Source: Alicyclobacillus acidiphilus NBRC 100859 (lineage in GTDB: Bacteria; Bacillota; Bacilli; Alicyclobacillales; Alicyclobacillaceae). From it: DNA of 64,000 bases. Positions 1 through 64,000 of the stretch are shown in pieces (position 1 is the first letter of the stretch; each line of letters begins with the position of its first letter). The stretch covers positions 1-64,000 of the forward strand of contig NZ_BCQI01000005.1 in assembly GCF_001544355.1 (NCBI RefSeq). The letters run 5' to 3'. The notes beneath the pieces are model-generated. The model worked only from the letters and a program-made list of their open reading frames with translations. It searched no databases and was not told the origin of the DNA. Position numbers and translations under genes: made by a program.

Positions 1-2
1 GC

Positions 3-92
3 CATAGCGGACAAAAGTACCGTTATGGCGGCGGGAACGTGCGCGGGAGGGTGTGGGTGAGTCGGCGTAAGGGACAAAAGTACCGTTATGGC
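3..92. repeat. Two copies of a GGACAAAAGTACC hairpin
   Basis: Positions 3-28 form an inverted repeat: CCATAGCGG, then ACAAAAGTA, then CCGTTATGG, with one mismatch between the 9-base arms. The core and right arm (GGGACAAAAGTACCGTTATGGC) recur at 71-92, but there the left arm is degraded (CGTAAGG). The second copy runs straight into the tandem array that follows. The element may continue beyond the left edge of the window. I see no coding function and do not recognise the family. Confidence 0.65.
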
Positions 93-96
93 AGCA

Positions 97-297
97 GGGT
101 CCATCGGGGTCATCGGGGTCATCGGGGTCATCGGGGTCATCGGGGTCATCGGGGTCATCGGGGTCATCGGGGTCATCGGGGTCATCGGGGTCATCGGGGT
201 CATCGGGGTCATCGGGGTCCATCGGGGTCCATCGGGGTCCATCGGGGTCCATCGGGGTCCATCGGGGTCCATCGGGGTCCATCGGGGTCCATCGGGA
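97..297. repeat. Tandem array that switches from a 9-bp to a 10-bp unit
   Basis: About 12 copies of the 9-base unit CATCGGGGT (111-218) are followed by about 7 copies of the 10-base unit CCATCGGGGT (219-288) and a partial copy. The change is one extra C per unit. Frames across it would give IGVIGV-type peptides, which I treat as artefacts. The array abuts the hairpin at 71-92, the same arrangement seen at the other repeat islands here. Confidence 0.9.
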
Positions 298-790
298 CCG
301 CCCTCGCCTGCGTGGCCTAATGGGGAAGGAGCAAATCGGACGCCTTTCCGATCGTTATTCCGGTGAATGGTCCACAGCGACGGGGAATTGGCCGCTTTGA
401 GAGGCTGTCGATCAATTAAGTACATAACTTCCCGTTGGATTCTTCGGACGGATTTTGAACTGAGGCTACAACAATAAGTGCTGTTTCCGAAGGGATCAGG
501 GTCTTCTCGGGCCCTGAAACTGCCTTACAATCGATCTTTAGAAACGTATTTTTAGAAAATTACTATCAAGGAAAAATTTTCATCACGAGTCAGGATGAAT
601 TTGATTCTAGGAATGCGAGCTCTCCTCAAAAAGGCAAACGAATTGGTGGAATCCCGTTGATCGGCAGCTTCTTTGAGATCCTTATGTGCCCCCACTCCAT
701 TCGGAATGGGGCGGTTATAGCCGCTTACGCATCTAGCCAATCTTTCATTTGGCGTCGTTCGGCCGATTGGGGCGCGTGAAAGCGCTTGTT
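298..790. other. Non-coding stretch, nothing recognised
   Basis: This stretch lies between the tandem array and the 3' end of fabH. The only sizeable reading frame is a minus-strand frame at 552-803 that overlaps fabH and resembles no family I know. I see no RNA gene and no clear terminator. CCATTCGGAATGG near 697-709 is a short inverted repeat of unclear role. Confidence 0.5.
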
Positions 791-1786
791 TCAAACTGTC
801 CACCGAAGCAGTGTGCTTGCGTAGACGAAACCGCCGCCAAATCCCGCCAGAAGCAAGGTGTCGCCTTGACGGATGGCGCCGCGATCAAGTCCCATTCGAA
901 TTGCCAGCGGGATCGACGCCGACGAGGTGTTTCCGTAGTATTCGGCGCTGAACAGCGTTCGCTCAAACGGAAAATGCAGTTTTTCGCAGACTGCTTCGAC
1001 AATGCGAAGATTGGCGCTGTGGGGAACAAACCAGTCGACGTCGGCGAGCGCGTGCCCCGATGCGTTCAACAAGGCTGGAATCTCTCGCACCAAGGTATTG
1101 ACAGCGAGTTTAAAGACTTCCTTGCCGTTTTGGACGATATATCCGTTCGCCGCAATGGGTTGATTGGCTATGCGCGGGCTGAGACCGGAACGGTACAAGT
1201 GAATGCCAGCCTTGCCGCAGGTGACAGACGACGAACGGATAAAGGCTCCGTCATTCGCGTGTTCAACGAGGACGGCGCCTGCTCCGTCGCCGAAAAGGAT
1301 GCAGGTCGACCGATCCGAATAGTCCGTCACTTTGGACAGCGTTTCGCCGCCGAGCACCAGTACTTTTTTGTGCATACCCGATGTGATCATGCCGTCGGCG
1401 AGTTGCAGTGCGGACACGAATCCCGCGCAGGCGGCCGAAATGTCCAAAGCGGCAGTGGCAGGGATATCGAAGTGATCCTGAATGATGGAAGCGACACTCG
1501 GGAACGTGTGATCTGGCGTGATCGATGCGACGAGGATGAGGTCGACGTCATGGAGCGAAATCGGGTAACGGCGAAGCATATCCTCGATTGCCTTGATGCA
1601 GAGATCGCTGGTGAACTCGTCGTCGGCTGCAATTCGCCGCTCACGCACACCCGTTCGTTGAACAATCCACTCGTTCGATGTGTCGACCAGCTTCTCCAAA
1701 TCGTCGTTTGAGAGAACTTTCTGCGGCACGTACGTTCCGAGAGCCGTGATCTTTGCGCGCGATCTCGATGTCCATTGGCCAGTCAT
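791..1786 (-). CDS. fabH: 3-oxoacyl-ACP synthase III (FabH)
   Basis: Condenses an acyl-CoA primer with malonyl-ACP to start cytoplasmic type II fatty acid synthesis. The catalytic Cys lies in AACAGF, the His in PHSAN, and the Asn in GNTSSAS, which is the complete FabH triad; GFGGGF near the C-terminus is also typical. The ATG at 1786 (protein MTGQW) is preferred because GGAG lies 8 bases upstream, giving 331 aa; an ATG at 1804 is possible. It is transcribed divergently from the acyl-CoA ligase gene and apart from any fab cluster, so it may be a second FabH paralogue. Substrate preference cannot be read from the sequence. Confidence 0.93.
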   Translation of the reverse strand: MTGQWTSRSRAKITALGTYVPQKVLSNDDLEKLVDTSNEWIVQRTGVRERRIAADDEFTSDLCIKAIEDMLRRYPISLHDVDLILVASITPDHTFPSVASIIQDHFDIPATAALDISAACAGFVSALQLADGMITSGMHKKVLVLGGETLSKVTDYSDRSTCILFGDGAGAVLVEHANDGAFIRSSSVTCGKAGIHLYRSGLSPRIANQPIAANGYIVQNGKEVFKLAVNTLVREIPALLNASGHALADVDWFVPHSANLRIVEAVCEKLHFPFERTLFSAEYYGNTSSASIPLAIRMGLDRGAIRQGDTLLLAGFGGGFVYASTLLRWTV

Positions 1787-1833
1787 TTCACCAGCTCCAT
1801 TCATGTCCTTTTATGATACGCCCTCGGCGACTT

Positions 1834-1842
1834 TGCTACAAT
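1834..1842 (+). promoter_or_regulatory. Extended -10 promoter element for the acyl-CoA ligase
   Basis: TGCTACAAT fits the TGnTATAAT extended -10 form and lies about 45 bases before the ligase start. No convincing -35 is visible. Confidence 0.35.
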
Positions 1843-1887
1843 GGCACGTATATGGCAGGTACGACTTTGGTTACAGGAGAGATTCCA

Positions 1888-3549
1888 ATGCATCCTTCGC
1901 CGGGACATCGCATGTATCCGGAACGTATACCATATCTCATCGATATTCCTCAAATCGCGTTGGGTGACCTGTTTGTGCAGGCCGCGGCGCGGTACGGCGA
2001 CAGGCCGGCTTTGTCCTTTGGCGGGCGCCTCTGGACCTATCGGGCACTTTGCGACGATGCGAAAGCCTTCGCGGCGGCGCTTGGGGATGCCGGTGTGGCA
2101 TATGGCGATCGCGTCGCCGTCATGCTCCCCAATTGCCCCGCGTTCGTGATCGCCTATTACGGGACGCTGCTGGCTGGCGGAACGGTGGCTCTGTTCAATC
2201 CGATGTCGGTCGAACGCGAGGTGGCCGAACTCCTCGCGGATGCTGAACCGAAGGTCGTCGTCACATTGGCGTCGCTGCTGCCACGCGTCGCAGCCAGTCA
2301 GCCATCGCAGCCCAAGTTCGCCGTGTTGGTCCAGGATGGCCAAACGGCCGACGGGGCTGGCGCCAGCGATCTCGACGCCGCTCACTCGTCGGGATCGCCA
2401 GAAGCGCCGTTTGGGACCATCGAATTCAACATGTTCCTCCACCGTGGACAAACACGAACGTTTGAGCCTGTGGCAATCCAGCCGACGTCGGACGTCGCAA
2501 CTTTGCAGTACACGGGCGGCACGACGGGCAAGCCAAAGGCGGCCATGCTGACACACTTCAATCTGGTCGCAAACGTGATGCAAAGCGCCACGTTTTATCA
2601 AGACCTGTACAGGCCGGGTGAAGACGTCTGTCTCGCGGTGCTTCCGCTGTTCCACGCCTTCGGCATGACGCTGTGCATGAATGTGTCGCTGTATCTCGGC
2701 GCGAAGTTGGTCCTTTTGCCCAAGTTCGAGCCGCAGCTCGTCATCCGCGCCCTGCGCGAGGAGCGACCGACGATCTTCCCCGGTGTGCCGACGATGTACA
2801 CAGCCCTCCTGCACATGCCGGACATTTCGGCCGAAGACCTAGGTTCCATCCGCATGTGTATCAGCGGCGGCGGACCGATGCCAGTCGAAGTGATGCGGGC
2901 GTTCGAGGCGAAGGCTGGCTGTACCGTGCTCGAAGGCTACGGTCTGTCCGAGACCTCGCCCATCACGCATTGCAATCCACCCTTCGCGCCGCGCAAGGAA
3001 GGGACCGTCGGCATCGCGTTTCCGTCGACAGTGTGCAGACTCGTGAGCTTGGACGGATCGACCGATGAGGTTGCCCCTGGCGGCGTCGGCGAGTTGGCCG
3101 TCAAAGGGCCGCAGGTGATGAAGGGCTATTGGCGGGCGCCGGAAGCGACCAGGGAAGTTTTACACGATGGTTGGTTCCGCACAGGCGATGTCGCGCGGAT
3201 CGATGAGGACGGCTACGTGTCGATCCTGGATCGAAAGAAGGATTTGATCATCGCCAGCGGATATAACGTGTATCCGCGGGAAATTGAGGATGTGTTGTAC
3301 GGGCATCCACTGATTCAAGAAGCGCTCGTCGTCGGCGTTCCGGACGCGTACAGAGGGGAAACGGTCAAGGCCTGCATCGTTCTCAAAGCAGGTGCGCGAC
3401 TGACGGACCTTGAGCTGATAGATTACTGTCGATCGCGTCTCGCGCCCTACAAAGTACCGCGGATTGTCGAGTTTCGCATGGAACTCCCGAAGAGCGCGAT
3501 CGGGAAACTGCTGCGCCGGGCCCTCCGGGAAGAGGAAAGCACGGAGTAA
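1888..3549 (+). CDS. fadD: Long-chain fatty acid-CoA ligase
   Basis: AMP-forming enzyme that activates free fatty acids to acyl-CoA through an acyl-adenylate. The ATP/AMP P-loop YTGGTTGKPK lies near residue 207, GYGLSETSP follows about 100 residues later, then GWFRTGDVA, and the C-terminal lysine region PKSAIGKLLRR is intact. The ATG at 1888 is chosen because AGGAGA lies 7 bases upstream; the frame stays open further upstream but has no better site. That gives 553 aa, normal for the family. The divergent pairing with fabH suggests a link between fatty acid uptake or degradation and chain initiation. Confidence 0.92.
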   Translation: MHPSPGHRMYPERIPYLIDIPQIALGDLFVQAAARYGDRPALSFGGRLWTYRALCDDAKAFAAALGDAGVAYGDRVAVMLPNCPAFVIAYYGTLLAGGTVALFNPMSVEREVAELLADAEPKVVVTLASLLPRVAASQPSQPKFAVLVQDGQTADGAGASDLDAAHSSGSPEAPFGTIEFNMFLHRGQTRTFEPVAIQPTSDVATLQYTGGTTGKPKAAMLTHFNLVANVMQSATFYQDLYRPGEDVCLAVLPLFHAFGMTLCMNVSLYLGAKLVLLPKFEPQLVIRALREERPTIFPGVPTMYTALLHMPDISAEDLGSIRMCISGGGPMPVEVMRAFEAKAGCTVLEGYGLSETSPITHCNPPFAPRKEGTVGIAFPSTVCRLVSLDGSTDEVAPGGVGELAVKGPQVMKGYWRAPEATREVLHDGWFRTGDVARIDEDGYVSILDRKKDLIIASGYNVYPREIEDVLYGHPLIQEALVVGVPDAYRGETVKACIVLKAGARLTDLELIDYCRSRLAPYKVPRIVEFRMELPKSAIGKLLRRALREEESTE

Positions 3550-3606
3550 GCGGGGCGTGGGGATGGCTGGGGGGCGAAGGCGCGATCGCGGAGGATGGCC
3601 GTGGGC

Positions 3607-3670
3607 GAACGGTGAGGTGGGAGAACGGTGAGGTGGGCGAACGGTGAGGTGAGCGAACGGTGAGGTGAGC
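3607..3670. repeat. Four 16-bp tandem repeats
   Basis: Four copies of GAACGGTGAGGTG(G/A)G(A/C) run head to tail and end exactly where hairpin element 1 begins. Nothing coding is associated with them. Confidence 0.85.
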
Positions 3671-3862
3671 GAATAGGCGGCCCGGAGCCGCTTATTTCGA
3701 CGAAACGGCGTGATCGAAAGGAAATAGGCTGCCCACAGCCGCTTATCCGCCTCCGATAGCTCCGGGATGGGTTGGTTTCCGCCAAATAAGCGTCTGTCAG
3801 CCGCTTATTCGGCGCAAATCGGATGATTCGACACACTTAAGCGGCCTGGGGCCGCTTATCCG
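3671..3862 (+). repeat. Four-hairpin dispersed element, copy 1
   Basis: Contains four inverted repeats: 3672-3696, 3723-3746, 3785-3809 and 3838-3858. Their centres are about 50.5, 62.5 and 51 bp apart. Arms share AATA(A/G)GCG...CGCTTATT. The third linker contains GCGCAAATC and then TTCGACACACTTAAGCGG; the second contains GGTTTC. Short duplications such as CCGCGTCGC and CTGGTCTCGC follow on the right flank. It matches the copies at 17102, 55262 and 55593. I do not recognise it as a named RNA or repeat family. Confidence 0.85.
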
Positions 3863-4059
3863 CTCCGCGTCGCCCCGCGTCGCCTCTGGTCTCGCCCCCC
3901 TGGTCTCGCGTCCCCGTCTGCCTGCCTTCCTAGACTTGACTCCGCAACGAAAACCCAATATATCTTATGTGATTCGCTATGATTCGCTTGTCCGTTCGCT
4001 TATCAGTGAATATGGCTCGTTTGTCGTTCCTGCCAAAACGCTCACCTAGGAGGGTTATC

Positions 4060-4422
4060 GTGGTTCAAATCAAATTTTGTACGATTCCGGTCGCTGACCA
4101 AGAGCGCGCACTGAAGTTTTACACCGAGACGTTGGGCTGTGAAGTTCGAACGAATGTGCCATACGGCAATGGCACCCGCTGGATCGAAGTCGCGTGGCCG
4201 GGGCGGGAGACCGCGTTCGTGCTGTTTACGCCGCCGGGAATGGAAGGACGGATCGGCGGCTTTACAATGGCGTCGCTTGTCACCGACGATTTGGAACGTA
4301 CATATCGGGAGTGGTCGAGCAAAGGCGTTGAATTTGTCGAACCACCCACGCAACAACCCTGGGGCCTCCAAGCCATCTTCAAGGACAGCGAAGGAAATTC
4401 CTTCGTCATCACGCAGGACTAG
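4060..4422 (+). CDS. VOC (glyoxalase/bleomycin-resistance) family protein
   Basis: A 120-aa single-module vicinal-oxygen-chelate protein. It opens with FCTIPVADQERALKFYTETLG and ends with FKDSEGNSFVITQ, the usual beta-alpha-beta-beta-beta ends where metal ligands sit. The GTG at 4060 is chosen because TAGGAGGG lies 5-6 bases upstream; the frame is open further back but has no ribosome site there. VOC proteins range from lyases and dioxygenases to drug-binding proteins, and the sequence does not show which this is. It stands alone between repeat element 1 and the pepF terminator. Confidence 0.85.
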   Translation: MVQIKFCTIPVADQERALKFYTETLGCEVRTNVPYGNGTRWIEVAWPGRETAFVLFTPPGMEGRIGGFTMASLVTDDLERTYREWSSKGVEFVEPPTQQPWGLQAIFKDSEGNSFVITQD

Positions 4423-4486
4423 GTCCAAAGCGGATTGCGGAAGAGATTTCGAGTCTCGCTGGCGCAGGGTGGACCGGGGTCCATCA

Positions 4487-4518
4487 CCTCAAAAGGGGCT
4501 GCGCCGTGAGCAGCCCCT
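4487..4518 (-). terminator. Terminator for the M3 peptidase gene
   Basis: AGGGGCTGC...GCAGCCCCT forms a stem at 4494-4518. Read on the minus strand it is followed by TTTT, so it best serves the leftward peptidase gene. It may also stop rightward transcripts from the VOC gene. Confidence 0.65.
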
Positions 4519-4637
4519 CCTGCTTTGGCGCAGCCCAAGATATTGAAGCTCCAGATACTGCAGTTCCAGATACTTTTCAAAAGCTGCCCGTCAGCGTAAA
4601 GCGTAAGTCACCGACCTGCGCGTTACGATCCGCGGCG

Positions 4638-6455
4638 TTACTTCGATTGAGCCTGCGAGGCGTTGGCGAGGCGGACAAACTCGCGCGCGTCGGCGGCGGC
4701 GAGATCGACAGCCTGTTGCCAGAAGTCTGGTTTCGTGAGATCGACACCGAGATGCTTGGCGGCCAAATCCTCCACCTGTGAACGGCCCGTATCCTGTAAC
4801 AACTTCACGTATTTCTCGGCGAATGTGGGTCCTTCCGAGATGGCTCGGGCATAAATTCCCGAACTGAAGAGGTAGCCAAACGTGTATGGGAAATTGTAAA
4901 ATGGCGTGCCGGTGATGTAGAAGTGCAGTTTGGACGCCCAGAAGTGCGGATGCGTGCTGGCCAGTGCTCCGGCATACGCCTCTCGCTGCGCCTCCGACAT
5001 CAGTGCGTTTAACTCGTCGACACTGAGTACACCTTTCTTTCTCGCCTCGTAGAAACGAGTTTCGAACAGGAAACGCGCGTGTATGTTCATCAGCATGGCG
5101 ATGCTTCGGCCGACTTTGTCCTCCAGCAGGATCAGTCGTTCCGCGTCTGAGGAGGCTTCTTGAATGGAGGCGTCGGACACGATGGCTTCCGCGAACGTCG
5201 ATGCGGTTTCGGCGACGTTCATTGCGTAGTTGCTCACCAACTGCGGAAGAGGACGCATCACGTGCTGGTGGTAGGCATGGCCCAATTCGTGCGCCAACGT
5301 CGCAACATTGCCAGGAGTACCGGAGAAGGTGACGAAAATGCGCGTCTGTTCGCTGACCGGGAAACTTGTGCAGAATCCGCCCGGGCGTTTGCCTGGCCGA
5401 TCCTCGGCCTCAATCCATCGCTTTTCGAAACATTGGTTCGCGAACTCCGCCATTTCTGGGCTGAATCGGTTGAAGTGGCGAACGATAAAATCGCGCGCTT
5501 CTTCGTACGACATCGACGATGTGGTCTCGCCGAGTGGCGCGTCGACGTCTTCCCAGCGAAGCTGCTCTTTGCCCAACATGCGCGCTTTTGCCTGAAGAAA
5601 TTCGACAAACGGAGCCTTGCTGTTGGAAATCACACCCCACATCGCGTCCAGTGTCGCTTGCGACATGCGGTTGACGTCTAGCGGTTCTTTTAAGACGGAT
5701 TTCCATCCGCGAGCCTTATACACGGCGAGACGATGCCCTGACAAGTGGTTCAGGGCCTGCGCGCAGAGCTCCGCCTCGTTTGCCCATGAAGTCTCCCATT
5801 GGTCGAACAGTTTCGATCTCGACGCGTCATCGGCACTCGCCAATCGATTCGCGAGCTGACCCATCGATACGGTCTCTTTCCGTCCGTTTACCTCGATCTC
5901 GGCCGTCATGCGGCCAACGATCACGTTGTACAAATCTCCCCAGGCGACGTAGCCATCGACGGAGAGCGCCGCGATGAGGGATTCTTGCTCGGATGGCAAT
6001 AGATCTGCCGATCGGCGGATTCGTTCGCGCAGCGCAAATTCGAGTTCTCCAATCTGCGGTTGCTTCAATAGATTCGAGAAGTTCGTTTCATCCAACTTGG
6101 ACAAGACGTCGTTGTACACGGTCAAGGAAGCTGAAAAGCTGGCACGTATTCCGCTCAGTCGGCTGGACAGCAGCTTTGCGCCCGTATCGTGCACGTCTTG
6201 GGCGGTGAGGCAGGATACAAACGCGCCCGCTTCGCGGCTTCTCGATGAAATGTCCTGCATGAATAGGACAGCTTTCGCAATGCCAGAAATGTCGGTGTTG
6301 CCTGAATTTTGCGCGGCGCGTAAGTTCTGAACATCGTTTGCAAACGATTCGATGTCCGCTTCCAATTGATCGATAAATGCGGAGAATTCCTTCGATGCGC
6401 TGCCACCGGGGAAGATGATGTCGAGATCCCAGGTCATCTGTAGTTTGTTGTTCAA
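4638..6455 (-). CDS. M3 family oligoendopeptidase (PepF-like)
   Basis: Zinc metallopeptidase that cleaves short peptides, probably in the cytoplasm since there is no signal peptide. The HELGH zinc motif appears in ATLAHELGHAYHQH, and the third ligand region is NVAETASTFAEA. At 605 aa it is the usual length for PepF/M3B enzymes. The start is TTG at 6455 with GGAGGG 6 bases before it. It is monocistronic and ends at the terminator at 4487-4518. Confidence 0.93.
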   Translation of the reverse strand: MNNKLQMTWDLDIIFPGGSASKEFSAFIDQLEADIESFANDVQNLRAAQNSGNTDISGIAKAVLFMQDISSRSREAGAFVSCLTAQDVHDTGAKLLSSRLSGIRASFSASLTVYNDVLSKLDETNFSNLLKQPQIGELEFALRERIRRSADLLPSEQESLIAALSVDGYVAWGDLYNVIVGRMTAEIEVNGRKETVSMGQLANRLASADDASRSKLFDQWETSWANEAELCAQALNHLSGHRLAVYKARGWKSVLKEPLDVNRMSQATLDAMWGVISNSKAPFVEFLQAKARMLGKEQLRWEDVDAPLGETTSSMSYEEARDFIVRHFNRFSPEMAEFANQCFEKRWIEAEDRPGKRPGGFCTSFPVSEQTRIFVTFSGTPGNVATLAHELGHAYHQHVMRPLPQLVSNYAMNVAETASTFAEAIVSDASIQEASSDAERLILLEDKVGRSIAMLMNIHARFLFETRFYEARKKGVLSVDELNALMSEAQREAYAGALASTHPHFWASKLHFYITGTPFYNFPYTFGYLFSSGIYARAISEGPTFAEKYVKLLQDTGRSQVEDLAAKHLGVDLTKPDFWQQAVDLAAADAREFVRLANASQAQSK

Positions 6456-6544
6456 TCAAATCCCTCCCAGCCCAATTATATCGAATGGAAGAGTCAAACG
6501 GACGAAAGGGAGTTGCACGATTGGGAATATTGGTGCATCATATA

Positions 6545-6560
6545 GGGAACATACGTTCTC
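6545..6560 (+). promoter_or_regulatory. Putative LexA (SOS) box upstream of tag
   Basis: GGGAACATACGTTCTC contains GAAC-ATAC-GTTC (6547-6558), a perfect palindromic core. It matches the Bacillus LexA consensus CGAACRNRYGTTYC at 12 of 14 positions. It lies about 80 bases before the tag start codon. Confidence 0.55.
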
Positions 6561-6636
6561 GTGTGGGTTTTCTAGTGGCTTTCCAACTGCTGATCCATGC
6601 AGGCGTTCGAGATTTCAACGGAAGTGAGGCATCGCG

Positions 6637-7200
6637 ATGGAACGATGCGGATGGGTGAATCAAGACCCGCTCTACCTTCAATATCATGATTGCGAGTGGG
6701 GCGTGCCAGTGTACGATGATTCCACGCTGTTTGAGTTTCTCATCTTGGAAGGCGCGCAGGCTGGTCTGAGTTGGTATACCATACTGAAAAAACGCGAAGG
6801 GTATCGATTGGCCTTCGCGAACTTTGATCCACAGGTCGTCGCCGACTTTTCAGACGAAGATGTTGAACGCCTGCTCGGCGGAGAGTATGACATCGTCCGA
6901 AACCGTTTGAAAATTCGATCCGCGATTGGAAATGCACGGGCATTTTGCGACATTCAAGTTAAGCACGGCTCATTTTCCAACTATCTCTGGTCGTTTGTCG
7001 ACGGGCGGCCGCAAATCAATCATTGGACGAGCCTTGACCAGGTACCGGCGGAAACAGAGTTGTCCCAGGCCATCAGCAAGGAACTGCGGCGGACTGGGCT
7101 TCGGTTCGTCGGGCCCACCATCCTATATTCGTATTTGCAAGCTGTCGGCGTCGTGATGGATCATCTGACGACTTGCTTTCGCTATCGTGCGTTATCTTGA
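6637..7200 (+). CDS. tag: DNA-3-methyladenine glycosylase I
   Basis: Excises 3-methyladenine from alkylated DNA as the first step of base excision repair. MERCGWVN and YHDCEWGVPVYDD are the conserved N-terminal Tag signatures. The C-terminal HLTTCFRY supplies the His and Cys that, with the N-terminal Cys and His, bind zinc in this family. At 187 aa it is full length. GGAAGTGAGG lies upstream of the ATG. A LexA-type box in the leader suggests SOS control. The last 9 bases overlap the opposite gene. Confidence 0.95.
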   Translation: MERCGWVNQDPLYLQYHDCEWGVPVYDDSTLFEFLILEGAQAGLSWYTILKKREGYRLAFANFDPQVVADFSDEDVERLLGGEYDIVRNRLKIRSAIGNARAFCDIQVKHGSFSNYLWSFVDGRPQINHWTSLDQVPAETELSQAISKELRRTGLRFVGPTILYSYLQAVGVVMDHLTTCFRYRALS

Positions 7201-7515
7201 ACTGCTACCTTTCCTGGATTGGCGCCGCGGGGATTTTCGCTTTCGCGGAGGCAATTTTGTCGACGACTTCTCGCTGTCGTCGCCAAGGACGCCTTGGATA
7301 AGCTGCAGGACGTATTTGAGCTCGGCTCGAAGTTCGTCTTCCGTCACGCCGCGAATCCTGCCCTCCAATCTTGGATGAATCATTGGGATGGCCTGGCTGA
7401 CGATGATTCTATCCAGCCCTTTGGCATTCGCGCGAATTCGCTGCTCCATCCAATGAACGGCTTCCATGGTGCGCTCCGCGACTGATTTACCCTGAAATTC
7501 CGGTTGATCCGTCAT
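7192..7515 (-). CDS. Small conserved-looking protein of unknown function
   Basis: A 107-aa cytoplasmic protein. Its N-terminal 80 residues are mixed helical (AERTMEAVHWMEQRI...DELRAELKYVLQLIQGVL). The C-terminal tail is strongly basic (PPRKRKSPRRQSRKG) and could contact nucleic acid. AGGAGGC sits upstream of the ATG, which supports a real gene. Its 3' end overlaps that of tag by 9 bases. I do not recognise the family. Confidence 0.7.
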   Translation of the reverse strand: MTDQPEFQGKSVAERTMEAVHWMEQRIRANAKGLDRIIVSQAIPMIHPRLEGRIRGVTEDELRAELKYVLQLIQGVLGDDSEKSSTKLPPRKRKSPRRQSRKGSSSR

Positions 7516-7614
7516 CTCGGCAGCCTCCTGTTTCGGAGAATGTTGCTCACTCTTACTGAACGGGATCCATCCGCGAATAGGAACGGCGAAAGTCTAGATG
7601 CGACGCGATTGGCA

Positions 7615-7643
7615 TTGACTGGTTACCATTGTAGTGATACTAT
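7615..7643 (+). promoter_or_regulatory. Promoter for trxA
   Basis: TTGACT (7615-7620), a 17-base spacer, and TACTAT (7638-7643) fit a housekeeping promoter about 35 bases before the start codon. TATAAA at 7641 is an alternative -10. Confidence 0.45.
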
Positions 7644-7677
7644 AAAAAAGTAATTAAAAAGGTGGAGGTGGTTCACC

Positions 7678-7998
7678 TTGGCGACAACCAAAGTGACGGA
7701 TGCGAATTTTCAGGAGACGATTCGTGGAGATAAACCAGTCTTGGTCGATTTTTGGGCCACATGGTGCGGACCTTGCAAGATGATGGCTCCCGTTCTCGAA
7801 GAATTGTCGGAAGAGCACGGGGACAAACTGGAGGTCGTGAAGCTGGATGTCGACGAGAATCCGGAGACGACGGCCCAGTTCGGGATCATGAGCATTCCGA
7901 CCATGATTCTTTTTGTTAACGGAGAACCCGTGAAGCAAATCGTCGGTTATCAACCCAAAGATCAGTTGGAATCGCAACTGACGGAAGTGTTGGCATAA
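7678..7998 (+). CDS. trxA: Thioredoxin
   Basis: General cytoplasmic dithiol reductant. It has the classic [17 protein letters not shown] active site, the buried Asp in VLVDFWA, and the cis-proline loop MSIPTMILF. The length of 106 aa is standard. It starts at TTG with GGTGGAGGTGG upstream. Its likely clients include the methionine sulfoxide reductase encoded next, and its reductase may be the TrxB at 53 kb. Confidence 0.97.
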
Positions 7999-8135
7999 CC
8001 ATTTGTCAACGGATGTACATGGTTTGCATGGCTTGCGTTCGCGCAAGCCTTCTTTTATCTGGTATGATTTGCAGGGTACGTGAAGTTGATATGTCGTCGT
8101 GGAAATTCTGGCTGCTAGCCAAGGAGATGTGGTCC

Positions 8136-8681
8136 ATGTCCAAAAACGAACCTGTGGAAACCAACTATGAGTTGGCGACGTTTGCCGGAGGGTGCTTTTG
8201 GTGCATGGTCAAGCCGTTTGAAACTTGGCCAGGAATTGTGAAGGTTGTCTCTGGATATACAGGCGGCCATACGGAGAACCCGACCTACGCGGAGGTATGC
8301 ACGGAAACCACCGGTCACGCGGAAGCGGTCCAAATCACGTTCGATCCGTCGGTGATTTCATACAAGCAGCTTCTTGACGTGTATTGGCGTCAGATCGATC
8401 CAACCGACGCAGGCGGGCAATTCTATGATCGGGGTTCATCGTATCGGACCGCTATCTTTTACCACACGGACGAGCAAAGGGAAGCGGCGGAAGAATCGAA
8501 GCGCGCACTTGAGGCGAGCGGAAGATTCAGCAAACCGATTGTCACCGAGATCGTTCCGGCTGGTCCTTTTTACGAAGCGGAGACGTATCACCAAGATTAC
8601 CATCGCAAGAATCCAGAGCATTACGCAAGGTATCGGCAGGCGTCCGGACGAGATCGGTTTATCGCCAGCCACTGGTCTTGA
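8136..8681 (+). CDS. msrA: Peptide-methionine (S)-S-oxide reductase
   Basis: Repairs the S-epimer of oxidised methionine in proteins, using thioredoxin. The catalytic Cys is in [10 protein letters not shown], followed by VVSGYTGG and the [17 protein letters not shown] region, all MsrA hallmarks. Start ATG 8136 (MSKNEPV) has AAGGAG about 9 bases upstream; earlier in-frame ATGs lack a site. The mature protein is 181 aa. It lies directly downstream of trxA, its usual electron donor. Confidence 0.95.
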
Positions 8682-8709
8682 CGTGGAGGGCGAAACCGGG
8701 TGACAGACA

Positions 8710-10653
8710 ATGAATATTGTTTCGGCTGAACACCTTCAGCACAGCTATGGCGACAAGGTGCTGCTCCGGGATGTGACATTTGGCATCGAAGAGCGGGATC
8801 GAATCGGACTGATTGGCGTAAATGGGGCCGGCAAGTCGACGTTGTTGAAAATCGTCGCGGGCCTTGTCCGACCGGATGCAGGAAGTGTCACTGTCGCAGG
8901 GAACGTTCGTGTTCACTATTTGCCCCAGGAGCCTTCGTTTGGCCCTGACGATACGGTCATCCAGGCCGTGTTCGCGGGCGAGGCGCCTGTGATGGAGCTT
9001 TTGCGGGCATATGAGCGCGCGTTGGACAAGTTGGCGAAAGATCCGCAGGACGAAGTCTGCCAAGGCCAAGTGTTGAATTTGCAAAGTCAGTTGGAAGCTG
9101 TCGACGGCTGGGCTGTGGAACATGAGGCAAAGGCCATCCTGACGCGGCTTGGGATCACGAGGTACGACCAGCCCGTGGCGGAACTGTCCGGAGGGTGGAA
9201 AAAGCGCGTCGCCTTGGCGCGGGCCCTCATTCAACCGGCCGAATTGCTGATTTTGGATGAACCGACCAACCACATTGACGGCCAAACCGTCGAATGGCTC
9301 GAAAACTACTTGCAGGCCAGAACGGGCGCCCTGTTGATGATCACTCATGATCGCCATTTTCTCGATCGCGTGGTCAACCGCATATTTGAGCTGGATCGCG
9401 GACGCCTTTACGAATATCGGGGAAAATACGAGCAGTTTCTCGAAGGGAAGCTCGCACGCCAGGCTTCAGAGCAAGCGTCCGTACAGAAGCGGGAAAATTT
9501 CTTGCGCAATGAGTTGGAATGGGTCAAGCGTGGACCGCGGGCCCGTGGAACCAAGCAAAAGGCTCGATTGGATCGGTATTACGACGTCCTCGAACAAGAG
9601 CCGGAGGCAGCGAACGGAGACTTACAATTGAGTGCGGCGTCCGCGCGCCTTGGCAAATCCATTTTTGAACTGGATCACGTTTCGAAGCGGATCGCGGGCA
9701 AGAAGCTGCTCAACGACTTCAGCTATATCGCTGTCGATGGCGATCGAATTGGCGTCGTCGGACCAAACGGAAGCGGCAAAAGCACCTTGCTGCGCCTCAT
9801 CAAGGGCGAGTTGGAGCCGGACTCGGGAGAAGTGCGGATAGGCGCAACCGTGCGGTACGGCTACTACGGACAGGAGACGACGCCGCCGGGCGATCTCGAC
9901 ACGCGGGTCATCGACGTCGTGCGCGATATTGCGACGGTGGTCGAGACCACGGACGGAGAGCTGGTAACGGCTTCGCAGATGCTCGAGCGATTTTTGTTTC
10001 CGCCGGATGTTCAATGGACGCCCGTCGCCAAATTGTCGGGTGGCGAGCGACGCCGTCTCGAATTGCTTCGCATTTTGATGTCCGCGCCAAACGTCCTTTT
10101 GCTTGACGAACCGACCAATGATTTGGACATCCCCACGCTGCAGGTGCTTGAATCGTATCTGGATGGCTTTCCTGGTGTCGTGATCGCTGTCTCGCATGAT
10201 CGGTATTTTTTGGATAGGATCGCGAACAAGATTCTCGCATTCGAGGGCGACGGCATCGTTTCCTTGCATTACGGCAATATGTCTGACTATCTCGCGGTGC
10301 AAGCGGCGCGGATGTCTTCCGCTGAAGTGACGGATTCGGGCAACGCGGCGGACGTGCAACTAAAGACGGTGAACACGCGCTCCCGCAGGCGCGACACACT
10401 TCGATTTACGTACCAAGAACAACGGGAATACGAGCGCATTGAGGACGACATCGCGGCGGCGGAGCAGGAAGCCAGGCGCATTGAAGCGGAAATGGAACGT
10501 TTCTCCCACGATCACGTTCGGCTCGCCGAACTGTTTGAGGAGCAGCGCGCTAATGAACAGCGGTTGGCGTTCCTCATGGAGCGGTGGGCGTATTTGACTG
10601 ACCTGGCTGAGCGAATCGAGGCGCAGAAGGCGGCCGACAAGCCGGCAGATTAA
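8710..10653 (+). CDS. ABC-F family ATPase (Uup/YfmR-like)
   Basis: Soluble protein with two ABC domains and no membrane segment, of the ribosome-associated ABC-F type. The first domain has GVNGAGKST, LSGGWKKR and LILDEPTNHID; the second has GPNGSGKST, LSGGERRR and LLLDEPTNDLD. The interdomain linker (about residues 250-310) is charged and helical. The C-terminal 90 residues form a coiled coil (QREYERIEDDIAAAEQEARRIEAEMERF), as in Uup. Members of this family relieve stalled ribosomes or act in DNA stability, and the exact role cannot be told here. Confidence 0.92.
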   Translation: MNIVSAEHLQHSYGDKVLLRDVTFGIEERDRIGLIGVNGAGKSTLLKIVAGLVRPDAGSVTVAGNVRVHYLPQEPSFGPDDTVIQAVFAGEAPVMELLRAYERALDKLAKDPQDEVCQGQVLNLQSQLEAVDGWAVEHEAKAILTRLGITRYDQPVAELSGGWKKRVALARALIQPAELLILDEPTNHIDGQTVEWLENYLQARTGALLMITHDRHFLDRVVNRIFELDRGRLYEYRGKYEQFLEGKLARQASEQASVQKRENFLRNELEWVKRGPRARGTKQKARLDRYYDVLEQEPEAANGDLQLSAASARLGKSIFELDHVSKRIAGKKLLNDFSYIAVDGDRIGVVGPNGSGKSTLLRLIKGELEPDSGEVRIGATVRYGYYGQETTPPGDLDTRVIDVVRDIATVVETTDGELVTASQMLERFLFPPDVQWTPVAKLSGGERRRLELLRILMSAPNVLLLDEPTNDLDIPTLQVLESYLDGFPGVVIAVSHDRYFLDRIANKILAFEGDGIVSLHYGNMSDYLAVQAARMSSAEVTDSGNAADVQLKTVNTRSRRRDTLRFTYQEQREYERIEDDIAAAEQEARRIEAEMERFSHDHVRLAELFEEQRANEQRLAFLMERWAYLTDLAERIEAQKAADKPAD

Positions 10654-10788
10654 ATTCCTTGTGAAGCAGACGTCCAAGCAGGTCTAGCCGCGCCTGCCTT
10701 CGGCCATATTAAGCGTAGCCCGCCAATCCTATGAACGACATTACAACGATATCCCACCGATATGAACGACACGATAAGGAGTTTTGAC

Positions 10789-12243
10789 ATGGCGACATTT
10801 TCAGAAATGGGACTCAGTCCACAAGTGCAGAAGGCAATTGAGATGATGGGCTTCGAGTCGGCCACCGATATTCAATCTCAGGCAATCCCCGTATCCTTGT
10901 CAGGCAGGGACGTGATTGGCCAAGCACAGACAGGCACGGGCAAGACCGTCGCTTTCTCCATTCCGGTGGTCGAAAAGGTCAACCGAGAAGACGGCAATAT
11001 TCAGGCCATCATCCTGACGCCGACGCGCGAACTGTGCATTCAAGTCGCGGAGGAGATCACCAAAGTCGGAGGCGTCAAAGGCGTGCGCGTCTTGGCGATT
11101 TACGGCGGCCAAGATATCAACCGGCAAATCCGCGGACTGCGCAATCGCCCTCATGTGATTGTGGCGACGCCGGGCCGTCTGATGGACCACATGAATCGCA
11201 GAACGTTGACACTGGAGCACGTCTCCATCGCGGTTCTCGATGAAGCGGACGAGATGCTCGACATGGGTTTTGTCGAAGATATTGAAACCATTCTCGGCGC
11301 GTGTCCAAGTGAACGGCAGACGCTGCTGTTCTCCGCGACCATGAAGCGCGGTGTGACCAGTTTGGCGCGCAAATTCATGAAGGATTTCGTCACTGTCGCC
11401 GTGAAGGCCAGCGAAGTCACTGTGCCAACCATTGAGCAGGAATATTACGAGGTCAGCGAAAATCACAAGCTCGACGTGCTCACCCGTCTTCTCGATATTC
11501 AGAATCCGGAACTGGCCATTGTCTTCGGTCGCACCAAACGCCGCGTAGACGAACTGACCAGCGCTTTGCAAACAAGAGGATACGTGGCAGACGGACTGCA
11601 TGGCGATTTAAGTCAGAAGCAGCGCGACACGGTGATGAGCAAATTCCGCGAGGGCAGTCTGGAAGTGTTGGTCGCGACCGACGTGGCGGCTCGCGGACTC
11701 GACGTCTCAGGCGTGACACACGTGTACAACTTCGATATTCCGCAGGATATCGATTCCTACGTGCACCGAATTGGCCGTACGGGCCGCGCTGGGAAGAGCG
11801 GGATCGCGTCGACGTTTGTGACGCCGCGCGAAATCGATCACCTGCACCAAATTGAGCGAATCACACGCCACCGCATCACGAAGCGCCCGCTGCCGACCTT
11901 TTCCGAAGCGAAACAGAGCAAGCAGCGTATGGCGATGGAGCAGTTGCTCACGGAGAGCCAGAGCGAGGATTTGGGCGTGTACCGGGCATTCGCCGAGGAA
12001 CTGCTGAACCAGCAGGATTCGATCGCGCTCGTCTCGGCGGCGCTCAAGATGCTTACCGGAAGCACCACGGAGGTGCCGATCCAACTGACAGCGGAAGCAC
12101 CCATTCGAATTCGCCGGCCGCAGAATCAGGGCAGGGGAGATCGGAACCGCCGAAGCGGCGGCGGGGACTACCGTCGCAGCAGTGGCAGCGGCGACTATCG
12201 CCGTCCAAAACAAGGTTATGTTCGATCCAATCGGCACGGTTGA
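10789..12243 (+). CDS. cshA: DEAD-box RNA helicase (CshA-like)
   Basis: ATP-dependent RNA helicase of ribosome assembly and mRNA turnover. Motifs in order are the Q motif (GFESATDIQSQAIP), AQTGTGKT, PTRELCIQ, TPGRLMD, DEADEM, SAT, VATDVAARGLDV and HRIGRTGRAG. The C-terminal 60 residues are Arg/Gly-rich, typical of CshA tails that bind RNA. ATG 10789 is preferred (AAGGAG upstream), giving 484 aa. A strong terminator follows. The symbol is by family resemblance. Confidence 0.9.
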   Translation: MATFSEMGLSPQVQKAIEMMGFESATDIQSQAIPVSLSGRDVIGQAQTGTGKTVAFSIPVVEKVNREDGNIQAIILTPTRELCIQVAEEITKVGGVKGVRVLAIYGGQDINRQIRGLRNRPHVIVATPGRLMDHMNRRTLTLEHVSIAVLDEADEMLDMGFVEDIETILGACPSERQTLLFSATMKRGVTSLARKFMKDFVTVAVKASEVTVPTIEQEYYEVSENHKLDVLTRLLDIQNPELAIVFGRTKRRVDELTSALQTRGYVADGLHGDLSQKQRDTVMSKFREGSLEVLVATDVAARGLDVSGVTHVYNFDIPQDIDSYVHRIGRTGRAGKSGIASTFVTPREIDHLHQIERITRHRITKRPLPTFSEAKQSKQRMAMEQLLTESQSEDLGVYRAFAEELLNQQDSIALVSAALKMLTGSTTEVPIQLTAEAPIRIRRPQNQGRGDRNRRSGGGDYRRSSGSGDYRRPKQGYVRSNRHG

Positions 12244-12260
12244 ACAAGTTTGACCATCAT

Positions 12261-12308
12261 AAGGCGACCCGCCGGGAGATTTTTTCTCCTGCCGGGCCGC
12301 CTTGTTTT
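12261..12308 (+). terminator. Terminator after the DEAD-box helicase
   Basis: AAGGCGACCCGCCGGGAGA pairs imperfectly with TCTCCTGCCGGGCCGCCTT around a T-rich loop, then GTTTT. It lies between the helicase and the opposing ATPase gene and probably works both ways. Confidence 0.75.
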
Positions 12309-12331
12309 CGTTTGCAAGTTCTGCCTCGACT

Positions 12332-13129
12332 TTAACCGACAGACAACCATAATCTGTCCGACTGCCAGGACGTCTTGACCGGCACGTGAAACGCCGAAGA
12401 CAGGACTGCGTCCGTCAGTACTTCCCGTTTCGGGCCTTGGGCGACGATGTGTCCTTCGTCCAGAATCAGGACATGGCTGATGAACGGCAGGATCTCTTCC
12501 ACGTGATGTGTCACATAGACGATGGATATGCTGTCGCCGCCATTCGCGTTTGCCTCCTGCGCCTGCGAAAGGCTGTTCAGGAGACCTTCGCGCGCCCGTA
12601 CGTCCAATCCGGTGCACGGTTCATCCAGTATCAGCAGCGACGGCTGAGCCATGAATGCTCTCGCGATGAGCACCCGTTGCCGTTCGCCTTGAGACAACGT
12701 TTGGAATGGCGAGTCCGCAAGATGTTCCGCCGAGAAGCGGCGCAGCATGTCCATCGCTTGCTCGCGATCTCGATGGTCCACCGCTTCCCACAAGCCGATG
12801 GACGCATACTTGCCGCTGATCACGACATCCAGGGCCTTCTCCGCAGGCGCGTCCGCCTGAAAACGATTGCTCATCGACGTGCTGACCCAGCCAATTTGTT
12901 TGCGCAGATCCCGCAGGTCCACTCTGCCGAACGTCTTTCCAAGTACGGCGATCTCGCCGCGCGTCGGCCATTGATAGCCGTTGATGATTTGCAGCAGCGA
13001 CGTCTTCCCGCTTCCGTTGAGACCAAGCAAAGCCCAGTGTTCCCCAGGCCGCACAGTCCAATCGATCTCGTTCAAAATCGTCTTTTCACCGCGAATCCAC
13101 GTCACATTTCGCATGCGAATGATATCCAA
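12332..13129 (-). CDS. ABC transporter-type ATP-binding protein (YlmA-like)
   Basis: A single ABC domain of 265 aa: GLNGSGKTSLL (Walker A), LSQGERQRVLIAR (signature), LLILDEPCTGLD (Walker B) and VTHHVEEI (H-loop). The pattern resembles YlmA/ModF-type ATPases. No permease gene is adjacent, so its partner is unknown. TTG 13129 is chosen because GAGGTG lies 6 bases upstream; a start at 13198 would add a tail without a ribosome site. It lies 81 bases downstream of the yqxD-type gene and may be co-transcribed. Confidence 0.8.
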   Translation of the reverse strand: MDIIRMRNVTWIRGEKTILNEIDWTVRPGEHWALLGLNGSGKTSLLQIINGYQWPTRGEIAVLGKTFGRVDLRDLRKQIGWVSTSMSNRFQADAPAEKALDVVISGKYASIGLWEAVDHRDREQAMDMLRRFSAEHLADSPFQTLSQGERQRVLIARAFMAQPSLLILDEPCTGLDVRAREGLLNSLSQAQEANANGGDSISIVYVTHHVEEILPFISHVLILDEGHIVAQGPKREVLTDAVLSSAFHVPVKTSWQSDRLWLSVG

Positions 13130-13210
13130 GGAGCGCACCTCATTTCTACCCTTGTAACTATACCGGGTGTTGAGGCGGAGAGAAAGGTTTGGGGGCATGT
13201 GGGGGGAGCA

Positions 13211-13690
13211 TTAATCGCTCTCGTGGAGCGGTGCGGACAGGATGCTAAGCAACGCCTGCTCAAAACGCTCATCATCCTCGAGCGTCCTCGGGCGCGGGCC
13301 TTGGCCCTTCACGCGAACCTTGGGACTGCGCCGAAGCTTGGCGTGGAGTGCGCGTTCAGCCAACAGGAGGTCGATGTTTTCATGCGTGTAGATTCTGCCG
13401 ATCGGAGAAATGGCCTTCGCGGAACGCGCGAGTGCGAGCGCTGCCAACCCGTAATCCTGCGTGACTACGAGACAAGGTCGATCCCGTCCGATTCTGCGCA
13501 GAATTTCGTAGTCCGCTGAATCTGGCGCGTGATCAACGGTGACGTGGTCGTCGCCGCTGTGCTCGTGACGAATGGAACTCACCGTGGTGACACGCGCCCC
13601 AAATTGACGAGCGGCGTTGCGCACGATGGCCATAGCCGTTCGCGGCATGGCGTCGGCGTCGACATAAATGTCGTAGGGCTTTTGGTCCAA
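13211..13690 (-). CDS. YaiI/YqxD family (DUF188) protein
   Basis: A 159-aa protein with the family's opening DIYVDADAMPR and later DHVTVDHAPDSADYEI...CLVVTQDYGLAALAL. The Asp-rich pattern is that of a PIN-like nuclease fold; the biochemical function is not established. Residues from about 120 (LRRSPKVRVKGQGPRPRT) match the family's basic C-terminal segment. It is upstream of the YlmA-like gene on the same strand. Confidence 0.85.
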   Translation of the reverse strand: MDQKPYDIYVDADAMPRTAMAIVRNAARQFGARVTTVSSIRHEHSGDDHVTVDHAPDSADYEILRRIGRDRPCLVVTQDYGLAALALARSAKAISPIGRIYTHENIDLLLAERALHAKLRRSPKVRVKGQGPRPRTLEDDERFEQALLSILSAPLHESD

Positions 13691-13716
13691 AGACGATCAT
13701 CGCCTTTCGGGGCGGA

Positions 13717-13754
13717 TAAAAAAGAAAGCGACGCCAACTGGCGGTCGCTTTCTT
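13717..13754 (-). terminator. Terminator for yceI
   Basis: AAGAAAGCGAC...GTCGCTTTCTT forms an 11-bp stem with an inner GCC/GGC. On the minus strand it is followed by a T run (rc of 13717-13723), which places it at the end of the YceI gene. Confidence 0.85.
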
Positions 13755-13765
13755 GGCCAAGTGGC

Positions 13766-14299
13766 TTAAGCTTGTTTGCTTGCTTCAATCTCCAATTCAA
13801 TCTTAACCTGATCGCTGACCAAAACGCCACCGGTTTCGAGCGCGGCGTTCCAGGAGAGGCCCCAGTCTTTGCGGGAAATCGTCGTGGTTGCGCTAAATCC
13901 AGCGACTTCAGCGCCCCATGGATTTTTGCCAGCTCCCTCGAACTTCACGTGAAACGTGACAGGTTTCGTGATGCCGCGAATCGTCAAGTCGCCGGTCATG
14001 TCGTACTCGTGCTCGCCCGTCTTCTTGGTTTCGATCGCTTTGAACGTGATCTTCGGGTGGTTCTCGACATCGAAGAAGTCGCTTGCGCGCAAGTGGTTGT
14101 CGCGGGCTTCGTCGCGGGTGTTGACGCTTGCTGCGTCGATGGAGAAATCGATCTCGGCAGTGGTCAAATCCTCAGGATCTGCGGTGACAGTCGCGTCAAA
14201 CTTCTCAAACGTACCGCGGACGGTCGAAAACATCATGTGTTTCACAGAGAAGCCGATGGTGCTGTGACTTGCGTCGACATTCCAAGTGCTCTTTGCCAT
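13766..14299 (-). CDS. YceI family protein
   Basis: Lipocalin-like beta-barrel family that binds isoprenoid-type ligands. WNVDASHSTIGFSVKHMMFSTVRGTF, the DFFDVENHPKITF core and the GDLTIRGITKPVTF strand are all diagnostic. ATG 14299 (MAKSTW) has GGAGGA upstream, giving 177 aa with no signal peptide, so it is cytoplasmic here. It is divergent from an HxlR-type regulator, which probably controls it. Confidence 0.92.
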   Translation of the reverse strand: MAKSTWNVDASHSTIGFSVKHMMFSTVRGTFEKFDATVTADPEDLTTAEIDFSIDAASVNTRDEARDNHLRASDFFDVENHPKITFKAIETKKTGEHEYDMTGDLTIRGITKPVTFHVKFEGAGKNPWGAEVAGFSATTTISRKDWGLSWNAALETGGVLVSDQVKIELEIEASKQA

Positions 14300-14440
14300 C
14301 TTGAGGATTCCTCCAAATGTTCTTGTTATTGTGATTTCGGCTTTTACCTGATAAGTCCTCAGGAACAAAGTCCCACAATTCTTCGTTTCTTATTATTCAC
14401 AAGTTAGATAGCTTTGATAAGTACGGATATGAATGTGCCA

Positions 14441-14460
14441 TAGTATACTTGATGTAACTA
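14441..14460. promoter_or_regulatory. Imperfect inverted repeat between yceI and hxlR
   Basis: TAGTATAC...GTAACTA is an imperfect dyad just upstream of the regulator's ribosome site. HxlR/YodB-type repressors bind TAGT...ACTA-like dyads, so it is a candidate operator. Confidence 0.25.
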
Positions 14461-14480
14461 AGGAGCCGAGGTGACCAAAT

Positions 14481-14822
14481 ATGGATCGATCCACGTCTGC
14501 CGACGAGTGCCTTGTCTCGTCCACATTGGATATTATCAGTGGGAAATGGAAGATGGTCATTCTCTTTCATTTGATGTCCGAGCCCAATCTGCGCTTCACG
14601 GAATTGATGCGGCGAATACCTGGTATCACGCAGCGGGTTTTGACGAAGCAGTTGCGTGAACTGGAACAGGACGATATTATCGCGCGCACGATTTATCCTG
14701 AAATTCCGCCTCGTGTCGAGTATGCGATGACGGAGTACGGACAAACACTTCGACCGATCCTCGAAATGATGCACCATTGGGGAGCGAATCACTTGCATCG
14801 ATCCAGGGCTCGCATGGAGTGA
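14481..14822 (+). CDS. HxlR family transcriptional regulator
   Basis: A 113-aa winged-helix protein. TLDIISGKWKMVILFHLM, RFTELMRRIPGITQRVLTKQLRELEQDDII and VEYAMTEYGQTLRPIL are the family blocks. A Cys at residue 10, just before the first helix, matches the position used by redox-sensing HxlR members such as YodB and HypR. The start has GAGGTGA 6 bases upstream. The divergent neighbour yceI is the likely target. Confidence 0.9.
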   Translation: MDRSTSADECLVSSTLDIISGKWKMVILFHLMSEPNLRFTELMRRIPGITQRVLTKQLRELEQDDIIARTIYPEIPPRVEYAMTEYGQTLRPILEMMHHWGANHLHRSRARME

Positions 14823-14891
14823 GGCGGCAATGTTGAAATGGGAGAGCCGGGATCGGCTGCTAAAGTAGACCATCGAGCTGCCGTCTGAAAT

Positions 14892-15305
14892 TTATTGCAG
14901 TCGCAACTGCCCCTGCGCCGTTTGTTGGCATGCGGGGCAACGGCCGTGAAGCACGACCTCCGACTGTTCAATGTGATATCCGCTCGATCGCTCTATCGAT
15001 TGAAGCCACTCTGCTGGCAACGATGCGGCCGCTTCATCGATCTTTCCGCAATCGTCGCAGATGATGTGAATATGATCTTCTAGGCGGGCATCGTACCGGC
15101 TGACTGCGTTGCCCAACTTCAACTCGCGGATCATTCCCATATCGACGAGATATCGCAGTGAGTTGTAGACGGTGCCGTAGGCGAATTGGTAGCCCAGCCC
15201 CCGCAGCCTCTCCATCACATCGTTTGCGGTCGGATGATCATGAGCGCTTTGAACGAGATCGAAGATGACACGTCTTTGAGTAGTCCAATTGACTTTTCTG
15301 CTCAT
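14892..15305 (-). CDS. perR: Fur family regulator, PerR-like
   Basis: Metal-dependent peroxide sensor and repressor. It has a winged helix (TTQRRVIFDLVQ...AYGTVYNSLRYLVDMGMI) and then the metal region with DHIHIICDDCGKI and a C-terminal CPAC, which gives the two CxxC pairs for structural zinc. ATG 15305 with GGGTGA upstream gives 137 aa. It faces katA across 190 bases that include a PerR-type box, so PerR control of catalase is likely. Assignment over Fur or Zur rests on that context. Confidence 0.85.
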   Translation of the reverse strand: MSRKVNWTTQRRVIFDLVQSAHDHPTANDVMERLRGLGYQFAYGTVYNSLRYLVDMGMIRELKLGNAVSRYDARLEDHIHIICDDCGKIDEAAASLPAEWLQSIERSSGYHIEQSEVVLHGRCPACQQTAQGQLRLQ

Positions 15306-15426
15306 CGAATTCACCCTTCCATCGCATCAATGCACGACTCAATGCACGATTATACCATGTCCAACCGCTCTGACCAGATACATATGTCGAATCCAAATTC
15401 GGTCTTGCTCAATTATAAACCAGAAT

Positions 15427-15441
15427 TTATACTAAGTCTAA
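15427..15441. promoter_or_regulatory. Putative PerR box upstream of katA
   Basis: TTATACT-A-AGTCTAA is a 7-1-7 inverted repeat with one mismatch between the arms. It matches TTATAATNATTATAA at 11 of 14 defined positions. It lies in the perR/katA divergent region, about 55 bases before the katA start. Confidence 0.5.
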
Positions 15442-15458
15442 ATCTTTTATTTCTAGCA

Positions 15459-15472
15459 TCTGATATATCAGA
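15459..15472. promoter_or_regulatory. Perfect 14-bp palindrome before katA
   Basis: TCTGATATATCAGA is fully symmetrical and lies 11 bases before the katA Shine-Dalgarno sequence. It could be a second operator or an RNA hairpin in the leader. Confidence 0.4.
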
Positions 15473-15496
15473 AGTTGAATACGAGGAGGAATATAC

Positions 15497-16948
15497 GTGA
15501 CAGACAAACGCTTGACGACCGAAACCGGAGCGCCCGTGCTGGACAATCAGAACTCCAAGACGGCAGGTGTTCGCGGCCCTGTACTGATGGAAGATGTCCA
15601 TTTGGTGGAGAAGCTTGCGCACTTCAATCGCGAACGTATCCCAGAGCGGGTGGTCCATGCAAAGGGCGCCGGCGCCTACGGGTATTTTGAGGTCACGAAC
15701 GACGTGACCAAGTATACCAAGGCAAAATTCCTGTCCGAAGTTGGCAAGCGTACGGAGGTATTTGTCCGTTTCTCCACCGTCGGAGGCGAAAAAGGGTCGG
15801 CTGACACCGAACGCGATCCGCGTGGGTTTGCGGTCAAGTTATACACGGAAGATGGCAACTACGACATCGTCGGGAACAACACGCCGGTCTTTTTCATCCG
15901 CGATCCGCTCAAATTCCCAGATTTCATCCATACGCAAAAGCGCAATCCTCAAACGAACCTGAAAGATCCGAACGCCATGTGGGATTTTTGGTCGTTGTCG
16001 CCGGAATCGCTGCATCAGGTGATCATCCTGTTCTCCAACCGGGGTACACCGAAGACATACCGCCACATGCACGGATTCAGCTCGCATACGTTCCAGTGGG
16101 TAAATGCCGAAGGAGAAGCGGTCTGGGTGAAATACCACTTCAAAACCGAGCAAGGCATCCAAAACTTCCGTCGAGAAGAAGCGGTCGAAATGGCGGGCAA
16201 AGATCCAGACTATGCGACGCGCGATCTGTTCAACGCCATTGAAGGCGGCGACTATCCGGCGTGGAAGGTCTATGTGCAGATCATGCCGCTCGAAGATGCG
16301 AATACGTACAAATTCGATCCGTTTGATGTCACAAAGGTATGGCATTACAAAGACTATCCGCTGGTTCCGATTGGGCGCATGGTCCTCAATCGCAATCCGC
16401 AAAACTATTTCGCCGAGGTCGAACAAGCCGCGTTCTCACCCGGAAATATCGTGCCGGGTATCGGGTTCTCTCCGGACAAAATGCTGCAGGGCCGGCTGTT
16501 TGCGTACGCAGACGCGCATCGCTACCGCGTTGGCACCAACTACAATCTGCTGCCTGTCAACCAGCCCCACGCCACGACGGCGCAGAATTATCAACGTGAT
16601 GGAGCGATGCGCTTCGATGCCAATGGGGGACCCAGCGTGAACTACGAACCCAACTCGTACCACGGACCCGTTCAGTCGAGCGCGGCCAGCGGCTACCAAT
16701 TGCCAGTCTCTGGCGTAGCTGCGCATGCGCCGTACGATCGCGACGACCACTACACGCAACCGGGCGATCTCTATCGTTTGATGCCAGAGCAGGAAAAGGC
16801 GGATTTGGTGGACAATATCGTACAATCCCTGAAACACGCCGAACGCTCGATTCAGCTTCGCCAACTCGAACACTTCCGCAGGGCTGACGCCAACTTGGGT
16901 GAGGCTGTCGCAAAAGGTCTCGGACTGAGCACGGAAGTCAACGCGTAA
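15497..16948 (+). CDS. katA: Heme catalase
   Basis: Dismutates hydrogen peroxide in the cytoplasm. The catalytic His lies in [18 protein letters not shown], the distal Asn in [11 protein letters not shown], and the proximal heme Tyr in [14 protein letters not shown]. At 483 aa it is a small-subunit monofunctional catalase. It starts at GTG with AGGAGG 7 bases upstream. It is divergent from the PerR-like gene and carries a candidate PerR box. Confidence 0.97.
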
Positions 16949-16969
16949 CCTGCGCCGGGGCAGGGATGC

Positions 16970-17095
16970 GGTGAAGGCGGTGAAGGCGGTGAAGGCGGTG
17001 AAGGCGGTGAAGGCGGTGAAGGCGGTGAAGGCGGTGAAGGCGGTGAAGGCGGTGAAGGCGGTGAAGGCGGTGAAGGCGGTGAAGGCGGTGAAGGA
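16970..17095. repeat. Tandem array of GGTGAAGGC
   Basis: Thirteen perfect 9-bp copies (16970-17086) and a terminal GGTGAAGGA variant. It starts about 20 bases after the katA stop and ends next to hairpin element 2. A minus-strand frame through it encodes SPPSPP, which I treat as an artefact. Confidence 0.9.
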
Positions 17096-17101
17096 AGGGG
17101 C

Positions 17102-17290
17102 GAATAGGCGTCCCTGAGCCGCTTATTTCGACGAAATGGCTGGATGAGAAGCAAATAGGCGTCTCTGAGCCGCTTATTTGCTTCCGTCGCTCCCCGATGG
17201 CCCGGTTTCAAGCAAATAGGCTCCTGACAGCCGCTTATTTGGCGCAAAGTTGCTGATTCGACACACTTAAGCGGCCCCGGGCCGCTTATT
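17102..17290 (+). repeat. Four-hairpin dispersed element, copy 2
   Basis: Inverted repeats at 17103-17127, 17154-17178, 17215-17239 and 17268-17288, with centres 51, 61 and 51 bp apart. Linkers match copy 1: CGACGAAA in linker 1, GGTTTC in linker 2, GCGCAAAG and TTCGACACACTTAAGCGG in linker 3. The last stem is TAAGCGGCC/GGCCGCTTA. It lies between two unrelated tandem arrays. Confidence 0.85.
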
Positions 17291-17420
17291 TGCCCTTGCC
17301 CTTGCCCTTGCCCTTGCCCTTGCCCTAGCCTTGCCCTAGCCTTGCCCTAGCCTTGCCCTAGCCTTGCCCTAGCCCTAGCCCTAGCCCTAGCCCTAGCCTT
17401 GCCTAGCCTTGCCCTTGCAG
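17291..17420. repeat. CCCTTG/CCCTAG satellite-like array
   Basis: Begins directly after the last hairpin of element 2. CCCTTG hexamers give way to an 11-mer (CCCTAGCCTTG) and then to CCCTAG hexamers. It ends about 65 bases before the 3' end of the DUF1349 gene. No coding sense is seen. Confidence 0.85.
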
Positions 17421-17485
17421 TGCACCTTGCCTTCCCCTTGCCCCATCCCTCGGCCTCACGCCACGCCCTCTCGCAGCGGCGTGTT

Positions 17486-18049
17486 TTATCGGCTGTCGAC
17501 AGCGAGATATTCAAAGGTGGCCTCGCACGTGCCGCCTGGGGCGCTTTCAGCTCCGATACCCACCTGCAGCGAGGGTGGTGCAAAGAATCCGAAGTGGCGG
17601 ATGTGCTTCCATTCGTTGGCCTTGACGCTGAGGGCGAACGTCACGAGTGTTCCACGGCGTTCGATCCGCAGCACGGGGTCCTTCACGGCGACGGTTTGGG
17701 CGTGGCAGATGTCGAGATCGCCGTCGCGGCTCACCGTCGATACGGTCGAGCAAGCGTCCTCGTCCCGAACGATCGCGAATTTGGCCCAGCTTGTGTCGCT
17801 GGCGGCAATCATCAGAAAACCGGCGTCGCCAGGTTGTTTGGCGTCGAGTCGAAGTTGCGTCGTCGCCTGAAAATCGCCGTCGATCCGGGCAAACAGATAG
17901 GGCGCAACGAAGGCGGCGTCCGTGGAGGCAGCTTCTGGCTGCGGCCCGGGCGCACACAGAAACAGGCTTCTGTCCGAATAGAACCGCCATTCGCCAGGCT
18001 CGTTCCGCCATTCCAAGGATGGCGCGGCGAGTGTGTCGAACAAGTTCAT
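17486..18049 (-). CDS. DUF1349 domain protein
   Basis: A 187-aa protein that resembles the DUF1349 family, a concanavalin-like beta-sandwich. Features include LEWRNEPGEWRFYSDRSLFLCA, then PYLFARIDGDFQATTQL, GDAGFLMIAASDTSWAKF and a C-terminal VGIGAESAPGGTCEATFEYL. There is no signal peptide. Its role is unknown; the fold suggests carbohydrate binding. ATG 18049 is chosen although its ribosome site (GGAAGGG) is distant. It stands alone. Confidence 0.8.
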   Translation of the reverse strand: MNLFDTLAAPSLEWRNEPGEWRFYSDRSLFLCAPGPQPEAASTDAAFVAPYLFARIDGDFQATTQLRLDAKQPGDAGFLMIAASDTSWAKFAIVRDEDACSTVSTVSRDGDLDICHAQTVAVKDPVLRIERRGTLVTFALSVKANEWKHIRHFGFFAPPSLQVGIGAESAPGGTCEATFEYLAVDSR

Positions 18050-18148
18050 CCAGTTCCGTCCCTTCCAATGTGTTTGCTGCTTCACATTTCCACGCCAATG
18101 GGCGTATTCCTCTGTCGCTTCGCCAGAATGATTCACGTGACTCGATGG

Positions 18149-18157
18149 TGGTACAAT
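18149..18157 (+). promoter_or_regulatory. Extended -10 promoter for sat
   Basis: TGGTACAAT fits the extended -10 form and would give a leader of roughly 125 bases. That leader holds a small hairpin (CTTCGC...GCGAAG, 18216-18233). I looked for a SAM riboswitch here and saw none. Confidence 0.35.
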
Positions 18158-18290
18158 AGAACCGGTTTCTCTGATTGTCTGCGGCGGCGAAACGTGGGAT
18201 GATAAGACAATGAGCACTTCGCTTTAGCGCGAAGAAAGAACCGCAGATCTCCTGTGCATAGCAGGGTGCAAAAAAGAAGGAGGCACCACA

Positions 18291-19451
18291 GTGTCTGTTG
18301 TCAAATCTACCAACCGCGCGCTGGTCAACGCGATGGTTTCACCGGAGCGGGAATCCGAGAGGCGTGCGGCTCTGCAAGCAAAGAAACAGGTCGTGCTCGA
18401 CGAGGTTGGCGTCTCCGATGTTTACCAGTTGGGTATCGGCGCATTCAGCCCGCTGACCGGCTTTCTGTCGGAGGCGGACTATCGGAGTGTTGTTGAGACG
18501 ATGCGGCTCGAAGACGGATCGATTTGGTCGATTCCCGTCACGCTCCCCATCAGCGAGGAGCAGGCGCAGGAGATTCAATTGGATGACGAGATTGCCCTGG
18601 TTCGGGAAGATGGCGTCATCTGCGCGGCGATGCGGGTGGAACACATGTATCGTCCGAATCTGGACCATGAGGCGCAGCTCGTTTATCGGACAACCGAGGA
18701 CGAACACCCAGGGGTTCGGCGCTTGCACACGCGAGGAAACGTTTATCTCGGTGGACGCGTGGAGGTATTCGCAGACGAGCGGATCGATGAGTTTTCGAAC
18801 TATTTCTTCACGCCGGCGCAAACGCGTGCCGCGTTCGCCGAACGCGGTTGGAAGACCATCGTGGGGTTTCAAACCCGTAACCCCATCCATCGAGCCCACG
18901 AATACATTCAGAAAGCCGCGATGGAAATTGTCGATGGCCTGTTCCTCAATCCGCTTGTCGGACCGACCAAATCGGACGATGTTCCGGCTGACGTTCGCTT
19001 GCGTGCCTATCAGACGATTTTGAAGCACTATTACCCTGAACAACGGGTGTTCTTCGGCGTCTACAAGGCGGCGATGCGCTATGCGGGGCCGCGTGAGGCC
19101 GTGATGCACGCGTTGGTTCGTCGCAACTTCGGTTGCACGCACTTTATCGTTGGGCGCGATCACGCTGGTGTCGGCAGCTACTACGGCACGTACGACGCAC
19201 AATATATTTTCAACGAGTTCGATTTCGACGAATTGGGCATCACGCCGCTGTTCTTCGATCACTCGTTCTACTGCAAACGCTGTGAGGGTATGGCAACCAC
19301 CAAGACTTGTCCGCACGAGGCGGCGGATCACGTGATTCTCTCCGGCACCAAGGTGCGCCAGATGCTTCGCGAAGGCGTCGCGCCGCCGCCGGAATTCAGC
19401 CGGCCGGAGGTCGTTCAGGTCCTGATGGAGCACTATTCAAAGCAGCAATAG
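18291..19451 (+). CDS. sat: Sulfate adenylyltransferase (ATP sulfurylase)
   Basis: Makes adenosine 5'-phosphosulfate from sulfate and ATP, the first step of sulfate assimilation. Key motifs are [24 protein letters not shown] and the [17 protein letters not shown] loop; a C-terminal [15 protein letters not shown] cluster may bind zinc. At 386 aa it lacks an APS kinase domain. It starts at GTG with AAGGAGG upstream. The next gene is a PAP phosphatase-type enzyme, so the two form a sulfur assimilation pair. No APS/PAPS reductase is in the window. Confidence 0.96.
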
Positions 19452-19466
19452 AGATCGTGAGGGTGA

Positions 19467-19489
19467 TGGGCCCAGACAATCTGGGCCCA
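19467..19489. promoter_or_regulatory. Perfect hairpin between sat and cysQ
   Basis: TGGGCCCAG-ACAAT-CTGGGCCCA is a perfect 9-bp stem with a 5-base loop. There is no T run, so it may be an mRNA processing or stability element rather than a terminator. Confidence 0.6.
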
Positions 19490-19536
19490 CAACCTGGTGG
19501 TGGAAGCAGCAACGTCCATGCTGGGGGTGGCCAAAG

Positions 19537-20340
19537 GTGATGGAGCGTGAATGCGAAGTCTTAGAGGCAGCCGTCAGAAAAGCAGGGAAAGAGGTCGTCC
19601 GGATCTCCAAGGAAGGTTATGAGACTTCTCGCAAGGCGGACGACGACATTCTCACGACCGCTGATTTGGCAGCCAATCGGATTCTGCTGGACGCGGTTCG
19701 CGACGCGTTTCCGGACGACGGATTCTTATCCGAGGAAAGCGTTGACAATGGCACGCGGCTGACCCGCAAACGCGTTTGGATCATCGATCCAATCGATGGC
19801 ACCAAGGAGTTCGTCCGCGGGCTGCCTGAATACACCATTTCGGTTGCACTCGTCGTGGATGGAGTGCCGGAGTTGGGTGTTGTCTACAATCCGATGACAG
19901 ACGAGTATTTTTTGGCCCAGCGCGGGTTTGGCTCTTATCTCGACGGCAAGCGGACGCACGTTCGTCAGCTTCACGGACGGCAGCCGCTCGTGCTGTGCAG
20001 CAGAACGGAATGGCAACGCGGTTATTTGGCGAGATACGACGGCATCGTGCAAGTTCGACCGATGGGTTCCATCGCGTACAAGCTCGCCTTGGTGTCAGCC
20101 GGCCTGGCAGACGCGACATTTTCCATGGGCCGTAAACACGATTGGGATATTGCGGCCGGAATCTTGTTGGTTCAAGAAGCTGGCGGAACGGTCACCGATA
20201 AACACGGTCACGAAATCCGGTTTCATCGTGAAACCACGCTCGTCGACGGGATCGTAGCGGCGACTGAAGACAGTGTCGTTCCGCTTCGGGAATTTTTGAG
20301 CGTCCTCGAGCGTCAGGGCTTACATGACCCACATTTATAG
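19537..20340 (+). CDS. cysQ: Inositol monophosphatase family, CysQ-like 3'(2'),5'-bisphosphate nucleotidase
   Basis: Likely removes the 3'-phosphate of PAP, a by-product of PAPS use. The Li-sensitive phosphatase metal motifs are present: EES near residue 67, then WIIDPIDGTKEFV, and the distal KHDWDIAAG. It directly follows sat, which favours the CysQ role over inositol phosphatase. The start is GTG 19537 or ATG 19540, with GGGGGTGG upstream. Length is 267 aa. Confidence 0.85.
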   Translation: MMERECEVLEAAVRKAGKEVVRISKEGYETSRKADDDILTTADLAANRILLDAVRDAFPDDGFLSEESVDNGTRLTRKRVWIIDPIDGTKEFVRGLPEYTISVALVVDGVPELGVVYNPMTDEYFLAQRGFGSYLDGKRTHVRQLHGRQPLVLCSRTEWQRGYLARYDGIVQVRPMGSIAYKLALVSAGLADATFSMGRKHDWDIAAGILLVQEAGGTVTDKHGHEIRFHRETTLVDGIVAATEDSVVPLREFLSVLERQGLHDPHL

Positions 20341-20358
20341 GAAAAGGTGAAGATATCT

Positions 20359-20811
20359 ATGGCAAACGTCCAGGCGAGACAACTCAAAGACCACTTGTGT
20401 TTTGCCATCTACGCTTGTTCGCGAGAAGCGGCCAAGCTGTATCGACCATTCCTGGATCCCTACGGGCTGACCTATCCGCAATACTTGGTGCTCGTCGCGT
20501 TGTCGGAGTCGGATGAGTTGACTGTGAAGGAACTTGGGGACAAATTATATCTTGATTCGGGCACGTTGACGCCTTTGTTGAAACGAATGCAGGAATCGGG
20601 TTTCGTTCGAAGAGTTCGTTCGAAGGAAGACGAGCGCAAGGTGAAAGTGTCGTTGACGCCAAGAGGCGTGGAAGTTCGCGATGCCTTGGCGACGGTTCCA
20701 GATTGTTTGGTGGAACGGGTTGGCGACAGATATCCGTTCGATCTTCGCAACTTGTTGGAAAGAGTCACAAAGCTCCTGGAATCCATTCACGAAGTCAATC
20801 ACGAGAAGTAA
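20359..20811 (+). CDS. ohrR: MarR family regulator, OhrR-like
   Basis: Organic hydroperoxide-sensing repressor. The segment DHLCFAIYACSREAAKLYRPFLDPYGLTYPQYLVLVAL is very OhrR-like, with the reactive Cys in LCFAIYA and a second Cys nearby. The winged helix follows (LGDKLYLDSGTLTPLLKRMQESG, RSKEDERKVKV). ATG 20359 has AAAGGTGA upstream. No ohr gene is near, so its target is elsewhere or is its own operon. Its 3' end overlaps the opposing yqjF-type gene by 17 bases. Confidence 0.88.
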   Translation: MANVQARQLKDHLCFAIYACSREAAKLYRPFLDPYGLTYPQYLVLVALSESDELTVKELGDKLYLDSGTLTPLLKRMQESGFVRRVRSKEDERKVKVSLTPRGVEVRDALATVPDCLVERVGDRYPFDLRNLLERVTKLLESIHEVNHEK

Positions 20812-21553
20812 CCTGATGCAGCATCCACAACTTCGCATGAACGCATTTCGCATAATGCGCGACGTCTGGTTCATGCCCGCAGTCAAGTGCGAATGGCTTC
20901 AGCATCGTTTGGGTCGAGATCGATACCTGGACTTCCTGCAGAGGCCAAGGTTCATGATGAATGTCTCCTTGATACAATTTTCCCTTGTGTGTTGTGAATA
21001 AGGCGTATCGATCCGTCAACCAGGACGCGAGTGAACCTGGTATCGATTCGGCTGATGGTTCGACCGATGGAGACGAGAGTTGATACGAACAGTCCAGCGA
21101 CGCCGCCGGCGCGTGCCTGTGCGTGCGTTTGAGTCGATAACGCCGTCGATTGGAGTCCGTGTCGATCCGGAACGAAGCCCGATAATATGGCAGGTGAAAG
21201 ACGGTTCGGGCACCCAGAACGGCGATGGAATTCGCAGCGTCCAGACTGAAAAAGTAGACGCCGGGAATGCCGTCCTTGACGACGTAGGTCCGTACGTTGC
21301 ATTCTGCAAACGCAGATAGTCCAGGTATCGGCGGAAGACCGCGCAGGTGCATGTTGCGGACTTCAAAAGCGAGGATGCTGACCCATGACGTCCCGTTGTA
21401 CGTGTCGAGATCGAGGGCTCTTGGGAGCACATTGGACAAAGCCGCTCGATCCGCCTGAAAATGCAAGAACAGCACGTTCTGCCAAGTTTGCCGGAGAATC
21501 CACGGCGCGTTTGGCAGATCGTAGTTGCGATGGGACGTGTCCCAGGTTGTCAT
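20795..21553 (-). CDS. YqjF-like DUF2071 family protein
   Basis: A 252-aa protein resembling Bacillus YqjF (acetoacetate-decarboxylase-like fold). It begins with NAPWILRQTWQNVLFLHFQADRAALSNVLP and continues with GTSWVSILAFEVRNMHLRGLPPIPG, FAECNVRTYV and GVYFFSLDAANS. ATG 21553 is preferred, with GAGGTG upstream. The start lies only 28 bases from that of the divergent DCC protein, so each promoter must lie inside the other gene. Enzymatic role unknown. Confidence 0.85.
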   Translation of the reverse strand: MTTWDTSHRNYDLPNAPWILRQTWQNVLFLHFQADRAALSNVLPRALDLDTYNGTSWVSILAFEVRNMHLRGLPPIPGLSAFAECNVRTYVVKDGIPGVYFFSLDAANSIAVLGARTVFHLPYYRASFRIDTDSNRRRYRLKRTHRHAPAASLDCSYQLSSPSVEPSAESIPGSLASWLTDRYALFTTHKGKLYQGDIHHEPWPLQEVQVSISTQTMLKPFALDCGHEPDVAHYAKCVHAKLWMLHQVTSRD

Positions 21554-21581
21554 GTTCATCACCTCGACGGAGGGATTGACG

Positions 21582-22004
21582 TTGGCAGGAAACGAACAAC
21601 CGGACGAACAGCATGTCGTGGTTCTGTTTGACGGCCTGTGCAACTTGTGCAGCGGGGTTGTCCAATGGCTGATTGCTCGAGACAGGACGGGCGTCTTTCG
21701 CTTTGCCTCGTTGCAGTCGGCGTATGCCAAGGCCGTGATCGACGGCGTTTACGGGGACACCGGAACGCCGGACAGCGTTATGGTTCTACATCGCGGAAGG
21801 ATTTATGAAAAGTCGGACGCGGTGTTGTATATTGCGAAACATCTGGGTACACCGTGGCGATGGGCCTTGTTCGCGAAGTGGATGCCCCGGACGTGGCGCG
21901 ATGCAATCTACGATGGGGTGGCAAAACATCGGCTCCATCTGTTCGGAAGACGTCAGAGTTGTCTGATGCCAACGATAGAAAACCGTTGGCGCTGGATCGA
22001 ATAG
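21582..22004 (+). CDS. DCC family thiol-disulfide oxidoreductase-like protein (DUF393)
   Basis: A 140-aa protein with the family motif VLFDGLCNLCSGVVQWLIARD, whose CxxC follows the DxLC signature. It continues with FRFASLQS and a Tyr-Ile-Ala-Lys-His helix. The family is predicted to have a thioredoxin-like fold, but its function is not settled. TTG 21582 with GGAGGG 7 bases upstream is the likely start. Start-to-start divergence with yqjF suggests joint control. The stop codon lies inside a 10-bp inverted repeat. Confidence 0.85.
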   Translation: MAGNEQPDEQHVVVLFDGLCNLCSGVVQWLIARDRTGVFRFASLQSAYAKAVIDGVYGDTGTPDSVMVLHRGRIYEKSDAVLYIAKHLGTPWRWALFAKWMPRTWRDAIYDGVAKHRLHLFGRRQSCLMPTIENRWRWIE

Positions 22005-22040
22005 AGACGACAGCACTCCCCCTGGGTGTATCGTCTCTAT
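22001..22040. terminator. Bidirectional terminator-like hairpin
   Basis: ATAGAGACGA...TCGTCTCTAT are perfect 10-bp arms around a 20-base loop with an inner CAC/GTG. It lies between the convergent DCC gene and the propeller gene. T runs are short, so efficiency is uncertain. Confidence 0.6.
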
Positions 22041-22054
22041 TGGTTTATAACGGC

Positions 22055-24196
22055 TTACGAGGATTGGGAGAAGCTCTTCGGCGCAGCCGCTGGGCTCCAC
22101 GTTTTCCCGCCGTTGGTCGTCGACAGCAGAGATACTGTTCCATCGGCTTGTGGTTCAATCCCAATGGCAGTTGCAGACGATGTCGGTACGACGAGCGTAA
22201 AATCCGAGATTGAAACGCTGGATGGCACCTTGGTCCATGTAGCGCCGCCATCGGACGTTTGAAGGAACGAGTTGGTGACGGGATCGACGGCCCAGCCGAC
22301 CTTCGGCGAAATAAACACCGCGTCTTCCGCCGTTTTCAGGGAAGCCGTGCCCGAGATCGACCAATTGAGGCCTTCGTCGGCGCTTTCGTAGGTAACAAGG
22401 GTGTTTCCTTTGGACGACTCATACAGAACCGGCCAGACGCCGACGCCGTCAAAGAACATTGGCAGACTGTCGATATCCTCGGTCGCTCCCGACGGTATCC
22501 CACGTGGAACAGGCAGTTCCGGGATTTGGGTCGTCCACGTGGCGCCTGCGGTCGTTGTGTAACCCGGCGCCCACCCGGTCGATGTCGACATCCACCGATA
22601 GCCGACATTGGCCGAGCCGAACGCAACCAACTGGAAAGGATCGTAGAGCAGCGACAACGAACTGGGTTGCCGCGGTGTGCTGGCTTCCTCCCGCGCGCTT
22701 GCAGTGTACATATTGGCCCAATGTTGACCGCCGTCGACGGTCTCCCACAAAGAGGTCATCGTCCCCGGGTTCGTGTCGCTCGTGATCGCGGCGTATCCGA
22801 TGGAGTCGTCGATCATGTCAAGCTGGCGGACATCGCCGGCCAAACTCGTCGGCAGCGAAGATTCTTGCCACGACTGGCCGCCGTCTGCCGATACATAAAT
22901 GGTCGATTGTCCGGATTGGCGCACCGCGATGAGCCCCTCGTCCGAACTGGGAAAGTCGACCGACGTAATCATGGCATCCGAGTGCACGACATCCTGTGGT
23001 GTGACATCGACCCACGTTTTCCCGCCGTCGCTGGTCGCGTACACATAGTTCCCCTTGACCGCCCAGGTTCCTGTGCTGAATGGTCCTGTCGAGAAACCTG
23101 CGCCGGAGGAGGCGTTCACTGCGGCAGGGCTATTCGCGGCAGTTGTGCCGAGGGCCGCGGTCGATGACGCGGATTGCCCTTCTGACGCCCCGCTTGGGTT
23201 GGAGGCGATGAACTGTGTCGTCGAGTTGGAACCGCCGCTGGCAGCATCATTGTCCGTGCCTACGGAGTTGGAAGTCAGCGATGCACCAGATGCGTTTGCT
23301 GTATTGGTCGATCCGGCCGTGTTCGACACCATCGTGGCTGCCTGCGCGTTGGTTGCCGTTGGCGAGTTCGTCGCTGCCTGCGCGTCGGTCGTCGGACTGA
23401 GCGATTCGGTCCCCGAAGACGTCGTCTGCGACGAGGCTGAAGCGGGCGACACTGGCGATCCAATGTCGGTTGCCGTCGCCTGAGTTGCCGCCGTCGAAGA
23501 GGTCCCCGACTGATTCGTTGACGACTTCGCCTTTTCCTGCGCCGTCGCACTCGGAGCAAGCGCTTGGTTCGATCTCGATGGCCCCATGGTACGATTCGTC
23601 GGCCTTGTCGACAGTCCGTTGGCGATGAGCTTCGTGTTGGCGGTATAGCTATTCGCGGTCGCTTCGGTCGGATTGCCCTTTACGGCGTCCGATGCCAGAA
23701 CCTTCGCCACAGCGTGCTTCGTTGCAGGAACCGGTGCGCTGTCACTCGACGGCCGACCAGGCTGCTGACGAGACGGCTGCCGGGATGGGGCCGTGGTCAT
23801 GGCGGACCGGGCCTGAGCGGTGGGCGCGTGATGGACAGTCGTGCCATTTGCGCCGCTTGTCTGGTGTGTGCCGAAGGACGAGATCGGCTTCGCAGCGGGC
23901 TGCGCCAGCGACTGCGGACTGTGCGAGCCGGGCAACGACCAGGCGACAACACCTGCGATCCCGCTGGCGACCAGCAGCCCGGCGGCACTGTACCCGTAGG
24001 GGGCAAATCGCCTTGGTCTGCGCGGCGATGCCGCTGATTGATCGGATTCTCCCAATTCATCGATGAAATCCGTACCGTTGTTTGCGTCGTTCTCCATTTG
24101 CGCGATGAGACGATCGCGTAAAGCAGCCTTGCGATCCGAGGACAATCGTGGACGGTGGCCCCGTTGTAACTCCGTCTGCAGTCGTTTTGGGGTCAT
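22055..24196 (-). CDS. Membrane anti-sigma-like protein with external seven-motif beta-propeller
   Basis: A 713-aa protein. Residues 1-65 are cytoplasmic and charged. A membrane helix lies at about 68-88 (YGYSAAGLLVASGIAGVVAW). A long Ser/Thr/Ala/Gln-rich stalk spans about 90-370. The C-terminal third has seven Asp-box/BNR motifs: TSDGGKTW, SADGGQSW, TVDGGQHW, TTAGATW, SADEGLNW, TSDGGATW and TTNGGKTW, suggesting a seven-bladed Ycf48- or sialidase-like propeller outside the cell. The ATG overlaps the sigma-factor stop (ATGA), so translation is coupled. Position and topology suggest an anti-sigma factor with a sensing ectodomain; no classic zinc HxxxCxxC motif is present. The function is inferred. 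Confidence 0.8.
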   Translation of the reverse strand: MTPKRLQTELQRGHRPRLSSDRKAALRDRLIAQMENDANNGTDFIDELGESDQSAASPRRPRRFAPYGYSAAGLLVASGIAGVVAWSLPGSHSPQSLAQPAAKPISSFGTHQTSGANGTTVHHAPTAQARSAMTTAPSRQPSRQQPGRPSSDSAPVPATKHAVAKVLASDAVKGNPTEATANSYTANTKLIANGLSTRPTNRTMGPSRSNQALAPSATAQEKAKSSTNQSGTSSTAATQATATDIGSPVSPASASSQTTSSGTESLSPTTDAQAATNSPTATNAQAATMVSNTAGSTNTANASGASLTSNSVGTDNDAASGGSNSTTQFIASNPSGASEGQSASSTAALGTTAANSPAAVNASSGAGFSTGPFSTGTWAVKGNYVYATSDGGKTWVDVTPQDVVHSDAMITSVDFPSSDEGLIAVRQSGQSTIYVSADGGQSWQESSLPTSLAGDVRQLDMIDDSIGYAAITSDTNPGTMTSLWETVDGGQHWANMYTASAREEASTPRQPSSLSLLYDPFQLVAFGSANVGYRWMSTSTGWAPGYTTTAGATWTTQIPELPVPRGIPSGATEDIDSLPMFFDGVGVWPVLYESSKGNTLVTYESADEGLNWSISGTASLKTAEDAVFISPKVGWAVDPVTNSFLQTSDGGATWTKVPSSVSISDFTLVVPTSSATAIGIEPQADGTVSLLSTTNGGKTWSPAAAPKSFSQSS

Positions 24197-24723
24197 CTCG
24201 AAGTCCTCCTTTGTCCGTGTACTGCCCGTTCCGGGCGAAAGTCTTCCGAGAGAAGCGCGCGAAGTTTTCGAATCGCTCGATGCAGTGTCACGCGTACGTT
24301 GACCGACGATGTCTGAACGATTTTCGCAGTCTCGTCGACCGGCATGTCCTCGATCAGCCGAAAAAACACGACTTGACGCTCCAAATCCGTCAACTGCGAC
24401 AGAACGTCCTCGACCTCCACCAACGTATCCTGCGGGCGGGCTTGCACCGACCATTGGTCGAAATCCGCGACCAAGCCTTCCCGATGGCGGGATCGTCGGC
24501 GATACGCGTCGCGGACGAGGTTTCTGGCTATCGTCCAGATCCATGCGCCAGGACTGTCCAACTCCCGGCTGCCCCAAGTTCGATACACGCGCACGAAAAC
24601 CTCTTGCACGAGATCCTCTGCGTCTTCGCAGTTCCCGAGGGAATATCGCGCAAATTCGTAGATCTTGTCGGCGTATTCGTCAAATAGGGCTAGAGTTGCG
24701 TCTTGGGCGCTCGGGTCGACCAT
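24193..24723 (-). CDS. ECF RNA polymerase sigma factor
   Basis: A 176-aa group IV sigma factor. Region 2 is LFDEYADKIYEFARYSLGNCEDAEDLVQEVFVRVYRTW with the -10-binding helix WIWTIARNLVRDAYRR. Region 4 is LERQVVFFRLIEDMPVDETAKIVQTSSVNVRVTLHRAIRKLRALL, a helix-turn-helix for the -35. It overlaps the downstream membrane protein by 4 bases, the usual sigma/anti-sigma arrangement. It is probably autoregulated; target genes are unknown, but the related lipoprotein at 30.9 kb is worth testing. Confidence 0.93.
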   Translation of the reverse strand: MVDPSAQDATLALFDEYADKIYEFARYSLGNCEDAEDLVQEVFVRVYRTWGSRELDSPGAWIWTIARNLVRDAYRRRSRHREGLVADFDQWSVQARPQDTLVEVEDVLSQLTDLERQVVFFRLIEDMPVDETAKIVQTSSVNVRVTLHRAIRKLRALLSEDFRPERAVHGQRRTSR

Positions 24724-24769
24724 TCTTTAACCTCGTTTCACAAGGACTACTAACTATCATAGACGTCCA

Positions 24770-24797
24770 GGATGCCGACTCTGTTAGCTACACGTTG
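24770..24797 (-). promoter_or_regulatory. Possible ECF-type promoter of the sigma operon
   Basis: On the minus strand CTAAC is followed by a 17-base spacer and CGTCTA, which resembles AAC-N16/17-CGTC ECF promoters. It lies about 40 bases before the sigma start. The match is short and could be chance. Confidence 0.3.
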
Positions 24798-24973
24798 AAA
24801 TTTCGCTTGGATTCATAAGATCTGCGGGTTTTGTTCACCGGGTTATGTTCATTGTATCTCAATTTATGCGCACGCGAGTCGTGGATACACAACATGTGTC
24901 CCGCTCCGAGGCGGTGTATCGCCGTATGCCTGTATCGACACACTAGAATGGCGAAGAGAGCGAAAGGGAGACG

Positions 24974-25834
24974 ATGTCAGGCATGGACAATCCGACGGAG
25001 TCAATGGATCACAACCTGTCGATGGAGCACAACCTATCGAATCAGACGGTCGCAGACGAGGACGTTTTGCCCGACGTGACCTACGTTCAGAGCCGAATCG
25101 CCAACGTCGTGTTCATTGGTCCTCCGCACGCCGGCGATGGGGAGTGGGTCATGATTGACGCTGGCATGGCAGGTACGGAACAACAGTTGCTGCGGCGGAT
25201 CGAAGAACGGTTTGAGCGAAGTCGGCCCGGGTGCATCATCCTGACGCATGGACATTTCGATCACGTCGGCACGCTGATTCCTCTCGCGCACCGATTTGAC
25301 GTACCCGTCTACGCGCATCCGCTGGAACTACCATACCTCACGGGACGAAAAGATTATCGTCCGCCAGATCCGACCGTGGGCGGCGGCATGGTCAGCTATC
25401 TGTCGGTCTTCTTTCCGCGGCGTGGACTCGATTTGGGCGACGCCGTCCGCGCTTTGCCACCAAACGGAGAGGTTCCGCACTTGCCGGAATGGCGGTGGAT
25501 TCACACGCCGGGGCACACGGAGGGGCATATCTCCTTGTTTCGCGAGCGGGATCGGGCCCTGGTGGCAGGGGACGCGTTCACCACCGTCAAACAGGAGTCG
25601 CTGTACGCAGTCCTGTCGCAAAAGCGAGAGATTCACGGTCCACCGGCGTATTTCACGACAGACTGGCAACAGGCGAAAGCTTCGGTGCGGACGCTTCAAG
25701 CGCTGAAACCGGCCTGGGCCGTCACGGGTCACGGCCGTCCGATGTTCGGAACCGAACTGGACGAATCGTTGGAGCGGCTGGCCGCGGACTTCGACTGGAT
25801 GGCCAAGCCGGACGCGGGAAAGTATGTTCATTGA
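24974..25834 (+). CDS. MBL-fold metallo-hydrolase
   Basis: A 286-aa metallo-beta-lactamase-fold hydrolase. The metal motif is LTHGHFDHVGT; later ligands are the His in HTPGHTEGHISLF, Asp in VAGDAF and His in VTGHGRP. It is related to the general YflN/GloB-like group; the substrate is not evident. The ATG has GGGAG upstream. It is divergent from the sigma operon, with 250 bases between them that hold only the promoter candidates. Confidence 0.88.
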   Translation: MSGMDNPTESMDHNLSMEHNLSNQTVADEDVLPDVTYVQSRIANVVFIGPPHAGDGEWVMIDAGMAGTEQQLLRRIEERFERSRPGCIILTHGHFDHVGTLIPLAHRFDVPVYAHPLELPYLTGRKDYRPPDPTVGGGMVSYLSVFFPRRGLDLGDAVRALPPNGEVPHLPEWRWIHTPGHTEGHISLFRERDRALVAGDAFTTVKQESLYAVLSQKREIHGPPAYFTTDWQQAKASVRTLQALKPAWAVTGHGRPMFGTELDESLERLAADFDWMAKPDAGKYVH

Positions 25835-25910
25835 ATTTTTGGTACGATAGACAAAAGCGTGGATTGGCATCTCCCAGTCGAAGAATGGTTATGGAACCAG
25901 GAGTGAGAAC

Positions 25911-26873
25911 ATGCGCCGAGGACGCTTTGCGCCGACGCCGAGTGGACAACTTCATCTCGGCAACGCCTTGACGGCTCTGCTCGCTTGGCTGCACATGCGG
26001 GCGGTCGGTGGACAGCTCATTCTGCGTGTGGAAGATATCGATGTGGCTCGATGCCGCACGGAATACGCCTTGCAGATGATGGATGAGCTGCGTTGGCTCG
26101 GTCTGGATTGGGACGAGGGCCCGGATGTCGGTGGGCCTTGCGGACCATACGAACAGAGTCGCAGGACATCGCTGTATGAGGAGGCCATACGGATTCTCGA
26201 ACAGGCTGGTCGGCTGTATCCGTGTTTCTGCAGCCGCGCGGAACTGCTGCAGGTCGCGTCGGCGCCGCACAATGTGCTCGGTGAACCGCGCTATCCCGGC
26301 ACTTGCCGCGCATTGACAGACGTCGAGCGGATGGCGCGCAGGCGGGCGAAGGAACCCTCTCTGCGGTTTCGCGTGGACGACCAGGCTGTCGCCAGTTTCG
26401 TCGATCTCGTGTATGGCCAGCAGCGAGTTCCTCTCTCGGACGTCGGCGACTTCGTCGTGCGGCGGGCGGATGGCCTGTTCGCCTATCAGCTCGCCGTCGT
26501 GGTGGACGATGCGGCGATGGGGGTGACCGACGTGCTTCGCGGAGCCGATCTGCTGTCGTCGACCCCGCGCCAACTGACCATCTACCAGGCATTCGGCTGG
26601 CCGGAACCTACATTTGTACATGTGCCGCTCGTGGTCGATCGCGACGGACAAAAGTTGAGCAAACGGGATCGGTCCATCACGCTCGCATACCTTCGCAGTT
26701 CCGGTGTGCCGGCGTCGCGCGTGGTTGGTGTGCTGGCCTTTCTAGCGGGTCTATGCGACAAACCGGTAGAGCTTTCGCCTGGCGAGTTGATCTCCCGCTT
26801 TGACGTGAAGCGGCTGCCGAATCAACCCATCCGTTTGACGGAAGAATGCGAATCGATGCTCGCGATGAGGTGA
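25911..26873 (+). CDS. gluQ: Glutamyl-Q tRNA(Asp) synthetase
   Basis: Truncated GluRS paralogue that attaches glutamate to queuosine at position 34 of tRNA(Asp). It has GRFAPTPSGQLHLGNAL (HIGH region), the zinc-site Cys residues in CFCSRAEL and the later YPGTCR, and KLSKRD (KMSKS). At 320 aa it lacks the anticodon-binding domain, as in GluQ/YadB. It overlaps no gene but sits 5 bases before the next start, so the two are probably co-translated. Confidence 0.93.
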   Translation: MRRGRFAPTPSGQLHLGNALTALLAWLHMRAVGGQLILRVEDIDVARCRTEYALQMMDELRWLGLDWDEGPDVGGPCGPYEQSRRTSLYEEAIRILEQAGRLYPCFCSRAELLQVASAPHNVLGEPRYPGTCRALTDVERMARRRAKEPSLRFRVDDQAVASFVDLVYGQQRVPLSDVGDFVVRRADGLFAYQLAVVVDDAAMGVTDVLRGADLLSSTPRQLTIYQAFGWPEPTFVHVPLVVDRDGQKLSKRDRSITLAYLRSSGVPASRVVGVLAFLAGLCDKPVELSPGELISRFDVKRLPNQPIRLTEECESMLAMR

Positions 26874-26878
26874 TTTCA

Positions 26879-28024
26879 TTGGCACCACAAGATCACGCAG
26901 TCCGCATGGGGCTGCACGGATACGGATACATCGGGCGAATTCACGTGTTGGCCAGTCAACTTTGCGTCGCAGCGGCTGTGCCAGCGCCAAGGGCCGAGTG
27001 GGATACCGTGGTCGTCCGCGATCCGGAGTCGGCGTCCGGTCGACTCGCGGCGCAGACGTTCCGCCATGTGACGAGCGACGTGCAAGAGATCGGCAGGGCC
27101 AGTCTTGACGCTGTGTCGATCGCGACGCCCAACCACCTCCATATGGCCGCTTTTGAGGCCGCAGCGGAAGCGGGACTCGCCGTGTATTGCGAGAAGCCCA
27201 TCAGTCACCATTTGAGCGAGGCGCAAGCGATGGCGAGATTGGCGAAGGAGCGGGGGATGGTCGAGCAAGTGGCTCTCATCTATCGTTTCCACCCCGCCGT
27301 GATGGAAGCGCGCCGCATCCTCATGACAGGCGCGCTCGGCCGCGTGTTGACATTTCGCGCCGAGTTGCTGCATGGCGGCTATTTGGATCCGGATCGACAG
27401 ATGGCCTGGCGGTTGCGCGAAGCGAGTGCGGGCGGCGGGGCGTCGATGGACCTTGGGATCCATTTGATTGACGCGCTTCACCTCCTGCTCGGTCCTGTGT
27501 CAGCCGTCGCGGCCACGGCTCGTACGTTTGTTCCGGCTCGGTCGGGAGCGGGCGGAACCGAATCTGTCACGGTCGACGACTGGACGACTTGCCTCCTCGA
27601 GATGGCGAACGGCTCGGTCGGAACGCTTGAGGTGTCGCGTGTTCACGTCGGCCGGGAGCGGGATGTGATCGATCTCGTCTGTGAGCGAGGCGTCCTGCAC
27701 GTGCCGCTTGACGCATACGCCGGAGCGAGCGTTGCGCTGGCGGCCGGAGGGTCTTTGCCGCGAGCCGAGATCGAAGAAGGGTATCAGGAAGTGCACGCTT
27801 GTATTCGGCCCATCGGACCGAAATACGCTCAGAGCGCCCATCTCAACCTGCACGCGACCGCCTTGGCGGCGTTTCTCGCACGCGTGCGAGGGGAGGAGAT
27901 TGGTTATCCGGTGCCTCGATGCCTGGACGCCGTGTACGCGCAGGCGGTCGTGCGCGCGATGCTCGATTCGAGCCGTCAAGGCGGCCGCAAACTCGATGTT
28001 CCCAGACTCGATATGCCAAGGTAG
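26879..28024 (+). CDS. Gfo/Idh/MocA family oxidoreductase
   Basis: NAD(P)-dependent sugar or inositol-type dehydrogenase of 381 aa. The N-terminal Rossmann fold has GLHGYGYIGRIH; then DAVSIATPNHLHMAAFEAAAEAGLAVYCEKPISHH carries the EKP motif. The C-terminal domain includes GGGASMDLGIHLIDALHLLLG with the catalytic His-Asp pair. TTG 26879 is chosen because GAGGTG lies 7-8 bases upstream, overlapping the end of gluQ. The substrate is unknown. Confidence 0.88.
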   Translation: MAPQDHAVRMGLHGYGYIGRIHVLASQLCVAAAVPAPRAEWDTVVVRDPESASGRLAAQTFRHVTSDVQEIGRASLDAVSIATPNHLHMAAFEAAAEAGLAVYCEKPISHHLSEAQAMARLAKERGMVEQVALIYRFHPAVMEARRILMTGALGRVLTFRAELLHGGYLDPDRQMAWRLREASAGGGASMDLGIHLIDALHLLLGPVSAVAATARTFVPARSGAGGTESVTVDDWTTCLLEMANGSVGTLEVSRVHVGRERDVIDLVCERGVLHVPLDAYAGASVALAAGGSLPRAEIEEGYQEVHACIRPIGPKYAQSAHLNLHATALAAFLARVRGEEIGYPVPRCLDAVYAQAVVRAMLDSSRQGGRKLDVPRLDMPR

Positions 28025-28097
28025 GGCCGACCGACACGCCAATGTGTGCGCATTGACGGTGTCTGGCAAGGGCAATCTGAAGGATGGAGGGATTTCC

Positions 28098-29543
28098 ATG
28101 GGAGCAGAGACGCATGTGTGGATCGATGGCGATTGGGAAGAGGCGAGCCGCCTCGTGCCGCTCATGTCGCCGTACAGCAATGACGAAATTGCCAAAATTG
28201 GCTACGCGTCGCCGGAACAGGTGGAGCGCGCAATCCGTGTCGCTGCGCGAGCGTTCAAATCGTTTCGCGAAGTACCGGCTTGGCGGCGCGCTGAGATCTT
28301 GCGCAAGGCAGCCCAGTTGATCGATGAACGGAAAGACGAACTGGCGGACACCATTGTGCGCGAGGCGGGAAAGCCGCTGAAGGCGGCTCGCGTTGAGCTG
28401 GAGCGCACAGTCGAAACGTACCGGTTTGCCGCCGAAGCCGCGCGCAATCTGCGCGGGGAGTCGATCCCGCTGGACGCGGCCCCTCGCGGCGAACATTACC
28501 ACGCCTACACGGTGTATCGACCGGTGGGGGTTGTGGCGGCCATTACGCCGTTCAATTTTCCGATGAACCTCGTTGCGCACAAGGTTGGGCCAGCTATTGC
28601 CGCAGGCAACACCATCGTCCTGAAACCGGCCGAACAGACGCCGCTGTCCGCGTTGGTTCTCGGGCACATTTTCCAGGACGCAGGACTGCCGAACGGCGTG
28701 CTCAACATCGTGCCGGGCGACGGCCGCGAGTTGAGCGACGTCTTGACCACCCATCCAGATGTGGCGTATGTGACATTCACGGGCAGTCCCGAAGTGGGCA
28801 AGTTGATTCGGGCGAAGGCTGGACTGCGCAAGGTTACCCTGGAATTGGGATCAAACTCGCCGCTTTTGATCGACGACGGCTTGACGGACAAACAGTTGGA
28901 ACGCGTCGCTGCCGAGACCGTGGCGGGCGCGTTTTCGTACAGCGGCCAAGTATGTATCTCCATCCAGCGCGTATACGTCCATCGACATGTGTTCGACGCT
29001 TTCGCACAGTTGGTGGTGAACAAGGCCAAGAGTTTGCGCATTGGCGATCCGCTGGACGCGGACACCGATGTCTCGGCGCTGATCAACGATAAAGCTGCAC
29101 AGCGGCTCGCGGCGTGGGTTGACGAAGCGAAGGCGGCTGGCGCGAAGGTCCTCGCAGGCGGCACGGTGTCGCAGCGTGTGATGGAGCCGACGGTGTTGAC
29201 GAACGTCCCGAGCGACGCCAAGCTGCTTACGGAAGAGGCGTTTGGGCCGGTCGTCGTAATCGAGCCGGTTGCAGCGTGGGACGAAGCCGTGACGAAGGCG
29301 AATCAGTCGAAATTTGGGCTGAACGCAGGGGTCTTCACCAATTCAGTCGAGCACGCGTTGCAGGCGGCCGACGAGATTGAGAGCGGCGCGGTGCTCATCA
29401 ATCAGGTTCCGACCTTCCGGGTCGATCACATGCCGTACGGCGGCGTCAAGGAGAGCGGCGTGGGGCGCGAAGGCGTTTCCTACGCGATGTACGAGATGAT
29501 GGAGCCAAAGTTGATTGCGTTTCGCCGCGGGTTGCTGGACTGA
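28098..29543 (+). CDS. NAD(P)-dependent aldehyde dehydrogenase
   Basis: A 481-aa enzyme. ITPFNFPMNLVAHKVGPAIAAGNTIVLKPAEQTPL is the cofactor site, FTGSPEVGK the glycine motif, and LELGSN and SGQVCISIQRV supply the catalytic Glu and Cys. This is the lactaldehyde/non-phosphorylating GAPDH-like branch; the substrate is unresolved. ATG 28098 has GGAGG 7 bases upstream. The long open frame before it is not part of the protein. It follows the Gfo/Idh/MocA gene by 73 bases and may join it in a sugar or polyol pathway. Confidence 0.9.
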   Translation: MGAETHVWIDGDWEEASRLVPLMSPYSNDEIAKIGYASPEQVERAIRVAARAFKSFREVPAWRRAEILRKAAQLIDERKDELADTIVREAGKPLKAARVELERTVETYRFAAEAARNLRGESIPLDAAPRGEHYHAYTVYRPVGVVAAITPFNFPMNLVAHKVGPAIAAGNTIVLKPAEQTPLSALVLGHIFQDAGLPNGVLNIVPGDGRELSDVLTTHPDVAYVTFTGSPEVGKLIRAKAGLRKVTLELGSNSPLLIDDGLTDKQLERVAAETVAGAFSYSGQVCISIQRVYVHRHVFDAFAQLVVNKAKSLRIGDPLDADTDVSALINDKAAQRLAAWVDEAKAAGAKVLAGGTVSQRVMEPTVLTNVPSDAKLLTEEAFGPVVVIEPVAAWDEAVTKANQSKFGLNAGVFTNSVEHALQAADEIESGAVLINQVPTFRVDHMPYGGVKESGVGREGVSYAMYEMMEPKLIAFRRGLLD

Positions 29544-29577
29544 CCTTTCCGCGTCTTGGCAGCCAAGGATTGGTCGA

Positions 29578-30231
29578 TCAGCGCGGCGGCCGCGCCAGCA
29601 AGTAGTAGATGGGTTGTCCATTTGCCCGGAATTTGGCCTCGTATTCGGTTTGCACGTATTGGCTGGAAAGATTGGACGGAAGCGGCTCGCCTACGGCGAA
29701 GCCGCGCTCTACCCGTTCCACGTTCCAGCCATTGTTTGAGAACGACGATATCGACCACTCAAACAGGTCGCGGTTGTCCGTTTTCTGCTCGACCACGCCG
29801 TGCTCCGACAGCAGATCTTGGTACAGCGCGAGTTTCGAGGCGTGCGTCAGCCGCCGCTCGTGATGCCGCCGCCTCGGCCATGGATCGGAAAAGTTCAGAA
29901 AGATTCGATCCACGCCGCCCTGCGGCAGTTTCGGCGCAATATACACAATGTCGCCCGCGATGAACAGGACGTTTGGCAAATTGCGCTCGACGGCTCCGGC
30001 AGCGCCTTTGGCCAAAACGGCCAGCATTTTGTCGATGCCGATAAACATCCAGTCCGGATACAAGGCGGCCATTTGCTGCAAAAATCCACCTTTGCCGCAG
30101 CCGATTTCCAGGCAGATCGATCCATGGACGTCGCGCAGGGCAGCTTCTACGTCGTCTTTTCGATTGTCCAGGAGAATAGGCGCGCCCGTCTCCAACCATT
30201 GCGGCAGTTTATGTGCACCACGATATCGCAT
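29578..30231 (-). CDS. trmB: tRNA (guanine-N7-)-methyltransferase
   Basis: SAM-dependent enzyme that makes m7G46 in tRNA. ICLEIGCGKGGFLQQMA binds SAM; IFLNFSDPWPRRRHHERRLTH is the TrmB catalytic signature; DNRDLFEW and QYVQTEYEAKFRANGQPIYYL are typical C-terminal blocks. ATG 30231 has GAGGAG 8 bases upstream; a TTG two codons earlier is less likely. It is 217 aa and divergent from the nicotinamidase-like gene. Confidence 0.95.
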   Translation of the reverse strand: MRYRGAHKLPQWLETGAPILLDNRKDDVEAALRDVHGSICLEIGCGKGGFLQQMAALYPDWMFIGIDKMLAVLAKGAAGAVERNLPNVLFIAGDIVYIAPKLPQGGVDRIFLNFSDPWPRRRHHERRLTHASKLALYQDLLSEHGVVEQKTDNRDLFEWSISSFSNNGWNVERVERGFAVGEPLPSNLSSQYVQTEYEAKFRANGQPIYYLLARPPR

Positions 30232-30357
30232 GTACAATCTCCTCGCTTCATTTCGTCATGGTATCTGGTTGACGTTGTGGGCGCAAGTGTGCGGCGGACT
30301 GGGGGACGGATTGAATTGTCGCGCGACTCAACCTATTGAGTAAAGGAGATCGTTTCG

Positions 30358-30897
30358 ATGCCGCAGGAAGCTTTGTTGATCATCGACATGTCGAATGATT
30401 TCGTGCACGAGCGCGGAAGCCTCACGGCTGGCGATCCCGCCCGTGCGATCGTCCCGTATATCGCAGACCTGGCTGAACGCATGCGAGAAGCTGGCAGCAT
30501 CGTCGCCATCTGTATGGACACGCACCACGAGGGAGATCGACATTTCCAGGAATGGCCGCCTCACAATGTCGAAGGCACGTGGGGACACGAATTGTACGGA
30601 CGACTGCGCGACTGGTACGAATCCGCGAAGCGCGCGTCCAACGTTTGGTGGATTCCGAAGGCGAGCTACAATGCGTTTTATGGGACGGGACTCGCTGAGC
30701 GATTGAGGGCGGAAGGCGTGGGAACGGTCCACATTACCGGAGTGTGCACAGACATTTGCGACTTTCTCACCGCGGCAGGGGCATACGATGAAGGCTTCGC
30801 GACGGTCGTCCACCGCCATGGATGCGCGACGTTCACGGATGGCCACGAGCGGTTTCTGAAGCAAATGGAACTTTGCTTTCACAGTCGAATCGTCTGA
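30358..30897 (+). CDS. Isochorismatase-family cysteine hydrolase, nicotinamidase-like
   Basis: A 179-aa hydrolase. The Asp-Lys-Cys triad lies in LLIIDMSNDFV, IPKASYNAFYGTGL and ITGVCTDICDFLTA. The metal-site region MDTHHEGDRHFQEWPPH matches nicotinamidases, so NAD salvage (nicotinamide to nicotinate) is the best guess. AAGGAG precedes the ATG. Confidence 0.85.
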   Translation: MPQEALLIIDMSNDFVHERGSLTAGDPARAIVPYIADLAERMREAGSIVAICMDTHHEGDRHFQEWPPHNVEGTWGHELYGRLRDWYESAKRASNVWWIPKASYNAFYGTGLAERLRAEGVGTVHITGVCTDICDFLTAAGAYDEGFATVVHRHGCATFTDGHERFLKQMELCFHSRIV

Positions 30898-30927
30898 TGC
30901 GATTCGACACGGAATCCACAGCCGCCG

Positions 30928-32190
30928 CTACAGTTGCGACCAGTGGTTCCCGGCGTCCGGACTCTTGAACAAGCTCGGAGTCAGCCGATCGTCTTCGGCG
31001 AGGATGAACCACGTCGCGGGATCGGCGATGTCAAACGAGATCAAGTGCTCGCCGACGATGGTGCTCGGCAGCGGCGTCGCGGCGGTGTACCACGTGATGC
31101 CGCCGTCGATGGTACGCATGATCCACTCGCGGCGGTTGTTTCGTTCCAGCACCACCAAGGAGTCTGGCGTGATGCTTGCGACCGCCTGGACCTGTCCAAC
31201 GACGACAGAGTTCGATATCCATTTGCCGCCATCGAACTGGCTTTGAATCAACAGGCGATTGCCCGACGCGGTCGGAAGGGAACTTTCAATCAAGAATTCG
31301 TGCGGGCTGATGGCGCGGGCCATCAGCAAGGTCGGAATTTCGGAGCCGGTCGTCGGCGCATCCAAGGTCGTCAGGTGCCAGTGCAGGCCCGAATCGTACG
31401 TTTCGTCCACCACGATCGACTGGGTTGTCGGATCCACCGTCGCGATCACGCCCATCTTTCCATTGGCCCCAAAGTCCATCATCGTCGAGGTTCCGTTGTG
31501 CGGGAGTCCGCGCGTCGAGTCGTTGACGAGCGTCCAGGATTTCCCCGACGTCTGCGTGTGAAACAGATACTTCGAGACAGCATCGGCATTGCCGCCTCCG
31601 AAGCACAGGATCCAGCCGTCCTTCGGGCTGACAAATTGCGCGCCGCCGATCTGTCGAACATCATCCGGCACAGCGAACGACGAGATCGACCACGAATCTC
31701 CACTGTCGTTGGTGGAGAGCACGTGCGCCTTGCCACCGTCGATCCACGTGAACCACCAAATCTTCGAATTGAGGATGACTGGGTATACAAAATCCGGTCC
31801 ACCTGGGCCGTTGGCGGAAACTTGGTCAGTCGGCAAATCGGGAACCCGTTTCTCGGCCCAGGTCAGGCCGCCGTTGTTCGTCTCGTACAAATGAAACGCG
31901 CCGCCGCGATACCCCCACGATATTCCGTCATTCGCGTCAAACATGCGGATGTTCGACGCGATGGTGTGGACCGAGTTGGTGAAGGACTTGGGTACGGACG
32001 TCTGCGAATGTGTATCTGTACTGCTGCCGTGCGAAATGGTTTTGGTCGAGTCCGCATGGCGCGCCGTATTGGACTGTGCAGTCCGTTCGATGGACTGTGC
32101 CGCAGGCTTCGCCGCACAGCCAGTGAGAATCAGGCAGACTGCGGCCATCATTCCAACCATTGTCCAGCCTTTCGTTCTGCGCGTCGCCAT
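30928..32190 (-). CDS. Predicted lipoprotein with seven Asp-box motifs (beta-propeller)
   Basis: A 420-aa exported protein. The signal peptide ends in a lipobox (LILTGCAA), so it is anchored outside the membrane by a lipid. A Ser/Thr-rich spacer precedes a propeller with TNNGGLTW, TNDSGDSW, TQTSGKSW, TYDSGLHW, FDGGKW, TIDGGITW and SPDAGNHW. The design parallels the ectodomain of the sigma-coupled protein at 22-24 kb, with lipid instead of a membrane helix. No catalytic residues can be assigned. GGGAGG precedes the ATG. Confidence 0.82.
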   Translation of the reverse strand: MATRRTKGWTMVGMMAAVCLILTGCAAKPAAQSIERTAQSNTARHADSTKTISHGSSTDTHSQTSVPKSFTNSVHTIASNIRMFDANDGISWGYRGGAFHLYETNNGGLTWAEKRVPDLPTDQVSANGPGGPDFVYPVILNSKIWWFTWIDGGKAHVLSTNDSGDSWSISSFAVPDDVRQIGGAQFVSPKDGWILCFGGGNADAVSKYLFHTQTSGKSWTLVNDSTRGLPHNGTSTMMDFGANGKMGVIATVDPTTQSIVVDETYDSGLHWHLTTLDAPTTGSEIPTLLMARAISPHEFLIESSLPTASGNRLLIQSQFDGGKWISNSVVVGQVQAVASITPDSLVVLERNNRREWIMRTIDGGITWYTAATPLPSTIVGEHLISFDIADPATWFILAEDDRLTPSLFKSPDAGNHWSQL

Positions 32191-32390
32191 GTCGCCCCAA
32201 CCTCCCTACGCCTATAGAATACCAAATACTCCCCGATCTTGCTTCTTGTAACTCCATCCATCCTCTATGAGGGCCGGCGTATCAAAAGTATAATGGCAGT
32301 GGAATTGTCATGTCGTCTGTGCAGGAGAGATTTTACGTATTTTCATGCTTCGAGTGATCGTCGCCCGTGGCGAAAGGGAGAGATCGATTT

Positions 32391-33299
32391 ATGCAGTTTA
32401 CAAGTTATCTTGGCAAGGCGATGCTCGCACTGACGTCCATCGGCACGTTGTTGATGCCAGCTGTTGCGCGGGCTGGCGTTGCACAGCATCCACAATCGGC
32501 GCGCGTCGAAGCGCTGTCCGGAAAATCGTCCATTCACACTGCGGCGGCCAAGCAGGCGTCGCTGGTGGCACTCGGCGACTCCATCAGCTATGGCTACAAC
32601 CTTGGCAACAACCGGGCTCCGTCCAAAAAGGCCTTCCCGTACTTGATTGGCCAGAAGGTGCACGACAGCGTCACCGATTTGGCTGTGCCTGGCTGGACGA
32701 CGGCAGATTTGCTCAACGCTTTGAACACCGATCAAACGACGATTGCGGCGGTCCAGAACGCTTCTGTCATCACCATCGACATCGGCAGCAACGATTTGCT
32801 GAAACCCGCCCTGCCGCTGCTGACTTCGTCGTCGCCGACGACCGTGACCAGCAATCAGGCACAGACACTCGCGACACAATTGACCGCGGCAGTAGGGACG
32901 ATTGGACAGAATTTGACGCAGATTGTTCAACGAGTACAAGCGCTCAATCCCAAGGCGACCATTGTACTCTATGATCTCTACGATCCGATTCCATCCAGCG
33001 CCAAAGCGTTGTACCTCTTGGCGGAATCGGCGATCACGGCGGCAAACCTGCAGATAGCCCAAATCGCGCTGCAAGACGGCATTGCGGTCGCGGACGCGTA
33101 CGACGCGTTCCACGGACATCATGCCTACATCTTGAAAAACGACGTCCATCCGACGGCACAGGGGCAGCAGGTTTTGGCGCAGCAGGGCGAGTTGGCCCTG
33201 AAGCTGGCGCCGGTGATGAAGACCATCGATACGCCCCAAGGTTGGCAATCCATCAGCTGGTGGCTGGGACAGCAGATTGTCAATCTCAATTCGAATTGA
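32391..33299 (+). CDS. Secreted SGNH/GDSL esterase or lipase
   Basis: A 302-aa exported hydrolase. The signal peptide is MQFTSYLGKAMLALTSIGTL with a likely cut after ARA. The SGNH blocks are VALGDSISYG (Ser), a Gly in block II, DIGSNDLLK (Asn) and NDVHPTAQGQ (Asp-His). It probably cleaves ester bonds of lipids or acylated sugars outside the cell. ATG 32391 is preferred, with AAGGGAGAG upstream. Confidence 0.9.
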   Translation: MQFTSYLGKAMLALTSIGTLLMPAVARAGVAQHPQSARVEALSGKSSIHTAAAKQASLVALGDSISYGYNLGNNRAPSKKAFPYLIGQKVHDSVTDLAVPGWTTADLLNALNTDQTTIAAVQNASVITIDIGSNDLLKPALPLLTSSSPTTVTSNQAQTLATQLTAAVGTIGQNLTQIVQRVQALNPKATIVLYDLYDPIPSSAKALYLLAESAITAANLQIAQIALQDGIAVADAYDAFHGHHAYILKNDVHPTAQGQQVLAQQGELALKLAPVMKTIDTPQGWQSISWWLGQQIVNLNSN

Positions 33300-33383
33300 C
33301 TGTCGCGGCCACCTCGTTGCAACCGGATTTACCTCTCGAAAAATTGAGAAACATAAGCTATGCGTGACAGGAGTTTTGGTTTC

Positions 33384-34619
33384 ATGAATCATCAATACAT
33401 GACTGCCGCACCGACCAGCGCGCTCGGACGGTTGCGTATGGCCGCGATTCTTGGCACGTTGACAGCCATCGCGCCGTTGTCCATCGATATGTATCTGCCC
33501 GCGCTGCCGACGATGGCCCATGAATTGCACGCGACGACGTCCGATGCGCAACTGAGCCTGACGGCGTGCCTGTTGGGCTTGGCGATCGGCCAATTGTTCG
33601 CGGGGCCGCTCAGCGATGCGCGCGGACGCAAGAGACCCTTGCTGTTGGGTTTGGCTCTATATGCCGTGGTCTCCTTCGCCTGTGCTTTGGCGCCTTCCAT
33701 TTGGATGTTGGTCGCAGTTCGTTTGTTGCAAGGCATCTGCGGTGCGGCAGGGATTGTCATCGCCCGGGCCGTGGTCCGCGATCTCTACGAAGGTACGGCG
33801 CTGACGCGTTTCTACTCGCTGCTCATGCTGATCAACGGAGCTGCACCCGTGTTGGCGCCCGTCATCGGCGGGCAGTTGCTTCGTTTCACGTCCTGGCGAG
33901 GCGTCTTTCTGATCTTGGCCGCTGTGGGCGTTTTGCTCACCTTGATGGTTGCCGTGTTTTTGCCTGAAACGTTGGCGGATGATCGAAGAACAGTCGGCGG
34001 TTTGCGAGGGACGTTGCGGGGATTCGGGGAACTGCTGACGGATCGCGTGTTCGTCGCCTACGCTCTGTCCCAAGGCCTTGTCATGGCGGCGATGTTTGGC
34101 TACATATCGGGCTCTCCGTTCGTCCTGCAGGAGATTTTTGGACTCTCGCCGCAATGGTTCAGCGTCTGTTTTGCGGCCAACGGCGTTGGCATCGTCGTCG
34201 CTTCCCAGGTGACGGGGGCCCTGGCGGGAAAGCTGAACAACAATCGAATTTTCGTCACCGGACTGTCTACGGCTGCTGCGGGCGGCGTGGCATTGTTCGC
34301 GAGCCTGCTGTTCGGCCTGGGGCTGCCGTTGGTCCTGCCTTCGCTGTTCGTCCTCGTGTCCAGCGTTGGAATTGTCTCGACGGTCGGGCTGTCGCTGGCT
34401 CTGCAAAACCATCCGCGCGTCGCGGGCAGCGCGGCAGGCTTGGTTGGCGTGGCGCAATTGTTTCTGGGCGCCATCGCGTCTCCGCTCGCTGGCTTGGGCG
34501 GACAGAGCTCGGGAGGCCTGTCGATGGGTATCGTCATTGCCGTCGCCGACGTCGGCGCGCTCGTCTGGTACAGCGTGACCGCCGTACGAAATCGGAGATT
34601 GGTATCGCCTTCGACTTGA
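33384..34619 (+). CDS. MFS drug efflux transporter (Bcr/CflA type)
   Basis: A 411-aa protein with twelve predicted helices. LSIDMYLPALPTMAHEL in the first helix and GPLSDARGRKRPLLLGL in the first cytoplasmic loop are Bcr/CflA hallmarks, and QGICGAAGIVIARAVVRD is motif C-like. It probably exports small drugs or metabolites by proton antiport. ATG 33384 with AGGAG 10 bases upstream is preferred. Confidence 0.9.
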   Translation: MNHQYMTAAPTSALGRLRMAAILGTLTAIAPLSIDMYLPALPTMAHELHATTSDAQLSLTACLLGLAIGQLFAGPLSDARGRKRPLLLGLALYAVVSFACALAPSIWMLVAVRLLQGICGAAGIVIARAVVRDLYEGTALTRFYSLLMLINGAAPVLAPVIGGQLLRFTSWRGVFLILAAVGVLLTLMVAVFLPETLADDRRTVGGLRGTLRGFGELLTDRVFVAYALSQGLVMAAMFGYISGSPFVLQEIFGLSPQWFSVCFAANGVGIVVASQVTGALAGKLNNNRIFVTGLSTAAAGGVALFASLLFGLGLPLVLPSLFVLVSSVGIVSTVGLSLALQNHPRVAGSAAGLVGVAQLFLGAIASPLAGLGGQSSGGLSMGIVIAVADVGALVWYSVTAVRNRRLVSPST

Positions 34620-34683
34620 TCTTCGCGAATGGACCTCATACCTTTGTAGGTAGTGTGTAAGTCATCGCAAGGAGATGAGCCAA

Positions 34684-35655
34684 ATGATCAAGACCTACTT
34701 TTATCGCCACAGTGACACGTCGATGCACCACGACGTGGATTTGACTCAACTCCAAACCCTCCTTGCGGATGAGAACAATCTCCTGTGGGTGGATCTGTTT
34801 GATTGGCAGCCGCGCGATCTGCAGTGGTTGGGTGGATTGTTCTCGTTTCACGCCTTGGCGATTGAGGACTGTATTTACGACTCTCCCCGCTCCAAGGTCG
34901 ACCGTTACGAAGGATACGACTTCTTCGAACTGCACGCTCTTCGCTACAACGAGGACAGCGATCCCGAAATTGCGAGCGAAGAGCTGAACGTGTTTCTCGG
35001 CAAAAATTATGTGGTGACTGTACATAAAAAGCCCATCATTTCGATTGGCCGCATCGCCGACGTGTCGCGGCAATCACCGCACTATATGACCAAGGGCCCG
35101 GATTATCTGCTGTACGCCATCGTCGACGGGATCACGGACACCTATTTTCCCATCATCGAGCGCATCTCGGCCCGTATCGACGAACTCGAGGTCGAGATCT
35201 ATGAGCATCCCGCCTTGGCCATCACCGAAGAATTTCTTTCGCTCAAGCGGACCATTGTCATGATGAGGCGCGCGATCGATCCGCAGCGAAGGATTTTTTC
35301 CAATTTGGGCACGCGGTACACGTTTGAGGTGCGCAAGGAAAATCTGCCGTACTACATGGACCTGACGGACCATCTGGAACGAATTTCAGACTCTATTGAA
35401 GTATTCCGCGATTTGGTCAGCAGTGCCATGGACACGTATTCTTCGTACGGAACGGCGCAGACGAACGAAGCGATTCGCGTCTTGACCATCATCACCACGC
35501 TGACGGCGACACTCACGCTCATCACTGGGGTGTGGGGAATGAACGTTCCTTTGCCGTTTCAACACACGTGGTGGTGCACAGCCGCGATTGTCGTATTCAT
35601 GGTCGGCCTTGGGTTCTGGATGATCCGGGTATTTCGCAAGCGAAACTGGATTTAG
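34684..35655 (+). CDS. corA: CorA family magnesium/divalent cation channel
   Basis: A 323-aa protein. The N-terminal cytoplasmic domain is followed by a long helix and two C-terminal membrane helices with the GMN signature in TGVWGMNVPLPF. MMRRAIDPQRR lies in the stalk helix. It forms pentameric Mg2+ (or Co2+/Ni2+) channels. ATG 34684 with AAGGAG 9 bases upstream is chosen over ATG 34675, which lies too close to that site. Confidence 0.93.
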   Translation: MIKTYFYRHSDTSMHHDVDLTQLQTLLADENNLLWVDLFDWQPRDLQWLGGLFSFHALAIEDCIYDSPRSKVDRYEGYDFFELHALRYNEDSDPEIASEELNVFLGKNYVVTVHKKPIISIGRIADVSRQSPHYMTKGPDYLLYAIVDGITDTYFPIIERISARIDELEVEIYEHPALAITEEFLSLKRTIVMMRRAIDPQRRIFSNLGTRYTFEVRKENLPYYMDLTDHLERISDSIEVFRDLVSSAMDTYSSYGTAQTNEAIRVLTIITTLTATLTLITGVWGMNVPLPFQHTWWCTAAIVVFMVGLGFWMIRVFRKRNWI

Positions 35656-35727
35656 CCGCATGTGGTCGATTTGTCGAACCTGTGTTATGATGAAACTTCA
35701 TGACACTTGAGCGATGGAGGAACAGGC

Positions 35728-37878
35728 ATGTCGGATACCAATGTGAATCATCATGCTGCATCCGATCCGATGGAGGAAGAACGCGGACGCCTTGCTTTTG
35801 TGCTTGACAGAATTGCGGAGCAGTTGGGAAAAGAAGGCCTCACCGTGTTTGAAGCGGACGACGACGAAGACGCTGACGAGGCCTTGACCGCCGACGAGGT
35901 GGCGGACGCGGCCGTGGAAGCCCTTCAACGCGAGCGGCGCCGCAGCCTTCGGATGGCGGCTCGCGAACCGTACTTCGGGCGATTGGACTTCGCGCAATCC
36001 GGGGCGAATCAATTCGAAGCGTTGTATATCGGAAAGCGCGGTATCGATGATCCGAACACAGCGGAGCGGCTCGTGTTGGACTGGAGAGCACCCGCGGCCA
36101 GCATGTTCTACTCGTTCAACGGCCAAGGAAACGAAGCGGAATACGACGCTCCGGACGGACGGGTGAGAGGCGTCGTCCGACTCAAACGAAACATCGTCGT
36201 CCGCGACAGCGAACTGCAGCGGGTGGTCGACAGTTACGTGGACGGACAGCATCAAGACGCCATCACCGACGAATTCCTTCTGTATCGATTGGGCGAAAAC
36301 AAGGACAGCCGGCTCCGCGACATCGTTTCAACCATCCAGGCGGAGCAAAACGAAATTATCCGGGCGGATCGAAATCTACCTATCGTCATTCAAGGCGTCG
36401 CGGGAAGTGGAAAGACCACGGTCGCACTTCACCGCTTGGCTTATTTGCTGTATCAGCATCAAGACCGAATCCGCGCGGACAAGATGGTGATTTTCGCGCC
36501 AACCGCGATGTTTGTCGATTACATATCAGAAGTGCTGCCTGAACTGGGCGTCGGAGGGATCCAGCAAACGACGTTTGCGGCGTGGGCTCTGAGGCTGCTC
36601 GACTTCCAGGTGGGTTTGCAAGATCAGGGCAAACGGCTGCGGGAATGGTTCGGACTGCAGACGAGCACGGCGAAGCAGGCCGTCTATGACGAGGTGCGGC
36701 GAAAAGGCAGATTGGACACGCTGCGCGAGCTCGAAACGTTCTTGCGCGAACTGGAGTGCGATGTCGTTCCTGATGTTGACTTTTCCGCATGGGATGGGCA
36801 CTTGCTTCGTTCGGAAACCGTCGCGGCGTGGTTCCATCAGGAATACGCGAATTACCCAGTCGCCATTCGCATGGAGCGGACGCTGGCGCGGGTGAAGCGT
36901 TCCATCGAGATTGCGCTGAAGGATGTCGAACCGACGGCGAAGAAGGAGCGTAGGAAACTGGCGACGAGCGCATTTCGTCAATACGAGCGCCTGTGGCCCG
37001 ATTTGAACGCCTTGACCGTCTACCGTCAATTTCTCGATGCGTCGCAGGGGCTGTCTTCCGAAAGTATCCGCGTTCCTCGCAAGCACGGCGCGCGTCCGGA
37101 AGTTCAGTTGGAGGATCTGGCGCTTCTGCTGTTCATTCACCAGACTTTCTACGGCATTGATCCTCGGGATCGGTTTGATCACGTCGTCATCGACGAAGCC
37201 CAGGACTTTTCTCCTGTTCAGCTCCACGTGCTTCGGGCGTACTGCCAAAGCCAGTCGTTCACCATTCTTGGCGATTTGTCGCAAAGCATCCATACGTATC
37301 ACGGGATCGACGACTGGAACGATTTTTTGACGCAATTTCCGGATGGAGCGGCATATTATCAGCTTGATGTGTCGTACCGATCCACATTGGAAATCATCGA
37401 ATTCGCCAACCACATTATCCGTCCGTTTGCGGGCTTCATCGAAGCGAAGCCTGTGTTCAGAAGCGGCGAGCCTGTGACGGTACGCCAGGTGTCGTGGCGG
37501 GATCGACTGGAAGCCGCAGTCGACCAAGTCAACGATTTGCGAAAGACGGCAAATACCGTCGCGTTGTTGACGCGAACGGAGGAGTCGGCGCACATCTACC
37601 ACCACGCGTGCCTGGAAGCGGGATTGGACGCGCATTTGATTGACGCGTCGCAGACAGAATATCGCGGCGGCGTCTCCGTGGTTCCCATCTACTTGGCGAA
37701 GGGCTTGGAATTTGACAGCGTCCTGTTGGTGGACGTCGACGAAAAGAACTACGACGCGTCTCCTCTTTCCGCCAAGCTGCTGTATGTGGGATGTACGCGC
37801 GCACTGCATCGACTTCGAATCCTTCATGCAGATGCGAAATCGTCTTTAATCCAAGATGCGCCCGTTTTGTCCAAGTAG
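35728..37878 (+). CDS. helD: HelD-type RNA polymerase recycling ATPase (UvrD-like helicase)
   Basis: A 716-aa SF1 ATPase. The acidic, helical N-terminus (ERGRLAFVLDRIAEQL; DDDEDADEAL) matches the arm HelD inserts into RNA polymerase. IVIQGVAGSGKTTVALHRLAYLLY is Walker A, VIDEAQDFSP is motif II, DLSQSIHTYHGI motif III and YVGCTRALHRLRI motif VI. HelD frees RNA polymerase from stalled complexes. ATG 35728 has GGAGGAAC upstream. A TATGAT (35686) may be its -10. Confidence 0.9.
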   Translation: MSDTNVNHHAASDPMEEERGRLAFVLDRIAEQLGKEGLTVFEADDDEDADEALTADEVADAAVEALQRERRRSLRMAAREPYFGRLDFAQSGANQFEALYIGKRGIDDPNTAERLVLDWRAPAASMFYSFNGQGNEAEYDAPDGRVRGVVRLKRNIVVRDSELQRVVDSYVDGQHQDAITDEFLLYRLGENKDSRLRDIVSTIQAEQNEIIRADRNLPIVIQGVAGSGKTTVALHRLAYLLYQHQDRIRADKMVIFAPTAMFVDYISEVLPELGVGGIQQTTFAAWALRLLDFQVGLQDQGKRLREWFGLQTSTAKQAVYDEVRRKGRLDTLRELETFLRELECDVVPDVDFSAWDGHLLRSETVAAWFHQEYANYPVAIRMERTLARVKRSIEIALKDVEPTAKKERRKLATSAFRQYERLWPDLNALTVYRQFLDASQGLSSESIRVPRKHGARPEVQLEDLALLLFIHQTFYGIDPRDRFDHVVIDEAQDFSPVQLHVLRAYCQSQSFTILGDLSQSIHTYHGIDDWNDFLTQFPDGAAYYQLDVSYRSTLEIIEFANHIIRPFAGFIEAKPVFRSGEPVTVRQVSWRDRLEAAVDQVNDLRKTANTVALLTRTEESAHIYHHACLEAGLDAHLIDASQTEYRGGVSVVPIYLAKGLEFDSVLLVDVDEKNYDASPLSAKLLYVGCTRALHRLRILHADAKSSLIQDAPVLSK

Positions 37879-38054
37879 CGGTTGGACATAACGGCGCAAT
37901 TGGGCCATCCCTCTATGTTGTTTCGCAAACCAGACTATATAAAAACAATAATTATGCAAAAAAAGGCTCCCTCTTTTTGCCGTTCTTCTTTATAATAGGA
38001 GTCAAGAAACCGTTTTCATAGCCTGGTATGTCCCTTTTTGAGAGGAGGGATATG

Positions 38055-39260
38055 GTGAACTTGCGTGTACCGAAACGAACTCGCAGCAACGTGATAGGGG
38101 ATTCACCAGGGCCATTTGAGGGAACTTGGCCGACGTCCTCATGGGATCCGCTGCAGTTGAAACCCATCGAGGTGAATTATTCTGAAGTATCGAAAGTGTT
38201 GAATAGGGTTCATGAGCGGAAGGAACTGCTGCTTTGCACGATACGAAGCTCGCAGGTGATTCCAATCTACCCATTTTTGACACAGATGCAATCCGTAGGT
38301 TTGGATTGCGCACATGTGCTCACCTGCGATTCGAACACGTACGTGATCACCTTCTCCACGTTTTCCGCGGAACGCGCGATGGCTTCATTTGAAGCCGGTT
38401 TATCGCGGCTGTCTTCTGCCCGCGCATTGGTGGGGGTCAGCTATCCATTTGTGGAAACCGATTTGTCTCATTGGTGGACGGGTGTGATCCAGTCGACCGA
38501 GGCAAGTCATTTGAATATGTACCGCGACGAGTCGTTTTCCTACCCGACGGCGGAACTCACGCCGCTGTCCGACGAGGAGCGAACGCGTTTTCTCGGAAGA
38601 TTCATCACGGCCCTCGACGACAGGGGTTACGAAGGCGCGAGTTCTGTGGTGGACCAGATGTTCTGCCACATTGCGGAGGTTGGTCTTCGCCTCGAAGACG
38701 TGGCTGAACTATCGTCCCAAATCTTGTTGACGGCCGTTGGCTTGAAAGCCGGAGCTGGTCGGGACAGGCTTTTGCATATGCCACTGTCGACGCGCCAGTG
38801 GCTTCAATATGCTGCCAAGACATGCCCCAAATGGTGGGACTGGCGGGATCACGTCAAACATTCGCTGCTCATCGTCTTAGGGCGCGAGGAGGCTGTGACC
38901 TCGGCGCACAGTCTGCAAATTGGCCAGGTGATCAACGTGATCGAGTCGAATTTCGATTCGGATCTCGACGTGACCTCATTGGCAGCCCGCGTATTTTTGA
39001 GCCCGAGTTACCTGAGCAAGCGATTCAAGAGTGAGACTGGCATGACGATTCGCGAATTCATCGTGCAGACGCGGCTCAACAAGGCGAAAGATATGCTGCT
39101 GCACGATTTTCATTTGAAAGCCTACGAAGTGGGGGCGCACGTGGGGTATCCGGATCCAACGTATTTCAACAAGTTGTTCAAGCGACAGGTAGGATTGACG
39201 CCAAAGGCCTTCCGTGACAGAGCGGTTCGCCAGTCGCTCGGGTCGCAAGAGACAGAATAA
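38055..39260 (+). CDS. AraC family transcriptional regulator
   Basis: A 401-aa protein with a C-terminal double helix-turn-helix (VTSLAARVFLSPSYLSKRFKSETGMTIREFIVQTRLNKAKDML and YEVGAHVGYPDPTYFNKLFKRQVGLTPKAF). The N-terminal 290 residues hold no domain I recognise and show no response-regulator Asp. GTG 38055 is preferred for its 6-base spacing from AGGAGG; ATG 38052 is possible. A strong terminator follows. It faces the mannoside operon tail to tail, so a role in that pathway is possible but unproven. Confidence 0.85.
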   Translation: MNLRVPKRTRSNVIGDSPGPFEGTWPTSSWDPLQLKPIEVNYSEVSKVLNRVHERKELLLCTIRSSQVIPIYPFLTQMQSVGLDCAHVLTCDSNTYVITFSTFSAERAMASFEAGLSRLSSARALVGVSYPFVETDLSHWWTGVIQSTEASHLNMYRDESFSYPTAELTPLSDEERTRFLGRFITALDDRGYEGASSVVDQMFCHIAEVGLRLEDVAELSSQILLTAVGLKAGAGRDRLLHMPLSTRQWLQYAAKTCPKWWDWRDHVKHSLLIVLGREEAVTSAHSLQIGQVINVIESNFDSDLDVTSLAARVFLSPSYLSKRFKSETGMTIREFIVQTRLNKAKDMLLHDFHLKAYEVGAHVGYPDPTYFNKLFKRQVGLTPKAFRDRAVRQSLGSQETE

Positions 39261-39269
39261 GTGGTGGAG

Positions 39270-39312
39270 GCTGCCCGCCAAGGTTCCTGGAGAACCGGCG
39301 GGCAGCTCTTTT
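39270..39312. terminator. Terminator shared by the AraC gene and the mannoside operon
   Basis: CTGCCCGCC...GGCGGGCAG with an inner GGTTC/GAACC, followed by CTCTTTT. It separates two convergent transcripts. Confidence 0.85.
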
Positions 39313-39330
39313 GTAGCGTATGCAATCGCC

Positions 39331-40515
39331 TCAGCGCCGGCTGAAATACTGTCGATTGCGTTCAATCAGCGACATTCTCGCTTCCACGCTCTTTGCCGAG
39401 CGGAGTCCGTCCTCAGGAGTGTTTTTCACGTAGTCCAGCAACTGTTCGACGGTCGACGTCGCGACGTGCATCCTTGTGTCGGACGAAGCGTAATAGATGA
39501 ACACTTCGCCGTTTTTCCGGTCCACCCAGCCATTGCTGAATGTCACATTCGACACGTCGCCGACGCGTTCTTCTCCGACCGGGGCGATGAAATAGCCGCC
39601 GGGGCGGGCAATCACCTTGGCGGGATCGTCGAGATCGGCCAGGAAGAGGTAGAGCACATAGCGCAAGCCGGACGCTGTGTTGCGAGCGCCGTGTGCAAGG
39701 TGCAGCCAGCCGTCCTTGGTCCGGATGGGCGCGGGGCCGAGGCCGTTTTTTGACTCTTTGATGGTGTGGTAGATCCGGTCGTCGACGATGACTTCGTGAT
39801 CGATCACTGCGCCGTCCATCGTGGCTGCCAGGCCAAATCCGATACCGCCGCCGCTCCCGGTATCGATGAAACCGTCCTGCGGCCGCGTGTAGAACGCGTA
39901 TTTGCCGTTGACGAAGGTTGGGTGCAGCACAACGTTGCGCTGTTGCGGGGACTTCGTGACGAGATCCGGCAGCCGTTCCCACGAGATAAAATCTTTCGTC
40001 CGAACGATGCCGCACTGGGCAATCGCCGCAGATTGATCGCTTGGGGGAGCTGCGGGATCGCGCCGTTCCGTGCAGAACAGTCCGTAGATGAAGCCGTCTT
40101 CGTGTTTGACGAGGCGCATGTCGTACACGTTCGTGTCGGGATCGTCGGTCTCCGGGAGTACGATGGGCGTGTCCCAAAAGCGAAAGCCGTCAATGCCGGT
40201 TTCGCTTTCCGCGATGGCGAAGAACGACTTTCGATCCACGCCTTCCACCCGCGCGACCATCTGGATCTTGCCGTCGTGCTCGATGGCGCCGGCATTAAAC
40301 GCGGCATTGACGCCAAGCCGTTCCATGAAAAAGGGGTTGGTTGACGGATTGAAATCGAAGCGCCATGTGAGTGGCACGTGATCGGCTGTGAGGACCGGAT
40401 GCTCATATCGCGTGTACCACCCATGCGTTTGAAACACGGGGACATTGGGGCGCTCGATGAGCGTTTGATATTCGCCTTCGATGCGTCGGCGTCTGGTTTC
40501 GTATATCGAGTTCAT
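39331..40515 (-). CDS. GH130 phosphorylase, probably 4-O-beta-D-mannosyl-D-glucose phosphorylase
   Basis: Splits mannosyl-glucose with phosphate into mannose 1-phosphate and glucose in the cytoplasm. The 394-aa protein shows GH130 features: [75 protein letters not shown] and [21 protein letters not shown] 40515 has GGAGGG upstream. The cellobiose 2-epimerase gene 29 bases upstream strongly supports this specificity over other GH130 types. Confidence 0.88.
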
Positions 40516-40544
40516 CGACTGTATCCCTCCATGTTGGGCGGACC

Positions 40545-41750
40545 TCAAACGTGCTCGAGCCGCTTCCATACTTCCATGCAGGCCCTTGTGTTGTGATAGG
40601 GGCCCTTCCACGGTTCAACCTTGTACTTGGTCAAATCCGGATTGCCGTCGCGATCCACTTTCCAGAACCATTCTCCATGTGCCTTGTCCAGGATCTTTGC
40701 GTCGATAAAGTTCCACACTTCGGCAGCCCGTTGCAAATACGCTTCATTTCGGGAGAGTTGGTAGGCGTTGACGAGACCCACGACGGCCTCGGCCTGCGGC
40801 CACCAATGCTTGTCGCTGTCGATGATTTGCGTTCCTCGCCCTTCGTTGAACACGCCGCTGTCCGTGTCGATTCCGTCGGCCAGAGTCGCGTCGACCATCT
40901 TCATGGCCAGTTGGCGCACGCGCTCGATCACGGCTTTGTCGTCCAAGGCCTCCGCCGCCTCGTACAGCAGCCAGGAGCCTTCGATATCGTGCCCATAGGA
41001 GACGATGTCGCTCTTCGGCGTCCAGTCGGCATCGAAGAATAGGATGAAATGACCGGATTCGGGATCGACAATTCGATCCAGGACAACGTTCAACAGATGA
41101 TGAAACCGGGTTCTCAGACGATGGTTGGGCCAGACCTGGTAAAGTCGGGTATACGCTTCCAGGAGGTGCAGGTGTGTATTCATGGATTTCGCTTCGTTCA
41201 AATCCTCCGAACCAAGACGCAAGTCGGTGTCAGGTTCCCAACTCTGTGTAAATGATTCATAATAGCCGCCGTGCAGCGGATCCGCCGCGTATTGTTCGAC
41301 GAGATGGTAGGTAAGTTGGGCCGTGGTCAACGCTTCGACGTTGCCGGAAGCCACGTAGTATTCGGACAAGGCGTAGATGGCGAAGGACTGCCCGTAGATA
41401 TGTTTGCGAGGGTTGATTGGGTGATTGTCACCGTCGAGCAGCCAATAGAATCCAAGGTTCTCTTCGTCCCAAAAATACTCGCGAAGAAAACTGTACGCGA
41501 GGTCGGCAACGACACGATTTGCGTCAATCGGCTGAAATCCCGTCGTGATGGCCCGCGAAAACGTCCACAGGATGCGTGTCGCCAAGATCACGCCGCGATC
41601 CGCGGCGGGGTGAGGCGTTCCATCGTTCTCGACGACGCCGTGGAATTGTCCGTCGTCGTTCATGACGCGTTTGCGCCACCAATCGAGAATCCGTTCTCCT
41701 TCCGTCGTCATTCGGGAACGAAGAAGTTCACCTTCGCGTTCTGCTTGCAC
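40545..41750 (-). CDS. Cellobiose 2-epimerase (AGE family)
   Basis: Epimerises the reducing-end sugar of beta-1,4 disaccharides, for example mannobiose to mannosyl-glucose. The 401-aa alpha/alpha-barrel protein has [73 protein letters not shown] and [12 protein letters not shown], which carry the family's catalytic His residues. It starts at GTG 41750. It is the first gene of the operon read away from the LacI regulator. Confidence 0.9.
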
Positions 41751-41768
41751 TGCGTCACCTTCCCTATA

Positions 41769-41783
41769 GTGTTAGGATAACTA
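41769..41783. promoter_or_regulatory. Possible second LacI operator, before the epimerase
   Basis: GTGTTAGGATAAC resembles one arm of the perfect site at 41925 (shared GTTAGG.TAA). It lies about 20-30 bases upstream of the epimerase start. A further half site (GCTAACA) is at about 41798. Confidence 0.35.
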
Positions 41784-41924
41784 CGAATAATCATAAGCTA
41801 ACAGACCCTTGGGCACAATTGGCCTTTTCATCCGAATCGCAGCGATGATGGCTGATTTGAAAAAAACGTATTGGGGCTGGTATGTGCGAGGACGTCGAGC
41901 ATGAGTAGACGTACTTCCGTGTGT

Positions 41925-41939
41925 TTGTTAGGCTAACAA
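41925..41939. promoter_or_regulatory. Candidate LacI-family operator
   Basis: TTGTTAG-G-CTAACAA has perfect 7-base arms about a single central base. It lies about 40 bases before the lacI-type start, as expected for autoregulation. Confidence 0.6.
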
Positions 41940-41976
41940 GTAGATGAGATCTGTTTTCGGATAGGGGAGCGACCAC

Positions 41977-43029
41977 GTGGCCAAAAAAGTGACCATGCAA
42001 CAGATTGCGATGCAAGCCGGGGTGTCTAAGTACGCAGTTTCGAAGGCCTTGTCTGGACAGTCTGGTGTGAGTGAAGAAACGCGCGAGAGAATTGTCAAAA
42101 TTGCTACGCAACTTGGCTATTTTCTGCAGGAGAAAACCCATTCGACGCCGCGCGCGCCGATGGTCAAAGGACAACGAAGGGCGAACACCATCATTGTGCT
42201 GCTGCCCAACGTGCGGATGCAAAACCGCGCGTCTTCATTTTGGGGGAGGATTGTCGATGGCGTCACAGGTGCCGTCGCGGAACGCGGGCTCGGAACCATT
42301 CTCGTCACGGAGCACTCGCCTGAAAACTTCCTCAACGTGCTGAATCCTGCAGGTGTGCTCGGCATCGTCGGCGTAGGTTTGGTTGGGACCTCGCTTCTGT
42401 TGGAGATTCGGAAGCTCGGCATCCCGTTCGTCTTGGTTGATCACGAAGACGAGTCCGTGCCTTGTGACACGATCTTTTTCAACAATTATGATGCTACGCG
42501 GCAAATGACCAACTATTTGATTGGCCAGGGCCATCGGTCGATCCAGTTCGTCGGAGATCAATCGTATTCGGAGTCGTTTCGCCAACGCTGGCTCGGTTTT
42601 CGCACGGCGGTCGAGGATCATGGGATACCGCTTCGCCAACGCGCGGACTTGCTCGCGAACCTCGGGATCTCCAGGGACGAGCACGTCGCGCACTTGTCGC
42701 GCATTGGCAGCCAGATGATGCGCGACGCGGAACTTCCGACGGCCTTCGTATGCGCGAACGATTCCATTGCCATCGCGCTCTTGAGCGCTTTGCAGACCAT
42801 TGGCGTTCGCGTTCCAGACGATGTCTCCGTGACTGGTTTCGACGACATCGACGACGCGCTGGAAGTGACGCCGGCGTTGACGACGGTGCACGTGGACAAA
42901 AAAAGGATGGGCTCCCGCGCGGTCGATCTGCTTCTCCACCGCATTGAAAATGGGGATGCGCCACAGGAAAAACTCCTGCTCTGCGGACACGTCGTCCTGC
43001 GCAATTCGGTATCGTCTGTCACGCCCTGA
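41977..43029 (+). CDS. LacI family transcriptional regulator
   Basis: A 350-aa repressor. The N-terminal helix-turn-helix is VTMQQIAMQAGVSKYAVSKALSGQSGVSEETRERI with the hinge region after it. The periplasmic-binding-like domain contains GVGLVGTSLLLEIRKLGIPFVLVDHE, FVCANDSIAIALLSAL and VPDDVSVTGFDDIDDAL. It starts at GTG with GGGGAG upstream. It faces the epimerase/phosphorylase operon and probably senses a mannose-containing disaccharide. Confidence 0.93.
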   Translation: MAKKVTMQQIAMQAGVSKYAVSKALSGQSGVSEETRERIVKIATQLGYFLQEKTHSTPRAPMVKGQRRANTIIVLLPNVRMQNRASSFWGRIVDGVTGAVAERGLGTILVTEHSPENFLNVLNPAGVLGIVGVGLVGTSLLLEIRKLGIPFVLVDHEDESVPCDTIFFNNYDATRQMTNYLIGQGHRSIQFVGDQSYSESFRQRWLGFRTAVEDHGIPLRQRADLLANLGISRDEHVAHLSRIGSQMMRDAELPTAFVCANDSIAIALLSALQTIGVRVPDDVSVTGFDDIDDALEVTPALTTVHVDKKRMGSRAVDLLLHRIENGDAPQEKLLLCGHVVLRNSVSSVTP

Positions 43030-44436
43030 TCAAGCCCGTTTTGGCAGACGCAAGCTCATCACAAGGACGATGACGCCGAGACAAGCCAACACGATGGCCA
43101 ATTTGTGCAATTCAGATGTGCTGATATGCGCTCCAAACGCGAGGCCGAGCACGATGGTCGATAGGATGGTGCCCATGTACCGAGCCATTTGAAACAGACC
43201 GGACGCCGTCGAGATGACGTCTTTCGGAGATACGCGAAACAGCGCAGTCTGCAGTCCCACGTTGTTGAACCCGTTGGACAAGCCGAGCACCGACAGCACG
43301 ACAATCAGCCAACCGACAGGTGAATGCGTACGAATGGTCAGGTACAACACACTGCCAACCACCATGCAAACCGCAGCCAGCAGCAGCGGCGGACGAGAGC
43401 CGCTTCGGTTGACCCAGCGGCCTGTGATGGGCGATGTGATGAGGCTGAACCCGGCGATGCAAAGCATGAGCAGTCCCGTTTGCTGCGTGTCAAAATGCCG
43501 AACTTCCTCGAGGTAGGTGGGCATGCCGAAGAACACCGAGTAAAAGATCACGTTGACCACCGTGAATTGCGCGAGCACCCAGGTCAATGGGCGGTTTGCC
43601 CGGAAGAAGCGCAGGCTGAGGAACGGCTCGCGCGCACGGCTTTCCCGCCAGGCGAAGAGCCCGAACGAGACCATCGCCACCGGCAAAGGCCACCAACGAA
43701 TGACATCGCTCAAGGACAACAGAAAGAACAGGCTCGTGACGATCCCGATTGTGAACAGCGCGATGCCAGGCACATCCATGCGATCGACCAAGCCAGCCCA
43801 CCGCGGCCGTCCGCCGTCTGGTTGCTCGCGACCGGTATGATCGGACCGATCGGATGGGAGCAGCCACCACCCCAACAGCAAACTCGCGACGATGAAGGGA
43901 AAATTCACCCAAAAAATTCCTTGCCAATCGGTGTATCGCATGATCAAGCCGCCGACGGAGGGACCGAACGCGGCAGCCCCGGATGAAAACACGGCGAGCA
44001 GCGCGAGGGCCTGCGACTGGCGCTCCGTGATGACATTGCGCACGATGCCCATGCCTGCCGGATAAATCGCGCCGCTGCCAAACGATTGGATCAGGCGGAA
44101 GACAATCAACCAGGCGAAGCTTGGGGAAAACGGCGCCAGGGCGCAGGACAGCGCGACGATCGACAAGCCCATGAGAAATAAAGCCTTTCGTCCTACGAGG
44201 TCCGCCAATTTTCCCATGATGGGCTGCGCGACTGCGCTGGCCAAATAATAGGACGAGATCAGCCAAGAAGCTGTGGTAAAATTCACCGAGAACACGTGTT
44301 GAAACTTGGTCATCGCGACCGAGATCATCGACGAGTTGAGTGGATTGAGGAGAACTCCAAGAGCAATGGTGAGCAAAAATAAACCGCGGCGGCGCCCACT
44401 GATTTGAGACGCCTGCGCGGGGGTCGTCGTTGACAT
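43030..44436 (-). CDS. MFS multidrug transporter (EmrB/QacA type)
   Basis: A 468-aa membrane protein with about fourteen predicted helices. LNSSMISVAMTKFQHVFSVNFTTASWLISSYYL is the DHA2 start region, GKLADLVGRKALFLMGL motif A, and RLIQSFGSGAIYPAGMGIVRNV and FGPSVGGLIMRYTDWQGIFWVNFPF motif C. Its stop codon abuts that of the lacI-type gene. ATG 44436 with AGGAGG upstream gives the best start. The substrate is unknown; a sugar role is not suggested by the family. Confidence 0.9.
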   Translation of the reverse strand: MSTTTPAQASQISGRRRGLFLLTIALGVLLNPLNSSMISVAMTKFQHVFSVNFTTASWLISSYYLASAVAQPIMGKLADLVGRKALFLMGLSIVALSCALAPFSPSFAWLIVFRLIQSFGSGAIYPAGMGIVRNVITERQSQALALLAVFSSGAAAFGPSVGGLIMRYTDWQGIFWVNFPFIVASLLLGWWLLPSDRSDHTGREQPDGGRPRWAGLVDRMDVPGIALFTIGIVTSLFFLLSLSDVIRWWPLPVAMVSFGLFAWRESRAREPFLSLRFFRANRPLTWVLAQFTVVNVIFYSVFFGMPTYLEEVRHFDTQQTGLLMLCIAGFSLITSPITGRWVNRSGSRPPLLLAAVCMVVGSVLYLTIRTHSPVGWLIVVLSVLGLSNGFNNVGLQTALFRVSPKDVISTASGLFQMARYMGTILSTIVLGLAFGAHISTSELHKLAIVLACLGVIVLVMSLRLPKRA

Positions 44437-44498
44437 ACCAGCGCCTCCTTGCATCACCACATTATACCCCCGTGCCATGAAGATGTGGAGGTTACAGC

Positions 44499-44945
44499 AT
44501 GAGAGTGGTTCATGTCCGTACTCAAGAGGATTTGGACGTTTGTTTGAGGATTCGAAAAGAGGTGTTTGTCGACGAACAGAACGTGCCGATCGCCGAGGAA
44601 ATCGACGATCAAGACGTGGTTGGCGTCGGAAACCACCTGTACCTGGTCGACGATGCCGACACCCCTGTCGCGACCGCCCGCTTCAAGCCGTACGACCATC
44701 AAACGGCGAAAATTCAGCGCGTCGCGGTCCGTGCCGATTACCGTGGACAAGGGTTCGGCCGCAAAGTGATGGAGGCTGTCGAAGCGATGGCGGCCGATCG
44801 CGGTTATGCCTACGCGGTTCTCGACGCGCAATGTCACGCGGAAGGCTTCTACCAGGGCTTGGGCTACCAGACCATCAGCTCGGAGCCTTTTTACGACGCT
44901 GGCATTCTGCACGTGAAGATGAGGAAGCGCCTCAAGGAAGCGTAA
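44499..44945 (+). CDS. GNAT family N-acetyltransferase
   Basis: A 148-aa single GNAT domain. LRIRKEVFVDEQNVP at the N-terminus and IQRVAVRADYRGQGFGRKVMEAVEAMA (acetyl-CoA motif A) place it with YjcF/ElaA-like enzymes. The substrate is unknown. GGAGG precedes the ATG. The last 14 bases overlap the opposing cupin gene. Confidence 0.9.
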   Translation: MRVVHVRTQEDLDVCLRIRKEVFVDEQNVPIAEEIDDQDVVGVGNHLYLVDDADTPVATARFKPYDHQTAKIQRVAVRADYRGQGFGRKVMEAVEAMAADRGYAYAVLDAQCHAEGFYQGLGYQTISSEPFYDAGILHVKMRKRLKEA

Positions 44946-45444
44946 GGCGCCGGATGATCTGTTCCTGGTTGGGATAGAGTTCGAGCAACTGGTCCTGCTG
45001 GAACAGTTCGAAATCTCGAAAGTCAAACCCCGGAGTGACCATGCAACTGACGAGTGAATACCCCTCGCAAGGAGCGGTCGACGCCTGCGGACTGGAGCCG
45101 AAGATGTGACCTTTCGGGACGAGCAGTTGCGGTTCTTGGCCGGCGGATTGACACAAGCCGAGGCCGAGTCGACGGTAGTTGCCAGCGGGATCGATGGTAT
45201 GCACGTCCAGCGGATCGCCCGCGTGAAAATACCAGAGCTCGTCCGATTTCAGTCGATGGAAGTGTGAAACGTCGCCTGACCTCAGGAGGAAGTAGATGGA
45301 CGTCGCGCTTCTGCGCCTGTCGCCGTATCGCTGGACGGTCGCGTCGTCTTCCATCCAGGACGCGGAATGATACGTTTCCCGGTAGAAGCCGCCTTCCGGA
45401 TGTGGTTCGAGTTGAAGCGTTTCAATCCAGTAGTTTGCGTCCAC
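44932..45444 (-). CDS. Cupin DUF985 family protein
   Basis: A 170-aa protein with the DUF985 start YWIETLQLEPHPEGGFYRETY, then SATSIYFLLRSGDVSHFHRLKSDELWYFHAGDPL (cupin metal-type His residues) and VPKGHIFGSS. It resembles yeast YML079w; the function is unknown. GTG 45444 with GGAGG upstream. Confidence 0.88.
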   Translation of the reverse strand: MDANYWIETLQLEPHPEGGFYRETYHSASWMEDDATVQRYGDRRRSATSIYFLLRSGDVSHFHRLKSDELWYFHAGDPLDVHTIDPAGNYRRLGLGLCQSAGQEPQLLVPKGHIFGSSPQASTAPCEGYSLVSCMVTPGFDFRDFELFQQDQLLELYPNQEQIIRRLTLP

Positions 45445-45574
45445 GTGCGGTCCTCCATGTCATGCAGGATGATTGCCGGCGCTCGGTATTTGCATTTCAG
45501 TAGTCAAGTTTGGCACGATAGAGTTTGAAATCGGGTCGTTTTATTATCGCACAATTTGTCTGGAGGCGTGACAC

Positions 45575-47122
45575 GTGACTCTGATGCCATATCGCAACGA
45601 ACCGACCATTCAGTTCACCGCTTCGCCGCACAAGGAGCGGCTGCAGGAAGCGCTGAACCAGGTCAAGAGCCAGTTTGGCAAGACGTACCCGTTGTATATT
45701 GGCGGGCAAGAAATTTTTACGGATGAGACGCTTGCGTCCGTCAACCCAGCGAAGCACGCGGAAGTCGTGGGCTATGTGTCACAAGCTGACGAGAACCATA
45801 TCGAGCAAGCCATCAAAGCCGCGAAGCAAGCGTTCACGACTTGGCGCGCAACAACGTTTGAAGAGCGCGCGATGTACTTGCTGCGGGCCGCCGCAATCAT
45901 GCGCCGCCGCAAAGAAGAACTGATGGCCTGGCAGATCTTCGAATCCGGCAAGAACTGGGCCGAGGCGGACGGCGATGTCAACGAAGCGATCGATTTTCTT
46001 GAGTACTACGCTCGGCAGGCGATTGAACTCGGCAAAGGCCGGGAGGTCGTTCCATATCCAGGCGAGGACAATCGGTACATGTACCTGCCGCTGGGCGTGG
46101 GCGTTGTCATTCCACCCTGGAACTTCCCGTTGGCCATCCTGACGGGCACCGCTGCGGCGGCCATCGTTACGGGCAACACGATTTTGTTGAAGCCGTCGCC
46201 GCTCTCGTCCGTCATGGCCACCAAGTTTGTCGACATCATGCGCGAGCTTCAGCTGCCGCCCGGTGTCCTCAACTTCGTCCCGGGTCCGCCGGAGAAGATT
46301 GGCGATCTCATGGTCGCGCATCGCGACGTGCGTTTCATTTCGTTCACGGGATCGAAAAAGACGGGGCTTCACATTGACGAAACAGCGCACCGTCTGTCGG
46401 AGGGACAGCGGTGGATCAAGCGGGTTGTCGCGGAAATGGGCGGCAAAGATGGCATCGTGGTCGATGAAACCGCGAATCTCGAACAGGCGGCAGCCGCCAT
46501 CGTCGCATCGGCTTTTGGTTTCCAAGGGCAGAAGTGTTCGGCTGGATCGAGGGCCATCATTCACAAGGACGTCTACGACACGGTCGTCGATCGCGTCCTC
46601 GAACTGGCTCGCAAGCTCAAGGTCGGGCCTGCTGCGGACAACTGCGATGTCGGCCCAGTCATCGACGCCGCGGCGTTCAACAAGATCACGGGATATATCG
46701 AGATCGGCAAACAGGAAGGCAAGTTGCTGCTTGGCGGCACGTACGACGACTCGGTGGGGTACTTCGTCCATCCGACCATCTTTGGCGATGTCGCGCCGAC
46801 GGCCCGAATCATGCAGGAAGAGATCTTTGGCCCAGTGTTGGCGATTTGCAAGGTCGATTCGTTCGAAGAAGGCATTGAAGTGTTTAACAACACAGAGTAC
46901 GGGCTGACGGGGTCTGTGTTCTCGCAGTTGCGATCGCGCTTGGAGTACGCAAGATACAACATGGAGTGCGGCAATTTGTATCTCAATCGCAAGTGCACGG
47001 GCTCGCTGGTGGGGATTCAGCCGTTTGGCGGCTTCGACATGTCAGGCACCGACGCCAAGGCGGGCGGCCCGGATTATCTGTTGAACTTCGTGCAGCCGAA
47101 GACGGTCACAGAAGCGTTGTAA
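45575..47122 (+). CDS. rocA: 1-Pyrroline-5-carboxylate dehydrogenase
   Basis: Oxidises glutamate semialdehyde to glutamate in proline and arginine breakdown. The 515-aa protein has the long N-terminus of the PruA/RocA branch (KERLQEALNQVKSQFGKTYPLYIGGQE), VIPPWNFPLAILTGTAAAAIVTGNTILLKPS, FTGSKKTG, EMGGKDGIVV and FGFQGQKCSAGSR with the catalytic Cys. It starts at GTG. It is a single gene here; no proline dehydrogenase gene is near. Confidence 0.95.
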   Translation: MTLMPYRNEPTIQFTASPHKERLQEALNQVKSQFGKTYPLYIGGQEIFTDETLASVNPAKHAEVVGYVSQADENHIEQAIKAAKQAFTTWRATTFEERAMYLLRAAAIMRRRKEELMAWQIFESGKNWAEADGDVNEAIDFLEYYARQAIELGKGREVVPYPGEDNRYMYLPLGVGVVIPPWNFPLAILTGTAAAAIVTGNTILLKPSPLSSVMATKFVDIMRELQLPPGVLNFVPGPPEKIGDLMVAHRDVRFISFTGSKKTGLHIDETAHRLSEGQRWIKRVVAEMGGKDGIVVDETANLEQAAAAIVASAFGFQGQKCSAGSRAIIHKDVYDTVVDRVLELARKLKVGPAADNCDVGPVIDAAAFNKITGYIEIGKQEGKLLLGGTYDDSVGYFVHPTIFGDVAPTARIMQEEIFGPVLAICKVDSFEEGIEVFNNTEYGLTGSVFSQLRSRLEYARYNMECGNLYLNRKCTGSLVGIQPFGGFDMSGTDAKAGGPDYLLNFVQPKTVTEAL

Positions 47123-47210
47123 TCGGACGGACCGGCGGATGGATGGCGTCATGTCCGCCGGGCGCTGCACGGTTGACCGAAGCACTTTCAAGGTGAAAGC
47201 AGGGACATGT

Positions 47211-47579
47211 ATGCAACCCATTCGTATCGAAGAGGTTCAAGCCGCATTGGACAAGTTTCTTGGACAAGAGGTCTATCTGCACCTGGAAACGACCAACGGC
47301 GCATACGCTGCCCATCGGTTTGGTCAACCGATGGCTGTGTGCGCCTATATCCGCAACGGCAAAGTGACGTTTGAACGAGCTCAGGTGACGGGATCGAAAC
47401 CGTATCGCGTCGGCTTGAAGATGGACATTGGTTGGATCTACGCGGAAGGGCTCACGGATTATGAAATCGATGGACAAGGGCGTCTGCTGATGGCTGGCCA
47501 CGACGAGGAAGGGCGGCTCGCGGTCGCCTTGCAGTTGTCGCGCACGCCTTGGCCGATGAGCGCCCTTGAGGAGGAGTGA
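47211..47579 (+). CDS. yojF: YojF family protein (DUF1806)
   Basis: A 122-aa protein with the YojF pattern: IEEVQAALDKFLGQEVYLHLETTNGAYA, VCAYIRNGKVTF and GLKMDIGWIYAEGLTDYEID. In bacilli yojF sits next to bshB2, as here, with 4 bases between stop and start. It may help the deacetylase; its molecular role is not known. The ATG 47211 start fits homologue length. Confidence 0.88.
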   Translation: MQPIRIEEVQAALDKFLGQEVYLHLETTNGAYAAHRFGQPMAVCAYIRNGKVTFERAQVTGSKPYRVGLKMDIGWIYAEGLTDYEIDGQGRLLMAGHDEEGRLAVALQLSRTPWPMSALEEE

Positions 47580-47583
47580 GTCG

Positions 47584-48273
47584 ATGAGCGGAGTGGAAAA
47601 GACGCGTCATTTGCTGCTCGTGTTTCCGCACCCGGACGACGAATCATTCGGCAAGGCGGGAACCGTTCTGTTGTTTACGAAGGCCGGTACGCCAGCGACC
47701 TTGATCTGCGGCACGCTCGGGGAACTCGGCAGAAACATGGGCAATCCGCCGTTTGCCAATCGCGAGACGCTGCCAAAGATCCGCAAGAAGGAACTGGAGG
47801 ATGCCTGCAAGGCCCTGGGTGTTGGCGATTTGCGGTTGTTGGGCCTGCGGGATAAGACCGTCGAGTTCGAGGACCCGGAATACGTGGCGGATCGGATTGA
47901 AGAAGTGATTCGCGAAGTCAACCCATCCATCATCATGACCTACTACCCGAAGTACGGCGTCCATCCCGATCACGACGCACTCTCACACGCAACCGTCCTT
48001 GCGGTGAAGCGGCTGCCGAAGGAAGAGCGGCCCGTCGTCTGGGGCTCTGTCGTCGTGCGCAACGCAGAAGAGGTTGTCGGCAAGCCGGATTTCGTCATTG
48101 ATGTATCGTCGGTGTTCGAAGAAAAAATGGCTGCGATGAAGGCGCACAAGTCGCAGTATCAAGGTCTGTTCGCCAGGATGGAGGAACAGATGGCGAGCAG
48201 TCCGGAAGCTCGCGCGGAGGTCATTGCGAGCTTGAGCACGGAGCGGTACTGGGTGGTTCCTATTGAAGACTGA
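47584..48273 (+). CDS. bshB2: Bacillithiol biosynthesis deacetylase BshB2
   Basis: Zinc-dependent LmbE-like deacetylase that removes acetate from GlcNAc-malate in bacillithiol synthesis. It has LLLVFPHPDDESFGKAGT (the PHPDD zinc motif), GTLGELGRNMG, and YYPKYGVHPDHDALSHATV with the third ligand His. ATG 47584 has GGAGGAG upstream, giving 229 aa. It is second in a yojF-bshB2-phosphatase run. BshA and BshC are not in the window. Confidence 0.93.
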   Translation: MSGVEKTRHLLLVFPHPDDESFGKAGTVLLFTKAGTPATLICGTLGELGRNMGNPPFANRETLPKIRKKELEDACKALGVGDLRLLGLRDKTVEFEDPEYVADRIEEVIREVNPSIIMTYYPKYGVHPDHDALSHATVLAVKRLPKEERPVVWGSVVVRNAEEVVGKPDFVIDVSSVFEEKMAAMKAHKSQYQGLFARMEEQMASSPEARAEVIASLSTERYWVVPIED

Positions 48274-48322
48274 ATTGCGGATTGGATAAGCCGCTTTGTA
48301 CGCTGGAGCCGGGGTGAATCAG

Positions 48323-48796
48323 ATGGTGCGGGTGTTGTTTATTTGTCTGGGGAATATCTGCAGATCTCCCATGGCGGAGGCTGTCTTTCGCAAAATGGTC
48401 GCCGACAAAGGCTTGTTGGACGTGATCGACGTGGATTCGGCAGGCATCGGCGATTGGCACGTTGGAGAGAAGCCGCATCGCGGCACGCAGAAAGTGTTGA
48501 CTGAGAAGGGCATCGAGTGGGAAACCATCCGCAGCCGTCAGGTCACGCGTCAGGAGCTGCAGGAAGCGGATTATGTTGTCGCGATGGATGACGACAACAT
48601 GCGCGCGTTGGAACGGCTCGGCGCTCCCGCTTCGGACAAGGTATTTCGCCTGCTCGATCTCGTCGACGACGCCCCTGTCAAGGAGGTGCCCGACCCTTAC
48701 TACGACGGCCGCTTCGATCACGTCTATGAGCTTGTCACGGCGGGTTGCGAGGCTTTGTTGCGCCGGATCGAACGCGATCTCGCCGAACGCGCGTAG
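48323..48796 (+). CDS. Low molecular weight protein-tyrosine phosphatase
   Basis: A 157-aa phosphatase. The P-loop is FICLGNICRSPMAEAVF (C-x5-R-S) at the N-terminus and the general acid Asp is in VPDPYYDG. This matches YfkJ-type enzymes. GGGGTGA lies upstream of the ATG. It follows bshB2 by 49 bases and may be in its transcript. Confidence 0.94.
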   Translation: MVRVLFICLGNICRSPMAEAVFRKMVADKGLLDVIDVDSAGIGDWHVGEKPHRGTQKVLTEKGIEWETIRSRQVTRQELQEADYVVAMDDDNMRALERLGAPASDKVFRLLDLVDDAPVKEVPDPYYDGRFDHVYELVTAGCEALLRRIERDLAERA

Positions 48797-48889
48797 GTTT
48801 GCAGGTTAGGTTCGCAAGTTCCGCCGAGTGACGTTTGCGCCCGCGATGGCATATACATGGGCGAACGTCACCCTGTGGAGGCATCAATT

Positions 48890-49393
48890 GTGATGGAACT
48901 GCAACGTCACGCAAAGTGGCATCCGAATCGCGTCCACGTAGCTTTTTTGGATGGTGCTACACCTGCAGGACCACTTGAGGATCGCAAATACACGGTTACC
49001 AAATCGGTCCGCACTGGACATTGGTATGTCAGCGTCGGATCGCGGTACAACGAGCAGCAAATCTCTGGCAGATACACCCGCTGGATGCGCGATGAAATCG
49101 TTGGCGAGTGGCTGTCTGAACATGAACTGAGATTTCACGTCCACGTCAGCGGCGGCCGCGTCTATGGCCGGCCAGCGATGCGCTACCGAAAGTTTCTGCG
49201 GGATCTTCCGTCAGCTCTGTACGCCGTTCGCTACGCGGACGCCTGCTTGGCGCAGACGATGCCGATCCTGGACGACGCCGAGGTCACGGTCGAATTTCAC
49301 AGCGACACCGACAAGTGGAACCAGGTGCAGTCGTTCGGGCGTTGGCGCGACTATAACAGAGCCGACCTTTGGAAATCTGTGTTTCGGAAGTAG
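48890..49393 (+). CDS. Staygreen family protein
   Basis: A protein of about 167 aa resembling the Staygreen domain: HPNRVHVAFLDGATPAGPLEDRKYTVTKSVRTGHWYVSVG, MRDEIVGEWLSEHELRFHVHVSGG, then RYRKFLRDLPSALYAVRYADACL. Plant homologues remove Mg from chlorophyll, and some bacterial ones have shown dechelatase activity; the role in a non-photosynthetic bacterium is open. The start is GTG 48890 or ATG 48893 (GGAGG upstream). Confidence 0.82.
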   Translation: MMELQRHAKWHPNRVHVAFLDGATPAGPLEDRKYTVTKSVRTGHWYVSVGSRYNEQQISGRYTRWMRDEIVGEWLSEHELRFHVHVSGGRVYGRPAMRYRKFLRDLPSALYAVRYADACLAQTMPILDDAEVTVEFHSDTDKWNQVQSFGRWRDYNRADLWKSVFRK

Positions 49394-49465
49394 CGCTACG
49401 GCGAGCGGGACGAATCGGGCGGAGCGGATCACCTGGAGTTCTGGCTGGCGCCCGCTCGCTTCGAC

Positions 49466-49762
49466 TCAATGGACGCCGTCGCTGTCGTAGATTTGATCGA
49501 GCATGGCGGCCTGATCGAAGTCCAGCACGGTCAGGCCTCCCGCATGCCAGGAGGTCAATCTGATACTGACCACTTTATAGTCAATGGATATAAACGGGTG
49601 GTGGTTCATGTGTTCCGCCAATTCGGCGACGCGATTGACGAATTGGATCGCGTCGAAAAACGAACCAAAGCGATACCGTTTCTCCAGCATCTTGCCGTTT
49701 TTTGTCCACGTCGGCAGTGAGGTCAGCTTGGATGCAATCTCTTCTTCAGAAAGTCGGTCCAT
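49466..49762 (-). CDS. phhB: Pterin-4a-carbinolamine dehydratase
   Basis: Dehydrates 4a-hydroxytetrahydropterins. The 98-aa protein has the active-site signature ELAEHMNHHPFISIDYKVVSIRLTSW with both His residues, and the N-terminal LPTWTKNGKMLEKRYRFGSFFDAIQFV. AGGAGG precedes the start; two adjacent ATGs are possible (49765, 49762). No aromatic amino acid hydroxylase is near. Confidence 0.9.
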   Translation of the reverse strand: MDRLSEEEIASKLTSLPTWTKNGKMLEKRYRFGSFFDAIQFVNRVAELAEHMNHHPFISIDYKVVSIRLTSWHAGGLTVLDFDQAAMLDQIYDSDGVH

Positions 49763-49765
49763 CAT

Positions 49766-50111
49766 ACTCCTCCTTTCCCGTGTATTCACGCATATTCACA
49801 AAGCATAATGTCAGTGTAACGCCGCGGTGAGATTTGACCAAATGGGCATCTTCCGCCTTGCCCGGTCTGCCCGGTCGTCGCGACATCTCCGAATTCAACC
49901 CAAATCGAATGGAACTCAGTACTTACCCAATTGAGAAAGGGACATGCAATCGAAAATGCAAATAAGTTAACATGTCGAATTTTATTCTTTTTGGCTATGT
50001 TAGTTTTTGTTACATATTCGATTGACGGATCGCGTACAGCTTCGTATTCTTTACATATCGGATGGATCAACGCAGTTTCAGCATCGGTTGTGGATTGGGA
50101 GGCAGATGAGC
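49766..50111. other. AT-rich intergenic region
   Basis: No gene is seen. The right half is clearly AT-rich compared with its surroundings and carries the promoter at 50022-50050. Nothing else is recognised. Confidence 0.5.
50022..50050 (+). promoter_or_regulatory. Housekeeping-type promoter of a small gene
   Basis: TTGACG, a 17-base spacer and TATTCT, about 60 bases before the start at 50112. Confidence 0.5.
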
Positions 50112-50279
50112 ATGGAGCCTCCGTTCGAAACGGTGATTTTTACGCAAACGGATGAAGCGAAAAACCTTTTGATGATGAGTGAATTGAAGGACGCTGTTGA
50201 GAGGAAGGAAATTGAGATCGTCGATATACGGCGTTATCGGGATCAATTGATCTTGACATTTCGCCGGCTCTCGCCCTGA
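50112..50279 (+). CDS. Small protein of unknown function (55 aa)
   Basis: A 55-aa protein beginning MEPPFETVIFTQTDEAKNLL. It continues with SELKDAVERKEIEIVDIRRYRDQLILTF, an alpha/beta pattern without membrane segments. GGGAGG lies 9 bases upstream of ATG 50112 (an ATG at 50106 is closer). A promoter upstream and a T-run terminator downstream bracket it, which supports a real gene. I do not recognise the family. Confidence 0.65.
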   Translation: MEPPFETVIFTQTDEAKNLLMMSELKDAVERKEIEIVDIRRYRDQLILTFRRLSP

Positions 50280-50294
50280 GACGGGCGGGAGCCG
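50265..50294 (+). terminator. GC-rich hairpin over the small gene's stop codon
   Basis: CGGCTCTCGCCC...GGGCGGGAGCCG with one mismatch. There is no T run, so it may act with the terminator that follows. Confidence 0.5.
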
Positions 50295-50352
50295 ACCTGC
50301 GGCACTCCTAGCCGCTTGCTGCTGCATTGGCTGTCCACGCCACTCCTACTTA

Positions 50353-50383
50353 GACGGACGTTTGTCCGTCCATTTTTTTTTTG
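50353..50383 (+). terminator. Intrinsic terminator
   Basis: ACGGAC-GTTT-GTCCGT followed by CCA and eleven T, a textbook rightward terminator for the small gene at 50112. Confidence 0.85.
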
Positions 50384-50409
50384 CAGAACGCGTGCGGGTC
50401 GATCACGGT

Positions 50410-50646
50410 TCAACGGTTGGATCGATACCAATTGTTCGTTGGGGGTTGAAATAAGCCCCGGCGTTTTGCACCTGTGTGAGCCATCTTGACAAGTTCGCGG
50501 ACTTTCTCGTCTCGGGCCACGTTGAATGCCAGTGAACCCAGCTTGATGAACGTATTCACTTTCACCAGGAACACCTCCTCGGTTTCGACACTCTCTTCGA
50601 TCATATGGATTTTCGAGACAGCATGTTCGACGAGTGGATTGGACAT
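50410..50646 (-). CDS. Small hypothetical protein (78 aa)
   Basis: Begins MSNPLVEHAVSKIHMIEES and continues with VETEEVFLVKVNTFIKLGSLAFNVARDEKVRELVKMAHTG, amphipathic and soluble. Codon use looks like that of its neighbours. The ribosome site before ATG 50646 is weak. It is divergent from the thioredoxin-like operon, with about 107 bases between the starts. No family is recognised. Confidence 0.55.
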   Translation of the reverse strand: MSNPLVEHAVSKIHMIEESVETEEVFLVKVNTFIKLGSLAFNVARDEKVRELVKMAHTGAKRRGLFQPPTNNWYRSNR

Positions 50647-50723
50647 TCGCCAAAATTGGAAACTTCCCGAGATGTTTTCGATACGGCCCAGAGAGCTTGG
50701 TTTTTCCGAGCCAGACTTCGCGG

Positions 50724-50729
50724 TATAAT
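50724..50729 (+). promoter_or_regulatory. -10 element of the thioredoxin-like operon
   Basis: A perfect TATAAT 24 bases before the ATG at 50754. No good -35 at normal spacing is visible. Confidence 0.45.
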
Positions 50730-50753
50730 AGGCGCAAGAGGGGGCGGAGAAGC

Positions 50754-51077
50754 ATGTTGCATTTGAAGTCGAACGACGAATATCGCAACGCGACGAAAGA
50801 AGGTCGCGTGATGGTTGAATTTTACGCGGGCTGGTGCCCGGATTGCAGCCGAATTGAGCCTTATTTCGACGAATGGGAGCAAAAATACGCGTCGGAGTTT
50901 ACGCTGGCGCGGGCGAATCGCGACGAACTGCCTGATTTAGGGGAAGAGTTGCAAATTCTCGGCATACCCACCTTTATCGCGTATGAAAACGGTCAGGAAG
51001 TGGCGCGGCTGTTCAGTCGCGACGCGAAGTCCAAGGAACAGGTGGAAGCGTTCCTCGATTCAGCGTATCAAAAGTGA
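50754..51077 (+). CDS. Thioredoxin family protein (YtpP-like)
   Basis: A 107-aa thioredoxin-fold protein with a variant active site, FYAGWCPDCSRIEPYFDEW (WCPDC rather than WCGPC), and the cis-Pro loop LGIPTFIAYENG. The WCxDCRxIEP pattern resembles Bacillus YtpP. It is the first gene of a probable operon with a CoA-ligase-like pseudoenzyme and thioredoxin reductase. Confidence 0.9.
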   Translation: MLHLKSNDEYRNATKEGRVMVEFYAGWCPDCSRIEPYFDEWEQKYASEFTLARANRDELPDLGEELQILGIPTFIAYENGQEVARLFSRDAKSKEQVEAFLDSAYQK

Positions 51078-51147
51078 ATCGGTTTCAGTGGTCGCCCTGT
51101 ATCCGGGGCGGCCTTTTTGCAGCATCGCCATGAAAGGGGACATACAA

Positions 51148-53031
51148 GTGTCATCGTTGGACGGATTTTTTCACCCGAAGACCGTCGCGGTCGTTGGCGC
51201 GTCACGCGGATCGGATAGGCTGGGGCACGTTCTCTTTCGACATATTCTCAACAGCGATTTTCGGGGCACCGTGTACCCTGTGAATCCGTCGGCGCAGTCC
51301 GTGGCGTCCGTCAAGGCGTACCCGAGCTTGCGCGACGTGCCCGAACCTGTCGATCTCGCCGTGATCGTCGTACCTGCCGTCCAGATTCTCGATGTGGCCA
51401 AAGATGTCATCGAAGCAGGCGTCAAGCACGTGATGATTGTTTCGTCCGGGTTCTCCGACATGGATCCGCCTGGCTTGGAACTCGAGCGCGAATTGCTGGA
51501 GTTGCTTCGTTCGGCAGGCTGCAGACTCATCGGTCCAAACAGCCTGGGTCTCATTCAAATGGATGAAGAGACGCGCCTGAACGCCAGCTTCGCACCGAAA
51601 GTGCCAGAGTATGGGCGGGTCGCCATCGCCTCGCACTCTGGCGCGTTGGGCATCACCATCCTTGACTATGCCGCATACATACAGGTCGGTATTTCCTCGT
51701 TTGTCAGCCTTGGCAATCGAGCCGATGTGTCAGGCAACGATTTGTTGGAGCATTGGGAGTCCGATCCCGGTGTCGACATGATTTTGCTCTACCTGGAGTC
51801 GTTCGGCAATCCGCGGAATTTTTCCAGAATCACCCGCCGGATCACGCGAACGAAACCCGTTTTGGCGGTGAAGAGCGCGAGAACCCCGGTCGGGCTTGAC
51901 GTGGCGGCGACCCGGACCATCGCCGTTGCTGCCGAGGACGCAACCGTGGAAGCGATGTTCCGCCAGGCAGGCGTCATCCGCGTCGATACGTTGCAGGAAC
52001 TGTTCGATGTCGCTGTGCTCTTGGGCGCCGGCCCCATTCGCGCAGGTCGCCGCGTCGCCGTCGTCACGAATACGGCAGGGGGTGCGGTGATGACGGTGGA
52101 TCGGCTGGTGCGCGAAGGGCTGCACTTCGTCTCGCCGGTGTTGAACATCGGCTTCGAGTCGTTGGCGGAAAGCTATCGGGTGATACTGCCGCAAGTCCTG
52201 CGCGATCCGTCGATTGACGCGGTGATCGTCCTGTTTACGCCGGTTGGGCCGACGAACGAAGAAGCGGTGCGCGTGGCCATTTCCGCGGCGCTTTGCGAGG
52301 TCGCGAACGATCCCCACGTGCCTGGCGAGAAACACCCATACGAAAAGCCCGTCGTCGCGAACTTCCTAACGACAGGCGACTATCGGGTGCGATTCCTCGA
52401 AGTCGATTCGGAACGCGAAATCCCGATTTATCCTTTTCCGGAACAAGCGGTCCGTGCGCTCGCGAAAGTGACTGCGTACCATGAATATCGCGAGAAAGAC
52501 CCTGGCATCATTCCTGAACTGTCCGATATCGACACTGCGCGGGCGCGCGATGTGATCGATGCGGTATCCGGCGCTGATGGACGGCGCATCGAGTGGCCGA
52601 CGGTTCGGGAGGCCTTGGGTGCCATCGGGATCGCGTCGGTCCCGGAGGAATTGCCTGGTGTCGACATGCGGGCCTTGTTCAATGTCGCCATCGAAACCGA
52701 TCCTCTGTTTGGGCCGCTGCTCCGTCTGCGCCTGGCCACGAATGCGAGCGGCGGCGGCGTGATCAAGCGAACCACGACGTCCATTCCAGCCGTCCGGCTG
52801 CTCCCATTGACCGATGCCGACGCGCGGGGACTCTGGGGCGAAGCCTGCCTCAACAGTCCGGATTCTGGATTGGAGGGGCACGAGCAAACTGTGATCGATA
52901 CGATGTTGAGACTGTCGCAATGGGTGGAGGACGTGGACGAGGTCGCGAAAGCGGACTTGCTCTTCACCCTGGAAGAGGGTCGAGCGATTTGCATCGGCGG
53001 TGAAGTGGAGGCCGTCCGCAAGACAGTGTAA
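51148..53031 (+). CDS. Acyl-CoA synthetase (NDP-forming)-like protein, probably catalytically dead
   Basis: A 627-aa protein of the ACD/Pat-like family. The CoA-binding Rossmann domain is at about 1-130 (KTVAVVGASRGSDRLGHVLF), and the ligase flavodoxin-like domains span about 150-460 (SHSGALG, SGNDLLEHWESDPGVDMILLYLESFGNP). Relatives carry SHT with the phospho-His in the segment VAATRTIAVAAED; here Arg256 replaces it. The ATP-grasp domain (from about 480) lacks its lysine and HKSD segments; only its end (ETDPLFGPLLRL...LLPLTDADARGLW) is recognisable. GTG 51148 with AAAGGGGA upstream. It may be a CoA- or acyl-CoA-binding regulator. trxB follows after 27 bases. Confidence 0.75.
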   Translation: MSSLDGFFHPKTVAVVGASRGSDRLGHVLFRHILNSDFRGTVYPVNPSAQSVASVKAYPSLRDVPEPVDLAVIVVPAVQILDVAKDVIEAGVKHVMIVSSGFSDMDPPGLELERELLELLRSAGCRLIGPNSLGLIQMDEETRLNASFAPKVPEYGRVAIASHSGALGITILDYAAYIQVGISSFVSLGNRADVSGNDLLEHWESDPGVDMILLYLESFGNPRNFSRITRRITRTKPVLAVKSARTPVGLDVAATRTIAVAAEDATVEAMFRQAGVIRVDTLQELFDVAVLLGAGPIRAGRRVAVVTNTAGGAVMTVDRLVREGLHFVSPVLNIGFESLAESYRVILPQVLRDPSIDAVIVLFTPVGPTNEEAVRVAISAALCEVANDPHVPGEKHPYEKPVVANFLTTGDYRVRFLEVDSEREIPIYPFPEQAVRALAKVTAYHEYREKDPGIIPELSDIDTARARDVIDAVSGADGRRIEWPTVREALGAIGIASVPEELPGVDMRALFNVAIETDPLFGPLLRLRLATNASGGGVIKRTTTSIPAVRLLPLTDADARGLWGEACLNSPDSGLEGHEQTVIDTMLRLSQWVEDVDEVAKADLLFTLEEGRAICIGGEVEAVRKTV

Positions 53032-53058
53032 AATACCAGGAAGAGGAGAGTGGTACCT

Positions 53059-54018
53059 ATGGAGCATCGGAAAGTCATCATTCTAGGAACTGGACCTGCT
53101 GGGTACACCGCAGCGATATATAGCGCCCGCGCCGACTTGGAGCCGTTGGTCTTCGAGGGTGACGAACCGGGCGGACAGTTGACGTTGACGACCGAGATTG
53201 AGAATTTCCCTGGCTTTGTCGACGGCATCATGGGCCCGGAATTGATGGAGACCATGAAGAAACAGGCGCAGCGTTTTGGCGCGACGTTCGAACGGGGCCG
53301 CGCCACGTCCGTCGATTTGAGCAAGCGTCCGTTCCGAGTCACGGTGGACAAGGAGCGCGAATACACCGCGGACGCGTTGATCCTCGCCACCGGGGCGTCG
53401 GCGAAGATGCTCGGCATCGAAGGCGAAAACGAGTTGATCGGTCGCGGAGTGTCCACATGTGCCACCTGCGACGGGTTCTTCTTCCGCAACAAGCGCGTCA
53501 TCGTCGTCGGCGGCGGCGATTCGGCGATGGAAGAGGCGACGTTCTTAACGAAATTTGCATCCGAGGTCGTGATTGTCCACCGCCGCGAAGAATTGCGCGC
53601 CTCGAAAGTCATGCAGGCTCGCGCCCGCTCCAATGACAAGATTCGCTGGGAATTGAACGTGACCACGCAGAAGGTCCTGTCCGACGGCACCAAGGTCACC
53701 GGGCTGCGCGTGGTCGACAACGCGACCGGCGAGACGCGGGACATTCCGGCGGATGGTGTGTTTGTCGCGATCGGCCATCGCCCGAACACCGACTTTTTGA
53801 ACGGGCAGGTCGAAGTCGACGAACTGGGTTACATCGTCACCAAAGGAAACACCACTGCCACGTCAGTCGAAGGTGTATTCGCCGCAGGAGACGTGATGGA
53901 TTCCCGGTATCGTCAGGCGATCACGGCAGCGGGATCGGGATGCAAAGCCGCGATGGACGTCGAAAAATACCTGGAAGGCGAAATGGCGCACGATTGGTCC
54001 GTGACCATGAACGCGTAA
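53059..54018 (+). CDS. trxB: Thioredoxin reductase
   Basis: FAD- and NADPH-dependent reductase of thioredoxins. IILGTGPAGYTAAIYSARA binds FAD, CATCDGFFFRNK is the redox CxxC, VVGGGDSAMEEA with HRREELRASKVM binds NADPH, and EGVFAAGDVMD is the second FAD block. ATG 53059 has GAGGAG 10 bases upstream, giving 319 aa. It is the last gene of the operon begun at 50754; a long hairpin follows. Confidence 0.96.
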   Translation: MEHRKVIILGTGPAGYTAAIYSARADLEPLVFEGDEPGGQLTLTTEIENFPGFVDGIMGPELMETMKKQAQRFGATFERGRATSVDLSKRPFRVTVDKEREYTADALILATGASAKMLGIEGENELIGRGVSTCATCDGFFFRNKRVIVVGGGDSAMEEATFLTKFASEVVIVHRREELRASKVMQARARSNDKIRWELNVTTQKVLSDGTKVTGLRVVDNATGETRDIPADGVFVAIGHRPNTDFLNGQVEVDELGYIVTKGNTTATSVEGVFAAGDVMDSRYRQAITAAGSGCKAAMDVEKYLEGEMAHDWSVTMNA

Positions 54019-54071
54019 CATCGCTGGAACGGTTGTTGCGTGTTTTGTGTGTTTTGAGTGTTCTTGTGATG

Positions 54072-54135
54072 AACGGGGCTGTTCTCGGCCTGCCGCCATG
54101 TGCTGGCAGGGCACGCGACGGCCCCGTTTGCGTTT
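54072..54135 (+). terminator. Terminator after trxB
   Basis: AACGGGGC (54072-54079) pairs with GCCCCGTT (54121-54128), with a nested CCTGCC/GGCAGG stem, then TTGCGTTTT. Confidence 0.6.
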
Positions 54136-54287
54136 TGAAAAGGACGACGAATGGCGGCGGTGCACCCGATCTCGAAGGATAGAAATGGATGGAGCAATTT
54201 CTGGATCAGGGTGCATGGCGCAATCGAGACAGACAAATACTTGTATCCGAAAGACCTACCAACATCCAAGGGAGTTGACGTTCGGAC

Positions 54288-55037
54288 ATGTATGGAAACC
54301 AGATGTTTGGCGGCCAGCCTGGCACACAAGGGTACAACACGCTTCGCCAGTTTGGCAGCAATCCGCAAGAAGTGAGATCCCACATCGCGAACGAGTTGTC
54401 TCCTTCCGCCACCAGCTTTGCCGGTTCGCCCATGCACGCAGGTGGGACCGACCCACGCGTCGTTCAGCAGCAGATCGCGCAGGATTTGGGCTACCACGGC
54501 GGTCAATCCAACTATTATGGTACGAATTCATTCTCCGGCGGCGGCTTATTGAGCCAATTCGGCACACATCCACAGATGGTTCAACAGCATATTCAGCAAG
54601 ACCTCTCTGGATACAACAACCAAGCAGGTTATGCAACCGGGCAGTTTGGCCAGGGCTCTGTCCAACAAGTCATGCAAAGCGTTCCGGCGCAAATTCAGGC
54701 GCATTACGGAAACGCCTCAGTCGGAACCCAGCATTACGGCACGCCGCAGTACGCTACGGCTCAGTACAGCACGCCTCAGTACGGTACGTCGCAGCACTAT
54801 GGCGCGGGGACGCTCGCTCAGTTTGGCACGCATCCTCAAGTCGTTCAGCAACATATCCAAAACGATTTGCAAAACCAGGTCGGGACCATCACGTCGCAGC
54901 AGGCCGGTGGTTATCAAGGCCAAGGTGGCGGCTACTACGCGACCCAGAATACCCCAAATGGAGCATTTGGCCAATTTGGAACGAATCCACAGGTGGTCCG
55001 TCAGCATATTCAACAGGACCTCGGCTATTACCAATAA
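54288..55037 (+). CDS. Repetitive Gln/Gly/Tyr-rich protein with FGTHPQVVQQHIQQDL repeats
   Basis: A 249-aa protein without signal peptide or membrane helix. A roughly 19-residue unit (QFGTHPQVVQQHIQQDL) recurs at about 19-37, 52-67, 88-106, 176-194 and 227-245, with a worn copy near 124-140. The linkers are Tyr/Gly/Gln/Ser/Thr low-complexity sequence (QYGTSQHYG). The GQFGT...QQ texture recalls gamma-type small acid-soluble spore proteins or coat proteins, but no SASP protease site is seen. GGGAG lies rather far upstream of the ATG. A strong terminator follows. It is a likely structural or spore protein; function unknown. Confidence 0.75.
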   Translation: MYGNQMFGGQPGTQGYNTLRQFGSNPQEVRSHIANELSPSATSFAGSPMHAGGTDPRVVQQQIAQDLGYHGGQSNYYGTNSFSGGGLLSQFGTHPQMVQQHIQQDLSGYNNQAGYATGQFGQGSVQQVMQSVPAQIQAHYGNASVGTQHYGTPQYATAQYSTPQYGTSQHYGAGTLAQFGTHPQVVQQHIQNDLQNQVGTITSQQAGGYQGQGGGYYATQNTPNGAFGQFGTNPQVVRQHIQQDLGYYQ

Positions 55038-55066
55038 GCCAATAGTGTGAAGCTAGCGTGAAGTGA

Positions 55067-55105
55067 CCGCTTGCGCCGCCGTAGAGGCGGCCAGGCGGTT
55101 TTTTT
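55067..55105 (+). terminator. Intrinsic terminator after the repeat protein
   Basis: CCGC...GCCGCC-GTAGA-GGCGGC...GGCGG followed by seven T. Confidence 0.9.
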
Positions 55106-55154
55106 GTCGCCCCGCGCGGTCGGAAGCGCGCTGACGCAGGCATGCCAGGGGTGG

Positions 55155-55261
55155 GGGAAGAGGGGAAGAGGGGAAGAGGGGAAGAGGGGAAGAGGGGAAG
55201 AGGGGAAGAGGGGAAGAGGGGAAGAGGGGAAGAGGGGAAGAGGGGAAGAGGGGAAGAGGGG
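55155..55261. repeat. Tandem array of GGGGAAGA
   Basis: About 13 copies of an 8-bp purine-rich unit. It ends where the inverted copy of the four-hairpin element begins. Confidence 0.9.
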
Positions 55262-55452
55262 AATAAGCGGTCCTGAGCCGCTTAAGTGTGTCGAAACAGA
55301 AGATTTGCGCTGAATAAGCGGCGGTGAGCCGCTTAACCTGCTGAAACCGCCCAGATTCGGGCGGCGGGAGAACAAATAGGCGGTCTGAGGCCGCCTATTT
55401 GCTTTCCATTTGGTCATTTCGGAAAAATAAGCGTCTGAGAGACGCTTATTTG
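55262..55452 (-). repeat. Four-hairpin dispersed element, copy 3 (inverted)
   Basis: Inverted repeats at 55264-55284, 55315-55335, 55375-55399 and 55426-55450, with centres 51, 62 and 51 bp apart. Read on the minus strand the order and linkers match copies 1 and 2 (GGTTTC; GCGCAAATC; TTCGACACACTTAAGCGG). A fifth small stem (CCGCCC/GGGCGG, about 55346-55363) lies in the long linker. CGCCAAC/GTTGGCG (about 55466-55483) follows. Confidence 0.85.
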
Positions 55453-55592
55453 ACCACTCATTTTCGCCAACCTTCGTTGGCGGTCGGCCAGGTGTCTCGG
55501 CTCCGCTGCGATCGCGCTGCCGTAAGGGAAATTATCTATCTTATTGCGGCCCAGGCGGCTCGGTTTTGCCGCGATCTCGGGCAGACGTGGGG

Positions 55593-55783
55593 AATAAGCG
55601 GTCCTGAGCCGCTTAAGTGTGTCGAAACAGAAGATTTGCGCTGAATAAGCGGCGGTGAGCCGCTTAACCTGCTGAAACCGCCCAGATTCGGGCGGCGGGA
55701 GAACAAATAGGCGGTCTGAGGCCGCCTATTTGCTTTCCATTTGGTCATTTCGGAAAAATAAGCCTCTGAGAGACGCTTATTTG
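55593..55783 (-). repeat. Four-hairpin dispersed element, copy 4 (inverted)
   Basis: Near-identical to copy 3 at an offset of 331 bases; about 260 bases (55262-55521 and 55593-55852) match with roughly four differences. One difference (GCGTCT to GCCTCT) falls in an arm of the last hairpin. This is a recent local duplication that includes about 70 bases beyond the hairpins. Confidence 0.88.
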
Positions 55784-55954
55784 ACCACTCATTTTCGTCA
55801 ACCTTCGTTGGCGGTGGGCCAGGTGTCCCGGCTCCGCTGCGATCGCGCTGCCTACACCACCCGCCCGCGCCACTCCGTTCACCTCCGCCCTCCAAAGAAA
55901 ATTTCGCGCTGGACCTGTGTTATGGCACAATAGCGGACAAGAGGAGGGTTTCTT

Positions 55955-57388
55955 TTGAGCACATGTCTGGAATGGACTATCCAGGAAATGGTGGAGAAAC
56001 AACGGAGCGGAGAAGTATCGTCTGTCGAACTCGTGTCCGCTTGTTTGGAACAAATCGGCCGGCACAATGTGGCAGGGGCTGAGTTGCGGGCGGTGATCGA
56101 AGTCAATCCTGAGGCCTTGCTGATTGCGGAAGGACTGGATCGAGATGCTCGGGCAGGCGTTTGGCGGGGGCCGCTGCACGGTATTCCGATTCTCGTGAAA
56201 GACAACTTGGACACTGCAGACATGATGCAGACGACTGCCGGGTCTGTGGCGCTTGAGGGACATTACGCGGCGAAGGATGCGACGGTTGTGCGCAAACTTC
56301 GTGAGCAGGGCGCTGTGATGATCGGCAAGGCGAATTTGACGGAGTGGGCCAACTTCATCAGCGATCACATGCCGAACGGCTACTCGTCTCGGGGAGGACA
56401 GACGCGGAATCCGTACGGTCCTGGGACCTTGGATGTGGGGGGATCCAGCGCTGGATCGGGCGCAGGTGTGGCTGCCGGTTTTGCTGTCGCGGCCATTGGG
56501 ACGGAGACGAGCGGCTCGATTCTCAGCCCGGCAAGCAGCAATTCCCTGGTGGGAATCAAGCCGACGGTGGGGCTGGTGAGCCGGACGGGGATTATTCCGA
56601 TTGCGGTGAGCCAGGATACGGCCGGGCCGATGACGCGCACTGTGGCGGACGCGGCGATTTTGTTGCAGGCGATGGTCGGCGAGGACCCGACGGATGCAGC
56701 GACTATGGCAACCAGGCATCAGGCGCAATTCTACCCGGCCTATCTGCGGCGCGGCGGATTGAATGGCGCGCGAATCGGCCTGCCGACGGCCTATTATCAG
56801 GGGATGGACGAGCAGAATCGCGAGGTGTTTCTGGCAGCCGTCGAGGACCTGCGAAGGGCTGGCGCGGTCGTGATCGACTGCGACATTGCGGAGAGCGAAG
56901 CGGGTCGCAACATCGACGTGCTTGTCCACGAATTCAAGGTTGCGCTGAACCGCTATTTGCAGACGGTGGAACCGTGGCTGTCCGTGCGTACGCTTGCGGA
57001 TGTGATTCGGTTTAACGAGGCGCATGCGGAGGTGGCACTGAAATATGGCCAAGCGATCTTCGAGATGGCTGAGGCGACGAGCGGGCGGTTGGAGGATGGT
57101 ACATATATTCGCCAGCGACTGAACGATCTCCAGTGGTCGCGCAACGAGGGGATCGACGCCGTCATGGATGCGCATCAACTTGACGCGCTGGCGTTCCCGA
57201 ACAACTACGGCGCTGCCATCGCCGCGAAGGCGGGATATCCGTCAATCACGGTACCTGCGGGATACACGACAAGCGGCATGCCGCTTGGGCTCACGCTGAC
57301 GGGGCGGGCGTTCTCCGAGGGCAAGTTGATTCATCTGGCGTACGATTACGAACAAGGCACGATGCGTCGCAAACCGCCGCAATTGTGA
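55955..57388 (+). CDS. Amidase (amidase signature family)
   Basis: A 477-aa hydrolase with the Ser-cisSer-Lys triad: Lys in GIPILVKDNLDTADMMQTTAGS, and the two Ser in VGGSSAGSGAGVAAGFAVAAIGTETSGSI. It resembles the generic YdaT/peptide amidase group rather than GatA, since no gatCB genes are near. It starts at TTG with GAGGAGGG 6 bases upstream. The substrate is unknown. Confidence 0.9.
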   Translation: MSTCLEWTIQEMVEKQRSGEVSSVELVSACLEQIGRHNVAGAELRAVIEVNPEALLIAEGLDRDARAGVWRGPLHGIPILVKDNLDTADMMQTTAGSVALEGHYAAKDATVVRKLREQGAVMIGKANLTEWANFISDHMPNGYSSRGGQTRNPYGPGTLDVGGSSAGSGAGVAAGFAVAAIGTETSGSILSPASSNSLVGIKPTVGLVSRTGIIPIAVSQDTAGPMTRTVADAAILLQAMVGEDPTDAATMATRHQAQFYPAYLRRGGLNGARIGLPTAYYQGMDEQNREVFLAAVEDLRRAGAVVIDCDIAESEAGRNIDVLVHEFKVALNRYLQTVEPWLSVRTLADVIRFNEAHAEVALKYGQAIFEMAEATSGRLEDGTYIRQRLNDLQWSRNEGIDAVMDAHQLDALAFPNNYGAAIAAKAGYPSITVPAGYTTSGMPLGLTLTGRAFSEGKLIHLAYDYEQGTMRRKPPQL

Positions 57389-57429
57389 ATCCGGGTCTGC
57401 GGCGGATCGGACGAAATGGGGGTTAAACC

Positions 57430-57798
57430 ATGGGATTTGCAGTGATTGGCGGTATCCTTGCGTTTTTGTCGGTAGCGGTGGGGGCGTTTGGCGCACACGT
57501 GATCAGCAGTCGCATATCCAGCGACATGTTGAGCGTGTATCATACGGGCGATCAGTACCAGATGTATCACGCCTTGGCCTTGATTGCGGTCGGCATCTTG
57601 ATTCGCCTCAACATTGGCGGCAAGTCGATGCACGCGGCTGGTTGGCTGTTTTTCATTGGAACGGTGCTGTTCTCAGGCAGTTTGTACATTCTCAGCACCA
57701 CGGGTACGAAGGCTGCGGCCATCGGTGCACTGACTCCGCTAGGCGGACTGTGTTTCCTGGCTGGGTGGGTATGTTTTATCGTCGGACTTGTTCGCTGA
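57430..57798 (+). CDS. DUF423 family membrane protein (YwdK-like)
   Basis: A 122-aa protein with four membrane helices. It opens FAVIGGILAFLSVAVGAFGAHVI, contains YHTGDQYQMYHALALIAVGI and ends in GLCFLAGWVCFIVGL, the DUF423 pattern. Function unknown. The 3' end overlaps the opposing transporter by 60 bases, which is unusually long. Confidence 0.9.
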   Translation: MGFAVIGGILAFLSVAVGAFGAHVISSRISSDMLSVYHTGDQYQMYHALALIAVGILIRLNIGGKSMHAAGWLFFIGTVLFSGSLYILSTTGTKAAAIGALTPLGGLCFLAGWVCFIVGLVR

Positions 57799-58680
57799 GT
57801 AGCGCAAAAACCAGTAGACGCTGAGCAAACAGACAAGACCGCCGATGCCTTGCAAGAGGTTGATGGGCTGATTGAGCAGCAGCATCGCGAAAACGATGGC
57901 CACCACGGGTTCGCCGAGAATCGTCATGGCCACGGTGGTTGCCCGCACCCTGTCGAGCAGCCAATTGAAAATGCCGTGGCCAAGGACGGTGGATACGACC
58001 GCGAGTAGCGCGAACATCAGCCAGTTTTGGCCTGTGTAGTGGAGCAGCGGTTTGGCTGTCGCGAGACTGTAGAGAAACAGCACGAAGCCTGCCACGAAGA
58101 ACACGAGCACGTTGTACAGCGAACTCGACACTCGCTTGCGGACTTGCTGCCCAGCCAACATATACACCGATACGGCCAACGTGCCAATCAGCGACAGGAC
58201 ATCGCCGTAAACGTGTTCTCTGCCTCGTCCAAAATCCCCTGACGCAACCAGTACGACTCCGAGCATAGCGATGATCATCGATACGAGGCCGTGCAGCCGA
58301 ATATGTTCCCGGAATAGAAAAAAAGCGCCAATGAGGACGAAAATCGGCTCCAACGAAATGATGATCATCGACGACGCGACCGACGTTTCCTTCAGCGATT
58401 GAATCCAAAAGAGAAAGTGAAGACCGAGAAACAATCCGGAGAGCAGGACGAGGCTGAAATCGCGCCGCGTCATGTCCTTCAATTGGCCCTTCGCGCGCCA
58501 TGCCGCGGGCAGGAAGACGCAGACGGACATCCACAATCTGTACATGCCAATGATTGGGGCAGGAGCTGTCGACCATTCAATGAATATCGCCGAAAATGAC
58601 ACCGCCGCGAGACCGATCATGAGGAAAAGCATTTGTAAGGGCTTCGATGCCGCGCTTTGCTCGGGAGCCAAACGGTTCAT
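57739..58680 (-). CDS. EamA/DMT family transporter
   Basis: A 313-aa protein with ten predicted helices in two EamA halves: FIEWSTAPAPIIGMYRLWMSVCVFLPAAW, SVASSMIIISLEPIFVLIGAFFLFREHI, and in the second half TVAMTILGEPVVAIVFAMLLLNQPI. The substrate is unknown (amino acids or metabolites are typical). AGAGGA precedes the ATG. The final 19 residues are encoded opposite DUF423. Confidence 0.9.
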   Translation of the reverse strand: MNRLAPEQSAASKPLQMLFLMIGLAAVSFSAIFIEWSTAPAPIIGMYRLWMSVCVFLPAAWRAKGQLKDMTRRDFSLVLLSGLFLGLHFLFWIQSLKETSVASSMIIISLEPIFVLIGAFFLFREHIRLHGLVSMIIAMLGVVLVASGDFGRGREHVYGDVLSLIGTLAVSVYMLAGQQVRKRVSSSLYNVLVFFVAGFVLFLYSLATAKPLLHYTGQNWLMFALLAVVSTVLGHGIFNWLLDRVRATTVAMTILGEPVVAIVFAMLLLNQPINLLQGIGGLVCLLSVYWFLRYSANKSDDKTYPPSQETQSA

Positions 58681-58783
58681 GGAGGTTTCCTCTCTTTATC
58701 GCGCTTTGTCGCGGCCGCGTTATGGCCGCCGCAGTGAGATAGTCTCTTACCACTCTACGCCGCTTTTGGCGGTCGGTAAAGCC

Positions 58784-58821
58784 TTGACTGTGGATAGGAT
58801 GATCTGTACAGTTTTCCTATC
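58784..58821 (+). promoter_or_regulatory. Promoter and candidate operator of metI
   Basis: TTGACT (58784-58789), a 17-base spacer and TACAGT (58807-58812). A perfect 7-bp inverted repeat GATAGGA...TCCTATC (58793-58821) straddles the -10, as a repressor site would. No SAM riboswitch is seen in this leader. Confidence 0.5.
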
Positions 58822-58863
58822 ATTTCGACCGACCTCTGTTTGAATTCGAAAGGGCGAATGGAC

Positions 58864-60039
58864 ATGAAGTTAGAATCGAAACTCGCGCAGATTGGAAACC
58901 GCCAGGATCCGGCGACAGGCGCGATTTCATTGCCAATCCATCATTCAACCACGTATTCACACCCGAAGCTTGGGCAGAGTACGGGGTTTGACTATACTCG
59001 CACGTTGAATCCGACCCGAAAGGTGCTGGAAGACGCGATCGCCGATTTGGAGTGCGGTGTTCGCGGTTTTGCGTTCGCTTCGGGAATGGCTGCTGTCCAT
59101 GCGGTGCTGACGCTTCTTCGGCCGAACGATCACGTCGTTGTATCCAACGATCTCTACGGCGGAACCTATCGGGTGCTGGAGCAACTGCTGAAGCCGATGG
59201 GGATTTCGGCGACGTATGTGGACACGGGCGATCTCGCCGCTGTCGAAAGGGCCGCGACGCCCTCGACGAAGATGCTGTTTGTCGAAACGCCGACCAACCC
59301 GATGATGCAGGTGAGCGACATCGCGGCGTGCGCAAATTTGGCCAAGTCCAAGGGGTGGCTGTGCGTCGTCGACAATACGTTCATGACGCCGTACTATCAG
59401 CGGCCGCTTGAATTAGGCGCGGATATCGTCGTGCATTCCGCGACCAAATACCTTGGCGGACACAACGACGTCCTTGCAGGCTTGGTCGTCGTCAACACAG
59501 ACGAATTGGCCAATCAAATGTACTTCATTCAAAACTCCATTGGCGCGGTGCTTGGTCCGCAGGACGCGTGGCTGCTGATTCGCGGCATGAAGACGTTGGC
59601 TCTGCGGATGGAGAGACATACGATGAACGCCTCCGCCATCGCGTCCTGGCTGGAAGCGCGGGACGACGTGGCAAAGGTCTTCTATCCAGGCTTGGACGGT
59701 CATCCTGGTAAAGCCGTGTGTGCGAGACAGGCCAGCGGTTTCGGTGGGATGGTGTCGTTCGAAGTCATTCACGCGGACATGGTTCCGTTCGTTCTGGAAA
59801 ATCTTCAGTTGATCACGTTTGCCGAGAGTCTTGGGGGCGTCGAATCGTTGATGACGTATCCGGCGCGTCAGACCCACGCGGATATCCCAGAGGAGATTCG
59901 TAATCAGATCGGCGTCAATGATCGACTGATCCGGTTGTCGGTTGGCATTGAACACATCGGCGATCTCATCGACGACTTGAACACGGCGCTGGATGCCGCC
60001 GCGGAACAAGCCTTGGTCGGTTCCCGCAAGTCGCGGTGA
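58864..60039 (+). CDS. metI: Cystathionine gamma-synthase / O-acetylhomoserine sulfhydrylase-type PLP enzyme
   Basis: A 391-aa enzyme of methionine synthesis from acylated homoserine. The PLP lysine lies in VVHSATKYLGGHNDVLAG, with FVETPTNPMMQVSDI, FASGMAAVHAVL and LAESLGG-type blocks (here FAESLGGVESLMTYPARQTH). It is closest in pattern to Bacillus MetI; cystathionine beta- or gamma-lyase cannot be excluded. ATG 58864 has AAAGGG 9 bases upstream. It is not followed by metC. Confidence 0.85.
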   Translation: MKLESKLAQIGNRQDPATGAISLPIHHSTTYSHPKLGQSTGFDYTRTLNPTRKVLEDAIADLECGVRGFAFASGMAAVHAVLTLLRPNDHVVVSNDLYGGTYRVLEQLLKPMGISATYVDTGDLAAVERAATPSTKMLFVETPTNPMMQVSDIAACANLAKSKGWLCVVDNTFMTPYYQRPLELGADIVVHSATKYLGGHNDVLAGLVVVNTDELANQMYFIQNSIGAVLGPQDAWLLIRGMKTLALRMERHTMNASAIASWLEARDDVAKVFYPGLDGHPGKAVCARQASGFGGMVSFEVIHADMVPFVLENLQLITFAESLGGVESLMTYPARQTHADIPEEIRNQIGVNDRLIRLSVGIEHIGDLIDDLNTALDAAAEQALVGSRKSR

Positions 60040-60064
60040 AGCAAGGCGGCGAGTCGGCCGGATG

Positions 60065-60688
60065 TTACTGCGGCTTGCGGGATCGGATGAAGGATCGCAA
60101 GGAAAGTCCGATTTGGGCCAGCATGACGTCCAAATGTCCGACTGGCAGGCCGACGACATTGAAGTAGTCGCCGTCAATTCGCTCGACCAGCAGACTTCCG
60201 TACCCTTGAATGGCGTACGATCCAGCCTTGTCCATCGGCTCGCCGGTGGACACATACCAACGTATCCAGTCCGAATCGCGCTGGCGCATCGTCACGGACG
60301 TCCGGACCGCTTGTGCCGCAACGTATTCGTTCATGGGTACATACACGCACACGCCTGTGAAGACTTCGTGTGTTTGACCAGCCAGTTGCTCCAGCACAGA
60401 GACAGCTTCATCGGTGTTGGCAGGTTTTCCTAGGATCATCCCGTTCATGACGACGACTGTGTCGGCAGCGACGATCACGACAGACCGCGAACCATCCGAC
60501 TGAGCCAGTTCTGCCGCAGCTTTCGACTTGCGCCGGGCCAGTTGGCAAACCGCCTCTGCCGGCGTCCACGTGGGATGGATGGTTTCGTCTGCGTCGGTCG
60601 CAACGACAGAAAATTCGAGTCCGAGGCTTTGCAACAGATCGCGACGGCGGGGCGAGCCAGACGCGAGAATCAGTTCTAACGGCATCAT
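60065..60688 (-). CDS. maf: Maf family nucleotide pyrophosphatase
   Basis: Hydrolyses non-canonical or UTP/dTTP-type nucleoside triphosphates and affects septum formation. The 207-aa protein has ILASGSPRRRDLLQSLG, VIVAADTVVVMNG, ILGKPANTDEAV and STGEPMDKAGSYAIQGYG. AAGGAAG precedes ATG 60688 (a second ATG is adjacent). It ends 25 bases from the metI stop, convergent. Confidence 0.93.
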   Translation of the reverse strand: MMPLELILASGSPRRRDLLQSLGLEFSVVATDADETIHPTWTPAEAVCQLARRKSKAAAELAQSDGSRSVVIVAADTVVVMNGMILGKPANTDEAVSVLEQLAGQTHEVFTGVCVYVPMNEYVAAQAVRTSVTMRQRDSDWIRWYVSTGEPMDKAGSYAIQGYGSLLVERIDGDYFNVVGLPVGHLDVMLAQIGLSLRSFIRSRKPQ

Positions 60689-60789
60689 GGGCAAATCTTC
60701 CTTTGTTCGAATGGTTTCCCGAGCATGTCCACGGCTTGGCATGGTTACATTATGCCTGATTGTTAGCTTGGACTTAAGGAGGCGGTTCC

Positions 60790-60975
60790 ATGACTTCGCG
60801 AAGAAAGTCGATTGGCCGCGGCGACGAGGCAAGCGGTCCAGTGATGAGCGCAGAGGCGAGCGCCGCAATGCGAAAGGGCAAGAAGGCGGACCATTCGGAA
60901 CGCCACGGGAATCCGGAAAACGGGCGATATCAGCGTGCGGTGGACGGCGAATACGGAGCGTCCGTTCAAGACTAG
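60790..60975 (+). CDS. Small charged protein of unknown function (61 aa)
   Basis: Begins MTSRRKSIGRGDEASG. It is rich in Lys, Arg, Glu, Asp and Gly with almost no large hydrophobics, so probably disordered. A strong AAGGAGG lies 7 bases upstream of the ATG, which supports expression. It lies between maf (divergent) and a transporter. It could be a spore or nucleic-acid-associated small protein; no family recognised. Confidence 0.65.
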   Translation: MTSRRKSIGRGDEASGPVMSAEASAAMRKGKKADHSERHGNPENGRYQRAVDGEYGASVQD

Positions 60976-61051
60976 ATCGGTTACGGCCAGGCTGGGCGGA
61001 TCCCCAGCCTGTTGACATTGGGTCTAAAGTTGCATATTGGAGCTAAATGCG

Positions 61052-62218
61052 ATGCGAACTGCAATCATTTGTTATTTCGCGAGTGAACTGTTTCTCAGTT
61101 GGGGCATTGGCGTTGTTCAGTATGCCCAGCCGTTTTATTATGCGTCCATGCACATCGGGGACCAAAATATCGGTTATCTCTTTGCGGTCAATGGTATCTT
61201 TGGCGGATTGGGCGCGTTCGTCGCCGGACCCGTTGCTGATAGAGTCGGCGCGACGCGTTTGTTCAAACTGGGCACGCTGCTCATCGGCGTTGGCGCGGCG
61301 GCGACAGCTTTCTTTTACAGCTTGCCGCTGTGGTTTCTCGCGACAGCCGTCTCCGGGATCGGAGGGGCAATGCTGGCGAGCACGGAGAATGTCGTCTTGA
61401 ATTTGCTCGTCACGGGCTTTGAAAAGTCCCATCTGATCAGCCGTTTCACTGCCTTCTATATGGTGATTATCGGTATCGGTGCGATGAGCGCCGGGTGGCT
61501 CGTACCCAAGTTTGGACTGCAGAGTACGATGATCATCGCGGCCGTCGTCACGTTGATTGCACCCATCATCCGCGCATTCGTTCGAGCCAGCGACACACGG
61601 CGCGAGTCGCTGCGCGGCCTGCCGATGAAGCTGCTCACGCAGATGGCCGTCTACGCCGTCCTCTTCGGCGTCGCAGGCGGGCTGTTCAATCCGTTTGCGA
61701 CATTGCTCTTAAGCGAACGCCATCACGCGAGCACCGCTGTGACATCCATCGTGTACGCCATCGGACTGTTCATGGTCGCGGTTGGCTCGTATCTGGTGCG
61801 GCCGCTGTTGCGAAAAATGCGGCACGGTTCAACGCTGGTCATGTCGTACCTGCTGAGCGCGGCCTTCACCGTCGCGTTTGTCGCTGCGACCACCACTGCC
61901 GCATTTGTCGGTCTCTATTTTCTACTCACGATTGCGACGGCCATCCCCCAGCCCATCGTCGACGGTCTCTTCCTCGACGCCGTCTCGCCAACCGAATTCT
62001 CGCAAATGTTTGGTACGCGCGTCTTTGGCACGCGCGTCGGCAATGCCATCGGATCGTCCGTGGGCGGGGGACTGTTGAAGGGCAATCACTTTGATTGGGT
62101 CATGCTGCTGTCGGCAGCGATGTTCCTCATTGCCGGACTGTATCTGGGGATGATTCGGCGACGGCGGACAAGGCCGCAGAGCGACCAGCCAGTCGACCTG
62201 TCGAAAACGCGACCGTGA
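61052..62218 (+). CDS. MFS transporter
   Basis: A 388-aa protein with about twelve helices. GPVADRVGATRLFKLGTL is the first cytoplasmic loop (motif A-like) and the N-terminus is MRTAIICYFASELFLSWGIG. The substrate class is unclear. ATG 61052 has TTGGAG 9 bases upstream. Its last 92 bases overlap the opposing flavoprotein gene. Confidence 0.85.
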   Translation: MRTAIICYFASELFLSWGIGVVQYAQPFYYASMHIGDQNIGYLFAVNGIFGGLGAFVAGPVADRVGATRLFKLGTLLIGVGAAATAFFYSLPLWFLATAVSGIGGAMLASTENVVLNLLVTGFEKSHLISRFTAFYMVIIGIGAMSAGWLVPKFGLQSTMIIAAVVTLIAPIIRAFVRASDTRRESLRGLPMKLLTQMAVYAVLFGVAGGLFNPFATLLLSERHHASTAVTSIVYAIGLFMVAVGSYLVRPLLRKMRHGSTLVMSYLLSAAFTVAFVAATTTAAFVGLYFLLTIATAIPQPIVDGLFLDAVSPTEFSQMFGTRVFGTRVGNAIGSSVGGGLLKGNHFDWVMLLSAAMFLIAGLYLGMIRRRRTRPQSDQPVDLSKTRP

Positions 62219-63419
62219 TATTGTAGCCGCCCGTATGCGCATGAACGTCCATGACTTCGCCCGCGAAGTACAATCCACGGCAGAGCTTGGACTCCATCGT
62301 TTTCGGGTTGATCTCCTTGACACTTATACCGCCGCCTGTCACGGTGGCCTGCTCCAAGGGCAGGGTGCCGGTGATTCGAAATGCCAAGGCTTTCACGGCC
62401 GTTTGCAACGCGTTCATGTGTTCGCGCGAGAGATGCGTCAATTGCGTGTCCGCCGCGACCTGCGCCTGGTGCAGCATGTACGCGACCAGCCGCTCCGGAT
62501 GCGTGGTTTGCAGATGGTTGCCGATGGAGCGTCGAGGATGGTCCTTGCGCGCCGAGATCAGCGACTCCAGCCATTCGTTCGGTCGAACGTCGGGCATCGT
62601 ATCGATGGTGGCCCGCAGGAGGCAAGCCGGATCGCGACGCCGCGCAGTCGACACGTAATGGCTGCAGCGAAGCGCCGCAGGACCGCTGATGCCAAGATGG
62701 GTGAACAGGATGTCGCCGTATTCCGTTGTGAGGCGCTTGCCTTTCTCGTTCCAGATGGAGATGTCGATCCCGCGCAAGGACAGCCCTTGCAGCTTGCGCG
62801 TCGCGATGAACGGCTCGTCCGACGTCAGCGGCACCTCTGTCGGATACGGGGGGACGATGGTATGGCCCAACGCTTGCACCCAGGGATACGCGTCGCCCGT
62901 GCTACCTGTCTTGGGGACGCTGCACCCGCCCGTCGCCACAATCAGCGTCTTGCCCTCGACCGTGCGCCCCGCAGCCAAACGCGCACCGCGGATCTGTCCA
63001 TCCTTCGCCATCAGCCGCGCGACCGGGGTGTCGAGCATCACCTCGACGCCCAGGGCGTAGACGTGATCCACCACCGCTTTGACGACGGTCGCGGCATCGT
63101 TGGACACGGGGAACACGCGCCCCCGATCTTCCTCTTTCAACCGGATGCCGAGGCCTTCGAAGAATTCCATGATGTCGACGTTGGAAAACTGGCTCAGCGC
63201 GGAATGCAGGAACTTGGCGTTGCCAGGGATGTTTTCCATCAATTCCGGCAAGGGCTTGGCGTTCGTCACATTGCACCTGCCGCCGCCCGATATGCCCAGC
63301 TTTCGTCCCAATTTATGCCCTTTTTCAATCAGCGCGACACGCGCGCCTGCCGATCTCGCCGAAATCGCGGCCATGAGCCCGGCTGGGCCGCCTCCAATCA
63401 CGATCACGTCATACATCAT
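62127..63419 (-). CDS. HI0933/BaiN family flavoprotein (YtfP/YhiN-like)
   Basis: A 430-aa FAD protein: [84 protein letters not shown] and a final [31 protein letters not shown]. Family members are predicted reductases or dehydrogenases of unclear substrate. GGAGG lies 9 bases before ATG 63419. The 3' end overlaps the MFS gene by 92 bases, about 30 codons. Confidence 0.9.
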   Translation of the reverse strand: [430 protein letters not shown]

Positions 63420-63508
63420 CTCGCGCATCCTCCGTCGCTGCCGTCCGAATCGATAACTGTCATTCTAGTGTAGTGAAGCCAGTGGGCAAGGGCAAGCTTC
63501 GACAGCCC

Positions 63509-64000
63509 CTATCGCGTGAGAAAGAGGACGCTCGCGGTCATCGTGATCGCGGCGACACCCGTCCACCAAGTGGGGCGCTCCAGCTTGGCGAAGAAGATTG
63601 CGGACAACAGGGTAACGAACAACGGTTCTGTGGCGACGAGGATGGCTACGGACGAAACTGGCAGGAACGCCGTCGCAAGAAAGAACAGGAACACGCCAGC
63701 CGATGAGCTCAACCCAGCCGCGATGAGCCACACGGATCCATGTGCACGGTACCATTTCACCCGTTGCCCCAACTTGCCGGTGACGGCGAGCAACGACATG
63801 TAGACGACGCAGGCCGTCGTGATGTCCAAGGCCGAAGCGACGGAGGCGGAGAGGCCGTTCTCCACGCCGAGTTGGCGCATGGCGTGACCGATGCCTTGCA
63901 GCAGCGCCGCGGCGACTCCAATGACAACGGCGTTCTGGAAGAAGCGAATTGAGCGCTCTTCCGGCGGATGGAGGACGCGTTCGAGAAAGAGCAAGGCCAT
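63509..64000 (-). CDS. EamA/DMT family transporter, 3' part only
   Basis: At least 163 residues of a membrane protein whose 5' end lies beyond the window. WLIAAGLSSSAGVFLFFLATAFLPVSSVAILVATEPLFVTLLSAIFFAKLERPTWWTG is a typical second EamA repeat. The ATG at the window edge need not be the true start. Substrate unknown. Confidence 0.8.
   Translation of the reverse strand: MALLFLERVLHPPEERSIRFFQNAVVIGVAAALLQGIGHAMRQLGVENGLSASVASALDITTACVVYMSLLAVTGKLGQRVKWYRAHGSVWLIAAGLSSSAGVFLFFLATAFLPVSSVAILVATEPLFVTLLSAIFFAKLERPTWWTGVAAITMTASVLFLTR

Follow-up and report, generated by a model that had tools for sequence, protein, structure and literature searches.

What does a protein with the fold of an acyl-CoA synthetase do when it is encoded between a thioredoxin and a thioredoxin reductase? 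The question is raised by a gene for 627 amino acids in Alicyclobacillus acidiphilus NBRC 100859, located in the window analysed here (the whole stretch of 64,000 nucleotides, positions 1 to 64,000 of contig NZ_BCQI01000005.1). A first-pass annotation had described its product as a CoA-ligase pseudoenzyme, and suggested a sensor of CoA or acyl-CoA tied to the thiol redox state. The features of the locus are the following:

50754..51077 (+): thioredoxin with WCPDC active site, upstream neighbour (Pfam PF00085, E 5e-19; the reading frame opens at 50634)
51090..51118 (+): terminator-like hairpin of 10 pairs with a loop of 4, then TTTTT, between trx and the 627-aa gene
51133..51147 (+): Shine-Dalgarno-like AAAGGGGA and spacer, similar, by sequence comparison, to the stretch around the start in L019, a GNAT-bearing relative
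51148..53031 (+): GNAT-less type II Pat-like protein, predicted to be non-catalytic and NDP-forming acyl-CoA-synthetase-like, 627 aa, GTG start
51178..51552 (+): CoA-binding Rossmann domain, residues 11-135 (PF13380, E 4.5e-23)
51613..52020 (+): Succ_CoA_lig flavodoxin-like domain, residues 156-291 (PF13607, E 2.2e-48)
51877..51930 (+): vestigial swinging loop, residues 244-261, with Arg256 at the place of the phospho-His (alignment; pLDDT below 50)
52528..53028 (+): lid-less ATP-grasp remnant, residues 461-627, the fastest-changing part
53059..54018 (+): trxB, thioredoxin reductase, downstream neighbour (TIGR01292, 407.8 bits, above cut-off)

The 627-aa ORF lies 70 bp from the gene of the WCPDC thioredoxin and 27 bp from trxB, the same gaps as first reported. 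Where GNAT-less relatives have their ATG, the alignment shows the GTG at 51148, and the Shine-Dalgarno-like AAAGGGGA stands ahead of it. Right after trxB, positions 54288-55037 (+) encode a Gln/Gly-rich repeat protein with repeats like FGTHPQxVQQHIQQDL and no Pfam match at E 0.01; in the g6 sister genus, and in loci of the genus itself, genes resembling it are likewise found 3' of trxB. An apparent duplication is located at 55028-55895, where the minus-strand ORFs 55028-55417 and 55536-55895 have a long identical run in common, and a short GRGEEGKR-type tandem repeat is found nearby. Positions 48857-49390 (+) encode a Staygreen-family protein (PF12638, E 4e-32); this family is named for plant chlorophyll breakdown, and the genus Alicyclobacillus is not photosynthetic.

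Missing catalytic parts in a retained fold

The CoA-binding and ligase folds named in the first-pass annotation are indeed kept, as seen from the matches to PF13380 and PF13607 and from the superposition on ACD1 described below. The Pfam match to ATP-grasp is weak (residues 513-604, below cut-off), and the top NCBIfam match, to the acetate--CoA ligase alpha subunit (TIGR02717), reaches 375.4 bits, short of the cut-off of 567.

Structure prediction and comparison with ACD1 and Pat structures, both proposed at the outset, were carried out, and the predicted fold matches both. The AlphaFold2 model, obtained with 43 aligned family members, has a mean pLDDT of 86.3 and a pTM of 0.86, with pLDDT below 50 in the swinging loop (residues 244-261), which in the model is probably disordered. 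It superimposes on the Nitrosopumilus 4-hydroxybutyryl-CoA synthetase 8WZU with a TM of 0.81, on ACD1 4YAJ with Z 40.5 (422 residues, 2.5 Å), and on E. coli PatZ 9isq and 9it0 with Z 35.0 each (581 and 573 residues, 5.6 and 5.1 Å).

In the passages of PMC11494057 on 8WZU, the ATP-grasp lid spans residues 503-577 and carries the ATP-side His 535, whereas His 256 is located in the swinging loop. The domains of 8WZU and of Korarchaeum ACD1 (4XYL and related entries) are the same as those of the window protein, but both are enzymes, and neither the loop H256 of 8WZU nor its lid with H535 is present in the window protein. Arg256 is the counterpart of H256, as the first reading of the loop had it, and the phospho-His column contains Arg in 31 of the 43 aligned family members and His in none. 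The family profile aligned to 8WZU covers residues 5-515 and 582-689 and leaves 516-581 without a counterpart. Both phosphoryl-transfer residues are therefore gone, since the column of the loop His has no His and the segment with H535 is skipped in the profile alignment. The earlier statement that most of the ATP-grasp domain is missing, with its tail left, can be refined: what is gone is mainly the lid (subdomain 3), and both flanks align.

Compared with the ACD enzymes, the family has the CoA-binding and Succ_CoA_lig folds and lacks both the phospho-His and a complete ATP-grasp domain with lid and second His. Because the phospho-His and the lid are absent, the 627-aa protein should be unable to make acyl-CoA, and the first assignment as non-catalytic is well founded, in a gene that is conserved rather than decayed. 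Decay of a single copy had been raised as the alternative, with intact-His homologues expected in the same operon. None was found, as trx and trxB flank the gene in 15/15 genus genomes and His is present in 0/11 genus rows; the absence of the phospho-His and of the lid is common to the GNAT-bearing relatives described below. In the g6 sister genus (L047:6935-8833, L050:6731-8647) the swinging loop reads ASHRIGP, with a His two residues off the phospho-His position; a shifted phospho-His in that genus is conceivable, though with little probability.

Pat-like relatives and loss of the GNAT domain

A best match counted as an orthologue when its E-value was at most 1.1e-148; the gene ranked next, at 1.1e-117, is a second copy in G032. 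An orthologue is present in 47/59 genomes of the order (15/15 in the genus and 32/44 outside), and 4 of the 12 genomes without one are under 90% complete. Outside the genus, 33 loci from 32 genomes were read, and in every one the frame stays open on the upstream side, adding a conserved extension of at least roughly 180 aa. Pfam identified this extension as GNAT (Acetyltransf_1) in 5/5 proteins tested, three of them from outside the genus, and NCBIfam gave an acetyltransferase Pat match on the GNAT half in 2/2 proteins, far below the model cut-off. The GNAT assignment rests on these two sources, because the VIA-align rows of the GNAT-bearing model cover the synthetase half only.

In the type II lysine acetyltransferases a GNAT domain comes first and is followed by an inactive NDP-forming synthetase domain, as described in the relevant passages of PMC8556138 and PMC6456759. 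The relatives carry such an N-terminal GNAT, and the CoA-ligase identity given in the first-pass annotation gives way to a Pat-type origin: judged from sequence, the window protein is a Pat-type acetyltransferase reduced to its regulatory half, and not an orphan ligase. It has the non-catalytic synthetase-like half, with orthology by tree, and lacks the N-terminal GNAT; since this defining domain was looked for and is missing, the 627-aa protein is not itself a type II acetyltransferase.

Among the known systems, Streptomyces lividans PatA (type II, class I-alpha) has a C-terminal-side synthetase-like half without the catalytic His, as in the window family, going by the definition of the type in passages of PMC8556138 and PMC6456759. 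Within the order, the orthologues that carry a GNAT arrange their domains as the type II acetyltransferases do, and we liken them to SlPatA by its description. The window protein differs from type II enzymes in that it has no GNAT, an ATP-grasp without lid, and a synthetase half of ~630 aa instead of the ~900 given for type II in PMC8556138. The type I enzymes, E. coli PatZ and Salmonella Pat, have the fold in common with the window protein over 573-581 residues (Z 35.0), but their domain order is reversed, the GNAT is present, and residues 503-575 of PatZ have no counterpart in the window protein. In the passages of reviews that treat them, these enzymes combine an acetyl-CoA-binding half with the sirtuin CobB as opposing deacetylase.

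In the rest of the class (398 genomes searched), full-length relatives starting in the GNAT part were found only in family f22 (G078, G097, G112, G126), and in other classes (299 genomes searched) relatives starting in the GNAT part are present in 7 genomes, mostly matching over a shorter stretch. Six of these seven GNAT-plus-synthetase proteins, all from the same phylum (L111-L117, from G425, G471, G509, G595, G542, G626 and G602), have open frames above 900 aa.

Within the genus, the GNAT is kept between trx and trxB in five of the 15 genomes (G003, G005, G006, G007, G013) and absent in 10, including that of the window. A contig scan with pattern seeds gave 8 named loci, all from Alicyclobacillus and with 67-77% identity, the wider reach coming from the genome searches; the GNAT is kept in L007 (A. 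suci) and L008 (A. fastidiosus), and no trace of the first GNAT motif was found in the other six (A. sendaiensis, sacchari, mali, fructus, hesperidum and tengchongensis). In GNAT-less genus genomes the synthetase half follows trx at 67-75 bp, in GNAT-bearing ones at 622-628 bp, and the GNAT-less ones still have the stem-loop and the Shine-Dalgarno-like region in place, which fits a deletion that began at the start codon and reached as far as the edge of the domain. Searched with the GNAT query, 9/10 GNAT-less genomes gave nothing at or below E 0.01, and G008 gave one weak partial match. The window genome has no match at this level, and a GNAT moved elsewhere in it was rejected. We also rejected a decayed synthetase and an assembly or frameshift artefact, as the same architecture is present in 10 genomes, without internal stops and with low omega. 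In four of the five GNAT-bearing genus genomes (loci L020-L023), an otherwise conserved SLYxRFF-like segment of the GNAT is altered and GNAT omega is still low; this is possibly a change of substrate.

The 10 GNAT-less genes form one clade in the synthetase-half tree (100/98), and for this tree the AU test rejects the window grouping with the GNAT-bearing genus rows (p-AU 0.0017). Of the species-tree proxies, RpoB protein (84/75) and RpoB plus TrxB protein (62/62) group the GNAT-less species, whereas rpoB nucleotides (15.7/45) and rpoB plus trxB nucleotides (85/83), with third positions excluded, place the window with the GNAT-bearing group. So does the TrxB protein tree, with support below 60 and without holding the GNAT-less species together. 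As the four rpoB-based trees disagree at weak to moderate support, a clean species tree for the loss was rejected. Taken together, the sequences favour a single event, in which one Alicyclobacillus lineage lost the GNAT by deletion at the domain border; separate losses on two occasions, or a transfer, are less probable alternatives.

Constraint, deacetylases and the thioredoxin neighbourhood

In six close GNAT-less pairs (dS 0.31-1.46) omega over the whole gene is 0.018-0.032, alongside 0.018-0.044 for trxB and 0.027-0.098 for trx, and no internal stop is present in 10/10 GNAT-less genomes. In distant pairs near saturation (dS about 2-3), omega is 0.048 for L010-L013, and the two pairs that include the window reach 0.09-0.11, with 0.048-0.055 in the core; with pairs at dS near 2, the constraint on the window's own branch is loosely measured. 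The C-terminal 167 residues are 35% invariant in the ten GNAT-less genes, compared with 80-82% in three other regions, and this tail is fast-changing in the GNAT-bearing genus relatives too.

The core-to-TrxB protein distance ratio has medians of 0.62 among GNAT-less genomes (44 usable of 45 pairs) and 0.61 among GNAT-bearing ones (10 pairs), whereas between the two groups the median is 1.00 (50 pairs). For the GNAT-less group (8 genomes), the ratio of stem to within-clade length is 0.336 for the core, 0.038 for TrxB and 0.061 for RpoB, on a fixed topology preferred by the synthetase half; a different true topology would weaken this excess. Seven sites are fixed in 8 GNAT-less rows and absent from 35 GNAT-bearing ones (C87V, A94H, V142T, R177Y, K224N, P298R, D370N), and at these sites most GNAT-bearing rows share another residue. 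An excess of substitution at the loss, followed by strong constraint, suggests a new partner rather than decay.

The deacetylases of the genus also differ from those of its relatives. A Sir2 gene is adjacent at 21/33 non-genus loci, and a high-scoring Sir2 class (above 140 bits, a threshold chosen in this analysis) was found in 30/32 orthologue-bearing genomes outside the genus and in 2/12 genomes without an orthologue. In the genus this class is present in 0/15 genomes, and a second, lower-scoring Sir2 in 15/15. The AcuC-type deacetylase (PF00850) was found in 0/15 genus genomes, the control being matched in 9/14 genomes, including B. subtilis, and replacement by AcuC-type deacetylation was therefore rejected.

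The check for conservation of the trio, also proposed at the outset, gave trx, the gene and trxB together in 15/15 genus genomes. The gap to trxB across the genus is 27-58 bp, except in G005 (535 bp, with a small ORF of 104 aa). Outside the genus, both g6 loci have trxB within 2 kb, with Sir2 between, and two g9 loci have a thioredoxin gene ~0.8 kb upstream; trx or trxB is clustered with the gene at only 4/33 non-genus loci, in flanks of up to 7 kb, some of them cut by contig ends. All 15 genus genomes have a stem-loop in the interval from trx to the gene, with an energy about 2 sd or more below that of shuffles in 14/15 and 1 sd in G005. It is followed by a clear T-tract in the window, in the hesperidum-like group and in 4/5 GNAT-bearing genomes; in the six-genome sendaiensis/mali/fructus-like group no clear T-tract follows. 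The case for the stem-loop rests on its position and conservation, because the fold of a longer window stretch around it (z −1.36, not significant) and a terminator consensus scan (2 sites, shuffle mean 4.4, no excess) are not above shuffles. As for cysteines, C383 is the only one fixed in all 15 genus genomes, with C125 and C615 also fixed in the ten GNAT-less ones, and Cys87, present in 34/35 GNAT-bearing rows, is Val in the GNAT-less clade. A redox Cys pair was rejected on this ground, and a thiol mechanism for the 627-aa protein is possible but unsupported. With a stem-loop after trx throughout the genus, one fixed Cys and the loss of Cys87, the proposed tie to thiol redox comes down to gene order.

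Possible function of the retained half

We favour the reading, to which we give a probability of about 0.62, that the protein is a GNAT-deleted remnant of a type II Pat, kept as a free-standing, non-catalytic regulator that binds CoA or acetyl-CoA and has its partner in trans. The ancestor would have been a type II (Pat-like) GNAT acetyltransferase, from which the catalytic GNAT was deleted at the domain boundary. By analogy with Pat, the remaining synthetase-like half most likely forms oligomers and still takes up CoA or acetyl-CoA in the Rossmann/flavodoxin cleft. Through direct contact it would report the status of acetyl-CoA to a separate protein, be it a client or a second GNAT, where Pat would address its own GNAT. 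The change of partner would have occurred at the loss of the GNAT and been followed by strong constraint. The predicted binding and relay by contact follow from Pat because its synthetase half binds acetyl-CoA and contributes to oligomerisation. In the passages of PMC8556138 on these enzymes, the synthetase domains of type I and II lysine acetyltransferases are called inactive and thought to sense acetyl-CoA, the N-terminal (synthetase) domain of SePat binds acetyl-CoA with a KD of 290 nM, and the exact role of the synthetase-like half in class I and II acetyltransferases is said to be not completely understood. The contribution of the synthetase half to the oligomerisation of Pat is described in a section of PMC6456759.

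Lysine acetylation could instead continue in a split acetyltransferase, in which the half activates a non-homologous GNAT encoded elsewhere. AcsA, the classic target of Pat, is encoded in 15/15 genus genomes, so that a possible client exists; the half is still constrained, and in the part of PMC8556138 on Pat the synthetase half serves the GNAT. We nevertheless consider this unlikely, as no candidate partner GNAT was found (in the window genome nothing related to the lost GNAT reaches E 0.01, the survey being confined to this GNAT family), and as both the linked Sir2 class and the AcuC-type deacetylase are missing in 15/15 genomes, in all of which the lower-scoring Sir2 is left. The sensor first suggested, coupling CoA or acyl-CoA to redox state and acting with thioredoxin and thioredoxin reductase, has in its favour the flanking genes throughout the genus, the nearby trxB or thioredoxin at the g6 and g9 loci, and the three cysteines fixed in the ten GNAT-less genomes. 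Gene order by itself is no proof of function, however, and the stem-loop, in part with T-tract, that separates trx from the gene, the rarity of such clusters outside the genus (4/33 loci, within the flanks given above), and a single Cys fixed in all 15 with Cys87 lost make it improbable.

Nor do the data favour a structural leftover on its way to loss, with no selected function. The fast C-terminal tail and the lack of an orthologue in 12/59 genomes of the order would agree with it, but the tail is also fast in the GNAT-bearing genus relatives, and the low omega in close pairs and the intact frames in 10/10 GNAT-less genomes leave it with very little probability. That the protein is a working NDP-forming acyl-CoA synthetase, with another residue in the role of the His or complemented by a separate ATP-grasp subunit, is hardly credible at all: the fold is retained and many core residues are invariant across the 43 aligned rows, but there is no His at the site in any of them, the ATP-grasp lid is absent, and the loop is variable and predicted with low confidence.

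Returning to the non-catalytic regulator with a partner in trans, the known kind to which it belongs is the type II Pat, and what seems new is a naturally GNAT-less, conserved derivative. A literature search of open-licence papers found no account of a GNAT-less Pat derivative or of the order trx-gene-trxB. For this protein family, names taken from synthetase models, such as acetate--CoA ligase alpha subunit, would mislead. A tentative and less probable extension is that of a stand-alone acetyl-CoA receptor, re-targeted in trans after the loss of GNAT and linked sirtuin, as the excess of change on the stem and the later constraint would allow, possibly to the TrxB encoded 27 bp downstream; if true, the status of acetyl-CoA/CoA would be linked to thiol reduction without covalent modification. 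One branch of this acid- and heat-loving genus offers a natural test case, in which the enzyme has been removed and the presumed sensor half, kept under strong selection, can be studied alone, and the sister species that keep the GNAT in an identical gene arrangement are a ready comparison for the GNAT-less half.
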